From Herbiconiux sp. SALV-R1 (lineage in GTDB: Bacteria; Actinomycetota; Actinomycetes; Actinomycetales; Microbacteriaceae), in contig NZ_CP053344.1 of assembly GCF_013113715.1 (NCBI RefSeq), positions 2,914,001-2,978,000 on the forward strand: a stretch of 64,000 bases of DNA, written 5' to 3'. The notes beneath the pieces are model-generated. The model made no database searches and had not been told where the DNA came from. It saw only the letters and a program-made list of their open reading frames with translations. Below are positions 1-64,000 of the stretch, one piece after another. How positions within the stretch are numbered: the first letter of the stretch is position 1; the number at the start of each line of letters is the position of its first letter. Position numbers and translations under genes: made by a program.

Positions 1-394
1 TGCCGGTCTCGAGCAGCAAGCGGGTCACGCCGAGGGCCCGCGCCTCGTCTTCGAGCGCGCGGAGCACCGCCGTCGCGACGCCCGTTCCGCGCGCCTCAGG
101 CCGCACGAACATGCGCTTCACCTCGACCTCGCCGTCGCCGAGCGGGCGCAACCCACCGCATCCGAGTGCCGTACCGTCGGCGTCGCGGGCCACCAGGAAC
201 ACCGGTACCGAGTCGGCCGTCGGCACCTCGCCCGGCTCGTGGTCGTCGGAGCCGTAGCGGGCGTCGAGCTCAGCGCGCTGCGCGGCGCGCAGGGAGGCAG
301 CGTCGGGGTGGTCGTAGGGAACGCGCTCGAGGGTGAAGGAGACGGATGCGCGGTGCGGCTTCGGCGGCTCGGCCGGTATCGAGGACGGGTGCAT
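1..394 (-). CDS. GNAT family N-acetyltransferase (C-terminus beyond window)
   Basis: The visible N-terminal 131 residues start at the ATG at 392-394 and run off the left edge. A central sheet region is followed by the acetyl-CoA pyrophosphate loop (RPEARGTGVATAVL, about residues 93-106), which is motif A of GNAT enzymes, and an acidic helix (LEDEARALG). The substrate cannot be told from the sequence. The gene is divergent from the TetR-GNAT fusion at 492 and the shared promoter holds two TetR-type palindromes, so it is probably that regulator's target. An AAAGGA element about 10 nt upstream serves as ribosome binding site. Confidence 0.85.
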   Translation of the reverse strand, partial: MHPSSIPAEPPKPHRASVSFTLERVPYDHPDAASLRAAQRAELDARYGSDDHEPGEVPTADSVPVFLVARDADGTALGCGGLRPLGDGEVEVKRMFVRPEARGTGVATAVLRALEDEARALGVTRLLLETG

Positions 395-409
395 GGCTCA
401 GGATCCTTT

Positions 410-440
410 CGTAACATACATTACGGTAACGTATGTTACG
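410..440. promoter_or_regulatory. Twin TetR-type operator in divergent promoter
   Basis: A perfect 10-bp inverted repeat (CGTAACATAC at 410-419, GTATGTTACG at 431-440) flanks an 11-bp centre. It can also be read as two overlapping-type half palindromes, GTAACATACATTAC (411-424) and GTAACGTATGTTAC (426-439), offset by 15 bp. This AT-rich island lies between two divergent genes, one encoding a TetR regulator, which is the standard arrangement for TetR autoregulation. Binding itself is inferred. Confidence 0.75.
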
Positions 441-491
441 AAGTCCGGAGGGCCGGCCGGCCGCTGAGATGTCGAGGAAGGGTGGGGCTGC

Positions 492-1895
492 ATGGCTCGC
501 AGGCGGGATCTGGCTGACCAGAGGGAGCGTCTCTCGGAAGCGACCTGGTCGGTGCTCACCGAGCGTGGGCTCGCGGGGCTCACCATCCGCGCGGTCGCCG
601 AGCGCGCCGGGTGCACGACCGGGCTGGTGATGCACGCTTTCCCGAGCAAGGAGGCGCTGCTGCTGCACGCGCGGGAGCTGCTGCACGAGCGCACGCGAGT
701 GCGGGCGGATGCGGTGGAGGCGGAGCGGGAGGGGCGGGATCCGGCGGAGACGTTGCTCGCCGTGCTGCTCAACGGCGCGGCGCTCGATGACACCGGGGTC
801 GATGAGGCGCGTGTGTGGGTGAGCTACCTCGCGGCCTCGCTCGCCGACGACGGGCTCGCCGAGCGGCACGTGGCCGGCAACCGCAGCTTCATCGGGCGGG
901 TCGGACGGTGGGTGGCGCTGTGCCGTCCTGACCGCTCTGCCGAGTCGAACTCGACGGATGCGCTCGCCCTCGTCGCCCTCGTCGAGGGCCTCAACGCCCT
1001 CAGCTCCGCCGACCCGGAGAGCTACTCCCCCGCCGTGCAGCGCCGCGTGCTCTCCGCCGCAGTAGCGCGCCTCGTCGCCGCGGGCCCCGCGGCGGGCGCG
1101 GGTGCGGCGGGCGCGGGTGCCGCTGCGGTGAGCGCGGCTGCAGCGGGTGCCGTGGGTGCGGGCGCTCTCGGCGTGGGTGCCGCGGAGTCGACGGGTGCGG
1201 GTGCGCTGGGCGCGGGCCCAGCGGGCCCAGCGGGCCCGGCGGGCGCAGGTGCGGCGCGTGAGGTGGGCGCGGGCGCGGATGCGGTGGGCGCGGGTGCGGC
1301 GGCCACCGCCGGGGTGGGCGACACTCGCCCTCACGTCGAGGAGCCAGCTGGCGGGGAGGGGGCCGCGGATGGCGGGACGGATCTTGGGGGCGGTGGGGCC
1401 GCATCCGCTCTGCGTGGGCTGGGGCGAGGGCGGAGGGTGCGGGTGCGGCCGTATGAGGTGGGGGATGACGAGGGGATCGTGGGGTTGTGGGAGGAGTGTG
1501 GGTTGACGCGGGCGTGGAATGATCCGCGGCGGGACATCGCGCGGAAGAAGACGGTGCAGCCGGAGTTGTTCCTGGTGGGGGAAGCTGTCGATGAGGAGGG
1601 GCGGGCGTTGCGGGACGGTGCGGGTGGTCCGGTCGTGGTGGCGACGGCGATGATCGGGTACGACGGGCATCGGGGGTGGGTGAACTACCTGGCGGTGTCG
1701 CCCGGGATGCAGGGGCACGGGGTCGGCGGCGCGCTGATGCGGCAGGCGGAGGAGCTGTTGCGGGAGAGGGGGTGCCCGAAGCTGAATCTGCAGATCAGGG
1801 CGGGGAACGAGGGCGTGATGGCGTTCTACCGGTCGCTCGGGTACGAGCCCGACGGCGCCGTGGGGTTCGGCAAGCGGCTCATCGCCGACGCCTGA
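492..1895 (+). CDS. TetR regulator fused to a GNAT acetyltransferase
   Basis: 467 aa in three parts. Residues 1-195 are a TetR/BetI-like repressor: helix-turn-helix about 27-50 (LTIRAVAERAGCTTGLVMHAF) and an all-helical ligand domain. Residues 198-312 are an Ala/Gly-rich low-complexity linker. Residues 313-467 form a GNAT domain resembling YpeA-type acetyltransferases, with motif A at VSPGMQGHGVGGALM (402-416) and a C-terminal AFYRSLGYEPDGAVGF element. A Shine-Dalgarno-like GAGGAAGGG precedes the ATG. The divergent neighbour is another GNAT gene with a twin operator between them. The reading frame is continuous, so this is a real fusion in the given sequence; the linker may have grown by repeat expansion between two formerly separate genes. 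Enzyme substrate and effector are unknown. Confidence 0.85.
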   Translation: MARRRDLADQRERLSEATWSVLTERGLAGLTIRAVAERAGCTTGLVMHAFPSKEALLLHARELLHERTRVRADAVEAEREGRDPAETLLAVLLNGAALDDTGVDEARVWVSYLAASLADDGLAERHVAGNRSFIGRVGRWVALCRPDRSAESNSTDALALVALVEGLNALSSADPESYSPAVQRRVLSAAVARLVAAGPAAGAGAAGAGAAAVSAAAAGAVGAGALGVGAAESTGAGALGAGPAGPAGPAGAGAAREVGAGADAVGAGAAATAGVGDTRPHVEEPAGGEGAADGGTDLGGGGAASALRGLGRGRRVRVRPYEVGDDEGIVGLWEECGLTRAWNDPRRDIARKKTVQPELFLVGEAVDEEGRALRDGAGGPVVVATAMIGYDGHRGWVNYLAVSPGMQGHGVGGALMRQAEELLRERGCPKLNLQIRAGNEGVMAFYRSLGYEPDGAVGFGKRLIADA

Positions 1896-1914
1896 GTCGG
1901 CGGTGCGGTGGCGC

Positions 1915-2148
1915 GGTGGTGCGTGCCGTCGCACCATGGGGCCTGCGGCAGCGAAGCGCGGTAGCGGGAGAGCGACGGACGTGCGCGGGCACGGTGGTGC
2001 GTGCGTCGCGCCATGTGGACCTGCGGCAGCGAAGCGCGGTCGCGGGAGAGCGACGGACGTGCGCGGGTGTGGTGGTGCGTGCCGTCGTGCCATGGGGCCC
2101 GCGGTGGCGACGCGCGGTAGGTAGAGGGCCACTGACGCGCGGAGGCGA
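1915..2148. repeat. Three tandem 78-bp repeats
   Basis: Units start at 1915, 1993 and 2071 (each begins GGTGGTGCGTG). Copies one and two are nearly identical over their full length, sharing GCAGCGAAGCGCGGT and GAGAGCGACGGACGTGCGCG; the third diverges after its first half. The period equals 26 codons, but no convincing gene is seen. The stretch lies between the convergent ends of the TetR-GNAT gene and ackA. Confidence 0.85.
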
Positions 2149-2170
2149 AGGGATGCGTCGAATAACCTCG

Positions 2171-2240
2171 GCGCGCAGCGCCAAGCCCGCGCAAGCGCGC
2201 GCAGCGCCAAGCCCGCGCAAGCGCGGGCAGCGCCAAGCGC
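2171..2240. repeat. Short 26-bp tandem repeat
   Basis: GCAGCGCCAAGCCCGCGCAA occurs at 2175-2194 and 2201-2220, and its first part again from 2227, giving a 26-bp period. It lies just beyond the ackA stop. No gene or clear terminator is visible in 1896-2272 apart from these repeats. Confidence 0.75.
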
Positions 2241-2272
2241 GCGCAGCGCAGCGCGCCCCCCGCTACGCCCCG

Positions 2273-3472
2273 CTACGCGCCCACCGCGGCCGCCGCCTGC
2301 CGCGCGATCTCGAGTTCCTCGTTCGTGGGCACCACGAGCACGGCGACGCGCGAGTCGTCGGTGCTGATGCGCCGCGCGCCCTGCGCCGCCGTCCCGGTGA
2401 GCTCGTTCCGGGCGGGGTCGACCTCGATGCCGAGCTCCTCCAGCCCCGCGAGCGCCCGCGCCCGCACGAGCGGGTTGTTCTCCCCCACTCCCGCGGTGAA
2501 CACGATCGCGTCGACGTGCCCGAGCTGCGCGTAGTACGACCCGATGTACCCGCGAAGCCGGTGCACGTACACGTCGAGGGCCGCGGCAGCCTCCGCGTCG
2601 CCCGCCGCCGCAGCCTTCTGCACGTCGCGCATGTCGCCGGTGCCGGAGAGCCCGAGGAGGCCGGAGCGCCGGTTCAGCAGCTCGTCGAGCTCGGCGAACC
2701 CTATGCCGGTCTTGCGGTTGAGGTGGAACAGCACCGCCGGGTCGAGGTCGCCCGACCGCGTGCCCATCACGAGCCCTTCCAGCGGCGTCATGCCCATCGA
2801 CGTCTCCACCGACCGCCCGCCGTCGACCGCACACGCCGACGCCCCGTTGCCGAGGTGCAGCACGATCGTCTTGGTCGACTCGAGCGGCCGCCCCATGAAG
2901 CGCGCGGCCTCCCCCGACACGTACTTGTGCGAGGTGCCGTGGAACCCGTACCGACGGATGCGCTGCTTCTCCGCCAGCTTCGCATCGATCGCGTAGGTGT
3001 ACGCCGACGGCGGCAGGGTCTGGTGGAACGCCGTGTCGAACACCGCCACCTGCGGCACCTCGGGGAACGCCTTCTGCGCCGCCTCGATGCCCTGCAGGTT
3101 CGCCGGGTTGTGCAGCGGGGCCAGCTCGGCCAGGTCTTCGATGTTGATCTTCACCAGATCGGTGATGACCGTCGCCTCGTGGAAGCGCTTGCCGCCGTGC
3201 ACCACCCGGTGCCCCACCGCGGTGAGCGGATGCTTGTCGAGCTGCGGCCCGTGCTCGCCGAAGGCCTCGAGCATCGCCTCGAACCCGGCGGTGTGATCGG
3301 CGATCGGCAGCTCGCGCTCCCACAGCCCGACCTGCGTCGTGTGGCGCGTGTGCCCCGACGACTCGCCGATGCGCTCGACCAGCCCTGAGGCGAGCACCTT
3401 CTCCGACTCCACCTCGATCAGCTGGTACTTGAACGACGACGAGCCGCTGTTCACGACCAGGATCGTGCTCAT
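2273..3472 (-). CDS. ackA: Acetate kinase
   Basis: 399 aa, normal length for the ASKHA-fold acetate kinase. It interconverts acetyl-phosphate plus ADP with acetate plus ATP in the cytoplasm. Signatures: N-terminal VNSGSSSFKYQL, the GHRVVHGG segment, the TPLEGLVMGTRSGDLDP loop with catalytic Arg/Asp, and the FTAGVGENN adenine-binding region near the C-terminus. Its ATG overlaps the pta stop by 4 bp, so the two are translationally coupled and transcribed pta to ackA. With the phosphoketolase at 14238-16718 it would harvest ATP from acetyl-phosphate. Confidence 0.97.
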   Translation of the reverse strand: MSTILVVNSGSSSFKYQLIEVESEKVLASGLVERIGESSGHTRHTTQVGLWERELPIADHTAGFEAMLEAFGEHGPQLDKHPLTAVGHRVVHGGKRFHEATVITDLVKINIEDLAELAPLHNPANLQGIEAAQKAFPEVPQVAVFDTAFHQTLPPSAYTYAIDAKLAEKQRIRRYGFHGTSHKYVSGEAARFMGRPLESTKTIVLHLGNGASACAVDGGRSVETSMGMTPLEGLVMGTRSGDLDPAVLFHLNRKTGIGFAELDELLNRRSGLLGLSGTGDMRDVQKAAAAGDAEAAAALDVYVHRLRGYIGSYYAQLGHVDAIVFTAGVGENNPLVRARALAGLEELGIEVDPARNELTGTAAQGARRISTDDSRVAVLVVPTNEELEIARQAAAAVGA

Positions 3473-5823
3473 GCCTGGGCCCCCGAACCGGTGGCGGCCT
3501 GGATGGCCGTGATGGCGATGGTGTTCACGATGTCGGGCACGAGCGCTCCTCGGGAAAGATCGTTGATCGGCTTGTTGAGCCCCTGCAGCACGGGCCCGAT
3601 GGCCACCGCTCCGGCGCTCCGCTGAACAGCCTTGTAGGTGTTGTTGCCCGTGTTCAAGTCCGGGAAGATGAACACTGTCGCACGCCCCGCCACCGCCGAG
3701 CCGGGCATCTTCGCGGCGGCGACCACCGCATCCGTCGCCGCGTCGTACTGGATGGGCCCCTCGACGGGGAACGCGGGCCCGGATGCGCGCACCAGCTCGG
3801 TCGCCTCGCGCACCTTCTCGACGTCGGCGCCCGATCCCGACGAGCCGGTGGAGTATGACAGCATCGCGACGCGCGGGTCGATGCCGAACTGCGTCGCTGT
3901 CGCCGCCGACGACACGGCGATGTCGGCCAGCTGGGCGGCGGTCGGGTCGGGCACCACGGCGCAGTCGCCGTAGACGAGCACGCGGTCGGCCAACGCCATG
4001 AGGAACACGCTCGACACCACCGACACGTCGGGGCGGGTCTTGATGATCTCGAACGCCGGCCTGATGGTGTGCGCCGTGGTGTGCGCCGCGCCCGACACCA
4101 TGCCGTCGGCGAGTCCGAGCTGCACCATGAGCGTGCCGAAGTACGACACGTCGACGACGGTGTCGTAGGCCATGTCGTAGGTGATGCCGCGGTGCGCGCG
4201 CAGGCGCTGGTACTCCTCGGCGAAGCGGTGCCTCAGCTCGGGGTCGAACGGGCTCACCACGGCTGCGGCGTCGAGGTCGATGCCCAGTTCGGATGCGCGG
4301 GCCCGCACCGCCTGCTCGTCACCGAGGATGGTCAGACGCGCCACCTGGCGCTTCAGCACGGTGTTGGCGGCGAGCAGCACGCGGTCGTCGTCACCCTCGG
4401 GCAGCACGATGTGGCGGTCGGCCGCGCGGGCGCGGTCGAGCAGCCCGTACTCGAACATGAGCGGCGTGACGACGTCGCTCGAGCTCACGTCGAGCAGGCG
4501 CATCAGCTGCGTGCCGTCGACGTACTGCTCGAACAGCGAGAGCGCGTTGTCGTACTTCAGCGAGGAGTCGGCGGCGAGCTTGCCGCGGGTGTGCGTGATG
4601 CGCACCGCGGTCTCGTAGGTGCCGAGCTCGGTCGTGATGATGGGGAGCTTCGGGTCGAGGCCCTTGATGAGGCGCACGACCGGCTCGGGGATCTCGAATC
4701 CGCCATTCAGGATGATTCCCGCCAGCGACGGGAAGGTGCCCGAGGCGTTCGCCATGAGGGCGGCGAGCAGCAGCTCTTCGCGGTCACCGGGCACGACCAC
4801 CACGGCACCCTCGGTGAGGCGCGGCAGCACGTTGCGCATCGACATGCCCGCCACCACGACGCCGAGCGCCTCGCGCGCGAGCAGGCGGTGGTCGCCCATC
4901 ACGAGGGTGCCGCCGATCGACTCGACGATGCCGGCCATGCTCGGGGCGACCAGCACACGGTCTTCGGGGATGGCCCAGATGGGGATGCGGCGGGGCTGCA
5001 CCGGGCCCGAGACCAGGGGAACGGATGCGCGGGGTGCGGGAGGAGCATCCGTCGCGCCGCTGCCGGCGCCGGCCGCGTCGGGCCGGTCTCCGTCGTCGTC
5101 GTGTTCGTCGTCGCTCGCGACCATCGACACCGCGCCCGTCGCCACCGGCGACTCCTTCGCGGCCTGCACGAGCCCCTCGACGGCGTCGCGGGCGGCGACC
5201 CCGATCGCGTCGCGGATCTTCTCGAGGTTCTCGGGGTCGGAGCGGTTCGCGACGATGCCGACGAGGGTGGCGTGCGCGTTGCGCAGCTCGACCAGGGCGA
5301 TCTCGGTGATCTGCCGCATGTCGTCGGCCGAGCGGGGCGGGGCCTGGCCGAGGAGCTCGTCGCTGCCCTGTCCGCGACGGCCGCCGAGCACGAGCAGCAC
5401 GGGGGCGCCGAGGTTCGCCGCGATGCGCGCGTTGAAGCTCAGCTCGGTGGGGCTGCCCACGTCGGTGTAGTCGCTGCCGAGGATGACGACGGCGTCGCAC
5501 TGCCGCTCGACCGCCTTGTAGCGTTCGACGATGCGCGACAGCGCGGCATCCGGGTTCTCGTGCACGTCGTCGTAGGTGACGCCGAGCGCGTCTTCGTAGG
5601 GGATCTCGGCGTTGTCGTGCTCGAGCAGCATCTCGAGCACGTAGTCGCGGGCGCTCACCGAGCGGGCGACGGGGCGGAACACGCCGACCCGCTGCACCGA
5701 GCGGCGCAGCATGTCGAGCACGCCGAGGGCGACGGTGGACTTGCCGGAGTGGCCCTCCACCGAGGTGATGTAGATGCTCTTCACGCCGGCGGCGCGGGGG
5801 GTCGGGGTGTCAGGTAGCGTCAC
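3469..5823 (-). CDS. pta: Phosphate acetyltransferase
   Basis: 784 aa, the long multidomain form. The N-terminus is a P-loop DRTGG-linked domain (SIYITSVEGHSGKSTVALG, about 15-33, Walker A GHSGKS), a DRTGG domain lies mid-protein, and the C-terminal about 330 residues are the PTA_PTB catalytic domain (VLPEGDDDRVL; SYSTGSSGSG; IFPDLNTGN). It transfers acetyl between phosphate and CoA. An Ala/Pro/Asp-rich spacer sits around residues 245-275. The GTG start at 5823 follows AGAGGA; a TAGACT-like -10 lies about 35 nt upstream. First gene of the pta-ackA operon. Confidence 0.96.
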   Translation of the reverse strand: MTLPDTPTPRAAGVKSIYITSVEGHSGKSTVALGVLDMLRRSVQRVGVFRPVARSVSARDYVLEMLLEHDNAEIPYEDALGVTYDDVHENPDAALSRIVERYKAVERQCDAVVILGSDYTDVGSPTELSFNARIAANLGAPVLLVLGGRRGQGSDELLGQAPPRSADDMRQITEIALVELRNAHATLVGIVANRSDPENLEKIRDAIGVAARDAVEGLVQAAKESPVATGAVSMVASDDEHDDDGDRPDAAGAGSGATDAPPAPRASVPLVSGPVQPRRIPIWAIPEDRVLVAPSMAGIVESIGGTLVMGDHRLLAREALGVVVAGMSMRNVLPRLTEGAVVVVPGDREELLLAALMANASGTFPSLAGIILNGGFEIPEPVVRLIKGLDPKLPIITTELGTYETAVRITHTRGKLAADSSLKYDNALSLFEQYVDGTQLMRLLDVSSSDVVTPLMFEYGLLDRARAADRHIVLPEGDDDRVLLAANTVLKRQVARLTILGDEQAVRARASELGIDLDAAAVVSPFDPELRHRFAEEYQRLRAHRGITYDMAYDTVVDVSYFGTLMVQLGLADGMVSGAAHTTAHTIRPAFEIIKTRPDVSVVSSVFLMALADRVLVYGDCAVVPDPTAAQLADIAVSSAATATQFGIDPRVAMLSYSTGSSGSGADVEKVREATELVRASGPAFPVEGPIQYDAATDAVVAAAKMPGSAVAGRATVFIFPDLNTGNNTYKAVQRSAGAVAIGPVLQGLNKPINDLSRGALVPDIVNTIAITAIQAATGSGAQA

Positions 5824-5906
5824 GGAATCCTCTTCGGTCGTCCGTGCTCAAGTCTAGGGCGGGGGGCCTCGGCGCGCCCGGGCGCGGGCTGCGCCCGTTC
5901 GCCCGC

Positions 5907-5962
5907 GTTGGTCGCGCAAAGTGCTCGAAAGCTGCGGGATACGAGCAGATTGCGCGACCAAC
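5907..5962. repeat. Dispersed palindrome, copy 1
   Basis: Left arm GTTGGTCGCGCAAAGTGCTCG (5907-5927) pairs with the right arm 5942-5962 over 21 bp with two mismatches, loop about 14 nt. The left arm recurs exactly at 21827-21847, where it also faces an inverted partner. It lies at the 3' end of the lipoprotein gene (6001) and upstream of pta. It could act as a bidirectional terminator or be a REP-like extragenic palindrome. Confidence 0.8.
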
Positions 5963-6000
5963 TCGGGGCGACGGCGGGGGTCAGCGCGGGTCAGCGCGGG

Positions 6001-6654
6001 TCAGGCGCCGCAGTACTCGGGGGCGACCTCGGCGCTCGTCGTGACCGTGACGATCACGATCTCGTCGGAGCCCATCGGCTCGAAGTTGATGGTCGACTCG
6101 TCGCCCGAGATGCGGTAGACGGTCTCGCCGCCGCGGTTCTGGTAGGTCTCGATCATGGGGTAGGCCGACTGCAGCTCTGCGACGGTCGAGCCCACGCCGA
6201 TGCCCTCGGCCGTGCGCGGCACCTCGGCCGAGGGGTCGAAGGAGTCGACGGCCAGGGAGCGCACGGCGACGATCGGCGCCTGCGGGTCGGACTCGTCGAT
6301 GCCCGACACCGCGGTGTACGCGAGCCCGTCGAGCGAGTAGCTGTCGACCCCGGCGCGGCAGGTGTCGGGCGTGAGACCGAGCTCGGTCTGCAGCGCGGGG
6401 AGGGTGCCGCCGAGGCGCATCGGGCCGATGCCGTCGAGCGAGACGAGCCAGGTGCCCGGGTCGGCGGGGTCGTACGAGTCGGCGTCGGGGGTCGGGGCGG
6501 GCGAGTCGGTCGGCTCGGCGCTCGCTGTCGCACTGGGCGTCACGGTGACCGTGACGGTGGGGGCGGGTGCGGGGTCTGCAGCCGAGCATCCGGATGCGGT
6601 GAGCGCCACCGCGAACGACAGAACGGCAAGCGCGAGCCCGCTGCGGATCTTCAT
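6001..6654 (-). CDS. Secreted lipoprotein of unknown function (paralogue A)
   Basis: 217 aa. The ATG at 6654 is preceded by GGGGGAG and starts a signal peptide ending in a lipobox-like ASGC (Cys about residue 23). A Pro/Thr/Ser/Ala-rich spacer (about 24-60) leads to a compact domain with recurring elements GIGPMRLGG, CRAGVDSYS, AEGIGVGSTVAELQSAYP and the end EYCGA. The downstream gene encodes a clear paralogue with the same elements in the same order. Two cysteines (CRAG and EYCG) are conserved in both and may form a disulfide. An extracytoplasmic, membrane-anchored protein is inferred; no known function recognised. Confidence 0.85.
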   Translation of the reverse strand: MKIRSGLALAVLSFAVALTASGCSAADPAPAPTVTVTVTPSATASAEPTDSPAPTPDADSYDPADPGTWLVSLDGIGPMRLGGTLPALQTELGLTPDTCRAGVDSYSLDGLAYTAVSGIDESDPQAPIVAVRSLAVDSFDPSAEVPRTAEGIGVGSTVAELQSAYPMIETYQNRGGETVYRISGDESTINFEPMGSDEIVIVTVTTSAEVAPEYCGA

Positions 6655-6741
6655 GATCTCCCCCTCGTGCGGCATCCGTGCCGTCGGATCGGTTCGGAGA
6701 TGCCTGCTCAGACTCTAGGGCCTCGGGGGCGCGCTGCGGGG

Positions 6742-7470
6742 CTAGCCGCAGTACTCCTTCGGCTTGATCGGTGCCGAGGTGACCTCGATGATCTGGATGG
6801 TGCCTTTGCCGTAGTCGTCGAAGTGGATGTACGTGGTGCCGTCGGTGATGCGGTAGGCCGTGGAGTTCACCGCCTCGTACGGCTCGGCGTCGGGGTAGGC
6901 GGCGAGGAGTTCGTCGATCGTCGAGCCGACGCCGATGCCCTCGGCGGTGGTGGGGATGCCGGTGACAGAGGACTTCGCGACGGATTGCGAGATCACGAGG
7001 CCGACGGTGGCGGTGTCGCCCTCACCGGTGCCGCCGTCGGTGGAAGCGACGACCGTGGAGTCGAAGAAGCTGTCGACGCCGGGGCGGCAGGAGTCGGTGG
7101 GCGCGACGATCGCCTCGACCTCGGAGAGGGGTGTGCCGAGAGTGATGGGGCCGATGCCGTCGAAGCCGATGGTCCAGGTGGAGGGGTCGGCGGGGTCGGG
7201 GTCGGATGCGGGGGCGGGCTGGGGTGCACCGGTCGCGGGGGCGTCGGTGGGGGTGGCCGGGGGCGTCGCGGTGATCATGGGGACGGATGCGGTGACGCTG
7301 GGGATGGGGAAGGGCGTCGAGCCGGGGTCGGTGCCGGTGCCCGTGCCGGCGCAGGCGGCGAGGGCGAGCGCGGCGGCGGCGGCGAGGCCGGCGACAGCGA
7401 GACCCGAAATGGGGCGCATGCGTGGGCGCGGGCGCGCGTGGAAGCGGGGTGGACGCTGGGCGGGTCGCAT
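6742..7470 (-). CDS. Secreted lipoprotein of unknown function (paralogue B)
   Basis: About 242 aa from the ATG at 7470. An Arg/Pro-rich n-region, hydrophobic stretch (VAGLAAAAALALAAC) and LAAC lipobox mark a lipoprotein; a Thr/Pro-rich spacer precedes a domain matching paralogue A (GIGPITLGTPLSEVEA, CRPGVDSFF, AEGIGVGSTIDELLAAYP, EYCG end). The start is supported by TAGCGT (7483 to 7478) exactly 7 nt before the ATG, the leaderless arrangement seen at many genes here. An internal ATG at 7419 is the alternative. The gap to paralogue A is about 90 bp, so the pair looks like a tandem duplication. Confidence 0.8.
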   Translation of the reverse strand: MRPAQRPPRFHARPRPRMRPISGLAVAGLAAAAALALAACAGTGTGTDPGSTPFPIPSVTASVPMITATPPATPTDAPATGAPQPAPASDPDPADPSTWTIGFDGIGPITLGTPLSEVEAIVAPTDSCRPGVDSFFDSTVVASTDGGTGEGDTATVGLVISQSVAKSSVTGIPTTAEGIGVGSTIDELLAAYPDAEPYEAVNSTAYRITDGTTYIHFDDYGKGTIQIIEVTSAPIKPKEYCG

Positions 7471-7557
7471 GGGGCCCACGCTACAACCGTCGTGGAGAAC
7501 GTCAACGCCCTCGGAGACTTCGGTGCGCATCCGTGATGTGACGACATCGGGGAAAAG

Positions 7558-7650
7558 AAAGGACTCCCCGCGCACCCGCCAGAGCCCGGTTACCCTTGCT
7601 GCGTTTCCGCCCTGGGGGAGTTGGCCTGGATGGCGCCACACGGGGAGCCG
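7558..7650 (-). ncRNA. ffs: Signal recognition particle RNA, small bacterial type (4.5S-like)
   Basis: The minus strand carries the conserved SRP apex: GGGCGGAAACGCAGCAAGGG with a GCG-GAAA-CGC tetraloop hairpin and the AGCA internal loop that binds Ffh. Distal arms pair: GGCUCCCCGUGU near 7649-7638 with GCGCGGGGAGUCC near 7574-7561. TACACT (7662 to 7657) is a good -10 element placing the 5' end near 7650. A T-rich run (TTTCTTTT) follows the 3' end and would terminate transcription. No dnaX is adjacent. Confidence 0.92.
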
Positions 7651-7731
7651 GGCTCCAGTGTAGCAAGAGCTCGCGGTGGCGTGGAGCCGGGGCGGGTGGC
7701 CGGTGTCGGTGGGTGGTGGTTCGCTGGAGGC

Positions 7732-8391
7732 ATGAAGATCGCCATCGCAGGAGGACACGGGCAGATCGCCCTCATCGCCACACGGCTGCTCGCCGCCGAG
7801 GGGAACGAGGTGTGGGGCATCATCCGTGATGCGGCGCAGTCGTCCGACATCGAGGAGGCGGGCGGGCAGGCGCTCGTGCTCGACCTCGAGCACTCGTCGG
7901 TCGAGGCGCTGGCCGGCGAGCTGTCGTCGCGAAGCATCGACGCTGTCGCGTTCGCCGCGGGTGCCGGGCCGGGGTCGACCGCCGAGCGCAAGCTCACCGT
8001 CGATCGCGACGGCGCGGTGCTGCTCGCCTCCGCCGCCGAGGCGGCCGGCGTCTCGCGCTACGTGATGGTGTCGGCGATGGCCGCCGACTCGTTCGACCCC
8101 TCGAGCGACGACGTCTTCCAGATCTACCTGCGCGCGAAGAGCGAAGCGGATGCGGCGCTGCGCGCCTCCTCCCTCGACTACACCATCGTGCGCCCCGGCG
8201 GCCTCACCGACGACCACGCCATCGGCACCGTGCAGGTGGCCGTCGACGGCTCGACCGGCCGCGGCACCATCCCGCGCGCCGACGTCGCCTGGATCGTCGC
8301 CCGCCTGCTCACCTCGGGCGAGGGCATCGGCACGCAGTTCGAGGTGATCTCGGGAGACACCCCGATCGCCGACGCCCTGCGCTCCCTCTGA
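7732..8391 (+). CDS. NAD(P)-binding SDR-like (atypical) protein
   Basis: 219 aa, Rossmann fold. The N-terminal GGHGQIALIATRLL matches the glycine-rich dinucleotide loop (GxxGxxG variant) of atypical, NmrA-like SDRs. VMVSAMAAD and YLRAKSEADAALRAS cover the usual active-site strand, with YLRAK placing Tyr and Lys in YxxxK spacing; YTIVRPGGLTD is the family's typical C-terminal strand. The substrate is unknown; members may be redox sensors or NADPH-dependent reductases. CTGGAGG sits just before the ATG. It is divergent from the SRP RNA and followed by tRNA-Ser. Confidence 0.85.
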   Translation: MKIAIAGGHGQIALIATRLLAAEGNEVWGIIRDAAQSSDIEEAGGQALVLDLEHSSVEALAGELSSRSIDAVAFAAGAGPGSTAERKLTVDRDGAVLLASAAEAAGVSRYVMVSAMAADSFDPSSDDVFQIYLRAKSEADAALRASSLDYTIVRPGGLTDDHAIGTVQVAVDGSTGRGTIPRADVAWIVARLLTSGEGIGTQFEVISGDTPIADALRSL

Positions 8392-8434
8392 GCTGCCCGG
8401 CCCTCGAGTGCACGACGGTGCGCCGCGCGTCGGG

Positions 8435-8440
8435 TAGAGT
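8435..8440 (+). promoter_or_regulatory. Putative -10 element of tRNA-Ser
   Basis: TAGAGT lies about 31 nt before the mature tRNA 5' end, a plausible distance for a tRNA precursor. No clear -35 was assigned. Confidence 0.4.
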
Positions 8441-8471
8441 GTTCGAGGTCGTCGCGCGCAAGCCGACGTCA

Positions 8472-8559
8472 GGAGAATTCGCCTAGTGGCCTATGGCGCA
8501 CGCTTGGAAAGCGTGTTGGGTGCAAGCCCTCGGGGGTTCGAATCCCCCATTCTCCGCCA
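8472..8559 (+). tRNA. tRNA-Ser (anticodon GGA)
   Basis: The acceptor arm GGAGAAT (8472-8478) pairs with ATTCTCC (8549-8555); discriminator G at 8556 and an encoded CCA at 8557-8559. The anticodon stem-loop CACGCTTGGAAAGCGTG gives anticodon GGA, reading UCC/UCU. A long variable arm (TTGGGTGCAAGCCCTC region) is typical of class II tRNA-Ser. The T-loop GGGTTCGAATCCC is intact. Confidence 0.97.
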
Positions 8560-8653
8560 CACCCCGCCTCCCGCCGCTCATGGGAACGCGCACGCCCCCC
8601 CACAGCCGGGTTCGAATCCCCCATTCTCCGCCACACCCCGCCTCCCGCCGCTC
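8534..8653. repeat. Direct repeat of the tRNA-Ser 3' end
   Basis: 46 bp from the T-loop through CCA plus 20 bp of flank (8534-8579) recur exactly at 8608-8653, separated by 28 bp. The second copy lacks the rest of a tRNA. This resembles an att-site duplication or a collapsed second tRNA. Confidence 0.85.
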
Positions 8654-8731
8654 CTCTGCGAGCGCGCTCTACGCCACCGGCCGTGCTGAGGCGCTGGCCT
8701 CCCCCGCGCCGCAGCGCGTGGCCCGCGCCGC

Positions 8732-10132
8732 TCACTCGACCGCGAGGGCCACGACCGGGGAGATGCGGGTGGCGCGACGGGTGGGGGCGACGGAGGCCGC
8801 GAGGGTGAGAAGGGCCGCCGAGATGGCCACCGCGGCGAGCAGCCAGAGGGGCACGACCGGGGCCACGAATCCGCCGGTGCCCGGCAGCGAGGCCAGCAGC
8901 GACTGCGCACCCGCCCAGCCGTAGAAGGTGCCGAGCAGCAGACCGACCAGCACGGCGGCGATGGTGAGTTGGGCGCTCTCGACGGCGATCATCCGTCTCA
9001 GTTGCCCGGCGGTGAACCCGAGCGCGCGCAGCAGCCCGAGCTCGCGGGTGCGCTGCAGCACGCTGAGCGAGAGGTTGTTCACCATGCCGACCGCCGCGAT
9101 GAGCGCGCTGAAGCCGAGCAGCACCGAGAAGACGACGACGGTGACCAGGATGACGGAATCGAGCTGCACCGCATCCCCCGGCTCGCTCGGGAACGCCGTC
9201 TCGAGCACCCGCTGGTAGCTGCCGGTCGCGACGGCGAACATCGTCACCAGCGTCACGCCGATGACGAGGCCGATGGTGGTGCGGGTACTCCGCTCGGGGT
9301 AGCGCACCGCGTTCTCCGCGGCCAGACGCGCACTCGCGCCACGACCGAACAGGCGGCCGACGAGTCGCAACGTCGCGGGCATCACGACCTGGGCGCCGAG
9401 CACGAACCCGGTGAACGAGAGCACCCCGCCGAGCACGGCCGGCAGGATGCCGACCGGGTTCGCGATGCCCACGATCACGCCGAGCGCGAGCATTCCTCCG
9501 CCGAGCAGCAGGAAGACGAGCGCGGCGGCGTTCCGGCCCCGCCGGCCCCTCGCCTCCTCGTACCGAAGCTCGTGCGCGCCGCCCGTCGCCTGCATCGGCG
9601 ACACGTCGAGCACCCGGCGCGAGCCGGCCCAGGATGCCGCCCAGGTGGTGAGCACCACGGTGACCATCGGGAGCACGATCACGGGCTGGATCCATTCGTA
9701 GGGCAGCGCGGGAGCGAACCCGCCCGCCACCGCAGCCTGCAGCAGCCCCGCGCTGACCAGCACGCCGAGCACCGCCCCGAGCATCGCACCGAGGGCGCCC
9801 ACCGCCAGCCCCTCGCGGGCCACGGCTCGGCGCTGGCTCGACGCGCTCGCGCCGAGCAGCCTGAGCAGGGCGATGGTGCGGGTGCGGCCCGCGATGATGG
9901 TGGCGAAGGTGTTCGCCGTCACGACCGCCCCCACGTAGGTGGCGATGACGATGAAGACCCCGGCGAGCAGGGCCAGCACGAACGCGACAGTCGAGCTCGA
10001 CCCGGTGACGTCGTCGGCCGAGATGATTTCCGCGAGATGCCCGATCACCGACAGGAGTGCGACGCCGAACGCCGCAGAGAGGGTGGAGACGAGGATGCTC
10101 GGGGCGTGCTCGCCCCGTCGCACACGGTTCAC
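8732..10132 (-). CDS. ABC transporter permease (FtsX/MacB type)
   Basis: 466 aa. A membrane helix near the N-terminus is followed by a second and third that frame the conserved FtsX module (VVTANTFATIIAGRTRTIALLRLLGASASSQRR); a second module appears at 340-466 (LSVLQRTRELGLLRALGFTAGQLRRMI, then two further helices and PTRRATRISPVVALA). The repeated RTRExxLLRALG cytoplasmic loop couples to the ATPase. It starts at a GTG at 10132 whose GTGA overlaps the upstream ATPase stop. Together they form a complete MacB-like export or mechanotransmission unit; substrate unknown. The neighbouring two-component system probably controls it. Confidence 0.92.
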   Translation of the reverse strand: MNRVRRGEHAPSILVSTLSAAFGVALLSVIGHLAEIISADDVTGSSSTVAFVLALLAGVFIVIATYVGAVVTANTFATIIAGRTRTIALLRLLGASASSQRRAVAREGLAVGALGAMLGAVLGVLVSAGLLQAAVAGGFAPALPYEWIQPVIVLPMVTVVLTTWAASWAGSRRVLDVSPMQATGGAHELRYEEARGRRGRNAAALVFLLLGGGMLALGVIVGIANPVGILPAVLGGVLSFTGFVLGAQVVMPATLRLVGRLFGRGASARLAAENAVRYPERSTRTTIGLVIGVTLVTMFAVATGSYQRVLETAFPSEPGDAVQLDSVILVTVVVFSVLLGFSALIAAVGMVNNLSLSVLQRTRELGLLRALGFTAGQLRRMIAVESAQLTIAAVLVGLLLGTFYGWAGAQSLLASLPGTGGFVAPVVPLWLLAAVAISAALLTLAASVAPTRRATRISPVVALAVE

Positions 10133-10890
10133 GCCACACCCTCCATCCCGAGCATGTACCGGCTGATCTCGGCGGCGCTCGAACGGCCCCGCTCTTCCGC
10201 GATGCGCCCGTCGGCCAGGAACACGATGCGATCGGCGTAGCTCGCCGCCACGGGATCGTGGGTCACCATGGCGATGCTCTGCCCGTACTCCGAGCTGGCC
10301 GCGGCAAGGAGCGACAGCACCTCGCGCCCCGTGCGCGAGTCGAGGTTGCCGGTGGGCTCGTCGGCGAACACGAGGTCGGGGCGCGAGCCGAGTGCGCGCA
10401 CGATCGCCACCCGCTGCTGCTGCCCGCCCGAGAGCTCGTGCGGGCGGTGCCGCAGCCTCGGAGCGAGCCCGAGCGAGTCGATGAGCCCGTCGATGCGCAG
10501 GCGCTCCTCCGCCGTGGGGCGCCGGCCGTCGAGCTCGAACGGGAGCAGGATGTTGCCCTCCACGTCGAGCGTGGGAACGAGGTTGAACGACTGGAAGACG
10601 AAGCCGACCCTGCGCCTCCGCACGGCCGTGAGCTCGCGGTCGCCGAGGGCGGAGATGTCAGTGTCGCCGATCCACACCCGGCCGGCCGTCGGTGTGTCGA
10701 GTCCGGCCATGATGTGCATGAGCGTCGACTTGCCCGATCCGCTCGGGCCCATGATCGCGGTGAACTCGCCGCGACGGATGCCGATGGAGACGTCGTCGAG
10801 CGCGGTGACGGCGGTGCTCCCCCGGCCGTACGATTTCGTGAGCTGTGTGACCCGGGCGACGAGGCCGAGGTCGGTCGGTGTGATCTGCAT
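10129..10890 (-). CDS. ABC transporter ATP-binding protein (LolD/MacB type)
   Basis: 253 aa with a full set of ATPase motifs: Walker A GPSGSGKST (about 48-56), Q-loop FVFQSFNL, signature LSGGQQQRVAIVRAL, Walker B DLVFADEPTGNLDS, and H-loop VTHD. The FQSFNLVPTLDVEGNI segment is typical of the MacB/LolD subfamily paired with FtsX permeases. TAGCGT (10902 to 10897) sits 6 nt before the ATG with no Shine-Dalgarno, so the transcript is probably leaderless. It is followed by the permease with a 4-bp overlap. Confidence 0.95.
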   Translation of the reverse strand: MQITPTDLGLVARVTQLTKSYGRGSTAVTALDDVSIGIRRGEFTAIMGPSGSGKSTLMHIMAGLDTPTAGRVWIGDTDISALGDRELTAVRRRRVGFVFQSFNLVPTLDVEGNILLPFELDGRRPTAEERLRIDGLIDSLGLAPRLRHRPHELSGGQQQRVAIVRALGSRPDLVFADEPTGNLDSRTGREVLSLLAAASSEYGQSIAMVTHDPVAASYADRIVFLADGRIAEERGRSSAAEISRYMLGMEGVA

Positions 10891-11038
10891 GCTCCGACGC
10901 TACGGAGAGGGTGCGGCGGTGCGCGTCGGACCACGGGACGACGGCCGTCCATCGCTGGGATGACACTTCGCTGGGCTCGACGGGCCACGCGGGGCGACGT
11001 CGAGCCGTGCCCGGCTGCACCTCGTGGGCGCAGCCGCC

Positions 11039-11734
11039 TCAGGTCAGCCCGCGCTCGTGGGCGAACACGACGAGCTGCACCCGGTCGCGCAGCTCGAGCT
11101 TGCCGAGGATGCGGCTGACATGCGTCTTCACGGTCGCCTCGCTCACGAACTCCGTGCGGGCGATCTCGGCGTTGCTGAGGCCGCGGGCGGCGAGCCTGAA
11201 GATCTCCTGCTCCCGGGCGGTGAGCCGCGCGAAGGCGGGCGGCTCGCTCGTGCCGGGCGGCGCGGCAGGAGCATCCGTCACCCCTTCGGCGAAGTGCTCG
11301 AGCAACTCGTGCACCGCCGAGGCGGCGATGACGGAGGTGCCCGCGTGCACGGTGCGGATGGCGGCGAGCAGGAACTCGGGGTCGGCGTCTTTCAGCACGA
11401 AGCCGCTCGCACCGGCGCGGATGGCGCGCGCCGCCGCCTCGTCGAAGTCGAAGGTGGTGAGCACGATCACCCGCACCGTGCGACCGGCGGCGTCGGCGGC
11501 CGCGAGCACGCGTCGGGTCGATTCGATGCCGTCGAGCACGGGCATCCGCACGTCCATCAGCACGACGTCGGGCAGCGCAGATTCGGCGAGCAGGGCGCCT
11601 GCCGCCCCGTCGCCGGCCTCGCCCACGAACTCCAGATCGGGCTGCGACGACACGACCATGCGGATTCCCGCACGGAACAGCGCCTGGTCGTCGACGAGGG
11701 CGACACGGATGCGCGCTGCGGCGGTGTCGGTCAC
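11039..11734 (-). CDS. LuxR/NarL-type response regulator
   Basis: 231 aa. The receiver domain (about 8-125) has the acidic pair in VALVDDQALFR, the phosphoacceptor Asp in VVLMDVRMPVLDG, Thr in VLTTFD and Lys in GFVLKDADP. An Ala/Pro linker carries to a NarL-type helix-turn-helix (about 165-230: LTAREQEIFRLAARGLSNAEIA, then VSEATVKTHVSRILGKL). The start is a GTG at 11734 overlapping the kinase stop (GTGA), with AGGAGG 6 nt upstream inside the kinase gene. Cognate partner of the kinase; likely target is the adjacent ABC exporter. Confidence 0.95.
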   Translation of the reverse strand: MTDTAAARIRVALVDDQALFRAGIRMVVSSQPDLEFVGEAGDGAAGALLAESALPDVVLMDVRMPVLDGIESTRRVLAAADAAGRTVRVIVLTTFDFDEAAARAIRAGASGFVLKDADPEFLLAAIRTVHAGTSVIAASAVHELLEHFAEGVTDAPAAPPGTSEPPAFARLTAREQEIFRLAARGLSNAEIARTEFVSEATVKTHVSRILGKLELRDRVQLVVFAHERGLT

Positions 11735-13185
11735 GGACGGCCTCCTGAGGTGATCGGGATGGTGAACTCGACGACGAATCGCTCGTCGTGGGCCGCCGCG
11801 CCGAGGGTGCCGCCGGCGAGCAGGGCGCGCTCGCGCATCCCGTCGACCCCGTGCCCCGCGGGCGCCGCCGCCGGGGCCGGGGCCGCGCCCGCCGCCGGGG
11901 CCGCCGTTGCCGGGGCCGGGGCCGCAGGGACCGCGGGCGCCGCCGGGGCCGGGGCCGTGGCCGCAGGCACCGCGGGCGCCGCCGCGACCGCGGGAGCCGC
12001 CGGCGTGACGGTGGCCGCCGCCGCGCTCGCAGGGACCGTGGCCGCAGCTGCCGCACCCGCAGGGACGGTGGCCGCAGGGACCGCGGGCGCCGCCGCCGGG
12101 GCCATGACCGTGGCCGCACGGAGCGCGGGCGCCGCCGGGGCCGTGGTCGCAGGGACCGCGGGCGCCGCCGCGGTTGCCCGGGCGACGCGGTTCGAGATGA
12201 CGCCCGACACGCGGTCGGGCTGCCAGGTGAGCTCTACGCGCGCACCGTCGCCGGCGCCGTGGCGCAGGGCGTTGGTGAGGGCCTCCTGCACGATGCGGTA
12301 GACCGCGATCTGCGCCCCGGCCGGCAGGGCGGCAGGCGTGCCGGTCTCCTCGATCGCGACGGGGAGACCGGATGCGCGCAGCTGCCCGTAGAGCCGGTCG
12401 AGGTCGGCGAGCACGGGCTGCGGTCCGGGTGCCTCGTCGTGGCGCAGTTGCGCGAGCAGCAGTCGCACGTCGGCGAGGGCTTCGCGAGCGGTCGACGAGA
12501 TTGTCACGAGCGACGAGTCGACGGCCTCGGGATCGGTCGCGCGGGCGTAGCGCGCGCCGTCGGCCTGAGCGATCACGACGGCGAGCGAGTGGGCGACGAC
12601 GTCGTGCATGTCGCGCGCGATGCGGTTGCGCTCCTGCTCGACGGCCACCGTCTGCTCCGCCAGCGCTTCCCGGCGGCGACTCTCGCGCGCGGCGGCCCAG
12701 GCGCGCGCGAGCAGCCCGAACGTCCAGCTGAGCACGAGGGTCGCCGAGGAGGCGATGAGCAGGATCGTGGCCGTCAGCAACACCCGGGAGGGTGCGGGCG
12801 CAGCGACCTCCCCCACGATGGCGCTCCAGTACGCGATCGCGGTGAGGTAGGCCGTGGCGATCACGGCGCCGAGGATCGCCGAGCCGAGCCCCACCCACTT
12901 CAGCCCCGCTCCACCCCGCCGCGCCGTGGCGTAGAGCACGGGCAGGATGGCGAGGTTCGCGAGATCGGGCGGCAGCACCGCCGCGAGTTGCACGATCGCG
13001 CCCAGCCACGCCACCCCGAGGGCGAGCACCGGACTCACCCGGCGGAGGGCGAGCGCACCGCCCATCGCGACGACGACCACCGCGAGGGCGACACCTTCGA
13101 TGCCGATCGCCACCCGCAGCAGCACGCAGGCGACGGCCAGCCCGATGTCGATCGCCAGCTGCGCCGGCCCCAGGGTGCGGATCAC
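11731..13185 (-). CDS. Membrane sensor histidine kinase with Ala/Pro insertion in the ATPase domain
   Basis: 484 aa. Several hydrophobic helices (about 10-160) form a membrane sensor, then a HisKA_3 dimerisation helix with phospho-His in RDMHDVVAHSL (His194), and a HATPase_c domain: N-box EALTNALRHG (301-310) and G-box GHGVDGMRERALLAGG (444-459). Between ISNRV (about 331-335) and the G-box lies about 107 residues of almost pure Ala/Pro/Val/Thr, where other family members have only a short loop. Translation starts at GTG 13185, with TAGCGT (13197 to 13192) 6 nt upstream, a leaderless layout. Ends overlapping the response regulator. Confidence 0.92.
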   Translation of the reverse strand: MIRTLGPAQLAIDIGLAVACVLLRVAIGIEGVALAVVVVAMGGALALRRVSPVLALGVAWLGAIVQLAAVLPPDLANLAILPVLYATARRGGAGLKWVGLGSAILGAVIATAYLTAIAYWSAIVGEVAAPAPSRVLLTATILLIASSATLVLSWTFGLLARAWAAARESRRREALAEQTVAVEQERNRIARDMHDVVAHSLAVVIAQADGARYARATDPEAVDSSLVTISSTAREALADVRLLLAQLRHDEAPGPQPVLADLDRLYGQLRASGLPVAIEETGTPAALPAGAQIAVYRIVQEALTNALRHGAGDGARVELTWQPDRVSGVISNRVARATAAAPAVPATTAPAAPALRAATVMAPAAAPAVPAATVPAGAAAAATVPASAAAATVTPAAPAVAAAPAVPAATAPAPAAPAVPAAPAPATAAPAAGAAPAPAAAPAGHGVDGMRERALLAGGTLGAAAHDERFVVEFTIPITSGGRP

Positions 13186-13285
13186 CCCTTCACGCTACGG
13201 TCTTGCCCGCCGCCGCTCGACCCGCGCGGAGCCGAACGGGGCGAGAACTCACGGAAATCATCCTCGAGATGTACGCCGCGTGCGC

Positions 13286-13435
13286 GCGAAACGACGGAGT
13301 ATCCGGCGCGACAGGGGACGAGCATCCGTCGTTCGGGCGACATGGCCCGAAACTCCGTCGTTTCGCTGAGCCCGGGGCGGCGGGTGAGGGCGGGGCGGCG
13401 GGTGAGGGCAGGGCGGCGGGTGAGGGCAGGGCGGC
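13286..13435. repeat. Intergenic palindrome followed by 18-bp tandem repeats
   Basis: GCGAAACGACGGAGT (13286-13300) and ACTCCGTCGTTTCGC (13352-13366) are perfect 15-bp inverted repeats separated by 51 bp. Just after them CGGGTGAGGG recurs at 13381, 13399 and 13417, an 18-bp period. The whole 13186-13493 gap, between the kinase promoter and the end of the DUF3151 gene, shows no gene. Confidence 0.8.
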
Positions 13436-13493
13436 GGCAACCGCCAGCCCGGCCCGCGGCCCCGCGGCAGGCGGGCCGGCGCCGCAGGCGCGG

Positions 13494-13931
13494 CTAGCGG
13501 GCGCCCGACTCGATGGCGGGGATGGCAGCGGGGTCGGCGCCCTCGAGGAAGTCGGTGAGGCGGGTGACCTCGTCGGTCTCGCCGATGCCCTCGGCGGCGC
13601 GGCGGAGCATGTAGAGCGCCAGCAGCACGCCGCGGTTGCCCTCGTGCGACCACGGCACCGGGCCCTGGCCCTTCCAGCCGCCGCGGCGGAGGGCGTCGAG
13701 ACCGCGGTGGTAGCCGACGCGGGCGTAAGCGTACGACTGCACGAGCTCGCGGCGCGACCAGGCGCGGTCGGCGAGCACGGCCCAGGCGAGCGAGGAGGTG
13801 GGGTGCTCGCGCACCGTCTGCTCGAGCACGTCGTCGACGTCGAAGCCGACGGCTGCGGCGAGCGCCTCGCGCACGGCCGGGTCGTCGGTGAGGTAGGTCG
13901 GGGGCACGCCCAGGAGGTTCTCGCTGCTCAT
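13494..13931 (-). CDS. DUF3151 family protein
   Basis: 145 aa, soluble, matching the actinobacterial DUF3151 family in length and features: N-terminal LLGVPPTYL, AWAVLADRAW, the YAYARVGYHRGLDALRRGGWKG block, and ALYMLRRAAEGIGE. Helical and possibly TPR-like, but the role is not established. TACGAT (13943 to 13938) lies 6 nt before the ATG, supporting this start and a leaderless message. Confidence 0.9.
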   Translation of the reverse strand: MSSENLLGVPPTYLTDDPAVREALAAAVGFDVDDVLEQTVREHPTSSLAWAVLADRAWSRRELVQSYAYARVGYHRGLDALRRGGWKGQGPVPWSHEGNRGVLLALYMLRRAAEGIGETDEVTRLTDFLEGADPAAIPAIESGAR

Positions 13932-14000
13932 GCTCCGATCGTACCCGCGCTGTGTGCGTCCCCTCCCCGAGGAGGGAGGGGGCGGCCCCCGGAACGACGA

Positions 14001-14029
14001 GACGCCCCGGCCTGCACGACCGGGGCGTC
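14001..14029 (-). terminator. Strong hairpin after the 19-codon ORF
   Basis: GACGCCCCGG (14001-14010) and CCGGGGCGTC (14020-14029) form a perfect 10-bp stem with a 9-nt loop. No long T-run follows on the minus strand, so it could equally be a structured leader element upstream of DUF3151. Confidence 0.65.
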
Positions 14030-14062
14030 TTCTGGAATCGAACTGGAAATGCGGGGCGGGGC

Positions 14063-14122
14063 TCAGTGAGCCCGGGCTCCCGTCACCTGCTGAATCGAGC
14101 CCGATGCGATCTGGCCTGTCAT
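14063..14122 (-). CDS. 19-residue ORF with strong ribosome binding site
   Basis: ATG at 14122 preceded by AAAGGAG with good spacing; the product reads MTGQIASGSIQQVTGARAH and stops at 14063. A perfect hairpin begins 34 nt downstream. Too short to classify, with no run of a single amino acid that would mark a classic attenuator. It may be a leader peptide or independent small protein, transcribed from upstream of 14122. A second 19-residue ORF with an equally strong site occurs at 52364-52423; the two peptides are not similar. Confidence 0.5.
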   Translation of the reverse strand: MTGQIASGSIQQVTGARAH

Positions 14123-14237
14123 AGTCGACTCCTTTCGTAGGCGGTTCCACCGATGAGGTGGATGCCCTATTCAACGCCTCCGCGCATCCGTTGTAAAGCG
14201 GTTCTCGTGCGCTCAGGGCGAAACGGGCGGCGGGCGG

Positions 14238-16718
14238 CTAGCCGTTGTCACCCCCGGTGTCGACCGCTGAGTCGTTCGGCCCCTCGCTCGACCCCTCGGA
14301 GTCGAGCGCGCCGCCCGACTCCCCCGAGCGGTCGAACGGCAGCCCCGCCGAGCCGGTGACGTCGGGCATGTCTTCGCCGTGGCTGCGCGTGTAGGCGCGG
14401 TGCTCGGCACGCGCGTCGTCCATCTTCTGCGACAGCGCCGCATACGCGGTGGTGAGCCGCGGCACGCGCCGGATGACGTCCATCACCAGCCGGAACCGGT
14501 CGAGATCGTTCAGCATGAGCATGTCGAACGGGGTCGTCGTGGTGCCCATCTCCTTGAACCCGCGCACGTGGATGTTCGAGTGGTTCGTGCGCCGGTAGGT
14601 GAGGCGGTGGATGAGCGACGGATACCCGTGGAAGGCGAAGATCACGGGCTTGTCGACCGTGAACACCGCGTCGAACGACTCGTGGTCGAGGCCGTGCGGA
14701 TGCTCGGACTCGTCTTGCAGGCGCATCAGGTCGACGACGTTCACGAACCGCACCGCGAGATCGGGGATCTCCTTCCGGAGGATCTGCACCGCGGCCATCG
14801 CCTCCACGGTCGGGATGTCGCCCGCCGACGTGATGACCACATCCGGCTCCTCCCCCGGTCGCTCAGTGCCGGCCCACTCCCACACGCTCACGCCGCGGGC
14901 ACCATGCGTTCGTGCCTCCTCGAGCGAGAGCAGCGTGGCGGTGGGTTGCTTGCCGGCGACGATCACGTTCACGTAGTCGCGGGTGGCGAAGCAGTGCTCG
15001 GCGGTGACGAGCAGCGTGTTCGCATCCGGGGGCAGGTACACCCGCACCACGCTCGCCTTCTTGTTGACGACATGGTCGAGGAACCCGGGGTCTTGGTGCG
15101 AGAAGCCGTTGTGGTCTTGCCGCCAGACGTGCGAGGAGAGCAGGTAGGTGAAGGAGGAGATGGGCCGCCGCCACTCCACCTCGGCGCTCGACTCCAGCCA
15201 CTTCGCGTACTGGTTGAACATGGAGTCGACGATGTGGATGAACGCCTCATACGAGGTGAACAGCCCGTGCCGCCCGGTGAGCAGGTAGCCCTCGAGGAGC
15301 CCCTGCGCGAGGTTCTCGCTCAGCACCTCGATGACCCGCCCGTCGCGAGCCAGGTGGGTGTCGGTGTCGAGCACCTCCGCCTGCCACTGCTTCGCCGTGA
15401 CCTCGTAGACGTCGTCGAGGCGGTTCGACGCCACCTCGTCGGGCCCGAAGATGCGGAAGGTGTCGGGGTTCTCGGCCATCAGGTCGCGGAGCCACTGCCC
15501 GAGCACCCGCGTCGGCTCGACGACGACCCCGCGCCCCTCCGAGACGTCGACGGCGTGCGGCTCGAGGGGAGGCAGCCCGAGCGCCTTGCGCAGCAGACCG
15601 CCGTTCGCGTGCGGGTTCGCGCTCATGCGCAGCTCGCCGGATGGCCGGGCCGCGTCGAGCACGGCAGAGGGGCGGCCGTCGCGCTCGGCGTCGAACAGCT
15701 CGCCGGGACGGTAGCTGCGCAACCACTCCTCGAGCTGCGCGAGGTGCTCCGGGTTGCCGCGCACGCCCGACAGCGGCACCTGGTGGGCCCGCCACGTGTT
15801 CTCGACGGGGAGCCCGTCGACGACCTTCGGCCCCGTCCAGCCCTTGGGCGTCTTCAGCACGATCATCGGCCACGGCGGTCGGGACGGGTCTGAACCGGTG
15901 CGGGCAGCATCCTGAATCGCGGCGATGTCGTCGAGAGCCTCGGCGAGCACGGCGGCGAAGCGCTCGTGCACGAGCATCGGGTCTTCGCCGTCGAAGCCGC
16001 CCTCGACGATGCGCGGCGAGTAGCCGTAGCCGATGAACAGCGACCGCAGCTCCTCCTCGGAGATGCGGGCGAGCAGGGTGGGGTTGGCGATCTTGTAGCC
16101 GTTGAGGTTGAGGATGGGGAGCACGGCTCCATCGCTCGCCGGGTCGAGGAACTTGTTGAGGTGCCAGCTCGTGGCGAGCGTCGCCGTCTCGGCCTCGCCG
16201 TCGCCGATGACGCAGGCGGCGATGAGGCCGGGGTTGTCGAGCACCGCGCCGTAGGCGTGCACGAGGGAGTAGCCGAGCTCGCCGCCCTCGTTGATGGAGC
16301 CCGGCGTCTCGGGCGCCGCGTGGGAGGGGATTCCGCCGGGGAACGAGAACTGCCGGAACAGCCGCGAGATGCCCTCGCGGTCGAACGGGATGCGCGGGAA
16401 CAGCTCGGAGTAGGTCTGGTCGAGCCAGGCGTTGGCCACGACTCCCGGGCCGCCGTGACCCGGGCCGGCGAGGTAGATGACGTCGCAGCCGCGCTCGACG
16501 ATCTGCTTGTTGAGGTGCGCCCACACCAGGTTGAGCGCGGGGGTGGTGCCCCAGTGGCCGAGCAGCCTGGGCTTGATCGACTCGGGCGTGAGGGGTTTGT
16601 CGAGAAGGGGGTCGTCGCCGAGGAGGTAGATCTGCCCGACGGAGAGGTAGTTGGCCGCCCGCCACCAGGCGTCGACGACCTCGAGTGCGACAGGTTCGGT
16701 GGTGCTGTGCTCGCTCAT
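14238..16718 (-). CDS. xfp: Xylulose-5-phosphate/fructose-6-phosphate phosphoketolase
   Basis: 826 aa, full length for the thiamine-diphosphate phosphoketolase that cleaves xylulose-5-phosphate (or fructose-6-phosphate) with phosphate to acetyl-phosphate and an aldose phosphate. Signatures: N-terminal [50 protein letters not shown], and [13 protein letters not shown] in the pyrimidine domain. TAGGCT (16731 to 16726) lies 7 nt before the ATG with no Shine-Dalgarno, implying a leaderless transcript. The C-terminal tail (about 40 residues) is Ser/Gly/Asp-rich. It supplies acetyl-phosphate to Pta and AckA. Confidence 0.97.
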
Positions 16719-16830
16719 GGGCCTCAGCCTAAGAAGGTGCGGCGGGCGCGGCCAGGGGTTGTGGAGAACCACTGGAGAGTGCGCCCCCTGTGCACTACTC
16801 TCGGGCCAGCCGCTCGAATCTGGGGGAACC

Positions 16831-18189
16831 GTGACCGCAGCATCGCCAGACGCCTCTCCCGCACCCGCCCAGGGTGCCCAGGGCGGCGCGCCCGACGAGA
16901 CTCCCGACCGCGCACCGGCGACCCGCGTGCAACTGCTGCTCGCGATTCCCGCGCTCGTCGTGGGGGCCGTCTCGGCGCTCATCCTGTTCGCGCTCGACGA
17001 GCTCTCGGAGTGGCTCGAGGGCCTCATCTGGCACACCCTCCCCGAGGCGACCGGCCTCGACCCCTCGAACGGCTTCTTCATCTTCACCGTGCTCACGCTG
17101 ACGGGCATCGCCGTGGGGCTCGTGGTGTGGCAGCTGCCGGGGCACGGCGGCCGCGACTCGGCGACGACCGAACTCATCGCTCCCCCGCTGCCGCTGCGCT
17201 CGCTGCCGACGCTCGCGCTCGTGGCGACGCTCGGCCTCGCGGGCGGTGTGAGCCTGGGACCGGAGAACCCGATCATCGCCATCAACGCGGGACTCATGGC
17301 CGCGGTGGTGGGCCGGATGTTCACGCGGGTTCCCGTGCAGCTCACCGTGATGATGGCGGCGGCCGGCACCGTCGGTGCGCTGTTCGGCACACCGGTGGCG
17401 GCCGCACTGGTGCTCACCGGCATCGTCGCCGCGTTCCCGCGCGGCGGCGCGCTCTGGGACAGGCTCTTCCTGCCGCTCGTCGCCGCCGGTGCCGGCTCGG
17501 TGACGATGCGGTTCCTCGCCCACCCGACGTTCGAGCTGCCACTGCCCGCCTACGACACCATCGCCCCGATCGACCTGCTGAGCGGCGCCGGCATCGCGGT
17601 CGCGGCGGCCGCGTTCGGGGTGCTTTGCGTGGTGCTGTTCCGGGCACTGCACCGCTTCTTCCACGGTTTCGGCAACCCGCTCGTCTACATCACGCTGGGC
17701 GGCGTGGCGCTGGGGCTGCTCGGGGCGCTCGGTGGCGAGATCACGCTGTTCAAGGGGCTCGCGCAGATGGGTGAGCTCATCACGAACGCGGGCGAGTACT
17801 CCGGACTGCAGCTGCTGTCGATCTTCGGCGTGAAGCTGCTGGCGCTCGCGGTGGCCGGGGCGTCGGGCTTCCGGGGCGGACACATCTTTCCCGCGGTGTT
17901 CCTCGGCGTGGCGTTCGGCATGTACGCGAACGTGCTCGTTCCGGCGATCCCGCTCACGCTCGCCGTGGGCGCGGGAGTGCTCGGCATGGTGCTCGCCATC
18001 GCCCGCGACGGATGGATCGCGCTCTTCGTCGCCACCCTCGTCACCGGCAGCGTGGTGGCGCTCCCGCTGCTGTGCATCGCCATCCTCCCCGCCTGGCTCC
18101 TGGTCTCGCGCGCCCCCGAGATGGTGGTCGCGGAGGTTCCCGACACGAACCGCGTGCTCAACCCCTTCCGCCGTCGCGCCGCGGCCTGA
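16831..18189 (+). CDS. ClC-family chloride channel/antiporter
   Basis: 452 aa integral membrane protein with about ten helices. Family motifs: [14 protein letters not shown] is the GREGP-type selectivity segment keeping the gating Glu, [13 protein letters not shown] follows, and [14 protein letters not shown] matches the GxFxP motif. The usual N-terminal GSGIP is not clear. The gating Glu suggests a Cl-/H+ exchanger more than a pure channel, but this is inference. GTG at 16831 was chosen because TGGGGGA precedes it; the ORF itself extends further upstream. Divergent from xfp. Confidence 0.88.
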
Positions 18190-18302
18190 GCCGTGTAGCG
18201 GTGGCCCGGCTCGGCGGGGCCGGGTGCGGGCTGGGTGTTGGCTGGATCGTGTCCCCCTGACGGCCGCTGTCGCGCCCCGAACGGGGCACGTATCCTGAAG
18301 CC

Positions 18303-19028
18303 ATGGGTGAGGGAGAGCGGGGTGGAGGCATGCCTGCGAGCCGTGCAGCAGCATCCGCCGCCCTTCCGCATGCGGGCGAAGAGACCGGCACGCCAGGTCC
18401 CGAGGGCACCCGCGAGCCGGGGGCCGTGCGCACGCTGAGGCCGCGATCGCAGCTCATCCGGCAGACGCGGCTCGTGGTGGCGGCGCTCACGCTGCCGATC
18501 CTGGCGGCGATGCTGTGGTTCGCCATCCCGCGCGGAACGTGGCCGCGGGTCATCATCGCGGCGCTGTTCATCCTCGCGCTTTACGTGGTGGCGGCGGCGT
18601 TGCTGCGAGGGGTGAGCATCCGTCTCGAACGCGACGGGCTCATCGAACGCGGCTTCTTCGTGCGCCTGAACCGCGTGCCCGCGAAACGTGTCGCGACCGC
18701 GCTGATCGTCGACATCTACCGCGGTGCCACGACCGAGACCACGCGGCAGCTGTTCCTGCTCGACACCACGGGTGAGCCCCTGCTCCGGATGCGCGGCGAA
18801 TTCTGGTCGAACGACGACATCGACACGGTCGCACGGGCTTTCGGGGCGCCCGTGCAGCGACTGAGCGACCCCATCACGGCCGACCGGCTGCGCACGGAGA
18901 TGCCCGAGCTGGTGTACTGGTTCGAGCGCTGGCCGTGGGCCGGGCGGCTCGCCATCGCCGGAACGATCGCGCTGTTCACCCTCGTGCTCATCGCCCTCAT
19001 GTCGCCGGCGAGCCTGGCCATCAGCTGA
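18303..19028 (+). CDS. Membrane protein with PH-like domain, unknown function
   Basis: 241 aa. A variable Ala/Gly/Glu-rich N-terminus (1-45) precedes two membrane helices (about 57-100: LVVAALTLPILAAMLWF and VIIAALFILALYVVAAALL), a PH/DUF304-like beta-rich cytoplasmic segment (GVSIRLERDGLIERGFF, RVPAKRVATALIVDIYRG, QLFLLDTTGEPLLRMRG) and a final helix (LAIAGTIALFTLVLIALM). No function recognised. TATCCT (18291-18296) lies 6 nt before the ATG, a leaderless arrangement that fixes the start. Confidence 0.8.
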   Translation: MGEGERGGGMPASRAAASAALPHAGEETGTPGPEGTREPGAVRTLRPRSQLIRQTRLVVAALTLPILAAMLWFAIPRGTWPRVIIAALFILALYVVAAALLRGVSIRLERDGLIERGFFVRLNRVPAKRVATALIVDIYRGATTETTRQLFLLDTTGEPLLRMRGEFWSNDDIDTVARAFGAPVQRLSDPITADRLRTEMPELVYWFERWPWAGRLAIAGTIALFTLVLIALMSPASLAIS

Positions 19029-19045
19029 GTCGGCATCCTCGCACC

Positions 19046-19066
19046 GCATACCGGGTGGGGGTATGC
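19046..19066. promoter_or_regulatory. CsoR-like copper operator over the copZ -10 box
   Basis: GCATACCGGGTGGGGGTATGC is a 21-bp pseudo-palindrome (GCATACC/GGTATGC arms, G/C centre), resembling CsoR sites of actinobacterial copper genes (ATACCC...GGGTAT). It overlaps the TATGCT -10 element (19062-19067) of copZ, so a bound repressor would block transcription. No csoR gene is in the window. Confidence 0.7.
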
Positions 19067-19074
19067 TGGACGTG

Positions 19075-19482
19075 ATGTCACAGCACAATCCGGCGGAGGA
19101 GACCACCATCATGCAGAGCGACGGATTCCGCGACCTGGGGCTGACGGCACGCGGGGGTGACGGATGCGCGTGCTGCGCACCCGGGGCCGGCGCGGCGGGT
19201 GCGCACGGGGCTGGTCACGCGGGGCCTGCGGGCGTGGGCAGCACGGGTGCTGGCGCGGGCGGCGCGGTGACGACGCTGCTCGTCGAGGGGATGACGTGTG
19301 CGCACTGTGTGGCGAGCGTCACCGAGGAGCTCTCGGAGGTGGACGGGGTCGAGTCGGTGACCGTCGAGCTCGTGGTCGGGGGCGCTTCGACGGTGCGGGT
19401 CGCCGGGCCCGGCGCGGGTGCGTCCGAGGCGTTGCAGGCCGCCGTCGAGGAGGCCGGGTACACGCTCGCCCCGCGCTCATGA
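19075..19482 (+). CDS. copZ: Copper chaperone / heavy-metal-associated protein
   Basis: 135 aa from ATG 19075. An N-terminal extension carries a CACC cluster (about 30-33) and an Ala/Gly-rich linker; the C-terminal about 70 residues are an HMA domain with the metal site MTCAHC and a C-terminal AAVEEAGYTL element. It would deliver Cu(I) to CopA. TATGCT lies 7 nt before ATG 19075, matching leaderless genes here; an internal ATG at 19111 with GGAGGA is an alternative that would still include the CACC cluster. The stop overlaps copA as ATGA. Confidence 0.85.
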   Translation: MSQHNPAEETTIMQSDGFRDLGLTARGGDGCACCAPGAGAAGAHGAGHAGPAGVGSTGAGAGGAVTTLLVEGMTCAHCVASVTEELSEVDGVESVTVELVVGGASTVRVAGPGAGASEALQAAVEEAGYTLAPRS

Positions 19483-21803
19483 GCGCGCTCGACGTCGAGC
19501 TCGAGATCGGCGGCATGACCTGTGCGTCGTGCGCCAACCGGGTAGAGCGCAAGCTGAACAAGCTGCCCGGGGTCGAGGCGACCGTCAACTACGCCACCGA
19601 GAAGGCGCGCGTGCGATCCGACGGGGTCGACGCCCGCGAGCTCGTGGCCGCCGTCAAGGCCGCGGGCTACACGGCCACCCTCCCGGCGCCGCCGGCCGCT
19701 GCGCCGCTGGCCGCTGCACCGCGGGAGTCTGCTCGGTCGTCCGCATCCGGTGTCGACCCGGCCCGCGCATCCTCTCGCCCTTCTGAGGGTGCGGCCGACC
19801 CCACCCCCGCGCCTGACCGCGGGTCGCGGATGCTGCTGCGCCGGCTCGTCGTCTCGGGGGCGCTGGCGCTGCCGGTGGCGCTCATGTCGATGGTGCCGGC
19901 GCTGCAGTTCACGTCGTGGCAGTGGGTCGCGCTCGTGCTCGCGACGCCGGTCGTGGTGTGGGGTGCGTGGCCGTTCCACCGCGCGGCGGCGGTGAACGCG
20001 CGGCACGGCGCCGCGACGATGGACACGCTCATCAGCGTGGGGGTGCTCGCCGCCTACGGCTGGTCGCTCTACGCGCTCGTGTTCGGGTCGGCCGGTGAGC
20101 CCGGGATGCACATGTCCTTCAGTCTCATCGGCACGCCCGAGGGCGGATCGGGCGAGATCTACCTCGAGGTCGCGTCGGCGGTGACGGTGTTCATCCTGGC
20201 CGGGCGGTACATCGAGTCGCGGGCGAAGAGGTCGTCGGCGGAGGCGCTTCGAGCGCTGCTCTCGCTCGCCGCGAAGGACGCGTCGGTGCTGCGCGACGGG
20301 GTCGAGCAGCGGGTGCCCGCGAGCGCGCTGCGGGTCGGCGATCTCATCGTCGTGCGTCCCGGGGAGAAGATCGCCGCCGACGGCGTGGTCGTCGAGGGGG
20401 CGTCGGCGGTCGACACGAGCCTCGTCACGGGCGAGTCGGTGCCGGTGGAGGTGTCGGCGGGGTCGCGCGTGATCGGGGCGACGCTCGTGGTCGGAGGGCG
20501 ACTCGTCGTCGAGGCCACCCGTGTCGGCGCCGACACGGAGCTTGCCCGGATGGGGCGCCTCCTCGAAGAGGCACAGACCGGCAAGGCGCAGGTGCAGCGG
20601 CTCGCCGACCGCGTCTCGGGAGTGTTCGTGCCGGTCGTGATGGTGCTCGCGGTCGTCGCGTTCGCCGGGTGGCTGCTCGCCGGGGCGTCGCTCGAGGTCG
20701 CGTTCACGGCGGGGGTGGCGACGCTCATCATCGCCTGCCCGTGCGCCCTCGGGCTCGCGACGCCGACGGCGCTGCTGGTGGGCACGGGGCGTGGGTCGCA
20801 GCTCGGCATCCTGCTGCGTGGACCGCAGGTGCTGGAGCAGACCCGTCGCGTCGACACGATCGTGCTCGACAAGACCGGCACCGTCACGACGGGCGAGATG
20901 AGCGTGCGGGAGGTGGTGCCCGCCACGGGCGCTCGCGGGGCGAGCGCGCCTGCGGGCGTCTCCGCTGCCGACCTAATCGCGATCGCGGCTGCCGTGGAGG
21001 AGGGGTCGGAGCATCCGGTGGCGCGGGCCATCGTGCGGGCGGCCGCCACCGACCTCCCGCGGGTGGAGGGCTTCGAGGCGCACACCGGGTTCGGCGTGCA
21101 GGGGGTGGTCGGCGGGCGGGCCGTGGTCGCCGGGCGCCTGTCGTGGCTCGCCGAGGAGTGGCGCATCGACACCGGCGCGCTCGCGCCACACGCGGCCGAG
21201 CTGGAGGCCGACGGCGCGACGGTCGTCGCAGTGGCCGCCGAAGGCGTCGCCCTCGGACTCATCGCCGTGGCCGACACCGTCAAAATCACCAGCGCCCGCG
21301 CCATCGAGGAACTGCGAGCCCTCGGGCTCACCCCCGTGCTCCTCACCGGCGACAACCCCGGAGCCGCCGCCTTCGCGGCGCGCGCCGTGGGCATCGACGA
21401 GGTGCGGGCGGGAGTGACGCCCGCCGGCAAGCTCGACGCCATCCGCTCGCTGCAGCGCGAGGGGCGCGTCGTCTCGATGGCGGGCGACGGCGTGAACGAC
21501 GCCGCGGCGCTGGCCGCCGCCGACCTCGGACTCGCCATGGGCGACGGCACCGACGCCGCGATCGCCGCCGGCGACATCACGATCGTCGGCAGCGACCTCC
21601 GCACGGCGGCGACCGCCATCCGTCTGGCGCGCGCCACCCTCGGCATCATCAAGGGCAACCTGTTCTGGGCCTTCGCCTACAACGCCGCGGCCATCCCTCT
21701 CGCCATGCTCGGCCTCCTCAACCCGCTGCTCGCCGGCGCCGCCATGGCCTTCTCCTCGGTCTTCGTCGTCACCAACAGCCTCCGCCTGCGCCGCTTCCGC
21801 TGA
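19479..21803 (+). CDS. copA: Copper-translocating P1B-type ATPase
   Basis: 774 aa. One N-terminal HMA domain (GGMTCASCANRVERKL, Cys15/Cys18), an Ala/Pro/Ser-rich linker (75-115), membrane helices, actuator TGES motif (SLVTGESVPVE), the transmembrane CPC (IIACPCALGLATPTA, about residue 420), phosphorylation DKTGT (about 464), the HP element (GSEHPVARAI), and hinge AGDGVNDAAAL (about 668). CPC plus two HMA-type MxCxxC motifs indicates Cu(I) export P1B-1. Translationally coupled to copZ. End of the two-gene copper efflux operon. Confidence 0.97.
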   Translation: MSALDVELEIGGMTCASCANRVERKLNKLPGVEATVNYATEKARVRSDGVDARELVAAVKAAGYTATLPAPPAAAPLAAAPRESARSSASGVDPARASSRPSEGAADPTPAPDRGSRMLLRRLVVSGALALPVALMSMVPALQFTSWQWVALVLATPVVVWGAWPFHRAAAVNARHGAATMDTLISVGVLAAYGWSLYALVFGSAGEPGMHMSFSLIGTPEGGSGEIYLEVASAVTVFILAGRYIESRAKRSSAEALRALLSLAAKDASVLRDGVEQRVPASALRVGDLIVVRPGEKIAADGVVVEGASAVDTSLVTGESVPVEVSAGSRVIGATLVVGGRLVVEATRVGADTELARMGRLLEEAQTGKAQVQRLADRVSGVFVPVVMVLAVVAFAGWLLAGASLEVAFTAGVATLIIACPCALGLATPTALLVGTGRGSQLGILLRGPQVLEQTRRVDTIVLDKTGTVTTGEMSVREVVPATGARGASAPAGVSAADLIAIAAAVEEGSEHPVARAIVRAAATDLPRVEGFEAHTGFGVQGVVGGRAVVAGRLSWLAEEWRIDTGALAPHAAELEADGATVVAVAAEGVALGLIAVADTVKITSARAIEELRALGLTPVLLTGDNPGAAAFAARAVGIDEVRAGVTPAGKLDAIRSLQREGRVVSMAGDGVNDAAALAAADLGLAMGDGTDAAIAAGDITIVGSDLRTAATAIRLARATLGIIKGNLFWAFAYNAAAIPLAMLGLLNPLLAGAAMAFSSVFVVTNSLRLRRFR

Positions 21804-21826
21804 CGCACCCCGCGCATCCGGCCGCC

Positions 21827-21880
21827 GTTGGTCGCGCAAAGTGCTCGCATTCCGCGAAATGCGAGCGCTTTGTGCGACCA
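21827..21880. repeat. Dispersed palindrome, copy 2
   Basis: GTTGGTCGCGCAAAGTGCTCG (21827-21847) faces GCGAGCGCTTTGTGCGACCA (21861-21880); the pairing extends over CGCATT/AATGCG near the loop. Same left arm as 5907-5927. It sits between the convergent ends of copA and an MFS gene, a natural bidirectional terminator position. Confidence 0.8.
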
Positions 21881-21931
21881 TCTAGCCCGGCGAACCCTGC
21901 AAACAACCACGCTGCAGGATGCGCGCAAGCG

Positions 21932-23458
21932 CTAGGTGCGCTGCTTGCGCGCCCGCGTGGTGCGCTCGCCGTCGACGTTGAGCTTGCCCTCGGATACGGC
22001 GGAGAGCGGGTTGGTGATGGCCTCGAGCGGTTTGCGCTCGGCGTTCACACCGAAGATGAACGAGATGACGCCGCCCACCACCATGAGCAGGCCGGCGCCG
22101 ATGTAGCCGATGGTGATGGGGCCGCGGTCTTCGCCGTCGCCGATGAGCGAGGCGAACAGGAGGGGGGCGACCGATCCGGCGATCTGCGCGATGGAGAAGA
22201 AGTACGAGATGACCTGCGAGCGCATCTCGAGCGGGAACAGCTCGCTCACCGTGAGGTAGGCGGAGGAGGCGCCGGCGCTGGCGAAGAAGAATGCGACGCA
22301 CCAGAACACGGTCTGGGTGGTGGCGTTCAGCACATCCGCCTGGAACAGGAAGCCCGAGACGGTGAGGATGACGCCCGACAGCCCGTAGGTGAGCAGGATC
22401 ATCTTGCGCCGACCCCAGGTGTCGAACAGCGGGCCGAGCACCAGCGGGCCGACCAGGTTGCCGATCGCGAACGGGAAGAAGAAGTACTGCACCGCGTCGT
22501 TCTCGACCCCGTAGAAGTTCTGCAGCGCCAACGCGTAGGTGAAGAAGATGGCGTTGTAGAGGAACGACTGCGTGATCATCATGGTGAGACCCACCACGGT
22601 GCGGTTCGGGTAATCGCGGATGAGCACGCTCGCGATCTTCATGAACGGGATGCGGTCGAGCGGTTTCACCTCGATGGCCTGGTCGTCGGGCACCGGGTCG
22701 AGCTTCTTGCCCGACTCCTTCTCGACGCGGGCCTCGATGTCGTCGACGGTCTTCTCGGCGACGTCCTCCTTGCCGTGCGTCATCAGCCAGCGCGGGCTCT
22801 CGGGGATGTGCCGGCGCATATAGATCATGACCAGACCGAGCACGGGGCCGATGAAGAACGCGAGACGCCAGCCGATGTTCTCGGCGAAGTTGTCGGGGTT
22901 GAGGAAGAACAGGTTCGCCACCGAGCCGAGGGCGGCGCCGCCCCAGTAGGTGCCGTTGATGGCGATGTCGATGCGGCCGCGATAGTGGCTCGGGATGAGC
23001 TCGTCGATCGCCGAGTTGATGGCCGCGTACTCGCCGCCGATGCCGAGGCCCGCGATGAAGCGCATCACGAACAGGAACTCCATGTTCGGGCTCAATCCGG
23101 CGAGCGCCGAGCCGATCAGGTAGATCGCGAGCGTGATGATGAACAGCTTCTTGCGCCCGAACCTGTCGGAGAGCCTGCCGAACACGAGCGCGCCGATCAC
23201 CTGACCGACCAGGTAGATGGTGCCGGCGAGGCCGACCTGCGCGGAGTCCATGCCGAGCTCGGCCTGGAAGCCGTTCGAGGCGATGATCTGGATCTCGAGG
23301 CCGTCGAGGATCCAGGAGACGCCGAGGCCGAAGACCACCATCCAGTGGAACCTCGTCCACGGCAGCCTGTCCATCCGCGCCGGAACCAAGCTCCTGACCG
23401 TGCGTGGGGCCTGGCCGGAATCTTTCGACTTGCCGGCCGCATCCGTGTTCGACGACAT
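21932..23458 (-). CDS. MFS transporter, sugar-porter-like
   Basis: 508 aa, 12 predicted helices. Sugar-porter-type marks: GRLSDRFGRKKLFI (loop 2-3), GLGIGGEYAAINSAIDELIPSHYRGR (helix 4-5), PESPRWL, and a long central cytoplasmic loop (about 235-285), then DTWGRRKMIL (loop 8-9) and SELFPLEMRSQ. The GGEYAAINSAIDEL segment is typical of the metabolite:H+ symporter group. Substrate unknown. ATG 23458 follows GACGGAGG; an upstream in-frame ATG is less well placed. Convergent with copA. Confidence 0.92.
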   Translation of the reverse strand: MSSNTDAAGKSKDSGQAPRTVRSLVPARMDRLPWTRFHWMVVFGLGVSWILDGLEIQIIASNGFQAELGMDSAQVGLAGTIYLVGQVIGALVFGRLSDRFGRKKLFIITLAIYLIGSALAGLSPNMEFLFVMRFIAGLGIGGEYAAINSAIDELIPSHYRGRIDIAINGTYWGGAALGSVANLFFLNPDNFAENIGWRLAFFIGPVLGLVMIYMRRHIPESPRWLMTHGKEDVAEKTVDDIEARVEKESGKKLDPVPDDQAIEVKPLDRIPFMKIASVLIRDYPNRTVVGLTMMITQSFLYNAIFFTYALALQNFYGVENDAVQYFFFPFAIGNLVGPLVLGPLFDTWGRRKMILLTYGLSGVILTVSGFLFQADVLNATTQTVFWCVAFFFASAGASSAYLTVSELFPLEMRSQVISYFFSIAQIAGSVAPLLFASLIGDGEDRGPITIGYIGAGLLMVVGGVISFIFGVNAERKPLEAITNPLSAVSEGKLNVDGERTTRARKQRT

Positions 23459-23633
23459 CACTACCTCCGTCAGCATCTCGCGTCTTGCGTCTCGCCTGTG
23501 CCGGTCGGTCACGGGGCGAATGCGAGGGACGCCGGCGGCGGATCCGACCGTACGCCCAGGTCAACAAAATCGCACGGGTGTTTCTCAGCCTCGCGCTGCG
23601 CGGGGCGGTGAGCTGGCTGCATCCCTTTCATAA

Positions 23634-23672
23634 ATGATGAATCATCGGGTATTGTTTTTCCATCGCAGATGG
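23634..23672. promoter_or_regulatory. AT-rich promoter/operator upstream of MNT gene
   Basis: Two small palindromes, ATGATGAATCAT (23634-23645; ATGAT/ATCAT arms) and CCATCGCAGATGG (23660-23672), in the most AT-rich patch of this region, just upstream of a winged-helix-containing gene. Autoregulation is plausible but inferred. Confidence 0.45.
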
Positions 23673-23700
23673 CGAAATTTCGGTACGAGGAGATGCGGCC

Positions 23701-24348
23701 GTGCAGGTGCAGATGCCCTTCTGGGCAATCACGAAGTCGCTCGACGGCGCAGTGCTGGAGGTGCTCGTGCATGCTCACGCTCCGATGAGCATCGCCGACA
23801 TCGCGCGGGCCACATCGAACTCCTACGCCGGGGTGCGGTCCACCGTGCACCGGCTCGCGTCGCAGGGCACGGTGCTCCGCTCCCCCGCCGGCAAGCTCAC
23901 CCTCTACTCCTTCAACGCCGAGCACATCCTCGCCGGGGCCGTTCGGGAGATCGTCTCGGCACGAGCGCGACTGTGGGCACGCATCAGTGAGCTCGTTCCG
24001 CAGACGTTCGCCGACCCACCCGTCTACGCCGCCGTGTTCGGCTCCGCAGCCACGGGCACGATGCAGGAAGACAGCGACATCGATCTCTTCTTCGAACGGC
24101 CGGCAGGCGCAGACCCCGGTCGCTTCGAGGTCGACGCGGAGTCGGTCGCCTGGCAGGTGTTCCGCCTCACCGGGAACGAGGCACACCCCCTCATCTATGC
24201 AGAAGACGAGGTGGCGGGCGCCCTCGCGTCTCAACGCGTTCTCGCCGACATCGCCCGCGACGGCGTCCCGCTCGCGGGAGACCCGGCGGCCTTCCGTCGC
24301 CGTCTCCGCCGCGGCCGCCGCGGTGCAGAAGCCCGTGTCTCGGGTTGA
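23701..24348 (+). CDS. Winged-helix MNT-type nucleotidyltransferase (HEPN-MNT partner)
   Basis: 215 aa from GTG 23701 (AGGAG 11 nt upstream). The N-terminal about 80 residues look like a winged helix (SIADIARATSNSYAGVRSTVHRLASQGTVLR). The rest is a minimal nucleotidyltransferase with the GSx10DxD active site: FGSAATGTMQEDSDIDLFF (about 115-133), with further acidic residues downstream. In HEPN-MNT modules such a protein acts as antitoxin, modifying or binding the HEPN RNase. The catalytic motif is intact here, but the HEPN gene after it is broken. Confidence 0.85.
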   Translation: MQVQMPFWAITKSLDGAVLEVLVHAHAPMSIADIARATSNSYAGVRSTVHRLASQGTVLRSPAGKLTLYSFNAEHILAGAVREIVSARARLWARISELVPQTFADPPVYAAVFGSAATGTMQEDSDIDLFFERPAGADPGRFEVDAESVAWQVFRLTGNEAHPLIYAEDEVAGALASQRVLADIARDGVPLAGDPAAFRRRLRRGRRGAEARVSG

Positions 24349-24569
24349 CCGAGTGCCGGGGGTGCTCGAGGGCCGACGGGCGAAAATGATCCAGTTCGTC
24401 GAAGCGACCGAACTCATCCACGAGCTGGCCGACGACGACGAGCCATCTGACAACGCTGCTCGGGGTCAAGACCCGCGCCGGCTACGGCCACGAGTCGATG
24501 ACGAGCGCCAACGAAATGCGCGCCGTGCGCGCGATGCATCACATCGTCGCGGCGGCGCAGCTGTCGTGA
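24323..24569 (+). pseudogene. HEPN-domain gene broken by internal deletion
   Basis: From GTG 24323 (overlapping the MNT stop by 26 nt) the frame encodes a HEPN N-terminus with GRRAKMIQFVEATELIHEL and LADDDE. At about 24441-24444 the reading frame must shift by +1, after which HLTTLLGVKTRAGYGHES and an Ala-rich end ending at 24569 continue as a HEPN C-terminus. I recall family members carrying about 50 more residues in between, including the R-x4-6-H region. The deletion therefore removes the catalytic centre and shifts the frame. The exact endpoints are inferred from frames alone. Confidence 0.75.
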
Positions 24570-24602
24570 GCACCCTTCGGGAGCTGATCGAGCATCCGCT
24601 GC

Positions 24603-25083
24603 TCAGGCGGGGTAGCCGAACTCCCAGGGGAGGGGGGGCGTAGCCCGGGACGAGGAAGGTGGCGCGCACGCCCGGGAGGGAGCGGTCGTCGGGCATGAAG
24701 AAGAGCTGCAGCACGCGGCCGCTGTCGAGCACGACCCAGCGGGTGATGGTCACGGGGTGGGAGAAGACGATCATGTCGTCGGTGAGTCCGCCCTCGTAGT
24801 GGGGGCTGGCGACGATGCCGGCGAAAGCGCCCCAGGCTTGAGACGGTTGGTATCCGCTGCTCGTGACGGTGAGCGTGCCGCTCGGTGTGACACTCGCCGC
24901 CGCCGATGGAGCCGCCGCCGCCAGCGCCACCACGGGCGCCGCCCACGCCGCACTCCTCAGCACCGCGCGCCGCGTGGCCCCGGCCGGCTCGTCGTCTCGT
25001 GGTGCTCCGATCGCGGCCGCACGCCGCGTCGCCCCGGCAGGTCCGCTGTCTCGTGGTGCGCCGATCGCGTTCGAGTCCTGCAT
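24603..25083 (-). pseudogene. Tat-exported small protein with frameshift in a C7 run
   Basis: The frame opens at ATG 25083 (GGGGGAG upstream) with an 18-residue duplicated segment (AIGAPRDSGPAGATRRAA / AIGAPRDDEPAGATRRAV, a 54-bp tandem repeat), then a twin-arginine-type signal (TRRAVLRSAAWAAPVVAL, AAAAPSAAA) and a beta-rich domain of unknown function (GTLTVTSSGYQPS, VTITRWVVLDSGRVLQLFF). At a seven-base G run (24632-24638, C7 on the coding strand) the frame runs on into unlikely Arg/Ser-rich sequence to 24466. One base fewer would give the end GYAPLPWEFGYPA and a stop at 24603, total 159 aa. A contingency tract, a true mutation or a sequencing error are all possible. Confidence 0.65.
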
Positions 25084-25243
25084 CCGCTCCCCCGTTCGTC
25101 CCGTTCACGCTACCGACGACGCCCGCGCCGCATCCCGCCACCCGGTAGTTCTTACTAGTCCTGCACGGCGCGTGAATCACGGATGCGCGGGGCGGGGCGC
25201 GCGGGTAGTCGACTTGTGTCGAGCGGGGGCGTAGCGTCGGGGC

Positions 25244-25480
25244 ATGGCGAAGATGTCGTGGGCGGCGTACGGGCTGGGTGTGGTCGTGGTGGTCGTGCTC
25301 GTGCTGATGAGCTCCGAGGTGGGGGTGCTGCTGAAGTCGATCGTCGTGGCCGGCACACTGTTCGTGGGGGCCGTGGTCGCCGCACTGAACGAGATCGCGC
25401 AGGCCCTCGGGGCACGAAGCGCAGAGCCGCTGCCGACGCGCCGACCGGCTGAGGCACCCCGGACGCGAGAGCGAGCGTGA
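25244..25480 (+). CDS. Small membrane protein, unknown
   Basis: 78 aa. Two hydrophobic stretches (about 9-22, GLGVVVVVVLVLM, and 32-48, SIVVAGTLFVGAVVAAL) with a charged C-terminal tail. No family recognised. The start is supported by TAGCGT (25232-25237) 6 nt before the ATG, the same leaderless promoter pattern, with the same flanking bases (GGCGTAGCGTCG), as the next gene at 25513. Confidence 0.65.
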   Translation: MAKMSWAAYGLGVVVVVVLVLMSSEVGVLLKSIVVAGTLFVGAVVAALNEIAQALGARSAEPLPTRRPAEAPRTRERA

Positions 25481-25512
25481 CGGCGCGACGCCCCGTGGCG
25501 TAGCGTCGAGGG

Positions 25513-26022
25513 ATGCGGGTTCCTGGGGCGACGGAGCGGTTGCGGTTTCGGGAGATGGGCGAGGGGGATCTCGACGCGATGGCGGGGTTGCTCGGTGACG
25601 CGAGGGTGATGACGTACTACCCGGCACCCAAGACCCGGGAGGGCGCCGCCGCCTGGATCGCCTGGAACCGGCGCAACTACGACACCCACGGCTTCGGGCT
25701 GTGGATCGTCGAGACGCGCGAGGGCGAGTTCGTCGGCGACTGCGGTCTCACCGTGCAGGAGGTCGCCGGCTCCCCCGCCGTCGAGGTCGGGTACCACGTG
25801 CGCCCCGCGCTGCAGGGGCGCGGCTACGCGACGGAGGCCGCCGCCGCATGCCTCGAGTTCGCGAAGGATCACATGAGTGCCGACCGGGTGGTGGCGATCA
25901 TCCATCCGCAGAACCGCGCCTCCGAGCGGGTCGCCGAGAAGATCGGGATGACGCGCCTGACCGACGAGGGCAGCGGTGACGCACGGCGCATCGTGCTGGG
26001 GGTGACGCTGCACCGACCTTGA
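25513..26022 (+). CDS. GNAT acetyltransferase (RimJ/RimL type)
   Basis: 169 aa. RimJ/RimL-like layout: TERLRFREMGEGDLDAM at the N-terminus, acetyl-CoA loop VRPALQGRGYATEAAAACLEFA (about 97-118), then VVAIIHPQNRASERVAEKIGM, the usual 'neighbour residues' helix. It could acetylate a protein N-terminus or small amine; substrate not deducible. TAGCGT (25501-25506) is 6 nt before the ATG. The stop codon is immediately followed by the alpha/beta hydrolase reading frame. Confidence 0.92.
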   Translation: MRVPGATERLRFREMGEGDLDAMAGLLGDARVMTYYPAPKTREGAAAWIAWNRRNYDTHGFGLWIVETREGEFVGDCGLTVQEVAGSPAVEVGYHVRPALQGRGYATEAAAACLEFAKDHMSADRVVAIIHPQNRASERVAEKIGMTRLTDEGSGDARRIVLGVTLHRP

Positions 26023-26090
26023 GCGCTCCGGAGCAGACGAGACGTGTCAACCCCGTGGCTCGAGCGGCGACCGGGGGCAGGCTTACCGTG

Positions 26091-26861
26091 ATGGAACGAC
26101 GAGACAGCCCAGCCGCCACCGCCGCCCACCCGGCCCTGGCGCAGCCCACGGTGGTGATCGTCCCCGGCATCGGCATGTCGCACCGCTACAGCAGCCGCCT
26201 CGCCGAGGAGATGGGACGCACGAGGGCCGTGCTGGCGCTCGACCTTCCGGGCTTCGCTGGCCACCGCTTGCCAGACGGCACCCTCCCCCCGCCCCAGCAG
26301 CTGACCGTGCCCGAACTCGCAGACGCCGTGCTGCGCGCCCTCGACGACCACGACGTCACCGAGGCGGTGCTCGTCGGCCACTCGATGGGTGCACAGATCG
26401 CCGCGGAGGCGGCCCGCCGCGAGAACCTCACCACAAGCGTCACCCCGCGCATCCGGGGCCTGGTGCTCGCCGCGCCCGTCGTCGACCCGAGTCGGCGCAG
26501 CGCGGCGCAACAGACCGCCGATTTGCTGCGCGACACCTTCGCCGAGACGCCCGCCGCGGTGGCGGTGATCGCCGCCGACTACCTGCGCACCCGACCGCGA
26601 CGCTTCGGCGCGGCGCTCCGACGGATGCTCGACTACCGCCTGGAGGAGACCATCGCCGACTGGAGAGGACCGGTTCTCGTGCTCCGCGGCAGCAACGACC
26701 CCATCGCCCGGCTCGAGTGGTGCGAACAGCTGACCCACCGCGCCGCCCGCGGCACCCTGGTCGAGCTCGAGGGCCCCGGCCACGTGCTGCAGCACACCGA
26801 CGCCCCTCGGGTGGCGCACGAGATCGAGGCGTTCATCGCCCGGCAGGTCGCCGGCGCGTGA
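26091..26861 (+). CDS. Alpha/beta hydrolase
   Basis: About 256 aa. Strand TVVIVPGIGMSH with oxyanion-hole glycine, nucleophile elbow VLVGHSMGAQIAA (Ser about 112), acid in LRGSNDPIARLEW, and catalytic His in LEGPGHVLQHTDAPR: a complete Ser-Asp-His triad. Substrate unknown; related enzymes are esterases or C-C hydrolases. Start uncertain: ATG 26091 has GGGGGCAGG about 9 nt upstream, whereas a TTG at 26019 would overlap the GNAT stop. The stop overlaps the next hydrolase gene (GTGA). Confidence 0.85.
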   Translation: MERRDSPAATAAHPALAQPTVVIVPGIGMSHRYSSRLAEEMGRTRAVLALDLPGFAGHRLPDGTLPPPQQLTVPELADAVLRALDDHDVTEAVLVGHSMGAQIAAEAARRENLTTSVTPRIRGLVLAAPVVDPSRRSAAQQTADLLRDTFAETPAAVAVIAADYLRTRPRRFGAALRRMLDYRLEETIADWRGPVLVLRGSNDPIARLEWCEQLTHRAARGTLVELEGPGHVLQHTDAPRVAHEIEAFIARQVAGA

Positions 26862-27547
26862 GCGGGCCCGTCAGCATCCGCGCCTTCGCCGAGGGCGTCA
26901 CCAAGGACTACGTGGTCGCCGCCGCCCTGCAGCTCGGCGGGTGGGCCTCGCGCATCGACCCCGCCCGCTACGCCACCGGCACCGAGCGCCCGTGCATCGC
27001 CCTGCCCGGCGTCTACGAGACCTGGCACTTCATGCGGCCCATGATCGAGGCGCTCCACCGTCGCGGCCACCCGGTTCACGTCGTCTCCGCGCTGCGCCGC
27101 AACCGGCGCCCCGTGGTCGACAGCGCCGAGCTCGTCGCCCGCTTCATCGCCGACCGCGGCCTCGACGACGTCTTCATCGCCGCCCACAGCAAGGGCGGGC
27201 TCATCGGCAAGTACGCCATGCTGAAGCTCGACCCCGACCACCGCCTCGTGCGCATGGTCGCCGTCGCGACCCCGTTCTCGGGCAGCCGCTACGCCCGCTG
27301 GGCACCGAACAGCACGCTGCGCGCGTTCCGGTCGGACGACCCCACCACGACCCTCCTCTCCTCCGAAGACCTCGTGAACGAGCGCATCGTCTCGGTCTTC
27401 AGCAGCTTCGACCCGATCGTGCCCGAGGGCAGCGAGCTGCCGGGCGCCCAGAACGTGCGGTTGCCCTCAGGCGGCCACTTCGACGTGCTGCGCGACCGCC
27501 GCGCGATCGACATCGTGACGGAGGAGGCGGCGCGGCCCGCCGCCTAG
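26858..27547 (+). CDS. Alpha/beta hydrolase, lipase/esterase-like
   Basis: 229 aa from the GTG at 26858 overlapping the previous stop by 4 bp, so the two hydrolases are made together. PCIALPGVYETWHFMRPMIEAL matches the first strand and helix; IAAHSKGGLIGKYAML is the nucleophile elbow in lipase style (HSKGG); later SSFDPIVPEG and LPSGGHFDVL give candidate Asp and His. It belongs to the lipase/esterase family with C-terminal triad; substrate unknown. Two coupled hydrolases behind a GNAT gene could act on one acyl substrate, but that is inference. Confidence 0.85.
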   Translation: MSGPVSIRAFAEGVTKDYVVAAALQLGGWASRIDPARYATGTERPCIALPGVYETWHFMRPMIEALHRRGHPVHVVSALRRNRRPVVDSAELVARFIADRGLDDVFIAAHSKGGLIGKYAMLKLDPDHRLVRMVAVATPFSGSRYARWAPNSTLRAFRSDDPTTTLLSSEDLVNERIVSVFSSFDPIVPEGSELPGAQNVRLPSGGHFDVLRDRRAIDIVTEEAARPAA

Positions 27548-27587
27548 TTGCGCGGCTCCCGGATGGCGGTCGCACCGGCCGCGCTTC

Positions 27588-28253
27588 TCAGACGTGCGCT
27601 CGGGCGGGAACCTCACGTGCGAGCAGGATCGCGACGGCGCCCAGCAGGGTTCCGCTGATCCGTCGCTGCCAGACGGTCCACGCGGGGCGGCGGGCCAGGA
27701 CGCCGGCGATCGAGGCAGCGCCCACGACGATGAGCGCGTTGACGGTCATGCTGATTCCGATCTGCAGCAGGCCGAGAGCGACGCCCTGGGTGAGCTGGTG
27801 GCCCCGGTGCGGGTCGATGAACTGAGGAATCAGTGTCAGGTACATGATGGCGGCCTTGGGGTTGAGCAGGTTGGTGACCAGGCCCATCCGGAACAGTCGC
27901 CGACCACTGTCCCGTGGCAGGTCACGAATCTCGAAGACGCCCGCGCCCCCGGGGCGCAGCGCCTTCCACGCGAGCCACCCCAGATAGGCCACGCCGGCGG
28001 CCTTCAGAGCGATGAAGAGCCACGGCACGGCGACGAACACCACCGCGAGTCCCGCGTTGGCCATCAGCATGTAGATCACGAAGCCGACGCCGGTGCCGGC
28101 GAGCGAGATCAGTCCGGCACGGCGACCTTGTCCGATGCTGCGAGAGGCGAGGTACATCATGTTCGGGCCGGGGGTGAGCACCATCGCCAGCGCAGCGGCT
28201 GTCATGCCGAGCGCAGCCTCGCCGGAGAGGGGGAACGTCTGGAGTGGAGTCAC
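27588..28253 (-). CDS. LysE/RhtB family exporter
   Basis: 221 aa, six predicted helices. Near the N-terminus MVLTPGPNMMYLASRSIGQGRRAG is the LysE-family signature (GPN and following motif); NLLNPKAAIMYLTLIPQF is the conserved NPK element. It would export amino acids or related metabolites. GTG 28253 is the start. It is divergent from a CGNR regulator with only 26 bp between the two starts, so both promoters overlap. Confidence 0.93.
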   Translation of the reverse strand: MTPLQTFPLSGEAALGMTAAALAMVLTPGPNMMYLASRSIGQGRRAGLISLAGTGVGFVIYMLMANAGLAVVFVAVPWLFIALKAAGVAYLGWLAWKALRPGGAGVFEIRDLPRDSGRRLFRMGLVTNLLNPKAAIMYLTLIPQFIDPHRGHQLTQGVALGLLQIGISMTVNALIVVGAASIAGVLARRPAWTVWQRRISGTLLGAVAILLAREVPARAHV

Positions 28254-28279
28254 AGCACCGAGCCTGCTGTAATGGCCTT

Positions 28280-28810
28280 ATGCATCTCAACCCTTACGGT
28301 GAGTACGCGGTGCTGCTGGCGCAGTCGTTGGCCGACGACTGGCCGGCCGACCGCGACGGCGTCGTCGATCGCACGCGCGAATACGGCATGACCATGCCCT
28401 TCCCGGAGCAGGCCGGTGACCACGACCGCTGCCGGAACGTCGTCGACCAGTGGCTGGCCGTCGTCGACGCCCCGGATGCCGACCATCGGGCCGCTCTGTT
28501 GAACGAGCAGATGGCGACGGTCTCGGCCTACCCTCGCCTCACGGATCACCACGGGGAGGGCTGGCACCTGCACTACCGGGACATCGACGACGACCTTCCC
28601 CTGGTGCTTCACTCGGTGTTCGCCGTCGGGACGGCGCTCCACCTGAGCACGCGAGGCATCGATCGCCTCGGGCGCTGCGCGTCGGCACCGTGCCGGAAGG
28701 TGATCGTCGACACCTCGCGCAACGGAACCCAACGATACTGTTCGCCTCGATGCGCCAGTCGTGACGCCGTCAGACGCCACCGTGCGCGAGCCACCGCTCG
28801 GGAGAGCTGA
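28280..28810 (+). CDS. CGNR zinc-finger transcription regulator
   Basis: 176 aa. An N-terminal ABATE-like stress-sensing domain and a C-terminal CGNR zinc finger: CASAPCRKVIVD, then RYCSPRCASRDAVRRHRAR, giving Cys pairs for zinc and a basic DNA-contacting helix. Divergent from the LysE exporter and likely its regulator. The start ATG 28280 is 6 nt after TGTAAT, compatible with leaderless expression. Stop at 28810, 5 bp before the GH16-like gene, which therefore may be co-transcribed. Confidence 0.88.
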   Translation: MHLNPYGEYAVLLAQSLADDWPADRDGVVDRTREYGMTMPFPEQAGDHDRCRNVVDQWLAVVDAPDADHRAALLNEQMATVSAYPRLTDHHGEGWHLHYRDIDDDLPLVLHSVFAVGTALHLSTRGIDRLGRCASAPCRKVIVDTSRNGTQRYCSPRCASRDAVRRHRARATARES

Positions 28811-28815
28811 TCGTC

Positions 28816-29598
28816 ATGCCGTCTTCGCCGGAGAGCCTTCCTCCTGCCCCGAACCGCGCCCCCGACTTCGACGACGACTTCAGCGGCGGTGGGGCGCCCG
28901 ACCCGCGGCGCTGGGTGGCCGCCTACCTCCCGCACTGGACCACTCCCGACCGAGCTCGCGCCCGCTTCGAGACCGTGACGACCGGCCTCCAGCTGCGCAT
29001 CGACGCCGACCAGCCCGACTGGCGCCCCGAAGACTCCCCGCTCCGGGTCTCGAACCTCCAGACGGGCCTCTTCTCGGGCCCGGTCGGCTCCCCGCGGGGC
29101 ACGCACCGCCACCGCGCCGACCTCACCGTGCGCACCGAGACACCCCTCGAGTTGCTCTTCGCACCCTCCCGGGGCCGGGTCGAGGTCACCGTCTCCGCCA
29201 GCCGGGATCCCGGATGCATGACCGCGGCCTGGCTCGTCGGCACCGAGCACCGCTCCCCCTCCGAATCGGGCGAGATCTGCCTGTTCGAGATCGACGCCGA
29301 GGCCGTCGGCGAGACCACCACGGCCGCCCGCACGGGCGTCAAGGCGCACCACGACCCCGCCCTCACGACCGACATGGCCGAGGTCGAGATCCCGCTCGAT
29401 GCTTCCCAACCCCACACCTGGACGGCGATCTGGGGCGACGGCGTCACGCTCATCGGATGCGAGGGCCGGGTCGTGCGCCGCATCGCCCGGTGCCCCGACT
29501 ACCCGCTGTTCCTCATGATCGACCTCTTCGAGACAGCACCACCCGGCGGCTCCTACCCCAAGTCGGCCACCGTGCATCGCGTGCGCGCCTGGCACTGA
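28816..29598 (+). CDS. GH16-like concanavalin-fold protein with altered active site
   Basis: 260 aa, no signal peptide. Beta-jelly-roll features of family 16 glycosidases: FDDDFSGGGAPDPRRW at the start, a substrate-loop region, and the motif GEICLFEID (about 152-160) where GH16 has E-x-D-x-x-E. Here the two Glu are kept but the middle Asp is Cys, and residues around it differ. Later PHTWTAIWGDGVTLIGCEG and YPLFLMIDLFE match the usual C-terminal strands. It may bind rather than cut glycans, or be catalytically altered. GGAGAG is about 10 nt upstream of the ATG. Upstream of the glycosyltransferase genes and likely connected to them. Confidence 0.7.
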   Translation: MPSSPESLPPAPNRAPDFDDDFSGGGAPDPRRWVAAYLPHWTTPDRARARFETVTTGLQLRIDADQPDWRPEDSPLRVSNLQTGLFSGPVGSPRGTHRHRADLTVRTETPLELLFAPSRGRVEVTVSASRDPGCMTAAWLVGTEHRSPSESGEICLFEIDAEAVGETTTAARTGVKAHHDPALTTDMAEVEIPLDASQPHTWTAIWGDGVTLIGCEGRVVRRIARCPDYPLFLMIDLFETAPPGGSYPKSATVHRVRAWH

Positions 29599-29717
29599 CC
29601 CGGGAACGGATGCGCGGCCCGCGAACGAGCAGGCGCGCGAGCGACCGACAAGCATGCCACGATGATTCGCCTTGTCAAGGCCGGTGCGAAGAGCGGGGAG
29701 CACCGTTCACTGGGAGA

Positions 29718-30890
29718 GTGACCGATACTGCCCGCCGAGCCCCCGCATCCGTTCTTCTCGACCGCGCGAGCGAGCCCGGGAGTTCCACGATCAGGGTCGC
29801 GTCGGTGCCCGCCGGTCACGTGTACGTGCGGCACCTGAGCCCGATCGGGGATGCGACGGCAACCGACCCCGTGCGCCGCCTGTCCGACCCCGACCCCGAC
29901 GACCCCCGCCGCTCGGCGGTCGAGCGCTGGTGGCCCCCGGCCATGCTGCAGGCGGAGTGGGTCGACGAGCACGCCGACGAGTTCGACGTCTTCCACCTGC
30001 AGTTCGGCTTCGACGCCCGCACCCCCGACGAGCTGCGCGAGCTGACGGATGCGCTCCGCCGCCACCGCAAGCCCTTCGTCTACACGGTGCACGACCTTCG
30101 CAACCCGCACCACCCCGACCGCCGCGAGCACGACGCCCAGCTCGACGTGCTCGTGCCGGCCGCCGACGCCCTGGTCACGCTGACGCCGGGGGCCGCCGCC
30201 GAGATCGAGCGGCGCTGGGGCCGCCGCGCGACCGTGCTGCCGCATCCGCACGTCGTCGAACTCGACACGCTGCGCCAGCGCCAGGACCGCCCGCCGAAGC
30301 TCGAGGCGCCCGCCTCGCCCGAGGGCCTCCGGCCGGTGCGGGTGGGCGTGCACGTGAAGAGCCTGCGCGCCAGCATGAACCCGGGCCCCGTGATCGAGAC
30401 GCTGGTGCGGGCCCTCGAGGGCCTTCCGGGCGCGGTGCTGCAGGTCGACGGCCACTCCGACGTGCTCGACGAGGGCGGCTCCCGCTACGACGCCGAGCTG
30501 GCGGGTCTGCTGCGCCGGCACGCCGAGGAGGGCGCGCTCGAGCTCCACGTCCACGACTTCTTCACCGACGACGAACTGTGGGCCTATCTCGACTCACTCG
30601 ACGTCTCGGTGCTGCCCTACCGTTTCGGCACCCACTCGGGCTGGCTCGAGGCCTGCCGCGACCTCGGCACCGCCGTCGTCGCGCCCGACTGCGGCTACTA
30701 CGCCGACCAGGGCCCCGTGCACTCGTACCACCACGACGAATCGGGCCTCGACGAGCAGTCGCTCGCGCGGGCCGTGCGCGCCGCCGCGAGCGAACCGCCT
30801 CCCCAGCCCGAGAATCCGGATGCTCGTGCACGTCAGCGAGAGACCGTCGCCACCACCCATCTCGCCCTGTACCGCGGACTTCTGTCGTGA
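29718..30890 (+). CDS. Glycosyltransferase, GT-B fold
   Basis: 390 aa from GTG 29718. N-terminal domain: VPAGHVYVRHLSPIG, FDVFHLQFGFDART, FVYTVHDLRNPHHPD, ALVTLTPGAAAEIERRWG; C-terminal Rossmann half: GVHVKSLRASMNPGPVIETLVRAL, LHVHDFFTDDELWAYLDSLDVSVLPYRFGTHSGWLEACRDLGTAVVAPDCGYY. This is GT4-like topology with an atypical nucleotide-sugar site. Donor and acceptor are unknown. The stop overlaps the next gene (GTGA), making it the first of five coupled genes. Confidence 0.85.
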   Translation: MTDTARRAPASVLLDRASEPGSSTIRVASVPAGHVYVRHLSPIGDATATDPVRRLSDPDPDDPRRSAVERWWPPAMLQAEWVDEHADEFDVFHLQFGFDARTPDELRELTDALRRHRKPFVYTVHDLRNPHHPDRREHDAQLDVLVPAADALVTLTPGAAAEIERRWGRRATVLPHPHVVELDTLRQRQDRPPKLEAPASPEGLRPVRVGVHVKSLRASMNPGPVIETLVRALEGLPGAVLQVDGHSDVLDEGGSRYDAELAGLLRRHAEEGALELHVHDFFTDDELWAYLDSLDVSVLPYRFGTHSGWLEACRDLGTAVVAPDCGYYADQGPVHSYHHDESGLDEQSLARAVRAAASEPPPQPENPDARARQRETVATTHLALYRGLLS

Positions 30891-31960
30891 GGGGGCTGCG
30901 GGTCTGCCTCATCGCCTCGAGTCGTTTCCCCATCGCCGAACCCTTCGCGGGCGGCCTCGAAGCCCACACCCATACCCTCGCCCGCGAGCTCACCGCCCGC
31001 GGCCACGAGGTGACCCTGTTCGCCTCGCCCGGCACCGATCCGGCGCTGTCGGCGACGACGCTGCCCGTGCATCCGTTCAGCTCGTCGGAGACGGCGCGCT
31101 CCGACGTGGCCGCACCACCCGAGCACTTCATGCAGGAGCACCACGCCTACCTCGGCCTCATGCTCGAGCTCGCCCGCTCGGGTGGCTCGCGCTTCGACGT
31201 GGTGCACAACAACAGCCTCCACCATCTGCCCGTGGCGATGTCGGAGACCCTCTCCATCCCGGTGGTGACGACGCTGCACACCCCGCCGACGCCGTGGCTG
31301 GAGTCGGCGATGCGGCTCACGCCGTCGGCGCGCTGCGTGGCGGTGAGCAGGTTCACGGCGCGGCAGTGGCGCGGCAGCACGTCGGCGGCGGTGATCTTGA
31401 ACGGGGTCGACACGGCGCGCTGGCGTCAGGGGCCGGGCGGCGACGCGGCGATCTGGTTCGGGCGACTCGTGGCCGAGAAGGCCCCGCATCTCGCGATCGC
31501 GGCGGCCAAGCTCGCGGGGCTGCGGCTCGACCTCGCGGGGCCGGTGTTCGACCGCGCCTACTTCACCGAGCACATCGAGCCGCATCTCGACGACCGCATC
31601 CGCTACCTCGGTCACCTCGGGTCGCGTGAGCTGGCGCACCACGTCGGGCGGGCCGCCGTGACCGCGGTCACCCCGACCTGGGAGGAGCCGTACGGATTGG
31701 TGGCCGCGGAGTCGATGTCGACCGGCACACCCGTGGCGGCGTTCGCCCGCGGCGCGCTGCCCGAGATCGTCTCGCCCGACAGCGGTCGGCTCGCCGCACC
31801 CGACGACGTCGACTCGCTCGCCGCCGCCCTGGTCGAGGCGTCGGCGCTTCCCCGAGACGCGGTGCGCCGGCACGCGCTGCGCACCTGCTCGATCGGCGCG
31901 ATGGTGGAGCGCTATGAGATGCTCTACGAGGAGTCGATCGCCCTGGAGCGCGCCGCATGA
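30887..31960 (+). CDS. Glycosyltransferase family 4
   Basis: 357 aa. Nucleotide-sugar GT-B enzyme with CLIASSRFPIAEPFAGGLEAHTHTLARELTARGH (donor-side glycine loop), VVHNNSLHHLP, VVTTLHTPPTP, VILNGVDTARW and the acceptor/donor motif EEPYGLVAAESMSTGTPVAAFARGALPEIV with the E-x7-E core. Donor sugar unknown. GTG at 30887 overlaps the preceding stop; its own TGA (31958-31960) overlaps a 6-codon mini-ORF that leads to the next glycosyltransferase. Confidence 0.94.
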   Translation: MRGLRVCLIASSRFPIAEPFAGGLEAHTHTLARELTARGHEVTLFASPGTDPALSATTLPVHPFSSSETARSDVAAPPEHFMQEHHAYLGLMLELARSGGSRFDVVHNNSLHHLPVAMSETLSIPVVTTLHTPPTPWLESAMRLTPSARCVAVSRFTARQWRGSTSAAVILNGVDTARWRQGPGGDAAIWFGRLVAEKAPHLAIAAAKLAGLRLDLAGPVFDRAYFTEHIEPHLDDRIRYLGHLGSRELAHHVGRAAVTAVTPTWEEPYGLVAAESMSTGTPVAAFARGALPEIVSPDSGRLAAPDDVDSLAAALVEASALPRDAVRRHALRTCSIGAMVERYEMLYEESIALERAA

Positions 31961-31985
31961 TCGGGTACGCCGCATGATCGGGTAC
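31952..31985. repeat. 17-bp tandem duplication creating a coupling mini-ORF
   Basis: GCCGCATGATCGGGTAC occurs twice back to back (31952-31968 and 31969-31985). The first ATG (31957) opens MIGYAA and stops at 31975-31977, a TGA that overlaps the true start ATG at 31974. So the duplication inserted a mini-ORF but kept the ATGA chain. Confidence 0.85.
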
Positions 31986-33188
31986 TACGTGCACCACGTG
32001 GGTCAGGGGCACGCCGTGCGCGCCACGGCCATCGCCGCCCACCTCGACGAGCCCGTCACCGGCCTGTCGTCGCTGCCCAAACCGGCCGGCTGGCGGGGCC
32101 CGTGGGTGCAGCTGCCGCTCGACGACACCGAGCCGGTCGACCGGTCGACGACGGATGCGGACGGCCGGCTGCACTGGGTTCCGTTGCGGCACGAGGGGTT
32201 GCGCAAGCGCATGGCGCGCATCGCGGCGTGGATCGATCGCGCGGGCCCGTCGGCCCTCGTCTCCGACGTCTCGGTCGAGGTCGCGCTCCTGGCGCGGTTG
32301 CACGGGGTGCCGGTGGTGTCGTTCGCCCTGCCCGGGCGGCGCGACGACGAGGCGCACCGGCTGGGGTTCGCGGCGTCGAGCCTGGTGCTCTCGGCCTGGC
32401 CGGCGGAGGCGGAAGGGATGCTCGACGGGCTCGACGAGGCGGCGCGGTCGCGGCACGTGCCGGTCGGGGCCATCTCGCGCTTCGCGACGGCAGCAGGGAA
32501 GCACGCCCGGCCGTTCCAGTCGGCGGCTCCGAAGCGGCGGCCGCGCGTGCTCGTGCTGAACGGTCGCGGTGGAGGCGGGGTCTCCGACGACGCGCTCGAG
32601 CGCGCCCGCCGCGCGGCGCCCGGGTGGGACTGGACCCTCGTCGGCGGCGAGGCGTCGTGGGTCGACGACCCATGGCCGCTGCTGCGCCGCACCGACGTCG
32701 TGGTGACCCACGCGGGGCAGGGCGCGATCGCCGACGTGTCGGCGGCGCGCCGCCCGGCCGTCGTCATCCCGCAGAACCGCCCCCACGACGAGCAGCGGCA
32801 CACGGCTGCCGTGCTCGCGGCGGGCGAGTGGCCCGCCGTGGTCACCGACTCCTTCGACACCGCCGACTGGGGCGAGCTGCTCACCGAGGCGTGCGAGCGC
32901 GACGGTGCCGCCTGGCGCACCTGGAACGACGGCCGGGGCGCCGCGCGCGCGGCGGCCGCGATCGCGACCGTCGCGTCGGGCGGGCAGGCCGTCGCGAGCG
33001 CTCACGACGCCGGGAGCGACAGCGCACGCGCAGCGGGTGCCGAGCGCGCAGCGGGTGCCGGGCGCGTCGCCACACGCGCAGCCGGTGCCGAGCGCGACGC
33101 CGCACCCGCAGCCGGTGCCGAGCGCGCACCGGGTCCCGCCGGGCCCTCCGACCCCTCCCCCGAGCCACCTGTGGAGATCGCGTCATGA
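31974..33188 (+). CDS. Glycosyltransferase (GT28/MurG-like)
   Basis: 404 aa. N-terminal GYYVHHVGQGHAVRATAIAAHL is the MurG/GT28-type glycine motif; the C-terminal domain carries VLVLNGRGGGG, VVVTHAGQGAIADVSAARRPAVVIPQNRPHDEQ, the donor-binding region of UDP-sugar GT28 enzymes. Predicted UDP-sugar transferase; substrate unknown. From about residue 342 a low-complexity Ala/Glu/Arg/Pro tail repeats RAAGAER-like units to the end. The true ATG is 31974, the second in a 17-bp duplication. The stop overlaps the next gene (ATGA). Confidence 0.88.
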   Translation: MIGYYVHHVGQGHAVRATAIAAHLDEPVTGLSSLPKPAGWRGPWVQLPLDDTEPVDRSTTDADGRLHWVPLRHEGLRKRMARIAAWIDRAGPSALVSDVSVEVALLARLHGVPVVSFALPGRRDDEAHRLGFAASSLVLSAWPAEAEGMLDGLDEAARSRHVPVGAISRFATAAGKHARPFQSAAPKRRPRVLVLNGRGGGGVSDDALERARRAAPGWDWTLVGGEASWVDDPWPLLRRTDVVVTHAGQGAIADVSAARRPAVVIPQNRPHDEQRHTAAVLAAGEWPAVVTDSFDTADWGELLTEACERDGAAWRTWNDGRGAARAAAAIATVASGGQAVASAHDAGSDSARAAGAERAAGAGRVATRAAGAERDAAPAAGAERAPGPAGPSDPSPEPPVEIAS

Positions 33189-34027
33189 CCCGCACCGCCG
33201 TCATCACCGTGGTGCGGGGGCGCCACGACCACCTCACCCTGCAGCGCGAGGCGCTCGCCCGGCCGGGTGCGCATCCGCTGCTGCACGTGGTGGTCGCCAT
33301 GGGCGACCCGGGGCTCGAGGCGCTGCCGGCGCTCGACCACCCCGATGTCGTCGTGAGGCACGTGCCCGCGGGCCGCACGCTGCCGCTCGCCCGCGCCCGC
33401 AACGTGGGCGCCGCCACCGCGGCCCTGCACGGCGCCTCGACCTTCGTGTTCCTCGACGTCGACTGCGTTCCCGCCCCGGGTGCGGTGGAGGCGTACGCGG
33501 CGGCAGCCGAGCATCCGGCCACCGCAGACCGGCTGCTCTGCGGCCCGGTCACCTACCTCCCGGCGCCGGGGCCCGGCGGCTATCGTCTCGACGAGCTGCC
33601 CGCCCTCGACAGCCCGCATGCCGCCAGGCCCGCCCCGGCACCAGGAGAGGTGCAGCTCGGCGGGCCGCACGAGCTGTTCTGGTCGCTCTCGTTCGCTCTC
33701 ACCCACGAGGTGTGGCAGCGCCTCGGCGGCTTCCACGAGGGCTACTCGGGCTACGGCGGCGAAGACACCGACGTCGCCTTCACGGCACGGATGCGCGGCG
33801 TCGAGCTCGCCTGGATCGGCTCCGCCCGCGCGTACCACCAGCACCATCCCGTGCAGAGTCCACCGGTCGAGCACCTCGACGACATCCTGCGCAACGCCCG
33901 CACCTTCCATGAGCGCTGGGGCAGCTGGCCGATGCAGGGCTGGCTCGACCAGTTCGAACGTGCCGGGCTCGTGCAGCGCGACGCCGACGGGTATCGGCGG
34001 CGGCCCGTCGTCTCCGACGCCGCGTGA
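33185..34027 (+). CDS. Glycosyltransferase family 2 (galactosyltransferase-like)
   Basis: 280 aa GT-A fold. RTLPLARARNVGAATAAL, then FVFLDVDCVPAPGAV with the DxD metal site, and the Glyco_transf_7C-like segment FALTHEVWQRLGGFHEGYSGYGGEDTDVAFTAR (catalytic base E/D in GGEDTD). The family contains galactosyltransferases; donor unassigned here. ATG 33185 overlaps the GT28 stop; GTG of the ATP-grasp gene overlaps its own stop. Confidence 0.93.
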   Translation: MTRTAVITVVRGRHDHLTLQREALARPGAHPLLHVVVAMGDPGLEALPALDHPDVVVRHVPAGRTLPLARARNVGAATAALHGASTFVFLDVDCVPAPGAVEAYAAAAEHPATADRLLCGPVTYLPAPGPGGYRLDELPALDSPHAARPAPAPGEVQLGGPHELFWSLSFALTHEVWQRLGGFHEGYSGYGGEDTDVAFTARMRGVELAWIGSARAYHQHHPVQSPPVEHLDDILRNARTFHERWGSWPMQGWLDQFERAGLVQRDADGYRRRPVVSDAA

Positions 34028-34935
34028 GACACGGGCAGAGGAACGACCCGCGCGCGAAGCGCCGGGAGCGGAGTCGCTGGGTACGGCTCTGGCGGCTGTG
34101 GCGCACCCGCCGCCCGGTCACCTTCACCGAGAAGGTGAGGTACAAGATGCTGCGCGACCATCGCGAGCTTCTCGTCACCTTCGCCGACAAGGCCGCCGTG
34201 CGCGACTACGTCGCCACCCGCATCGGCGCCGAGCACCTGCCGCACGCGTTCGCCGTCATCGACGACCCGGCGCGGCTGCGCGAGCTGCGGCTGCCCGACC
34301 GCTTCGTGGTGAAGCCGACCCACGGCAGCGGGGCGGCCATCGTGGTGAGCCCGGAGGCTCCCGCCGACGCCGAGCTCCCCGAGGCGCGGTGGAGCTGGGT
34401 GTATCGGCACGTGCGCCCCGAAGCCGCCGATCGCGACCGGCTGGCGGCGATCGGCGCGCACTGGTCGAGTCAGCTCTACGGGCAGGGGCCCAACCGCGAG
34501 TGGGCCTACGGGCAGGTTGCGCCACGCATCCTGATCGAGGAGATGCTGACGGGCGAGGGCGGCGGCATCCCCGACGACTTCAAGCTGTTCGTGTTCCACG
34601 GGCGGTGCCACTTCATCCAGGTCGACACCGCCCGCTTCGCCGGCCGCACGCAAGACTTCTACACGCCCGACTGGGAGCATCTGCCGCTGAGTGGCGGTCC
34701 ACCCTGGGCCGACCCGCCCCGCTCCCGCCCCGACCGGCTCGACACCCTCATCGAGCTCGCCGAGCGCCTCGGCGCGGAGACCGACTTCGTACGCGTCGAC
34801 CTCTACCTGCTGCCCGACCGCATCGTGTTCGGCGAGCTCACGAGCTACCCCGCCGGCGGTGACAGCCCCTTCCACCCGGTGTCGTTCGACGCGGAGTTCG
34901 GGCGACCGTGGAAGGTGCCGCGGCGCTACCGCTGA
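34024..34935 (+). CDS. TupA-like ATP-grasp ligase
   Basis: 303 aa. ATP-grasp features: FTEKVRYKMLRDHRELLVTFADK at the N-terminus (TupA family), FVVKPTHGSGAAIVV (nucleotide-binding lysine and glycine loop), ILIEEMLTGEGGGIPDDFKLFVFHG, and VRVDLYLLPDRIVFGELTSYPAGG. The characterised relatives act in teichuronopeptide or capsule glycan assembly, forming amide bonds between glycan and amino acids. Here it closes a chain of four coupled glycosyltransferases, suggesting an amino-acid-modified cell-surface glycan. Starts at GTG 34024. Confidence 0.87.
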   Translation: MRHGQRNDPRAKRRERSRWVRLWRLWRTRRPVTFTEKVRYKMLRDHRELLVTFADKAAVRDYVATRIGAEHLPHAFAVIDDPARLRELRLPDRFVVKPTHGSGAAIVVSPEAPADAELPEARWSWVYRHVRPEAADRDRLAAIGAHWSSQLYGQGPNREWAYGQVAPRILIEEMLTGEGGGIPDDFKLFVFHGRCHFIQVDTARFAGRTQDFYTPDWEHLPLSGGPPWADPPRSRPDRLDTLIELAERLGAETDFVRVDLYLLPDRIVFGELTSYPAGGDSPFHPVSFDAEFGRPWKVPRRYR

Positions 34936-34966
34936 GAGTCGGCGCCGGGTCGCCTCCCGCCGGGGA

Positions 34967-35620
34967 TCAGCTCGCCGCGAGCCTGCGGGTGAAGATCGGC
35001 TCCGCTCCGTCAGCCCTGACGAATCCGACCCGCGGGTAGAACGCGAGAGCCCCCGAGTTGCGCGGGTCGACACCGAGGTGCACCCCGGGTGACCCTGCAG
35101 CGGCAAGGCGGGCGAGCAGCTCCTCGATGAGCCGACGCCCGAGACCGTGCCCCTGCGCTTCGGGCAGCAGGTCGATGTGGAGGTGCGAGGGGAACCCCGC
35201 GGCCTGGGCGACGAGAAGCCCCGCGGCGTGCTCGCGCCGCTCGCCGGGGGTGAGCGCGAGGTCGTCGAGCTGCTCGAAGCCTGCGGCGAACTCCGCCGTG
35301 TCGAGGGCTCCGAGCGCGTAGCCGACGACCCGGCCGTCGACCTCCGCCACGACGGCGAAGGCGGGTTCGAGATCGAGGTAGGGGGTGGCGTAGCGGGCGA
35401 CCAGCGCGTCGAGGGCGGCGGTGTCGAAGCCGCCGGCCCGCGCATCCGTTCCCGCGTCGCCGGTGGCGATGCAGATGTGGGCGATCGCGTCGCGGTCGGC
35501 GGTGCCGGTTGCGGTTCCGAATCCGCCTGCGGCGGAGGCGGTGCGGATTTGCACGGCGGCACCCGACGCTGCCCCGGCCCCCGCACCCGCCGCCGCAGCC
35601 TCCCCGCCCGGCTCAGACAT
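34967..35620 (-). CDS. GNAT acetyltransferase linked to racemase
   Basis: 217 aa. A low-complexity Ala/Gly N-terminus (1-45) precedes a GNAT core: VVAEVDGRVVGYALG, then PEAQGHGLGRRLIEELL (motif A, about 155-171) and GVHLGVDPRNSGALAFYPRVGF. The ATG at 35620 overlaps the upstream racemase stop by 8 bp, so the two are translationally coupled. By analogy with the Geobacillus N-succinylamino-acid racemase pathway, which includes a GNAT N-succinyltransferase, it may N-acylate amino acids; the acyl donor is not known. Confidence 0.85.
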   Translation of the reverse strand: MSEPGGEAAAAGAGAGAASGAAVQIRTASAAGGFGTATGTADRDAIAHICIATGDAGTDARAGGFDTAALDALVARYATPYLDLEPAFAVVAEVDGRVVGYALGALDTAEFAAGFEQLDDLALTPGERREHAAGLLVAQAAGFPSHLHIDLLPEAQGHGLGRRLIEELLARLAAAGSPGVHLGVDPRNSGALAFYPRVGFVRADGAEPIFTRRLAAS

Positions 35621-36770
35621 GCCCGAGGTAGCGCACCGGCTGCGAGCGCCACTCCTGCAGCAGCTCCTCCCGCACCGTGACGCCGGAGCCCGCCGCCGTC
35701 GGCACCGCCAGCCGGCCCTCCACCAGCACGAACGACTCGGTGAGGTCTTCGGCGAAGTACCTGTCCGACCCCGAGGTGTCGCCCGGCAGCGTGAAGCCGG
35801 GCAGTGCCGCGAGCGCCACGTTCGCCGCCCTTCCCACACCGGTCTCGAGCATCCCGCCGCACCACACCGGCACGTCGCGCGCCCGGCACACGTCGTGCAC
35901 CCGCACCGCTTCGAGGTAGCCGCCGACCCGCCCCGCCTTGATGTTGACGATCGACGTCGCGTCGCGCGCGATCGCGTCGACCGCCACCTCGGCCGAGGTG
36001 ATCGACTCGTCGAGGCACACGGGCGTGTCGATGGCCGCGGCGAGCGCCGCGTGGCTCGCGATGTCCTCCTCGACGAAGGGCTGCTCGATGAGCAGCAACC
36101 CGAAGTCGTCGAGCCGGCGCAGATGGTCGATGTCGTCGACCGTGTAGGCGGTGTTGGCGTCGACCTGCAGCAGCGCGTCGGGCCCGAGCAGCGACCGCAC
36201 GGCGGCCACCGGTTCGAGGTCCCACCCGGGCTTGATCTTCAGCTTGATGCGCCGGTAGCCGGCGTCGCGGTACGACGCGACCTCCTCCAGCAGCTCGTCG
36301 ATCGAGGAGGCAATGCCCACCGACACCCCGCACTCCACCTCAGGGCGCACGGCCCCGAAGTACTCGCCGAAGCTCACCCCGGCGGCCCGGGTCTGCGCAT
36401 CGAGCACGGCGGTCTCGAGGGCGGCCTTCGCCATCCGGTGCCCGATCACGAAGCCCAGCGCCGCACCCACGTCGCGGGCGCCGAGCGTCCGCACCCCGAG
36501 CAGCGCCGGAGCGAGGTAGCGCGCGAGCACCTCGGCCACGCCCTCCACGTACTCGCTCGAGTACACCGGGTCGGTCATCGCCACGCACTCGCCCCAGCCC
36601 TCGCCGTCGCCCGTGCGCACCCGCACGAGCAGCACGTCGCGCACGTACTGGCGCCCGAAGCTCGTCTCGAACGGCCGCACCAGGGGCATCGACACGCGGT
36701 GCAGCTCCACCTCCTCGAGCTCGACCGGGTCGAGCTCGGGAAGGGGGGAACTCTGCTCGGGCACCGTCAT
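35613..36770 (-). CDS. menC: Enolase-superfamily o-succinylbenzoate synthase / N-acylamino acid racemase
   Basis: 385 aa. The TIM-barrel active site is complete: KLKIKPGW gives the KxK bases, the metal ligands sit in LLQVDANTAYT, LLIEQPF and CLDESI, and the second catalytic lysine is in IVNIKAGRVGG. NSAR/OSBS members with this layout either dehydrate SHCHC in menaquinone synthesis or racemise N-acylamino acids. The neighbours favour racemisation: a GNAT gene overlaps its 3' end and a saccharopine-dehydrogenase-like gene is 2 bp upstream. No other men genes are nearby. The symbol is by homology only. Confidence 0.85.
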   Translation of the reverse strand: MTVPEQSSPLPELDPVELEEVELHRVSMPLVRPFETSFGRQYVRDVLLVRVRTGDGEGWGECVAMTDPVYSSEYVEGVAEVLARYLAPALLGVRTLGARDVGAALGFVIGHRMAKAALETAVLDAQTRAAGVSFGEYFGAVRPEVECGVSVGIASSIDELLEEVASYRDAGYRRIKLKIKPGWDLEPVAAVRSLLGPDALLQVDANTAYTVDDIDHLRRLDDFGLLLIEQPFVEEDIASHAALAAAIDTPVCLDESITSAEVAVDAIARDATSIVNIKAGRVGGYLEAVRVHDVCRARDVPVWCGGMLETGVGRAANVALAALPGFTLPGDTSGSDRYFAEDLTESFVLVEGRLAVPTAAGSGVTVREELLQEWRSQPVRYLGHV

Positions 36771-36772
36771 CG

Positions 36773-38047
36773 TCACGCCAGCCGGTCTTCGAGCCCCCAG
36801 GCCTGCCCGTACCCGCCCTCGGCCTCGGGCCGGGCCATGAGCTCGAGGAACGGCTCGGCATCGAACGCCTCCGGCCCGAGCACCCCGCTCCCCGACCAGG
36901 TGCCCGCGGCCAGCAGCTCGAGGGCGACAACCGGGTTGAGCGCCGTCTGCCACACCACGCACTGCGCCTCGTACTCGGCCATCGTCCACTCGTTGTCGCT
37001 CACGTGGTAGAGGTACACCTCGCGCGGCTCGCCGTCGGTGCCGGTTCCGGTCACCCACAGCCCCGCGCAGGTCTTGCCCGTCATGAACGGCCCGAGCGTG
37101 GCGGGGTCGGGCAGCCCGGCCGCCACCACGTCGCGCGGAGCCACCTCGACCGGACCGTTCGCCGAGCGCACCCGCAGCGGCGTCGTCTTGTCGAGGCCCA
37201 GCTGGTGCAGCGTCTTCAAGATGCCGATGAACTCCTCACCGAGCCCGTACTTGAAGGTCACCCGCTTGGCGTCGACCCAGCGCGGCATGAGCAGCACCTC
37301 CTCGTGCTCCACGTTCACGCACTCCACGTCGCCGATGCCCTCGGGGAAGGTGAACACCTCCGGCTCCGAGAACGGCGGCGTCGTGTACCAGCCCTTGTCC
37401 TTCTCCCAGATGACGGGCGGATTGAGGCACTCCTCGATGGTGGTCCAGATCGAGAACGAGGGCGCGAAGATCTCGTTGCCGTCGGAGTCGCGCACCACGA
37501 GGTTGGCGCCGTCGCGTGTGCCGAGCTCGTCGATCTCGCTGAACAGGTGGTCGGCGGCGTAGCGCGCGAACACGTCGCTCAGCCCCGGCTCGACGCCCAT
37601 GCCCACGAGCGCGAGCCGCCCCCGGGTCTCCCAGTCGGCGGCCTGCGCGAACTGGTCATCGCCAAGCTTTACCCCGGTCTCGGTGAACGGATGCACGGGG
37701 TGCGGCTCCGACAGACTCATCGCCATGTCGAGGTAGTCGGCCCCAGCGGCGAGCGCCCCCGCGAAGATGGTGGGCACGAACTTCGGCTCGACCGCGTTCA
37801 TCACGTGGGTGGCGCCGTGCTTCCCGGCCACCGCGGAGACGCTGTCGGGGTCGGAGGCGTCGATGCTGTCGGCCGAGAAGCGGGCCGCCACCTCGTCGCC
37901 GTGCCGGCCGGCGATCCACGCGACGGTGCGCTCCGCCCGGGCGACGTCGTAGTCGGTGACGACGATGTGCTCGTAGAAGGAACGTCGGGCAGCGATCTTC
38001 GCGATGGCGTCGCCCACGCCGCCGGCGCCCACAAGGAGAATTCTCAT
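36773..38047 (-). CDS. Saccharopine dehydrogenase family protein
   Basis: 424 aa. N-terminal Rossmann loop VGAGGVGDAIAKIAAR (about 5-20), acidic D after the second strand for NAD(P) preference, then FTETGVKLGDDQF, GMGVEPGLSDVFARYAADHLF and a second alpha/beta lobe. Members oxidise or reduce amino-acid-derived imines (saccharopine, lysine, carboxynorspermidine). TAACGT (38059 to 38054) is 6 nt before the ATG: leaderless and first in the operon with the racemase and GNAT. Its product could feed or drain an amino acid pool that the other two interconvert. Confidence 0.9.
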   Translation of the reverse strand: MRILLVGAGGVGDAIAKIAARRSFYEHIVVTDYDVARAERTVAWIAGRHGDEVAARFSADSIDASDPDSVSAVAGKHGATHVMNAVEPKFVPTIFAGALAAGADYLDMAMSLSEPHPVHPFTETGVKLGDDQFAQAADWETRGRLALVGMGVEPGLSDVFARYAADHLFSEIDELGTRDGANLVVRDSDGNEIFAPSFSIWTTIEECLNPPVIWEKDKGWYTTPPFSEPEVFTFPEGIGDVECVNVEHEEVLLMPRWVDAKRVTFKYGLGEEFIGILKTLHQLGLDKTTPLRVRSANGPVEVAPRDVVAAGLPDPATLGPFMTGKTCAGLWVTGTGTDGEPREVYLYHVSDNEWTMAEYEAQCVVWQTALNPVVALELLAAGTWSGSGVLGPEAFDAEPFLELMARPEAEGGYGQAWGLEDRLA

Positions 38048-38063
38048 GGGTCGACGTTACCGG

Positions 38064-38801
38064 TCAGGGTCTGATTGCGGAACGGTCGCCGCGCATCCAC
38101 ACCGGCCGATGGTCGGCGGCGCGTTCCCGGTAGAGCTTGGCGGCGAACGGCGCCCAGAGCAGCGCCGCGACCGCGGCCCCGAGCAGCAGCCCGCCGATGG
38201 TGTCGCTCACCCAGTGCGCGCCGAGGTAGGTGCGGCTGGCCATCATGAGGAGGGTGTAGACCGAGCCGGCCACCCAGATCCACACGCGGGCGAAGACGAT
38301 GCCGAAGGTCACCGCGATGGTGGCGGCGTTCGCCGAGTGGCCCGAGGGGAACGACCCGAAGTCGGAGACGACGAGGATGTCTTCGGGGCGGGGCCTGCCC
38401 ACCACGGTCTTCAGTACCTGCACGAGCCCGGCGCTCACGATGATGGCGATGGTGAAGTACAGCGCGGCCCAGGGGCGGCGGAACAGCAGCAGGGTGACGA
38501 TCACGATGATCGGCACGACGAACACGGCCACCACACCGCCGCCGAGGTAGTTCATGACGAGCGAGGGCACCTCCCAGAAGGGGGCGCGGTGCTCGACGAT
38601 CTCCTCCATCCACTCGGCGTCGAAGGCGAACGGGAGCCCCTGCTCGCGGAGCACCACCAGGGCACCGATGACGAGGGCGAACAGCAGCGCGACGGCCCCC
38701 GAGACCACCGGCCAGAACCGCGCCACCTTGTACGGCGTCGGTGCGTCGGGTGGCAGCGGTTCCCCGTGCTCGACGGGGGGCGGAGGCGGGGTGGTCGACA
38801 T
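38064..38801 (-). CDS. PAP2 family phosphatase
   Basis: 245 aa, about six helices. The three PAP2 motifs are present: KTVVGRPRP (KxxxxxxRP), PSGH, and SRTYLGAHWVSD (SRxxxxxHxxxD). Likely dephosphorylates undecaprenyl-pyrophosphate or phosphatidate at the outer face of the membrane. A Pro-rich N-terminus (MSTTPPPPPVE) faces the cytoplasm. TAGTCT (38813 to 38808) 6 nt before the ATG marks a leaderless start. Confidence 0.95.
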   Translation of the reverse strand: MSTTPPPPPVEHGEPLPPDAPTPYKVARFWPVVSGAVALLFALVIGALVVLREQGLPFAFDAEWMEEIVEHRAPFWEVPSLVMNYLGGGVVAVFVVPIIVIVTLLLFRRPWAALYFTIAIIVSAGLVQVLKTVVGRPRPEDILVVSDFGSFPSGHSANAATIAVTFGIVFARVWIWVAGSVYTLLMMASRTYLGAHWVSDTIGGLLLGAAVAALLWAPFAAKLYRERAADHRPVWMRGDRSAIRP

Positions 38802-38851
38802 CTCGCGAGACTACCGCGACGTGCCCGTGGCCGCCCGCCCGCGCATCCGCT

Positions 38852-40111
38852 TCATCTCGTGAGCTCGGGCACCCGCCAGGGCCTCACGATGAGCCAGAGC
38901 GACAGGATGCTCACCACGGCCGTTCCCGCCATGACGGCGGCCATCGGTACGGCGCTGCCGATGCCGAGCACGCCGACCAGCGGTGAGATGAGGCCGGCCA
39001 AGCCGAAGTTCACGGCGCCGAGCAGCGACGCCGCCGTGCCGGCCTCATGGCCGTGGTCGTTCAGGGCGAGCACCTGCACGCACGGGAAGGTGAGCCCGCA
39101 GGCGAAGATGAAGAACCACAGCGGCACCAGCGTGCCCCAGAGGCCCAGCTGCAACTCGGAGAACAGCACGATGAGCCCCGCCATGGCGACGAGAAGCACG
39201 GTGGAGACCGCGATGATCCACTGCGGACCGAACCAGCGGGTGAGGCGGGAGCTGAGCTGCACGCCGCCCACGATGCCGAGCGAGTTCACGGCGAACAGCA
39301 CCCCGTACTGCTGCGGGTCGAAGCCGTAGACCTGCTGGAACAGGAAGGAGCTCGCCGAGAGGTAGGAGAACAGACCCGAGAAGGTCATGCCGCCGATGAG
39401 GGCCACGCCGACGAAGACGGGGTCGGTGAGCACGGCGCGATAGCGCTGCCCGGCGGTGGCATGGCCGGCGTCGTGGCGGCGTTCGGGGGGCAGCGTCTCG
39501 CGGATGCCGATCGCCACGACGGTGATGACGATCGCCCCGTAGGCGGCGAGCACCCAGAAGATGCCGCGCCAGTCGACGACGAGCAGCAGCTGCGAGCCGA
39601 TGAGCGGCGCGAGGATGGGGGCGAGGCCCGACACCAGTGCCAGCCGGGAGAGCATCAGCACGAGTGGGCGGCCGCCGAACAGGTCGCGCACCATCGCCAT
39701 CGCGACCACGGCGCCCGCCGCGGCGCCCATGCCCTGCAGCACGCGGAACACGCCGAGGCTCCAGATCTCGGGAGCCACGGCCGCGCCCACGCAGGCCACC
39801 ACGTGCACCGCGGTGGCGACGAGGATGGGCTTGCGCCGCCCGATGCGGTCGCTCAGCGGGCCCATCACGAGCTGGCCCAGCGCGAAGCCGACCGTGGTGC
39901 CGGTGAGGGTGAGCTGGATCATCGCGGCCGGTACGTCGAAGTCGGCCTCGAGTGTGGGGAACGCGGGGAGGTAGAGGTCGATCGTGAAGGGGCCGAGCGC
40001 CGTGAGGGCGCCGAGGATGACGATGTACAGCAGGCGCTGGCGCAGGGTGAGGGAGTCACCGGGATGCACCACGGTGGTCGCGGAGAGGGAGGCGGTGGAG
40101 GCGGTGGTCAC
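38852..40111 (-). CDS. Bcr/CflA-type multidrug MFS exporter
   Basis: 419 aa, 12 helices. FTIDLYLPAFPTLEADF is the family's helix-1 signature; MGPLSDRIGRRKPIL is the loop 2-3 motif, RVLQGMGAAAGAVVAMAMVRDL covers helix 4-5. Proton-driven drug or sulphonamide-type exporter. Starts at GTG 40111; no Shine-Dalgarno or clear -10 was found there, so the exact start is uncertain. Confidence 0.9.
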   Translation of the reverse strand: MTTASTASLSATTVVHPGDSLTLRQRLLYIVILGALTALGPFTIDLYLPAFPTLEADFDVPAAMIQLTLTGTTVGFALGQLVMGPLSDRIGRRKPILVATAVHVVACVGAAVAPEIWSLGVFRVLQGMGAAAGAVVAMAMVRDLFGGRPLVLMLSRLALVSGLAPILAPLIGSQLLLVVDWRGIFWVLAAYGAIVITVVAIGIRETLPPERRHDAGHATAGQRYRAVLTDPVFVGVALIGGMTFSGLFSYLSASSFLFQQVYGFDPQQYGVLFAVNSLGIVGGVQLSSRLTRWFGPQWIIAVSTVLLVAMAGLIVLFSELQLGLWGTLVPLWFFIFACGLTFPCVQVLALNDHGHEAGTAASLLGAVNFGLAGLISPLVGVLGIGSAVPMAAVMAGTAVVSILSLWLIVRPWRVPELTR

Positions 40112-40299
40112 GGAGGGCGAACGGCATTCTGCGGGGGCGCGCCCCGCCGTCGGTGGCGATGGAGGTGAGGGAGGCGGGCACCCCGGCGAACTCGAGGCGC
40201 CGGCGTCGTGTCCAGTCTAGGGAACCGCGGGCGGCCGGCGATGCGTCGGCCGGTGGGGTTGACGGATGCGCGGGTCGCGTGTGTCGGGCGGTCGGTCGC

Positions 40300-41094
40300 T
40301 CAGGCGACGATGACTTCGAGCCCCCGCTCGGCAAAGCCGTCGAGGGCACCGGGCTCGGGGTCGGCGGTGACCAGCACGTGGAACTCCTCGATGCCCCCGA
40401 TGCGGCCGAGGTCGACGACGCCCAGCTTGGAGGAGTCGGCGACGAAGACCGCGCGTTCGGCCGAGAGCAGCATCTGCCGCTTCAGCTCGGTCTCGGGGAG
40501 GTTCACGTTGGTCGCCCCGTGATGCGGATGCACGCCGGTGCCGCCGAGGAACGCCAGGTCGACGTGCAGCTCGTCGAGCACCTTCGAGGCGAAGGGCGCC
40601 ACCAGCGAGTGCTGCAGGGGCCTCAGCGTGCCGCCGGTGACGACGACGGTGAGGCGCGGGATGGCGGGCTCGAGCGCGAGCGCCGTGGTGAGGCTGTTCG
40701 TGACGACGACCACGTCGTCGAGGTCGTCGCGTTCGACGAGCGCAGCGGCGATGGCGGCCGGCGTCGTTCCGACGTCGAGGATGATGCTCGACCCGCTCGA
40801 CACCATCCCCGCCGCGACCTGCCCGATGCGCCGCTTCTGCTCGGCCGAGGTGGCGAGCGCCGCCTCGAACGGTTCCTCCCGGCGGCCGGCGCCGTTTCGA
40901 AGCACCGCGCCGCCGTGCACGCGGTCGATCGGGTACTCGCGTTCGATGGCGTCGAGGTCGGAGCGCACGGTGACCTCCGACACCCCGAACTCCCGGCTCA
41001 GTTCGGCGACCCGCACGAAGCCCGTGTCGAGCACGCGCGCGATGATGCGGTCGCGGCGCACGGCCGCCGGAAGCTGCTCGAAGTCGGAGGACAT
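40300..41094 (-). CDS. DeoR-family sugar regulator
   Basis: 264 aa. Winged helix-turn-helix at about 20-55 (VRVAELSREFGVSEVTVRSDLDAIE, then IDRVHGGAVL), followed by the DeoRC sensor with SIILDVGTTPAAIAAAL and LAFLGGTGVHP; the effector is usually a sugar phosphate. TTGACA (41129 to 41124), 17 bp, GAAACT, then 6 nt to the ATG at 41094 form a near-perfect promoter, so the transcript is leaderless; an ATG at 41133 is unlikely. Divergent from galT-galK and presumably its regulator. Confidence 0.92.
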   Translation of the reverse strand: MSSDFEQLPAAVRRDRIIARVLDTGFVRVAELSREFGVSEVTVRSDLDAIEREYPIDRVHGGAVLRNGAGRREEPFEAALATSAEQKRRIGQVAAGMVSSGSSIILDVGTTPAAIAAALVERDDLDDVVVVTNSLTTALALEPAIPRLTVVVTGGTLRPLQHSLVAPFASKVLDELHVDLAFLGGTGVHPHHGATNVNLPETELKRQMLLSAERAVFVADSSKLGVVDLGRIGGIEEFHVLVTADPEPGALDGFAERGLEVIVA

Positions 41095-41140
41095 GCGTCG
41101 AGTTTCGGTTGTTTTGCTTTGCTTGTCAATCATCTTCGTT

Positions 41141-41183
41141 CTTTCGACTTGACTTGTGGAATCGAAAGTGGGGTAATCGTCGT
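41141..41183 (+). promoter_or_regulatory. galT promoter with palindromic operator
   Basis: TTGACT (-35, 41149-41154), 17 bp, GGTAAT (-10, 41172-41177), 6 nt to GTG 41184: leaderless. CTTTCGA (41141-41147) and TCGAAAG (41162-41168) form a 7-bp inverted repeat flanking the -35, a plausible site for the divergent DeoR-family regulator. Confidence 0.7.
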
Positions 41184-42356
41184 GTGACTCAGCTCTCCCA
41201 CGGCATCACGAAGCGCGTGCACCACCTCTCCGACGGTCGCGAGCTCATCTACTTCGACGACGCCGACAGCACCCTCGACCCGGAGCGCGCTCCCGACCTG
41301 CGCCCCGCCGCACCGCGCCCGCCCGTCGCCTCCATGCGCCAAGACCCGCTCACCGGGGAGTGGATCTCCATCGCCGCCGCGCGGCAGAACCGCGTCATGC
41401 TGCCCCCGAAGCACCTCGACCCGCTGGCTCCGTCGACGCCCGAGAACCTCACCGAGGTGCCGAGCCTCTACGACGTCGCCGTGTTCGAGAACAAGTCGCC
41501 CTCCTTCGGGCCCGACCTCGCCGAGGTGACCGGAGCATCCGGAGCGTCTGGTGACTCGCGGGCCGTCGGGGAGCTGCAGTCGCTTGCCGAGATCGGCCTC
41601 GGGCGGGTGAAGCCCTCGGTGGGCCGGTGCGAGGTCGTGTGCTTCAGCCCGTCGACCGACGGTTCGTTCGCCACGCTGTCGCCCTCGCGGGCGCGCACGG
41701 TGGTGGAGGCGTGGGCCGACCGCACGGCCGCGCTCTCCGAACTGCCCGGCGTCGAGCAGGTGTTCCCGTTCGAGAACCGTGGCGAGGCCATCGGCGTCAC
41801 GCTGCACCACCCCCACGGGCAGATCTACGCCTACCCCTACATCACCCCGCGCACCCAGAAGCTCATCGCCTCGATCGAGAGCTACGGGCCGGCGCTGTTC
41901 GCCGACATCCTCGCCTTCGAGCAGGAGTCCGACCGTGTCGTGCTGCAGGGCGAGCACTTCACCGCGTTCGTGCCGTTCGCGGCGCGCTGGCCGCTCGAGA
42001 TCCACCTCCTCCCCCACCGGCACGTGCCCGACTTCGCGGGGCTGTCAGGCGAAGAGCGCGACGAGCTCGCCGTGCTCTACCAGCGCCTGCTGCGCGGGGT
42101 CGACGCCCTGTACGACACCCCGACGCCCTACATCGCGGCCTGGCACCAGGCGCCGGTGCACGCGCACCGCGACGACATCCGTCTCATGCTGCAGATCACA
42201 TCGCCGCGGCGGGCCGTCGACAAGCTCAAGTTCCTCGCGGGGTCGGAGGCGGCGATGGGGGCCTTCATCGGCGATGTGCCGCCCGAGGCGTCTGCGGCGC
42301 TTGTTCGAGACGCGCTTCAGCGAGCCGACCACCTCCGAGCCGACAGCGAGAACTGA
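41184..42356 (+). CDS. galT: Galactose-1-phosphate uridylyltransferase
   Basis: 390 aa. HxH-type nucleotidyl transfer: the HPHGQIYAYPYITPR segment contains the active-site HPH; the N-terminal RQDPLTGEWISIAAARQNR and the later FAARWPLEIHLLPHRHVPDF are family signatures. Exchanges UMP between UDP-glucose and galactose-1-phosphate in the Leloir pathway. Start GTG 41184, leaderless. galK follows 1 bp after the stop. Confidence 0.95.
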   Translation: MTQLSHGITKRVHHLSDGRELIYFDDADSTLDPERAPDLRPAAPRPPVASMRQDPLTGEWISIAAARQNRVMLPPKHLDPLAPSTPENLTEVPSLYDVAVFENKSPSFGPDLAEVTGASGASGDSRAVGELQSLAEIGLGRVKPSVGRCEVVCFSPSTDGSFATLSPSRARTVVEAWADRTAALSELPGVEQVFPFENRGEAIGVTLHHPHGQIYAYPYITPRTQKLIASIESYGPALFADILAFEQESDRVVLQGEHFTAFVPFAARWPLEIHLLPHRHVPDFAGLSGEERDELAVLYQRLLRGVDALYDTPTPYIAAWHQAPVHAHRDDIRLMLQITSPRRAVDKLKFLAGSEAAMGAFIGDVPPEASAALVRDALQRADHLRADSEN

Positions 42357-42357
42357 C

Positions 42358-43569
42358 GTGAACGACCTCACCCCCACCCCCGCCTCCGCGGCCTCCATGC
42401 CACTCCCCGAGGCCCTCGTCGACGCCGTGCTCGCCGGCTTCGCCCGGCATCACGGCGGTGCGCCCACCTCGCTGTGGTCGGCGCCGGGCCGCGTGAACCT
42501 CATCGGTGAGCACACCGACTACAACGACGGGTTCGTGCTGCCCTTCGCCATCGACCGGCACACGGTGATGGCGGCTCGGCTGCGTGACGACAGGCTCGTG
42601 CGCGTCGCGTCGGCGTTCACCGACGAGCTCGTCGAGATCTCCCTCGACGAGCTCTCTCCCGAGACGATCTCGGGCTGGTCGGCCTACCCGCTCGGCGCCA
42701 TCTGGGCGGCCGGCGCGTTCGGCGCCGACCTCGAGCAGGTGCCGGGCATCGAGCTGTACCTGGTCTCCGACATCCCGGTGGGTGCGGGGCTGTCGTCGTC
42801 GGCAGCGCTCGAGAGCGTCGTCGCCCTCGCCGTGAACGAGCTCTGGGAACTGGGCTTCGACCGCCAGACCCTGGCGAAGATCGGCCAGCGCTCGGAGAAC
42901 GTGGTGGTGGGCGCCCCGACCGGCATCATGGACCAGTCGGCCGTGCTGCTCGGCAAGCCCGACTCCGTCGTGCTGCTCGACTGCCGCTCGCTCGACTCGA
43001 GCGTCATCCCGCTCGGTCTCCACGACGAAGAGCTCACCATCGTCGTCACCGACACCCGGGTCGAGCACGAGCACGCCACCGGCGGCTACGCCGCCCGGCG
43101 TGCCTCGTGCGAGGCGGGGGCCGCCGCGCTCGGCGTGACGTCACTGCGCGACCTCCGAGTCGACGACCTCGCGCGGGCCGAAGCCCTGCTCGACGACGAG
43201 ACCTTCCGTCGCGTGCGCCACGTCATCACGGAGAACGAGCGCGTGCTCGAGACGGTCGCCACCCTCCGCGACCGCGGCGCGGGTGCGATCGGCCCCCTCC
43301 TCGACGCCTCCCACGTGTCGATGCGCGACGACTTCGAGATCTCCGTACCCGAGCTCGACCTCGCGGTCGAGGTCGCCCGTCAGCACGGGGCCATCGGCGC
43401 CCGCATGACCGGCGGCGGCTTCGGCGGCTCCGCCATCGCCCTCATCCCCCGCTCCCACGTCGCCACCCTCCGCGACGCCCACCTCACCGCCTTCGCCACC
43501 GCCGGCTACCGCACCCCCACCATCTTCGAAGTCACCCCCTCCCTCGGCGCCACCCGCCACCCCCTCTAA
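42358..43569 (+). CDS. galK: Galactokinase
   Basis: 403 aa GHMP kinase. GRVNLIGEHTDYNDGFVLPFAI is the galactokinase signature; VGAGLSSSAALESVVAL is the phosphate-binding GLSSSAA; TGGGFGGSAIALIP is GHMP motif 3. ATP-dependent phosphorylation of galactose feeds galT. GTG 42358 lies 1 bp after the galT stop, so the pair is an operon. Normal length. Confidence 0.96.
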   Translation: MNDLTPTPASAASMPLPEALVDAVLAGFARHHGGAPTSLWSAPGRVNLIGEHTDYNDGFVLPFAIDRHTVMAARLRDDRLVRVASAFTDELVEISLDELSPETISGWSAYPLGAIWAAGAFGADLEQVPGIELYLVSDIPVGAGLSSSAALESVVALAVNELWELGFDRQTLAKIGQRSENVVVGAPTGIMDQSAVLLGKPDSVVLLDCRSLDSSVIPLGLHDEELTIVVTDTRVEHEHATGGYAARRASCEAGAAALGVTSLRDLRVDDLARAEALLDDETFRRVRHVITENERVLETVATLRDRGAGAIGPLLDASHVSMRDDFEISVPELDLAVEVARQHGAIGARMTGGGFGGSAIALIPRSHVATLRDAHLTAFATAGYRTPTIFEVTPSLGATRHPL

Positions 43570-43586
43570 CCCCACCCCGACCCAGT

Positions 43587-43640
43587 TCTCACGGTAAAAG
43601 TCCGTGAAGACGTGGGTTATCCCGGACTTTGTACGGGAGA
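43587..43640. repeat. Imperfect palindrome after galK
   Basis: 43587-43604 and 43623-43640 pair over 18 bp with several mismatches in the arm centre; the shared AAAGTCCG matches that of the stronger palindrome at 43737. Possibly a diverged copy of the same element. Confidence 0.65.
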
Positions 43641-43736
43641 TCCTGCCGAGGTGGGCATCCGCCCACCTCCCCCTCCCTTGCGCCCCGTCCGGCCAACCTC
43701 ACCCCTGACGGGGGCCCTCCTCCCACCCCACTCGCG

Positions 43737-43794
43737 TTTCTTACGGACAAAGTCCGTCGGAAAGTCGGTTAGGACGGACTTTGTCCGTAAGAAA
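43737..43794. terminator. Perfect 22-bp palindrome between convergent genes
   Basis: 43737-43758 and 43773-43794 are exact inverted repeats (22 bp) with a 14-nt loop; each arm also contains the smaller palindrome ACGGACAAAGTCCGT. It lies between the convergent ends of galK and the ABC ATPase gene. A-rich and T-rich edges would make it a bidirectional terminator. Confidence 0.8.
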
Positions 43795-43858
43795 TTGGGG
43801 AGGAAGTCTCGCGGGGGTGCAGGTGCGGGGTGCGGGCGTGGGGGCGCGGACGCGCTGG

Positions 43859-45328
43859 TCAGTGGGGGGCTAGGAGGGTGGCGAGGGTGAGGGGGTCGAG
43901 GGGGGTGGAGGTGTCGAGGGTGCCGGTGATGCGGCCATCGGCCATGACGAGGATGCGGTCGCTCACGGCGTAGAGCTCGATCAGGTCGTCGGAGGTGAAG
44001 ACGACCGACTTGCCCGCGTCGCGGATGCGCTCGATGCCGCGGTGCAGCTCCGCGCGCTGCGCGGTGTCGAGCCCGTGGGAGGGGTCGTCGAGCAGCAGCA
44101 CCCGACGCTCCGAAGCGGGGAACTCGCGCAGCAGCCCGAGCAGCTGATCGGCCTGAGCGCCCCCGCGGTTCATCGAGCGCACGGCACCCATGAGCCTGCC
44201 GCCGAGCCCGTCACCCGGGTCGGTGTCGCTGTCGCGATCGACAAGCCCCATGCGCGCGAGTCGAGGAAGCGACGATGCCGACACCGGCATCGCGATCCCC
44301 CCGATGAACCGCACGCGATACCGCGGCGGGTTCGTCGCCACGAGGAAGAGCCCTGCCGCGATCGCCTTCTCGACACTCGAAGTGTCGACCTCGCGGCCGC
44401 CGACCTCGATCCGGCCCGCCCGGAAGGTTCCTTCCGAGTGACCGTACAGACTGAGCAGCAGCGGCGAAGCTCCGGAATCACGGAGCCCGGCGATGCCGAG
44501 CACTTCCCCCGCCCGCACCGAGAAACCCACGTCGTGAACAAGCTCGCGGCTCGGGTCGACGGGGTCCCCCACCGTCCACCCCGACACGGCGAGCAGCTCG
44601 CCATCCTCGACCGACCGCGCAGGAGGCGACGACGGAACCGACAGCTCCGGGCGCGCGACCATCTCCCGCAAGACCGTGTTGCGCATCCGCTCGACACCGC
44701 CGACACCCGGCCCCTCCCACTCCCCGCGCGAGTGCTCCCCCACCACCGCCCCGTCGCGCACCACGACGACCCGGTCGCCCATTGCCAGCGCCGCGCGCGG
44801 CCGCTCGCTGAACACCACCACCGCGACCCCCCGCCGCCGCACCTCGGCGAGCGCCGCCTGCATCCGCACCGCGTCGCCGGGCCCGAGATCGGCCGTCGGC
44901 TCGTCGAGCGCGACCAGCACCGCCTCGCGCGCGAGCGCCCGCGCGAGCTCCACCGCGATGCGGTCGAACTCTCCGATCGCCTCGGCCGGTTCGAGCGGCG
45001 AGACGGCCGACCCGAGCGCGGCGAGCAGCTCGGCGGCCTCGGCACGGGTCGCCCGCTCGTCGATCCCCCAGCGAAGCGGCCCCCAGCGGCGCCGGCGCTC
45101 GCGCCCCATGAAGACGTTCTGCGCGACGTCGGCTCCCGGCACGAGCCCGCGTCGCCGCCCGATCGACGCCCACACCGCAGCATCCCGAGGGCCGGAGACG
45201 ATGTGGTCGACGACGTGCTGCGCGACGCCGGCCAGGCCGGAGCGGTTCTCGCCGACCGCGACGAGCACCTCCCCGGGGAGGGCGACGAGTTCACCGACGG
45301 GCAGAGGAAGGTGGATGGCGCCGCTCAT
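43859..45328 (-). CDS. Degenerate sugar ABC transporter ATPase (probable pseudo-ATPase)
   Basis: 489 aa, two ATPase modules in tandem as in sugar importers, yet the first P-loop is GENRSGLAG where a GxxGxGK[ST] lysine and serine are expected, and the second is GLRDSGAS. The first Walker B (LVALDEPTADLG) survives; the second is LLLDDPSHGLD with Glu to Asp; the LSGGNQQK-type signature of module two is only MNRGGAQAD. It follows the intact permease and ATPase genes 100 bp later in the same orientation. It is a full-length frame, not truncated, so a non-hydrolytic role or slow decay of a duplicate are both possible. Confidence 0.85.
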   Translation of the reverse strand: MSGAIHLPLPVGELVALPGEVLVAVGENRSGLAGVAQHVVDHIVSGPRDAAVWASIGRRRGLVPGADVAQNVFMGRERRRRWGPLRWGIDERATRAEAAELLAALGSAVSPLEPAEAIGEFDRIAVELARALAREAVLVALDEPTADLGPGDAVRMQAALAEVRRRGVAVVVFSERPRAALAMGDRVVVVRDGAVVGEHSRGEWEGPGVGGVERMRNTVLREMVARPELSVPSSPPARSVEDGELLAVSGWTVGDPVDPSRELVHDVGFSVRAGEVLGIAGLRDSGASPLLLSLYGHSEGTFRAGRIEVGGREVDTSSVEKAIAAGLFLVATNPPRYRVRFIGGIAMPVSASSLPRLARMGLVDRDSDTDPGDGLGGRLMGAVRSMNRGGAQADQLLGLLREFPASERRVLLLDDPSHGLDTAQRAELHRGIERIRDAGKSVVFTSDDLIELYAVSDRILVMADGRITGTLDTSTPLDPLTLATLLAPH

Positions 45329-45428
45329 GATCCCCTCACGATGACAGTCGCCCCCGGCTCCCGCAAGCCGACCACGCGAAGCGTAGCGGCCGAACGGGCG
45401 CCGGGGGCGACCAGAGTGATGACGACGG

Positions 45429-46670
45429 TCAGCGTCCGCCGGAGCGTCGCTTGTTGTACACGTCGAAGGCGACGGCGAGGAGGAGTACGAGACCCTTCAC
45501 GGCCTGCTGCCACTCGATGCCGATACCCATGATCGACATACCGTTGTTCAGCACACCGATGATGAGACCACCGATGATGGCGCCGCCGATGGTGCCGACA
45601 CCACCCTGCACCGCAGCACCGCCGATGAACGCCGCCGAGATGGCCTCGAGCTCGAAGCCGTCACCGGCCTTCGGGCCGGCGAGGTTGAGGCGCGCGGTGA
45701 AGATGAGGCCGGCGAGCGCCGCCAGGAAGCCCATGTTCACGAACAGCCAGAAGGTGACGTTGCGGGTCTTGATGCCCGAGAGCTCCGCCGCGTGCAGGTT
45801 GCCGCCGATGGCGTAGACGTGACGGCCGAAGGTCGACCGGTTCATGATGATGCCGTAGACGAGCACCAGCACGGCCAGCACGATGAGCGTCACCGGGATG
45901 CCCTTGTAGGTGGCGAGCGCGAACGCGAACAGGCCGATGGCCACGGCGACCAGCACGAGCTTCGCGATGAACCAGGCGAAGGGCTCGACCTCCTGGCCGT
46001 AGCTCTGGCGCCCGCGGCGGGTGCGGAACTGCTGCACGACGAGCGCGATGACGGCGATCGCAGCGATGCCGAGCGTCAGCGGGTCGAGCTCGAACTCACC
46101 GAAGACGTTGGTGAGGAAGCCGTTACCGAGCGCACGGTACTCGGCCGGGAACGAGCCGATGTTGGCGTTGCCGAGCACCACGAGGGCGAGACCTCGGAAG
46201 ATGAGCATGCCCGCCAAGGTCACGATGAACGCGGGTATGCCGACGAACGCGATCCAGAAGCCCTGCCAGACACCCACCAGGGCGCCGACGAGCAGCGACA
46301 GGATGATCGACAGCCACCAGGGAAGCCCCCATTGCACCGCGAACACACCCGACACGGCACCGACGAACGCGGCGACCGATCCGACCGAGAGGTCGATGTG
46401 GCCGGCGATGATGACCATCACCATGCCGATCGCGAGAACGAGGATGTACCCGTTCTGCACGATCAGGTTCGAGATGTTCTGCGGTCGCAGCAGGATGCCG
46501 TTGGTGAGGATGCTGAACAGCACCACCACCAGGATCAGCGCGATGAAGATGCCGTTCTTGCCCAGGTCGCCGAGGATGTGGCTGAGCCGGTCGGTGAACT
46601 TGTTCTCCACGGGATTGACCTGCGCACCCGCGGCCGTCGTGTCAGACGGCTTGGTCTCCATATCGGACAT
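45429..46670 (-). CDS. mmsB: Sugar ABC transporter permease (multiple monosaccharide type)
   Basis: 413 aa. Multi-helix permease with the branched family signature (MVMVIIAGHIDLSVGSVAAFVGAVSG; later IKTRNVTFWLFVNMGFLAALAGL and AFIGGAAVQGGVGTIGGAIIGGLIIGVLNNGMS). It pairs with one ATPase and one periplasmic-type binding protein to import arabinose, xylose, galactose or glucose. A long soluble N-terminus (about 1-40). Lies 33 bp after the ATPase stop. Transcribed in the araD-binding protein-ATPase-permease order. Confidence 0.94.
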   Translation of the reverse strand: MSDMETKPSDTTAAGAQVNPVENKFTDRLSHILGDLGKNGIFIALILVVVLFSILTNGILLRPQNISNLIVQNGYILVLAIGMVMVIIAGHIDLSVGSVAAFVGAVSGVFAVQWGLPWWLSIILSLLVGALVGVWQGFWIAFVGIPAFIVTLAGMLIFRGLALVVLGNANIGSFPAEYRALGNGFLTNVFGEFELDPLTLGIAAIAVIALVVQQFRTRRGRQSYGQEVEPFAWFIAKLVLVAVAIGLFAFALATYKGIPVTLIVLAVLVLVYGIIMNRSTFGRHVYAIGGNLHAAELSGIKTRNVTFWLFVNMGFLAALAGLIFTARLNLAGPKAGDGFELEAISAAFIGGAAVQGGVGTIGGAIIGGLIIGVLNNGMSIMGIGIEWQQAVKGLVLLLAVAFDVYNKRRSGGR

Positions 46671-46703
46671 GGTCTTCTTCTCTCCTCTCCGTCAGCGCGG
46701 GCG

Positions 46704-48242
46704 CTAGCGGGGCTTTTCCATGGTCATGAGCTTGAGCAGCGACTCGGGGTCGGCTTCCGCGATGGGGAGCTCGCCGGTGATGCGGCCCTCCGAGAGGGCG
46801 TAGATGCGGTCGCAGATGCCGAGCAGCTCGGGAAGCTCCGAGGAGATCACGATGATGCCCTTGCCCTGCGCCGCGAGCTTGTTGATGATGCTGTAGATCT
46901 CGTACTTCGCCCCCACGTCGATGCCGCGGGTGGGCTCGTCGAGGATGAGCACGTCGGGGTCGGAGTAGATCCACTTCGACAGCACGACCTTCTGCTGGTT
47001 GCCGCCGGAGAGCTTCCCGGTCTTCGCCAGCACCGACGGAGCCTTGATGTTCATGCTCTTGCGGTACTCGTTGGCGACCTGGAACTCCTTGCCGTCGTCG
47101 ACGATGCCGAAGCGCTCCAGCTTGTCGAGCGCGGCCATCGAGATGTTGCGCTTGATGTCGTCGATGAGGTTGAGGCCGAAGGTCTTGCGGTCTTCGGTGG
47201 CGTAGGCGAGCCCGTTGTCGATCGCCTCGGCCACCGTGCGGGTCTTCACCTCCTTGCCCTTCACGAACACCCGGCCCGAGATGCGCGAGCCGTAGCTGCG
47301 GCCGAAGACGCTCATCGCGAACTCGGTGCGACCGGCGCCCATCAGCCCGGCGATGCCGACGATCTCGCCCGCGCGCACGTTCAGGTCGACGGAGTCGACC
47401 ATGACCCGGGTGGGGTCTTGCGGGTGATGCGCCGTCCACTCCTCGACGCGGAAGATCTCCTCGCCGATGTGCGGGGTGTGATCGGGGTACCGGTGCTCGA
47501 GGTCGCGGCCCACCATGTCCTTGATGATGCGCTCCTCGGTCACCTCCGTCTTCGCCATTGTCTCGATGGTCTTGCCGTCGCGGATGACGGTGACCGAGTC
47601 GGCGACCTTCTTGATCTCGTTCAGCTTGTGGCTGATGATGATCGACGTGATGCCCTGCTCCTTGAGGTGCAGGATCAGGTTGAGCAGGTGGTCGCTGTCC
47701 TCGTCGTTGAGGGCCGCGGTCGGCTCGTCGAGGATGAGCAGCTTCACGCGCTTGGAGAGCGCCTTGGCGATCTCCACCAGCTGCTGCTTGCCCACGCCGA
47801 TGTCGCGCACCTTGGTGGTGGGGTTCTCACGCAGGCCCACGCGCGCCAGGAGCGACGCGGCCTCGTGGTTGGTCTTGTTCCAGTCGATCAGACCGAGCGG
47901 CCCCTTGAGCTCGTTGTTCAAGAAGATGTTCTCGGCGATCGAGAGGTAGGGGCTGAGCGCGAGCTCCTGGTGGATGATCACGATGCCCTTGGCCTCGGAA
48001 TCCCGGATGTCGCGGAACGACTGCACCTCGTCTTCGAAGACGATGTCGCCGTCGTAGGTGCCGTGCGGGTACACGCCCGAGAGCACCTTCATGAGTGTCG
48101 ACTTGCCGGCGCCGTTTTCGCCGCAGATGGCGTGGACTTCACCGCGACGGACGTGGATCGTCACGTCCTGCAGCGCCTTCACGCCCGGGAAGGTCTTGGT
48201 GATGCCGCGCATCTCCAGAATGTTGGTGCGATCATCCGTCAT
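46704..48242 (-). CDS. mmsA: Multiple monosaccharide ABC transporter ATPase
   Basis: 512 aa with two modules. Module 1 has Walker [17 protein letters not shown]-loop IIHQELAL, signature-like [15 protein letters not shown] and Walker [12 protein letters not shown]; module 2 has the usual degenerate P-loop GLMGAGRTE, signature [14 protein letters not shown] and [11 protein letters not shown]. This is the normal family state (one good P-loop). The ATG at 48242 follows AAAGGAC. Lies after a 13-bp hairpin 40 bp downstream of the binding-protein gene. Confidence 0.96.
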
Positions 48243-48284
48243 CGAACTGTTGTCCTTTTCTCGCCTCGTCCAGTGACCGGCCGG

Positions 48285-48317
48285 GGCCCCGGCCGCGCTG
48301 TCCACGCGGCCGGGGCC
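48285..48317 (-). terminator. Intercistronic hairpin between binding protein and ATPase genes
   Basis: GGCCCCGGCCGCG (48285-48297) and CGCGGCCGGGGCC (48305-48317) pair perfectly over 13 bp with a 7-nt loop. In such operons a hairpin here is usual and lets the binding protein be made in excess over the membrane parts. Confidence 0.75.
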
Positions 48318-48337
48318 TCGGTCGGAGCAGGGCTCGA

Positions 48338-49471
48338 TCAGCCCTTGATCTCGTCTTCGGTCCAGTAGCCCGACTTCACCAGGACGTCTTCGATGTTGTC
48401 CTTGACGACGATCTGCGACTCGAGCAGGTAGCTCGGAACGACCTTCACGCCGTTGTCGTAGTCGGTGGTGTTGTTCGTCTCGGGCTCGTTGCCCTCGAGC
48501 AGCGCCGACGCCATCTCGACCGCGACCTTGGCGAGGTTACGGGTGTCCTTGAAGATGGTGGCGTACTGCTCGCCGGCCTCGATCGCCTTCACCGAGTCGA
48601 GCTCGGCGTCCTGACCCGAGATGACGGGCCATTCGGCGCCCACGCTGTAGCCGGCGTCGGTGAGGGCGGAAATGATGCCTCGCGAGATGCCGTCGTAGGG
48701 CGACAGCACCGCGTTGACCTTCGACCCGTCGGAGTAGGTCGAGGTGAGGATGTTCTCCATGCGCTTCTGAGCGGTCTCGCCGTCCCAGCGGAGCGTCGCG
48801 GCCTGCTCGAAGTCCTCCTGGCCGCTCTTCACGACGAGGGTTCCCTTGTCGATGTAGGGCTGGAGGGTGTCGATCGCGCCGTCCCAGAAGAAGGTGGCGT
48901 TGTTGTCGTCGGGCGAACCGGCGAACAGCTCGATGTTGAAGGGGCCGGCGGGGGCACCGTCGATCGCCTTGCCGTCGAGGTCGACGAGGCCGAGGCCGTT
49001 CAGCACCGAGTTGGCCTGCTGCACGCCCACCTTGTAGTTGTCGAAGGAGGCGTAGTAGTCGACGTTCTCGGTGTCGCGGATGAGGCGGTCGTAGGCGATG
49101 ACGGGGATGTCGCTGTCGGCGGCCTCCTGCAGCACGCTGGTGAGCGTGGTGCCGTCGATCGAGGCGACGATCAGGGCCTTGGCGCCCTTGGTGATCATGT
49201 TCTCGATCTGCGAGACCTGGGTGGGGATGTCGTCTTCTGCGTACTGCAGGTCGACGGTGTAGCCGGCTGCCTCGAGCTGCTCCTTGACGGCGTTGCCGTC
49301 CTGGATCCAGCGCTCCGACGACTTGGTGGGCATCGCGACGCCGATGAGGCCGCCGTCTCCGCTGCCGCCGCCTGAGCTGTCGGTGCTGCCGGAGCCGCCC
49401 GAGGAGCAGGCTGCCAGGCTGACCATGAGGGCACCTGCGGCGACTCCCGCAAGCAGTTTCGTGATCTTCAC
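48338..49471 (-). CDS. chvE: Sugar-binding lipoprotein of the ABC importer
   Basis: 377 aa from GTG 49471 (AAAGGAA upstream). Signal peptide with VSLAAC lipobox (Cys about 22), then a Ser/Gly-rich spacer and a type-1 periplasmic binding fold: [78 protein letters not shown], then the ribose/galactose-binding C-lobe. Resembles the multiple sugar-binding ChvE group. Its GTG overlaps the araD stop (GTGA). Confidence 0.94.
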
Positions 49472-50163
49472 TGTGATTCCTTTCGTGTGGTGTGTGACTT
49501 CTTCGTCGGTATCTCGGTAGGGGATGGATGAGCGTGTGGGGCACCGGCGAGCTGCCGGGCCAGGTAGGCGACGCGGGCCGCGTCTTCGACGAGCACCGCC
49601 GACTTCACGGCGGCCCTCGCGTCGGGGCCGAGAGTGAACGGGCCGTGCCCGCCCATCAGCACGGCCGGCGAGCGGTGCTTCGCGAGCGTCGCGGCGATGC
49701 CGCGGCCGATCGAGCCGTCTCCGGTGGCCGCAGCGGGCCCGAGCGGGATCTCGGGGCCGAACTCCTCGACGGCGGTCGTTCCGATGCACGGGATGCCCTC
49801 GCCGAGCGACGACCAGGCGACCGCGAAGGGCGAGTGCGTGTGGGCGATGCCGCCGACCTCCGGGAGGGTGCGGTAGACGTAGGCGTGGGTGGCGGTGTCG
49901 ACCGACGGCGAGCGGGTGGCACCGGGGGTGTCGGGGATGACGTTGCCGTCGAGGTCGCAGAGGATCATGTTCTCGGGGGCGAGCTCGTCGTAGGAGACGC
50001 CGGAGGGCTTGATGACGAACAGGTCGGCCCCGGCCACGCGGCCCGAGATGTTGCCGCCCGTCCAGACCACGAGGTCGTAGCGCGGGAGCTCCGAGTGGAG
50101 CTTCGCGATCTCGGCGCGCAGCCTCGCGATGCCCACCTCGATCTCCGGACCGAAGCCGCTCAC
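49468..50163 (-). CDS. araD: L-ribulose-5-phosphate 4-epimerase
   Basis: 231 aa class II aldolase fold. [12 protein letters not shown] and [13 protein letters not shown] bind substrate; [10 protein letters not shown] gives the metal-binding His pair, and [11 protein letters not shown] another metal-site His. Interconverts L-ribulose-5-phosphate and D-xylulose-5-phosphate. GTG 50163 overlaps a 21-codon ORF (GTGA) and its own stop overlaps the binding-protein gene, so three ORFs form a translational chain. araA and araB are absent from the window, although a xylulokinase follows at 54187. Confidence 0.9.
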
Positions 50164-50225
50164 GCGAGACCACCCGCGGAGATGCCCGCCGCCCACTGGG
50201 GGAGGGACTGGTCGGCGTACTGCAT
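50160..50225 (-). CDS. 21-residue ORF leading the sugar operon
   Basis: ATG 50225 with AAGGAG about 10 nt upstream encodes [21 protein letters not shown] and stops at 50160, overlapping the araD start as GTGA. Because its ribosome binding site is much better than any before araD, it may be what loads ribosomes for araD. It may be a leader peptide or the remnant of a deleted gene. Confidence 0.55.
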
Positions 50226-50248
50226 GGTCCGGGGACTCCTTCGTCTTG

Positions 50249-50286
50249 TGTGACCGTTCACATCGGTCGTGATGTGAACGGTCACA
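50249..50286. promoter_or_regulatory. Two inverted LacI operators before the sugar operon
   Basis: TGTGACCGTTCACA (50249-50262) and its exact reverse complement TGTGAACGGTCACA (50273-50286), each itself a near-palindrome with a central CG, the hallmark of LacI-family sites; centres are 24 bp apart. They lie between the lacI 3' end and the araD leader. Similar sites occur before lacI itself. Confidence 0.85.
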
Positions 50287-50379
50287 TCTGGAACATAGTA
50301 AGACCCTCGGGGTTCGCTCTGTCAAGTCGGCCAAGGTCTCGTTTCGATAAACGCGACGATGCCGGCCGGCGGAGGGGTC

Positions 50380-50405
50380 GGTGCCGCCCGGCGAAGGGCG
50401 GCACC
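50380..50405 (-). terminator. Hairpin after lacI
   Basis: GGTGCCGCCC (50380-50389) and GGGCGGCACC (50396-50405) pair perfectly over 10 bp with a 6-nt loop, 25 bp beyond the lacI stop. No T-run. It separates lacI from the operon promoter. Confidence 0.65.
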
Positions 50406-50429
50406 GCCGGCCGGCGAACCGCGGCGACG

Positions 50430-51593
50430 TCAGCCGGCGAAAGGCGGCGCTGTCGACCGGCGAACGACGAGCGCGGGCTGCATCGCGCCGGGCTCCTCCT
50501 CGACGCTCGCCTCGACGGTCTCGCGCTCCGGATGCAGCACCCGTCTCCAGAGTCCACGCGGCTGCGGGCGCTGCTCCTGCGGCGGTTCGGGGGCGGGGGC
50601 GGGCTCCTCCTCGACCTCGGCCTCGACGGCGTCACCGCCCGCCTCGGCGCTCTCGACCAGCGCGGCGATGGCGCGCCTGCCGAGCTCGGCGAAGTCCTGC
50701 CGCACGGTGGTGAGCGGCGGCCAGAAGTGGGCGGCCTCCGGAATGTCGTCGAAGCCCACGACGCTGATGTCGCGGGGCACGTCAAGCCCCGCGTCGCGGA
50801 TGGCGTGCACGAGGCCGAGCGCCATCTGGTCGTTCGACGAGAAGATCGCGGTGAAGTCGCGCACGCGCAAGAGCTCGCGCCCGGCGTAGTACCCGAACTC
50901 GGCAGTCCAGTCGCCGAGGATGGGGGCCGTGGTCGGCACGTCGTTGTCGCTCATCTCGCGGAGGAACCCCTTCATCCGGGCCTCCGCCTCGATCCAGTCC
51001 TGCGGCCCGGCGAGGTGGTAGATACCGCGGTGGCCGAGCTCGATGAGGTGGCGCGTCGCCGCGCGGGCGCCGGCGATCTGGTCGACGGCGAGCGAATGGT
51101 CGTTCAGCCGCCCGGTGGCCTGGAGGGTGATGTAGGGCAGGTCGAGGCGCATCTCGGCGAGGGTGTCGAACACCCGCACCTGCGGCGCGATGACGATCAT
51201 GCCCTCCACCGACTGGTTGATGAGGTGGGTGATGGCGCGGGCTATAGACGCGCTCGAGTTGCCGTCGGCGTTGGCCGTGATGACGAGATAGCCCGCCAGC
51301 TGGGCGGCCTCCTCGATGGCCAGGATGCTCGACGCCGGACCGTAGTCGGCCCGCGAGGAGGTGAGCACGCCGATGGTGCGCGAGCGGCTCGTGACCAAGG
51401 CACGGGCCGCGCGGTTGGGCCGGTACTGCAGCTGATCCATGACCTCGAGCACGCGCGCCTTGGTCTCGTCGCGGATGCTCGGGTGGTTGTTGAGCACCCG
51501 CGAGACGGTCTGGTGCGAGACGCCGGCGAGCTTCGCGACGTCACGGATGCTCGGCGCGCGTGAGCGACGCTGCTCCGGTGCTGCTTCGCTCAT
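50430..51593 (-). CDS. LacI-family regulator of the sugar operon
   Basis: 387 aa. Helix-turn-helix SIRDVAKLAGVSHQTVSRVLN (about 15-36) followed by the hinge helix RPNRAARAL, then a sugar-binding domain (IGVLTSSRADYGPAS; ITHLINQSVEGMIVIAP; FDDIPEAAHFWPPLTTVRQDF). The C-terminus has an unusual about 50-residue Glu/Pro-rich insertion with a duplicated VEAEVEEEP/VEASVEEEP before the ordinary ending (LVVRRSTAPP). ATG 51593 is chosen; GTG 51608 is an alternative. Sites like its operators flank both its own promoter and the araD promoter. Confidence 0.92.
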   Translation of the reverse strand: MSEAAPEQRRSRAPSIRDVAKLAGVSHQTVSRVLNNHPSIRDETKARVLEVMDQLQYRPNRAARALVTSRSRTIGVLTSSRADYGPASSILAIEEAAQLAGYLVITANADGNSSASIARAITHLINQSVEGMIVIAPQVRVFDTLAEMRLDLPYITLQATGRLNDHSLAVDQIAGARAATRHLIELGHRGIYHLAGPQDWIEAEARMKGFLREMSDNDVPTTAPILGDWTAEFGYYAGRELLRVRDFTAIFSSNDQMALGLVHAIRDAGLDVPRDISVVGFDDIPEAAHFWPPLTTVRQDFAELGRRAIAALVESAEAGGDAVEAEVEEEPAPAPEPPQEQRPQPRGLWRRVLHPERETVEASVEEEPGAMQPALVVRRSTAPPFAG

Positions 51594-51611
51594 CGCATAC
51601 CCGCCCACTCA

Positions 51612-51680
51612 TGTGCACGTTCACACGGCGTGGACGCAGTTACATTATGCCGTCTCCGCCCGCCCGATGTGACTGTCACA
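51612..51680. promoter_or_regulatory. lacI promoter with two LacI-type operators
   Basis: TGTGCACGTTCACA (51612-51625) and TGTGACTGTCACA (51668-51680) flank a CATAAT-like -10 element (51643-51648 on the minus strand). One operator is downstream of the likely start of transcription, the other near the -35, suggesting autorepression. Confidence 0.7.
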
Positions 51681-51757
51681 CTGCTGTGAACACGCCGAGT
51701 GGGAGAGGTCGGAGCGGGTGCGCTGGCCGAGGCGGAGCGCACCCGCCCACTGGGGGG

Positions 51758-52282
51758 TCATCGACCGGAACCGGCGAACTCGCGGGCCCGCGGTGCCGGC
51801 GTCAGCCGTGCCGAGAAGGTGCGGCGCGAGCCGTCGACCGTCTCGAGCGGTAGCCCGGCGTCGGCAGCTGCGGCCCGTCGCCAGGCCACAGCAGCCTCCA
51901 CGGCCGGGTCGGCGTCGTCGACACCGGGCAGTGCGTCGACGACGAGATCGGGGGCGAGGATCGCTCCCGCCTCGGCGAAGGCGCGGTGCGCCGACCTGAC
52001 GAGCGCCGCACCCCAGACCTCGGGGTGCGGGATCGACTCGTCGACGAGCAGGCAGTGCAGAGCCACGGGGTGCACCGACCCCACGGGCCCCCACCAGACG
52101 CCCCGGGCGACCGGAAGCGCGTCGGGGGTGTCGTCGACGAAGGCGAGCCAGGTCCATTCGCGGCGGTAGGTGCCGGCGGCGAGGCCGCGGCCGTAGCGGA
52201 GGGCGTCGATGCGGTCGAGGGGTTCTCGACCGGCGAAGCGGAGTATCGCGGCGTCGTGCGCGCGAGACGATGAAGTGAACAC
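51758..52282 (-). CDS. Uncharacterised protein, possible remnant GNAT
   Basis: 174 aa from GTG 52282 (TGGAGA upstream). Contains AGREPLDRIDALRYGRGLAAG, RREWTWLAFVDD, VARGVWWGPVGSVHPVALHCLLVDESIPHPEVWGAALVRSAHRAFAEAGAIL and a Val/Ala/Asp-rich C-terminus. The first half resembles the N-terminal region of some two-part acetyltransferases, but no acetyl-CoA loop is visible, so truncation is possible. It follows a 19-codon ORF and two hairpins, which suggests regulated expression. Confidence 0.6.
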   Translation of the reverse strand: MFTSSSRAHDAAILRFAGREPLDRIDALRYGRGLAAGTYRREWTWLAFVDDTPDALPVARGVWWGPVGSVHPVALHCLLVDESIPHPEVWGAALVRSAHRAFAEAGAILAPDLVVDALPGVDDADPAVEAAVAWRRAAAADAGLPLETVDGSRRTFSARLTPAPRAREFAGSGR

Positions 52283-52292
52283 GGTGATGTCT

Positions 52293-52363
52293 CCAGGAAG
52301 GTGAGGGGCGTCGGAAGACGCTTCCTGGCGAGACCGGTGCGGGCCGGCTTCAGAGAACTGAAG
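52293..52363 (-). promoter_or_regulatory. Leader hairpins between short ORF and gene
   Basis: CTTCAG/CTGAAG (52348-52353 with 52358-52363) directly follows the short ORF's stop; a second stem-loop spans CCAGGAAG (52293-52300) and CTTCCTGG (52321-52328) with GCGTC/GACGC inside. The second arm lies just upstream of the downstream gene's ribosome binding site. Together with the 19-codon ORF this has the layout of an attenuator. Confidence 0.5.
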
Positions 52364-52423
52364 TCAGAGGGCTGCGCGAGTCGACGAGGGAAGCGTCATG
52401 TCTGTGATCTCCGGATCGAACAT
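52364..52423 (-). CDS. 19-residue leader ORF with strong ribosome binding site
   Basis: ATG 52423 is preceded by GGGAGGTG at ideal spacing; the product is MFDPEITDMTLPSSTRAAL. Two hairpins follow before the 174-aa gene. No run of one amino acid is obvious, so if it is an attenuator the signal is not clear. Confidence 0.55.
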   Translation of the reverse strand: MFDPEITDMTLPSSTRAAL

Positions 52424-52532
52424 GATTCACCTCCCTTTCTCGTGTCTGGGCGACCGTGTTGTCGCGGCTTATGACAGTAGCGGCCAGGCAGGCCCGAGCG
52501 CAAGGCTTTTCTCGCGATCGCCCTCGTCGCGG

Positions 52533-54050
52533 TCAGTGTCCTCCGCGCGCTGCGGTACGACGGGGCAGCGCGAAGACGAGCAGGAAGGCCACGACGCTGA
52601 ACGCCACGCTCACCCCCATCGCCGCCGCCGAGCTCGCGGTGAAGCCGGTGGTGAGCGCCTCGGCCGACCCGCCCTGCACCACGAGGGTTCCGAAGAACAC
52701 GCTGCCGATCACCGCGATGCCGATCGCGCTGCCGATGCGCTGGATGGCGCTGATGACCCCGGATGCCGCTCCCGCGTCGCGGGCGTCGACGGTCGCCACG
52801 ATGAACTGCACGTTCGGCGCGATGAAGAGCCCGTTGCCGAAGCCCGCGACGAGGAGCGGAACCAGCAGGTGCCAGGAGGTGAGCTCACCCGCCGGCACCA
52901 TGAGCAGCAGCAGCCAGACGGCCGTGAGGCCCAGCGTGACCGCCGCGGTGCCGATGACGAGCACCGTGCGCCCGAGGCGCTGGGCGAGGCGGTTGCTGAG
53001 CGCCGAGCCGGCGATCGAGCCGATCGCGAACGGGATGGAGACGAGCCCCGACTCGAGGGCGGTGTGTCCGAGCCCGGCCTGCCAGAGCAGCGAGATGGTG
53101 AAGAAGATGCTCGTGAACGCCGCGAAGTACACCAGTGCGAGCACGACGCCTCCGGTGAACGACGGATGGCGGAACAGTCGCGGCGGCACGAGGGGGAGCC
53201 GCCCGCGCTTGCTGTACGCCACCTCCCAGACGCCGAAGGCGGCGAGCAGCAGCACTCCCGCGCCGATCGTGAGGAATGTCCACAGCGGCCAGCCCTCGTC
53301 CTCACCCTGGATGAGCGGCACCAGCAGCGCGATGAGGCCCGCCGAGACGAGCACGAGTCCGATCCAGTCGACCCCCGCACTTTGCGCGGCGGGAGTCGCG
53401 TCTACCTCGGCCCCGCCCGGTGAAGCGGCTCTCTGCGAGGCGGCCACCGCATCCGTCTCCCGGCGGCCGGGCAGCAGCACGGCGGCGGCGACGAGGGTGA
53501 CGACGCCGATCGGCAGGTTCACCCCGAAGACCAGCCGCCAGCCCTCCTCGGCGCCGAACGCCTGGATGATGAGGCCGCCGATGATGGGACCGAGCGCCGT
53601 CGACACACCGATCACCGCGCCCATCACGGCGAAGGCCCTGCCCCGCGCCCGGAACGGGAAGAGCAGCTGGATGTAGGCCGTGACGGCGGGCACGAACGCG
53701 CCGCCCGCGAGGCCCTGCACCACTCTCGAGATGACGAGCTGGAGGTCGTTCTGCGAGAGTCCGCAGGCGACGCTCGCCGCGGTGAAGACGGCGATGCCGG
53801 TGAAGAACACCCACTTGTGGCCGATGCGGTCGCCGATGCGCCCCGCGGGCACGAGCGCGAGGCCGAAGGCGAGGGCGTAGCCCGAGATGATCCACGACAA
53901 GGTGGCCTCGGAGGCGTCGATGCTGGTGCGGATGCTCGGCAGGGCCACGTTCACGATCGTCGTGTCGAGGAGGGCGATGAACATGCCCGCGAGGAGCACG
54001 ACGAGCGCCTGCCAGGCGCGGCGGGGAACGGCGGGAGGAGCATCCGACAT
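52533..54050 (-). CDS. DHA2-type MFS multidrug exporter
   Basis: 505 aa, about 14 helices. [13 protein letters not shown] is the family signature (helix 1), [14 protein letters not shown] the loop 2-3 motif, [19 protein letters not shown] helix 4, and a central loop (about 205-240) is Ala/Ser-rich. Proton-driven export of antibiotics or lipids is typical. ATG 54050 has a CATGAT hexamer 6 nt upstream, again suggesting leaderless expression. Divergent from xylB. Confidence 0.93.
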
Positions 54051-54154
54051 GATGCAATCATGTCCCTGTTGCGCGGTCGCGCGTGACTTTCCGAGTGCGC
54101 GCGCTCGGTGTCGGGCGGCGACCCGGGTGGCGTCGGATGCGCATGGTCGAATAT

Positions 54155-54169
54155 GTTGTGACTCAGAAC
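54155..54169. promoter_or_regulatory. Palindrome upstream of xylB
   Basis: GTTGTGACTCAGAAC is a 15-bp near-palindrome (7-bp arms, one mismatch) in the AT-rich xylB promoter, 18 bp before the start. It could bind a xylose regulator; no such gene is in the window. Confidence 0.4.
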
Positions 54170-54186
54170 TTATAGAGGAGACACCA

Positions 54187-55626
54187 ATGACGTTGGTCGC
54201 CGGCATCGATTCATCGACGCAGAGCTGCAAGGTGGTCGTGCGGGAGGTGGAGAGCGGAGCGCTGGTGCGCGAGGGCCGCGCCGCGCATCCGTCGGGCACC
54301 GAGGTCGACCCGGCCGCCTGGTGGGAGGCGCTCGTCGCCGCCCTCGAGGCCGCGGGCGGGCTCGACGACGTCGCCGCGATCGCGATCGCCGGGCAGCAGC
54401 ACGGCATGGTGGTGCTCGACGAGGCGGGTGATGTGGTGCGCCCCGCGCTGCTCTGGAACGACACCCGCTCGGCCGGTGCCGCGCGCGAGCTCATCGAGGA
54501 GTTCGGGGCCGAGGCGCTGGCCGAGCGCACCGGATCGGTGCCGGTCGCCTCCTTCACCGCCACGAAGCTGCGCTGGCTGCGCGACGCGGAACCGGAGGCC
54601 GCGGCGCGCGTGGCGGCGGTGGCGCTCCCCCACGACTGGCTCACCTGGCGGCTCCGCGGGTACGGACCGGCAGGCTCGAGCCCCCTCGGGCCCGTGCTCG
54701 AGGAGCTCGTGACCGACCGTTCCGACGCCAGCGGCACCTCCTACTGGAGCCCGGGGGCCGAGGCTTACGATCGGGAGCTGCTGGTGGCGGCGCTCGGCCA
54801 CGACGCCGTGTTGCCCCGGGTACTCGGCCCTGCCGAGAGCGCCGGCGAGACCGTCGGGTTCGAGGCCGCTTCGGGGCTGCGCATCCCGGCGGGGATCGTC
54901 GTGGGTGCGGGGGCCGGCGACAATGCCGGCGCCGCCCTCGGGCTCGGCGCGAGCGAGGGCGACGTCGTGGTGTCGATCGGCACAAGCGGCACCGTGTTCG
55001 CCGTGACCGGCGCCCCCTCGGCCGACCCGACCGGCACCGTCGCCGGATTCGCCGACGCCTCCGGCGCCTTCCTGCCGCTCGTGGCGACGCTCAACGCGGC
55101 ACGGGTGCTCGACTCGACCGCGGCGCTGCTCGGGATCGACCACACCGCGCTGGGCGAGCTCGCCCTCGGCGCCGAACCCGGCTCGGGCGGACTGGTGCTG
55201 CAGCCCTACTTCGAGGGCGAGCGCACGCCCAACCTGCCCGAGGCCACGGCCACCCTGTTCGGCATGACCCTCGCGTCCACCACGCGTGAGGGCCTCGCCC
55301 GCGCCGCCGTCGAAGGACTGCTGTGCGGGCTCGCCGACGGGCTCGACGCCGTGCGGCGGGTGGGGGTGGAGCCGCGCCGCATCCTGCTCATCGGCGGCGC
55401 GGCGCTCAACCCGGCCGTGCAGGCGGTGGCCGCACAGGTGTTCGACGTGCCCGTCACGGTTCCCTCCCCCGGCGAGTACGTCGCCGACGGGGCGGCGACC
55501 CAGGCCGCGTGGGCCCTCACGGGCACCCGGCCGGCCTGGCCGGTGGCCGTCGTCGCGGAGCCGCAGCCCGACCACCGCCCCATCATCCGCGAGCAGTACG
55601 CGGCCCGCGCCGTCACCCCGCGCTGA
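54187..55626 (+). CDS. xylB: Xylulokinase
   Basis: 479 aa FGGY kinase. [13 protein letters not shown] is the N-terminal phosphate loop, [14 protein letters not shown] and LWNDTRS bind substrate, [16 protein letters not shown] and [14 protein letters not shown] are the FGGY signatures, and [15 protein letters not shown] the C-terminal motif. ATP-dependent phosphorylation of D-xylulose to xylulose-5-phosphate, the substrate of phosphoketolase. AGGAGAC 8 nt before the ATG. Confidence 0.94.
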
Positions 55627-55706
55627 GCGGCGGGCCAACGAGCGCGCCGCACTCAGCGGGGTCAGACGCCCGCGCATCCGGTCGTCACGCCGAGAGGCCC
55701 GCGCCG

Positions 55707-58312
<2,606 letters not shown>

Positions 58313-58354
58313 GCCCCCATCCCCTCACGCCGCGCCCGCACCCGTCAACCGCGA

Positions 58355-58397
58355 AGGCCTCCGGCGCCGCGACGGTGTCGCAGGCGGCCGGAGGCCT
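58355..58397 (-). terminator. Nested hairpin after nrdF
   Basis: AGGCCTCCGGC (58355-58365) and GCCGGAGGCCT (58387-58397) form a perfect 11-bp stem; inside it GCGAC/GTCGC forms a smaller one. It lies 15 bp after the nrdF stop and ends the nrdHIEF operon. Confidence 0.8.
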
Positions 58398-58411
58398 CCG
58401 GGGGCACGGGC

Positions 58412-59416
<1,005 letters not shown>

Positions 59417-59433
59417 TTATCTACAGGTGTCGA

Positions 59434-61581
59434 TCACAACATGCAGGAAACGCAACCATCGATCTCCGTGCCCTCGAGGGCGAGCTGGCGGAGACGGATG
59501 TAGTAGATGGTCTTGATGCCCTTGCGCCAGGCGTAGATCTGGGCCTTGTTGATGTCGCGGGTGGTGGCGGTGTCTTTGAAGAACAGCGTCAGCGACAGGC
59601 CCTGGTCGACGTGCTGGGTGGCAGCGGCGTAGGTGTCGATGATCTTCTCGGCGCCGATCTCGTAGGCGTCGTCGTAGTACTCGAGGTTGTCGTTCGTGAG
59701 GAACGGCGCCGGGTAGTAGACGCGGCCGATCTTGCCCTCTTTGCGGATCTCGATCTTCGAGGCCACGGGGTGGATCGACGAGGTCGAGTTGTTGATGTAC
59801 GAGATCGACCCGGTGGGCGGCACGGCCTGCAGGTTCTGGTTGTAGATGCCGTGCGCCTGGATGGAGGCCTTCAGCTCCCGCCAGTCGTCTTGCGTGGGGA
59901 TGTGGATGTTCGAGGTCTCGAACAGCTCGGCCACGCGCGCCGTCGCCGGCACCCACGCCTCGTCGATGTACTTGTCGAAGAACTCACCGGATGCGTAGGT
60001 GGAGTCTTCGAAGCCGTCGAAGCGCTCGTTGCGCTCGATGGCGATCGCGTTCGAGGCACGCAGCGCGTGGAACAGCACGGTGTAGAAGTAGATGTTCGTG
60101 AAGTCGACACCCTCCTCCGAGCCGTAGAACACGCGCTCGCGGGCGAGGTAGCCGTGCAGGTTCATCTGGCCGAGGCCGATGGCGTGCGACTTGTCGTTGC
60201 CGTCTTCGATCGAGCGTACCGAGGTGATGTGCGACTGGTTCGACACCGAGGTGAGGCCGCGGATGGCGGTCTCGACGGTCTTGCCGAAGTCGGGCGAGTC
60301 CATGGTGAGCGCGATGTTCAGCGAACCCAGGTTGCACGAGATGTCTTTGCCGATCTCGGCGTAGGAGAGGTCTTCGTTGTAGGTCGTCGGGGTGTTGACC
60401 TGCAGAATTTCCGAGCACAGGTTCGACATGTTGATGCGGCCCTTGATGGGGTTCGCCTTGTTCACGGTGTCTTCGTACATGATGTACGGGTAACCCGACT
60501 CGAACTGGATCTCCGCCAGGGTCTGGAAGAACTCGCGCGCGTTGATCTTGGTCTTGCGGATGCGCGGGTCGTCGACCATCTCGCGGTACTTCTCGGTGAC
60601 CGAGATGTCACCGAACGGCACGCCGTAGACGCGCTCGACGTCGTAGGGCGAGAAGAGGTACATGTCTTCGTCGTTCTTCGCCAGCTCGAAGGTGATGTCG
60701 GGAACGACCACACCGAGCGAGAGGGTCTTGATGCGGATCTTCTCGTCGGCGTTCTCGCGCTTGGTGTCGAGGAACTTCATGATGTCGGGGTGGTGGGCGC
60801 TCAGGTAGACCGCACCCGCACCCTGACGCGCACCGAGCTGGTTGGCGTAGCTGAAGCTGTCTTCGAGCAGCTTCATGACGGGGATGATGCCCGAGGACTG
60901 GTTCTCGATCTGCTTGATCGGGGCACCGGCCTCACGGATGTTCGACAGCAGCAGCGCCACGCCTCCACCGCGCTTGGAGAGCTGGAGCGCCGAGTTGATG
61001 CCGCGGGCGATCGACTCCATGTTGTCTTCGATGCGCAGCAGGAAGCAGGAGACGAGCTCGCCGCGCTGCGCCTTGCCGGTGTTGAGGAAGGTGGGGGTGG
61101 CCGGCTGGAACCGGCCGCCGATGATCTCCTCGACCAGGTTCGTGGCGAGCTGCTCGTCGCCCTGCGCGAGGCCGAGGGCCGTCATCACGACGCGGTCTTC
61201 GAAGCGCTCGAGGTAGCGCTTGCCGTCGAAGGTCTTCAGCGTGTAGCTGGTGTAGTACTTAAACGCGCCGAGAAAGGTGTCGAAGCGGAACTTCTTCGAG
61301 TAGGCGAGGTCGTTGAGCTGCTGGATGAACTCGAACGAGTAGGCGTCGAGCACCTCCTTCTCGTAGTACTCCTTCTCGACCAGGTAGTCGAGGCGCTCCT
61401 TGAGGTTGTGGAAGAAGACGGTGTTCTGGTTGACGTGCTGCAGGAAGTACTGCTTCGCCGCCTCTTTGTCTTTGTCGAACTGGATCAGCCCGTTCTCGTC
61501 GTAGAGGTTCAGCATCGCGTTGAGCGAGTGGTAATCGAGCGCCGGCGCGGCGGTCGGCGCGTCGATCAGTGTTGCTTCCAC
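59434..61581 (-). CDS. nrdE: Class Ib ribonucleotide reductase, alpha subunit
   Basis: 715 aa, no N-terminal ATP-cone, as in class Ib. Active-site strands [33 protein letters not shown], the radical-transfer Tyr region, and a redox C-terminus GCVSCML. Reduces ribonucleoside diphosphates. GTG 61581 overlaps the nrdI stop by 16 nt. Complete and of normal length. Confidence 0.97.
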
Positions 61582-61970
61582 AGTCTGTCCAATCCGTTCT
61601 GGACGGCCTCTCGGTCATCCGGGGTTCCGAATACTTCGAATCGATAGAGCACGGGCACCTTGCATTTGCGCGCGACGATATCGCCCGCAAGGCAGTAGGC
61701 GGCACCGAAATTGGTGTTGCCTGCGGCGATGACGCCGCGGATGAGCGATCGGTTTCCCTCGTCGTTGAGGAAGTGGATCACCTGCTTGGGAACGGCGCCC
61801 GCCCCGTTCCCCCCGCCATAGGTGGGGAGCACGAGCACGAACGGCCGGGTGGCGGTGAGCTTGTCTTCTCGAGCGTAGATCGGGATGCGCGAGGCAGGCC
61901 GACCGAGCGACTCGACGAAGCGGTGCGTGTTACCGGAGACGCTCGAGAAATAGACGAGGTCGTCGGTCAC
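61566..61970 (-). CDS. nrdI: Flavodoxin-like NrdI
   Basis: 134 aa. [18 protein letters not shown] is the FMN phosphate loop; [22 protein letters not shown] and [17 protein letters not shown] are NrdI family segments. Supplies oxidant for Mn assembly in NrdF. GTG 61970 lies 3 bp after the nrdH stop; overlaps nrdE. Confidence 0.96.
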
Positions 61971-61973
61971 GGG

Positions 61974-62213
61974 CTACGCGGACGCGCGCGACGCGAGCTC
62001 GGCGATCTTGTCGGGGCGGAAGCCCGACCAGTGGTCGCCCTCGGAGGTCATGACGACGGGGGCCTGCAGGTAGCCGAGCTCCTTGACCGTCTCAAGTGCC
62101 TTCTCGTCGACCGAGAGGTCGAAGATCTCGAACTCCAGACCCTTGTTCTCGAGGGCGCGGTAGGTGGCAGTGCACTGAACGCAGGAGGGCTTCGTGTAGA
62201 CCGTGATCGCCAT
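61974..62213 (-). CDS. nrdH: Glutaredoxin-like NrdH
   Basis: 79 aa. The redox motif CVQC (KPSCVQCTATYRALENKGL) and C-terminal APVVMTSEGDHWSGFRPDKIAEL, with WSGFRPDK typical of NrdH, mark the thioredoxin-reductase-dependent hydrogen donor. AAAGGTG upstream. First gene of nrdHIEF. Confidence 0.97.
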   Translation of the reverse strand: MAITVYTKPSCVQCTATYRALENKGLEFEIFDLSVDEKALETVKELGYLQAPVVMTSEGDHWSGFRPDKIAELASRASA

Positions 62214-62321
62214 AGGAATTGCACCTTTCTCGGAGAGAAAAAAGGACTGATGTGAAGGAGGTTTCAGCCCGGTTCCGAACCCATTTCCCGCCTTTCGGCG
62301 AGCTCTCGGCCCCGGGAGTTC

Positions 62322-62370
62322 AATACTACATCTAGTTGTCGGCCAGAGCGAGCACCCCTAGATGAAGTGT
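62322..62370. promoter_or_regulatory. Pair of NrdR boxes
   Basis: ATACTACATCTAGTTG (62322-62337) and, on the other strand, CCCCTAGATGAAGTGT (62355-62370) match the NrdR consensus (ACACTATATATAGTGT-like; ACATCTAG core). Their centres are 33 bp apart, about three helical turns, as in known NrdR-controlled nrd promoters. Confidence 0.8.
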
Positions 62371-62383
62371 TACACCCGTGTAA

Positions 62384-62482
62384 TTATCCACAGGCCATCC
62401 ACAGCTGTGAACAGCTTTCTGCGCAGGGATCTCCACAAGCAGATCGGCCTGTTCTCGCCCTTCTCGGTCAGCCTGTGGAGAG
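62384..62482. promoter_or_regulatory. Cluster of DnaA-box-like sequences upstream of nrdHIEF
   Basis: TTATCCACA at 62384-62392 is a perfect DnaA box; CCATCCACA (62395-62403), ATCTCCACA (62429-62437) and, inverted, TGTGGAGAG (62474-62482) share the TCCACA core. AGCTGTGAACAGCT (62403-62416) is a perfect palindrome inside. The rest of 62214-62523 holds the NrdR boxes and no gene. Confidence 0.65.
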
Positions 62483-62523
62483 ACGACCCCTTCTTCCCTG
62501 AGGATAAATTCGACCACCGACAT

Positions 62524-63822
62524 TCAGCGCGCCCGGCGTGTCGCGCGTGTCGCCCGGACGAGTGACACGGCGAGCGCCGCCAGGGCGAGCAGGGCGGGCA
62601 CCAGCAGGTTGCCCCCGGCGAGCACCACCAGCCCGCCCACCAGCACCACCGACACCGCGGCGCACCACCACCCCGGCCCGAACCGGGGCAGCAGCCGAAG
62701 CGCCGCCACCACGCCGAGTGCGTAGACGGCGACCATGCAGGAGGTGTGGATGAGGATGAACGGGGTCAGCTCCCCTCCGGTCAGCACCATCGCCGTGTAG
62801 TAGCCGGCCGCCAGCAGCGCGACCACCCCGAGCGACCGGCGGGGCACTCCCCCGGCCTCGGCTCCCCGACCGAGCACGGCGGGCAGGTCGCCGTCGCGCC
62901 CCAGCGAGGCGCCGAGCTTGGCGAAGGCCCCGAGGTAGGCGTTGAGCACCCCCACCGCGACGATGCCGGCCACGGAGGCGACGGCGAGGCGACCCCACGC
63001 GGGAGCCGTCGCGTCGACGAGGTCGAGGAGGGGCACCGGCGACGACCCCGCCGCGTCGCCGAGCACCGCCACGGTCACCAGCTGCAGGCCCAGGTAGCAG
63101 GCGCCCACCACCACGATCGCGATCGCCGTCGCCCAGGGAATGGTCGTGCGCGGCCGCCGGAACTCGCCGGCGATGTGCGTCACCGCCTCCCACCCGGCGA
63201 AGGCCCAGACGAACAGGCTGATCGCCGCTCCGACGCCGACCCAGCCGTGGGGGAGGAAGGGCTCGAAGTTCGCGCTGTCACCCGCCGGCGCGGCGATCAC
63301 GACAACGCCCACCACCACAGCGACCAGCAGCCCCGAGAGCGCGAGCTGCGCCCGCCCCGAGAAGCGCAGCCCGAACAGGTTCGACGCCAGCGGAAGGGCG
63401 ATGAGGGCGGGCGCCACGACGAACGCCACCCAGCGCTCCGCACCGAGCACGGCCACGAGGTACTCCGCGCCGAGCAGCGCGACCACCGGCGAGCCCACGC
63501 AGACCCCGAAGAAGAACCAGTAGCCGGCCATGCGCGCTGCCGTCGCCCCGAGTGCGAGACGCACGAAGGTGGCGACCCCGCCGGCATCCGGATGCCTCGC
63601 GGCGAGTGCGGCGAAGGTTCCCGCCAGCGGAACCGAGAGCACGATGAGCGCCAGCACGGCGAGGATCGACCCCGGCCCGGCCACCTGGGCGGCGAGCGCG
63701 GGGAGCACGAGGATGCCGGTGCCGAGCACCGCGGCTATGTAGAGAGCGGTGCCCTGCGCCAGCCCGACCGTGGCGTTCTCGGTCGTCGGCGGGGTGGAGC
63801 TGAGGTCGGTCTGAGTCGTCAC
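62524..63822 (-). CDS. APC-family amino acid permease
   Basis: 432 aa, about 12 helices. TALYIAAVLGTGILVLPALAAQVAGPGSILA is the APC helix-1 region with the GTGILVLP element; FAGWEAVTHIAGEFRRPRTTIPWA is the helix 6 to 7 motif. Import or exchange of amino acids or amines; substrate unknown. Starts at GTG 63822. Transcribed towards, and ending just before, the nrd control region. Confidence 0.9.
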   Translation of the reverse strand: MTTQTDLSSTPPTTENATVGLAQGTALYIAAVLGTGILVLPALAAQVAGPGSILAVLALIVLSVPLAGTFAALAARHPDAGGVATFVRLALGATAARMAGYWFFFGVCVGSPVVALLGAEYLVAVLGAERWVAFVVAPALIALPLASNLFGLRFSGRAQLALSGLLVAVVVGVVVIAAPAGDSANFEPFLPHGWVGVGAAISLFVWAFAGWEAVTHIAGEFRRPRTTIPWATAIAIVVVGACYLGLQLVTVAVLGDAAGSSPVPLLDLVDATAPAWGRLAVASVAGIVAVGVLNAYLGAFAKLGASLGRDGDLPAVLGRGAEAGGVPRRSLGVVALLAAGYYTAMVLTGGELTPFILIHTSCMVAVYALGVVAALRLLPRFGPGWWCAAVSVVLVGGLVVLAGGNLLVPALLALAALAVSLVRATRATRRAR

Positions 63823-63900
63823 CCCCTCATACTCCCGGCCCCGCGAGCCGCGAGCGATGGCAGAAATGCCAGCATGCGTCGAATTACCGCCAGGCTGGCG

Positions 63901-64000
63901 CTACTCTCCTTCGTAGTGGGCGAGCCACCGGGCGAGCAACTCCTCGAGGGCTCGCGAATCGGATGCGCCCAGGTGGTCGATCAGGCGGCGCTCGTTCTGC
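63901..64000 (-). CDS. Partial gene, C-terminus only (helical, possibly MarR-like)
   Basis: The last 32 codons, ending QNERRLIDHLGASDSRALEELLARWLAHYEGE-type helix and TAG at 63901-63903, are amphipathic and helical, as in MarR-family dimerisation tails. The body lies beyond the right edge, so the assignment is weak. Confidence 0.4.
   Translation of the reverse strand, partial: QNERRLIDHLGASDSRALEELLARWLAHYEGE

Follow-up and report, generated by a model that had tools for sequence, protein, structure and literature searches.

The closest described relatives of the locus reported here are glycan pathways in which a TupA-like ligase takes part. By analogy with them, a TupA-like ligase would be an enzyme of the kind that makes amides on glycans. 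In Campylobacter jejuni, the TupA-like Cj1438C amidates glucuronic acid of the capsule, according to the parts of the reports available to us (PMC11800379, PMC12409886). By the same partial account, Cj1438 and its HS:19 relatives pair a TupA-like ATP-grasp ligase and a transferase of GT2 type, both working on a glycan, and this is also the combination seen here. However, the ligase of C. jejuni is a domain of the transferase, whereas in the window (the whole stretch of 64,000 nucleotides analysed, from Herbiconiux sp. SALV-R1) ligase and transferase are separate ORFs, and the ligase gene is optional. The C. jejuni cluster, as far as the available text describes it, also makes serinol- or ethanolamine-phosphate and UDP-GlcA, whereas no such genes are among the annotated neighbours here; none for serinol- or ethanolamine-phosphate was recognised in the Pfam matches of 12 neighbours between 26 and 43.6 kb. 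TupA of Bacillus halodurans, known from teichuronopeptide, gave the Pfam family its name. Its product is, in the part of the record seen, a glutamate-glucuronate polymer, whereas the annotated neighbours here include no polyglutamate gene. A further likeness, in gene types, is operon #3505-#3509 of Sphingomonas melonis Fr1, an EcfG-dependent transferase row under general stress control, in which #3505 is a putative indirect EcfG target in the portion of the paper available (PMC6599016). By the same portion, the EcfG set of this strain includes a Zn-dependent alcohol dehydrogenase, a catalase and topoisomerase IB, types that also occur near the module described below. The initial annotation knew of no named system with the same composition, and this still holds: searches of the open-licence literature, judged by titles and abstract openings, gave no matching named pathway and no recognisable description of the gene set, and TupA, ATP-grasp and WcbI are absent from the main text, as available, of a study on Actinoplanes EPS clusters (PMC13390465).

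Between about 29718 and 34935, the + strand of the window carries a row of five genes, four for glycosyltransferase-like proteins and the last for a TupA-like ATP-grasp protein. The features are as follows.

28816..29598, + strand: GH16-like ORF upstream of the row and outside the conserved unit; PF00722 at 19.2 bits, cut-off 22
29718..30890, + strand: GTA, GT4-like glycosyltransferase of GT-B fold; start uncertain, GTG at 29718 or 29805
30887..31960, + strand: GTB, GT4 family glycosyltransferase; GTG start, 4-bp overlap with the GTA stop
31951..31984, + strand: 17-bp tandem duplication found by repeat search; most relatives have a 4-bp GTB/GTC overlap there
31974..33188, + strand: GTC, GT28/GT1-like glycosyltransferase; tail of low complexity and variable
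33185..34027, + strand: GTD, GT-A type glycosyltransferase, GT2/GT7C-like; 4-bp overlap with the GTC stop
34024..34935, + strand: TUP, TupA-like ATP-grasp ligase; GTG start, 4-bp overlap with the GTD stop

A row of four glycosyltransferases and a TupA-like ligase is what the initial annotation had claimed, and the + strand ORFs and their Pfam matches bear it out; the five genes are real, but coordinates and details had to be corrected. The claimed start at 28816 belongs to the separate GH16-like ORF, and the row itself begins near 29718. This ORF was rejected as a member, as it is not conserved and is absent beside the four transferases (the quartet) in the nearest relative read (L038). The 4-bp overlaps said to link all genes exist at three of the four junctions, namely 30887-30890 (GTA/GTB), 33185-33188 (GTC/GTD) and 34024-34027 (GTD/TUP), but a 13-base gap separates the GTB stop at 31960 from the GTC start at 31974. 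Two direct repeat copies of 17 bp each (31951-31967 and 31968-31984) span this stop and this start. The phrase "four different types" was too strong, because GTA and GTB are both GT4-like; only GTC and GTD are of other types.

The 12 neighbours run through Pfam gave a hydrolase, one protein without a match, LysE, a CGNR zinc finger, GNAT, enolase-like, saccharopine-dehydrogenase-like, PAP2, MFS and DeoR types, and a GalT-GalK pair 6-8.6 kb downstream of the row; the MFS gene (38852-40111) lies on the strand opposite to the row. The absence of a flippase, polymerase or nucleotide-sugar gene claimed at the outset holds for the row and these 12 neighbours, and no exporter of a Wzx/Wzy- or ABC-dependent cluster is found among them either.

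GTB matches PF13439 (77.9 bits) and PF00534 (55.6 bits), has homologs in Actinomycetota and Alphaproteobacteria, and reaches 49.5 bits against the MSMEG_0565 transferase model TIGR04047, below its cut-off of 259.85. GTA falls below the cut-off for PF13439 (23.3 against 28.5 bits), and a sequence search of the PDB gave it three matches, all chance-like. Its predicted fold is GT-B-like, with glycogen synthases, a mycobacterial polysaccharide mannosyltransferase, MshA and BshA included in the best PDB matches. All eight aligned GTA members have Phe or His at the first Glu of E-x7-E, which we take to be the GT4 motif. GTC matches PF04101 (28.8 bits, cut-off 22) and, by profile, the structures of YjiC and MurG; GTD matches PF02709 (26.6 bits, cut-off 23) and, by profile, chondroitin synthase (2z86/2z87, E 7.7e-10). 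The highest 19-residue mean hydropathy is 1.60 in GTC, which is borderline, and at most 1.32 in the other four proteins. TUP matches Pfam ATPgrasp_TupA (PF14305) with 113.1 bits (cut-off 25) over profile positions 1-238 of 241. Its predicted structure (model pLDDT 79.8) has an ATP-grasp fold, and the 50 PDB matches listed for the model are all ATP-grasp-type going by titles, with low TM-scores of 0.35-0.46; PDB searches with the TUP sequence, as protein and as profile, gave no match. K97, E172, D259 and E271 are invariant in an alignment of 17 members and are probably the residues binding ATP and metal.

The order GTA-GTB-GTC-GTD is complete in 31 of the 44 distinct loci read. These are the loci fetched, including those of 20 of the 28 family-survey genomes with GTD, with two duplicates dropped; genes were called by a codon-score script, and apparent absences may stem from miscalls or contig ends. 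When junctions of more than 200 bases or on opposite strands are left unscored, the 4-bp overlap is seen at 32/32 GTA/GTB, 38/42 GTC/GTD and 34/36 GTB/GTC junctions, the window being one of the two exceptions at the last. The order and overlaps of the quartet are beyond chance and recur across genera. Several quartet loci, like the alphaproteobacterial rows, have no GTA. The conserved thing is the quartet, or its GTB-GTC-GTD core, and the ligase is an accessory. Thus the initial annotation was right that there is a real unit but not that five genes make up the conserved one: the quartet followed by the ligase was seen in the window and in L038 (genome G014) and at no other locus read. It had also named scattering of the genes in relatives as evidence against a pathway; this is true of the ligase but mostly untrue of the quartet. 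GTD is present in 28/150 Microbacteriaceae genomes and in 53/394 of a class-wide sample, and two positives (G171 and G550) are split matches, possibly broken genes.

The ligase is nevertheless tied to the module by co-occurrence. All 12 family genomes with TUP at 490 bits or more are GTD-positive (Fisher p 9e-10 with the window genome left out, 1e-8 counting G130, a GTD-negative genome with a distant TUP relative of 226 bits), although these p values overstate independence, given the relatedness of the genomes sampled and the overlap between the four samples. The same is found in 5/5 genomes of the class survey with TUP at 500 bits or more, in 7/7 TUP genomes within the genus, and in 26 of the 27 genomes behind the TUP loci, a sample chosen for having a TUP relative; in the one exception, the relative is an alphaproteobacterial protein of 35% identity. 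The survey tool chose the genomes of the family and class samples, and the 150 family genomes are taken as the same set across surveys, judging by handles and totals. In five genera of the family survey, one sampled species has TUP and GTD and another has neither. Relatives of TUP at 291 bits or less are accompanied by GTD in only 1/10 genomes (class survey) and 0/1 (family survey). Physical linkage is looser. TUP and GTD are unlinked in 6/12 family cases (more than 300 kb apart in three, on different contigs in three), the position of TUP relative to the quartet varies between loci, and at 16/27 TUP loci the flanking DNA read, which is short in some cases, contains no module member. The quartet locus of Rhodococcus EPR-157 (L129) showed no GTB between GTA and GTC, and another contig (L027) has a GTB homolog next to TUP. 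In the family survey, 16 of the 28 genomes with GTD have no TUP; therefore the module does not need the ligase. Supply of UDP-glucuronate makes no discriminating test, because UDP-sugar dehydrogenases are nearly universal (a match in 148/150 genomes, over the cut-off in 139/150).

A second locus appears to belong to the same pathway. The transferase X5 is present in 25/150 family genomes and the WcbI-like enzyme X7 in 22/150, all inside the GTD-positive set (25/28 and 22/28, respectively). In the window genome, X7, X6 (another transferase) and X5 stand together, with acyl-CoA-dehydrogenase-like, PIG-L+NodS-like fusion and GT2 genes 5-9 kb upstream of them; this set, 102-115 kb away from the quartet, is likely the second half of the pathway. 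By BLASTP, PIG-L/NodS-like genes lie close to module genes of actinobacteria in L048/L157 and L136, with a NodS-like piece in L037, and were not found near the module in the other loci compared. A link to mycofactocin was considered and rejected: GTD is weakly MftF-like (26.1 bits against TIGR03965, cut-off 280), and the second-locus protein that passes this cut-off, with 414.3 bits, matched no protein of the other loci by BLASTP at 1e-8.

On a Novosphingobium plasmid (L151), one row reads GTB - GT - GTC - acyl-CoA dehydrogenase - PIG-L - NodS-like - GTD, with BLASTP identities of 49-52% at best for GTB, 34-35% for GTC and 42-44% for GTD. A row annotated alike, compared by annotation only, is found on a Sphingobium and on a second Novosphingobium plasmid. 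The Novosphingobium row has the same partner types as the second locus of the window genome but differs in lacking GTA and a TupA-like gene, and no TupA-like gene was found in any sphingomonad stretch read. We know of no product of this row. Its PIG-L and acyl-CoA dehydrogenase gave no BLASTP match at 1e-10 to proteins of the actinobacterial loci, and direct comparison of the PIG-L proteins aligned only 40 residues; for these two enzymes, sequence links between the phyla are weak.

We give an even chance to the reading that the quartet is a glycosyltransferase module which builds an oligosaccharide together with the second set, and that TUP amidates the product. The overlaps suggest translational coupling of the quartet genes, and the quartet and the distant set would assemble the oligosaccharide in the cytoplasm. 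TUP probably links an amino compound to the sugar chain that the quartet builds. Acting as an accessory on what we suppose to be the module product, it would use ATP to activate a carboxylate and join it to an amine, most likely coupling a uronic-acid carboxylate with the amino compound, as in the Campylobacter capsule. The product may be stress-linked; donor sugars, amine and acceptor are guesses. The "surface glycan" and "amino-acid attachment" of the initial annotation are likewise what one may infer. A broader proposal is tentative: that Actinomycetota and sphingomonad Alphaproteobacteria share a widespread, undescribed glycan pathway around the GTB-GTC-GTD core, making an oligosaccharide or glycolipid induced by stress. 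PIG-L would de-N-acetylate this product, the NodS-like enzyme would methylate it, WcbI would acylate it and, in some actinobacteria, the TupA-like ligase would amidate it. That its PIG-L and NodS-like steps amount to Nod-factor-like chemistry belongs to this joint reading and is just as tentative.

In mycothiol synthesis, a GT4 transferase, PIG-L and a ligase act in one logic. By such a logic TUP would join an amino acid carboxylate to the amine of an amino sugar freed by PIG-L, giving a soluble small molecule or a glycolipid, not a polymer. This is unlikely in our estimate, although several observations fit it: the acyl-CoA-dehydrogenase-like, PIG-L+NodS-like and GT2 genes near X7-X6-X5, the presence of the same types in one row with GTB, GTC and GTD homologs in Novosphingobium, the fold matches of GTA to MshA and BshA among others, and the annotated neighbours in the window, which include neither a flippase nor a polymerase. 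However, GT4 folds are alike regardless of product, the sphingomonad stretches do not include the ligase, PIG-L/NodS-like genes accompany the module in few of the actinobacterial loci compared, and the Novosphingobium PIG-L and acyl-CoA dehydrogenase have weak sequence links to the actinobacterial proteins. An ordinary cell-wall or capsular polysaccharide decorated by TUP, with flippase and polymerase encoded elsewhere, is improbable. Pfam calls WcbI a polysaccharide biosynthesis enzyme, and in the available accounts B. halodurans TupA is connected with a cell-wall polymer and the TupA-like domain amidates the C. jejuni capsule (PMC11800379, PMC12409886); but the annotated neighbours in the window include none of the export genes expected, and by eye none recurs near the module in other loci, where most neighbours have no Pfam annotation. 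That TUP stands beside the quartet by chance and has another substrate, with co-occurrence produced by shared habitat or genome size, is very improbable. The TUP loci with no module member nearby would suit it, whereas the nesting of TUP within GTD genomes in four overlapping samples, the five within-genus contrasts, the failure of the rule in distant TUP relatives and, in Rhodococcus, a GTB homolog next to TUP argue against it.

The module is common, yet it has no assigned product in the literature found, and the pattern of co-inheritance names the gene set worth comparing. Presence and absence of the ligase between sister species offers a natural comparison, and the module is an actinobacterial setting in which the substrate of a TupA-like ligase can be sought. 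A stress-linked product, if it is one, could account in part for how these bacteria survive drying or oxidation.

The glycan module is real and conserved, and the initial annotation, which described a five-gene cluster at 28816-34935, covered part of it. In the window, which belongs to an actinobacterial genome of 4.5 Mb in two contigs, four glycosyltransferase genes (the quartet) and a ligase gene are arranged as follows.

GTA-GTB-GTC-GTD-TUP row: about 29718 (approximate start) to 34935, + strand
GTA: first in the row, +, GT4-like
GTB: second, +, GT4
GTC: third, +, GT28/GT1-like
GTD: fourth, +, GT2/GT7C-like
TUP: fifth, +, TupA-like ATP-grasp ligase

The start at 28816 falls in a separate GH16-like ORF (28816-29598), which scores under the family cut-off, and the row itself begins at about 29718. 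No such ORF lies beside the quartet of L038, the nearest relative read, and it was thereby ruled out as a row member. Its putative catalytic motif is E-I-C-L-F-E, with Cys at the position of the usual Asp, and it is possibly degenerate. Overlaps of 4 bp had been claimed for all junctions of the row; three of them hold, and GTB and GTC are separated by a gap of 13 bases. A perfect 17-bp tandem repeat (31951-31984) spans the GTB stop and the GTC start. The GTC tail includes a low-complexity stretch (33020-33150) rich in Ala-Gly-Ala-Glu-Arg, and the tails of aligned relatives vary in length and content.

The conserved unit is the quartet rather than the five-gene row. In fetched loci, genes were called by a codon-score script and membership was assigned with BLASTP. 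The order GTA-GTB-GTC-GTD is intact in 31 of 44 distinct loci having quartet members; in the other 13, a called member is absent or the order is C-D-B. With junctions of genes more than 200 bases apart left unscored (a fourth D-B, in L108, and a few others), 4-bp overlaps are found in 32/32 AB, 34/36 BC, 38/42 CD and 3/3 rearranged D-B junctions; of the two BC junctions that deviate, one is that of the window.

The position of the ligase is variable. TUP comes after GTD in the window and in L038, ahead of GTA in L026 and L033, and within a permuted set in L037. In L019, L023 and L034 it is on the opposite strand and faces the quartet, from which an additional GT4 gene separates it in L019 and L023. 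Classed from flanks of up to 10 kb a side (shorter at contig ends), TUP adjoins the quartet in 6 of 27 TUP loci, has X5-X7 (a second gene set linked to the quartet) alone nearby in three, is next to a single GTB homolog in one, and has no module members around it in 16; the remaining locus encodes a distant alphaproteobacterial protein. Rhodococcus EPR-157 has A, C and D at L129, with no B seen there, and a B homolog adjoins TUP on a different contig (L027). The TUP neighbourhood of L029, recorded as Kitasatospora arboriphila NRRL B-24581 (5.7 Mb), is like those of two Williamsia records, so that the name may be wrong. Members of the DUF7882 family (one tested) occur repeatedly near the module or a solo ligase (L016, L019, L025 and others), as do small GAF-like genes judged by eye, and these surroundings resemble stress islands.

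Among 150 genomes of the family Microbacteriaceae, GTD is found in 28, TUP in 13, WcbI in 22 (22/22 GTD-positive) and X5 in 25 (25/25 GTD-positive). TUP scores there split in two: 12 genomes reach at least 490 bits, all GTD-positive, and the other group is G130 (226 bits, GTD-negative). With the window genome excluded, GTD is present in 11/11 TUP genomes vs 16/138 others (Fisher p 9e-10, rising to 1e-8 once G130 counts as a TUP genome), p values that are a guide only, with overlapping samples and related genomes. In the class Actinomycetes (394 genomes; GTD in 53, TUP in 15), TUP reaches at least 500 bits in five genomes including the window genome, all GTD-positive; at 291 bits or less, 1 of 10 is GTD-positive, these distant relatives being a weak internal control and the sole one for the co-occurrence. 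In Herbiconiux, a protein search found TUP in 7 of 16 genomes, each of them one of the 11 that have GTD, and GTD is in 26 of the 27 genomes behind TUP loci. Better controlled than the p values are contrasts within five genera (g54, g58, g73, g89 and g94), where one sampled species has TUP and GTD and another has neither. TUP without GTD is absent from these contrasts and from the family sample, except for the distant G130. In 12 family cases, TUP and GTD are more than 300 kb apart in three and on different contigs in three, where on draft contigs they may still be neighbours. TUP is missing from 16 of the 28 GTD-positive family genomes. Thus, in these samples, the ligase is confined to module-bearing genomes, and the module can do without the ligase.

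X7 (WcbI), X6 (GT4-like) and X5 (GT2) are often opposed to the quartet in the loci read. In the window genome, this set and the genes upstream of it, within 3051255-3060249, are the following.

X7-X6-X5: G000:C1:3060297-3064023
Upstream: acyl-CoA-dehydrogenase-like gene (32.4 bits, slightly under the cut-off of 33.3)
Upstream: PIG-L+NodS-like fusion
Upstream: GT2
Upstream: Zn-dependent alcohol dehydrogenase
Upstream: small ORF
Upstream: MftF, L048:4252-5715, - strand (414 bits vs cut-off 280)
Upstream: thiamine-pyrophosphate enzyme

The mycofactocin gene MftF diverges from the row of thiamine-pyrophosphate enzyme, WcbI, X6 and X5; inspection of L048 and L157 by eye revealed no further mycofactocin genes.

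A Novosphingobium plasmid has GTB, GTC and GTD homologs in a single row with acyl-CoA-dehydrogenase, PIG-L and NodS-like genes; going by annotation, a Sphingobium plasmid and another one from Novosphingobium carry the same row. Between the two phyla, the acyl-CoA-dehydrogenase-like proteins share 31% identity over 302 aligned columns and the NodS-like parts 34-39%; the PIG-L alignment covers 40 residues only. The Novosphingobium acyl-CoA-dehydrogenase and PIG-L queries had no match at 1e-10 among proteins of the compared loci. Plasmids of Rhodococcus, Paracoccus and Arthrobacter also carry rows of core homologs. On the Paracoccus plasmid, a GT4/sucrose-phosphate-phosphatase-like fusion (L152:6951-8966) immediately precedes the GTC, GTD and GTB homologs. 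Annotated neighbours of plasmid rows include catalase, DUF3618, topoisomerase IB and Zn-dependent alcohol dehydrogenase genes. Sphingomonas melonis Fr1 has, within its EcfG stress regulon, the transferase operon #3505-#3509, #3505 being in the authors' view a putative indirect EcfG target, and genes of some of these neighbour types (PMC6599016); the operon is likened to the module by gene types.

TUP has a predicted ATP-grasp fold (pLDDT 79.8), with ATP-grasp ligases as its top PDB matches (TM 0.35-0.46), and residues that we take to be ATP- and metal-binding are invariant in 17 members. GTA is predicted to be GT-B-like, and its GT4 motif lacks the first Glu in 8/8 members. The highest 19-residue hydropathy mean of the row is 1.60 (GTC, borderline), the other four proteins giving 1.32 or less. 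Cj1438C, called TupA-like, is reported to amidate glucuronic acid in the C. jejuni capsule. From the TUP fold and residues, this precedent, the GTA fold and the hydropathy values, it is proposed that the transferases would assemble an oligosaccharide in the cytoplasm, on which TUP would then form an amide. We infer the TUP substrate, the donors, the acceptor and a role in stress. As far as our searches go (open-licence papers, by titles and abstract starts), the module has no description in the literature. The protein families are already known; what is new is how they are combined and that the ligase is restricted to module-bearing genomes.
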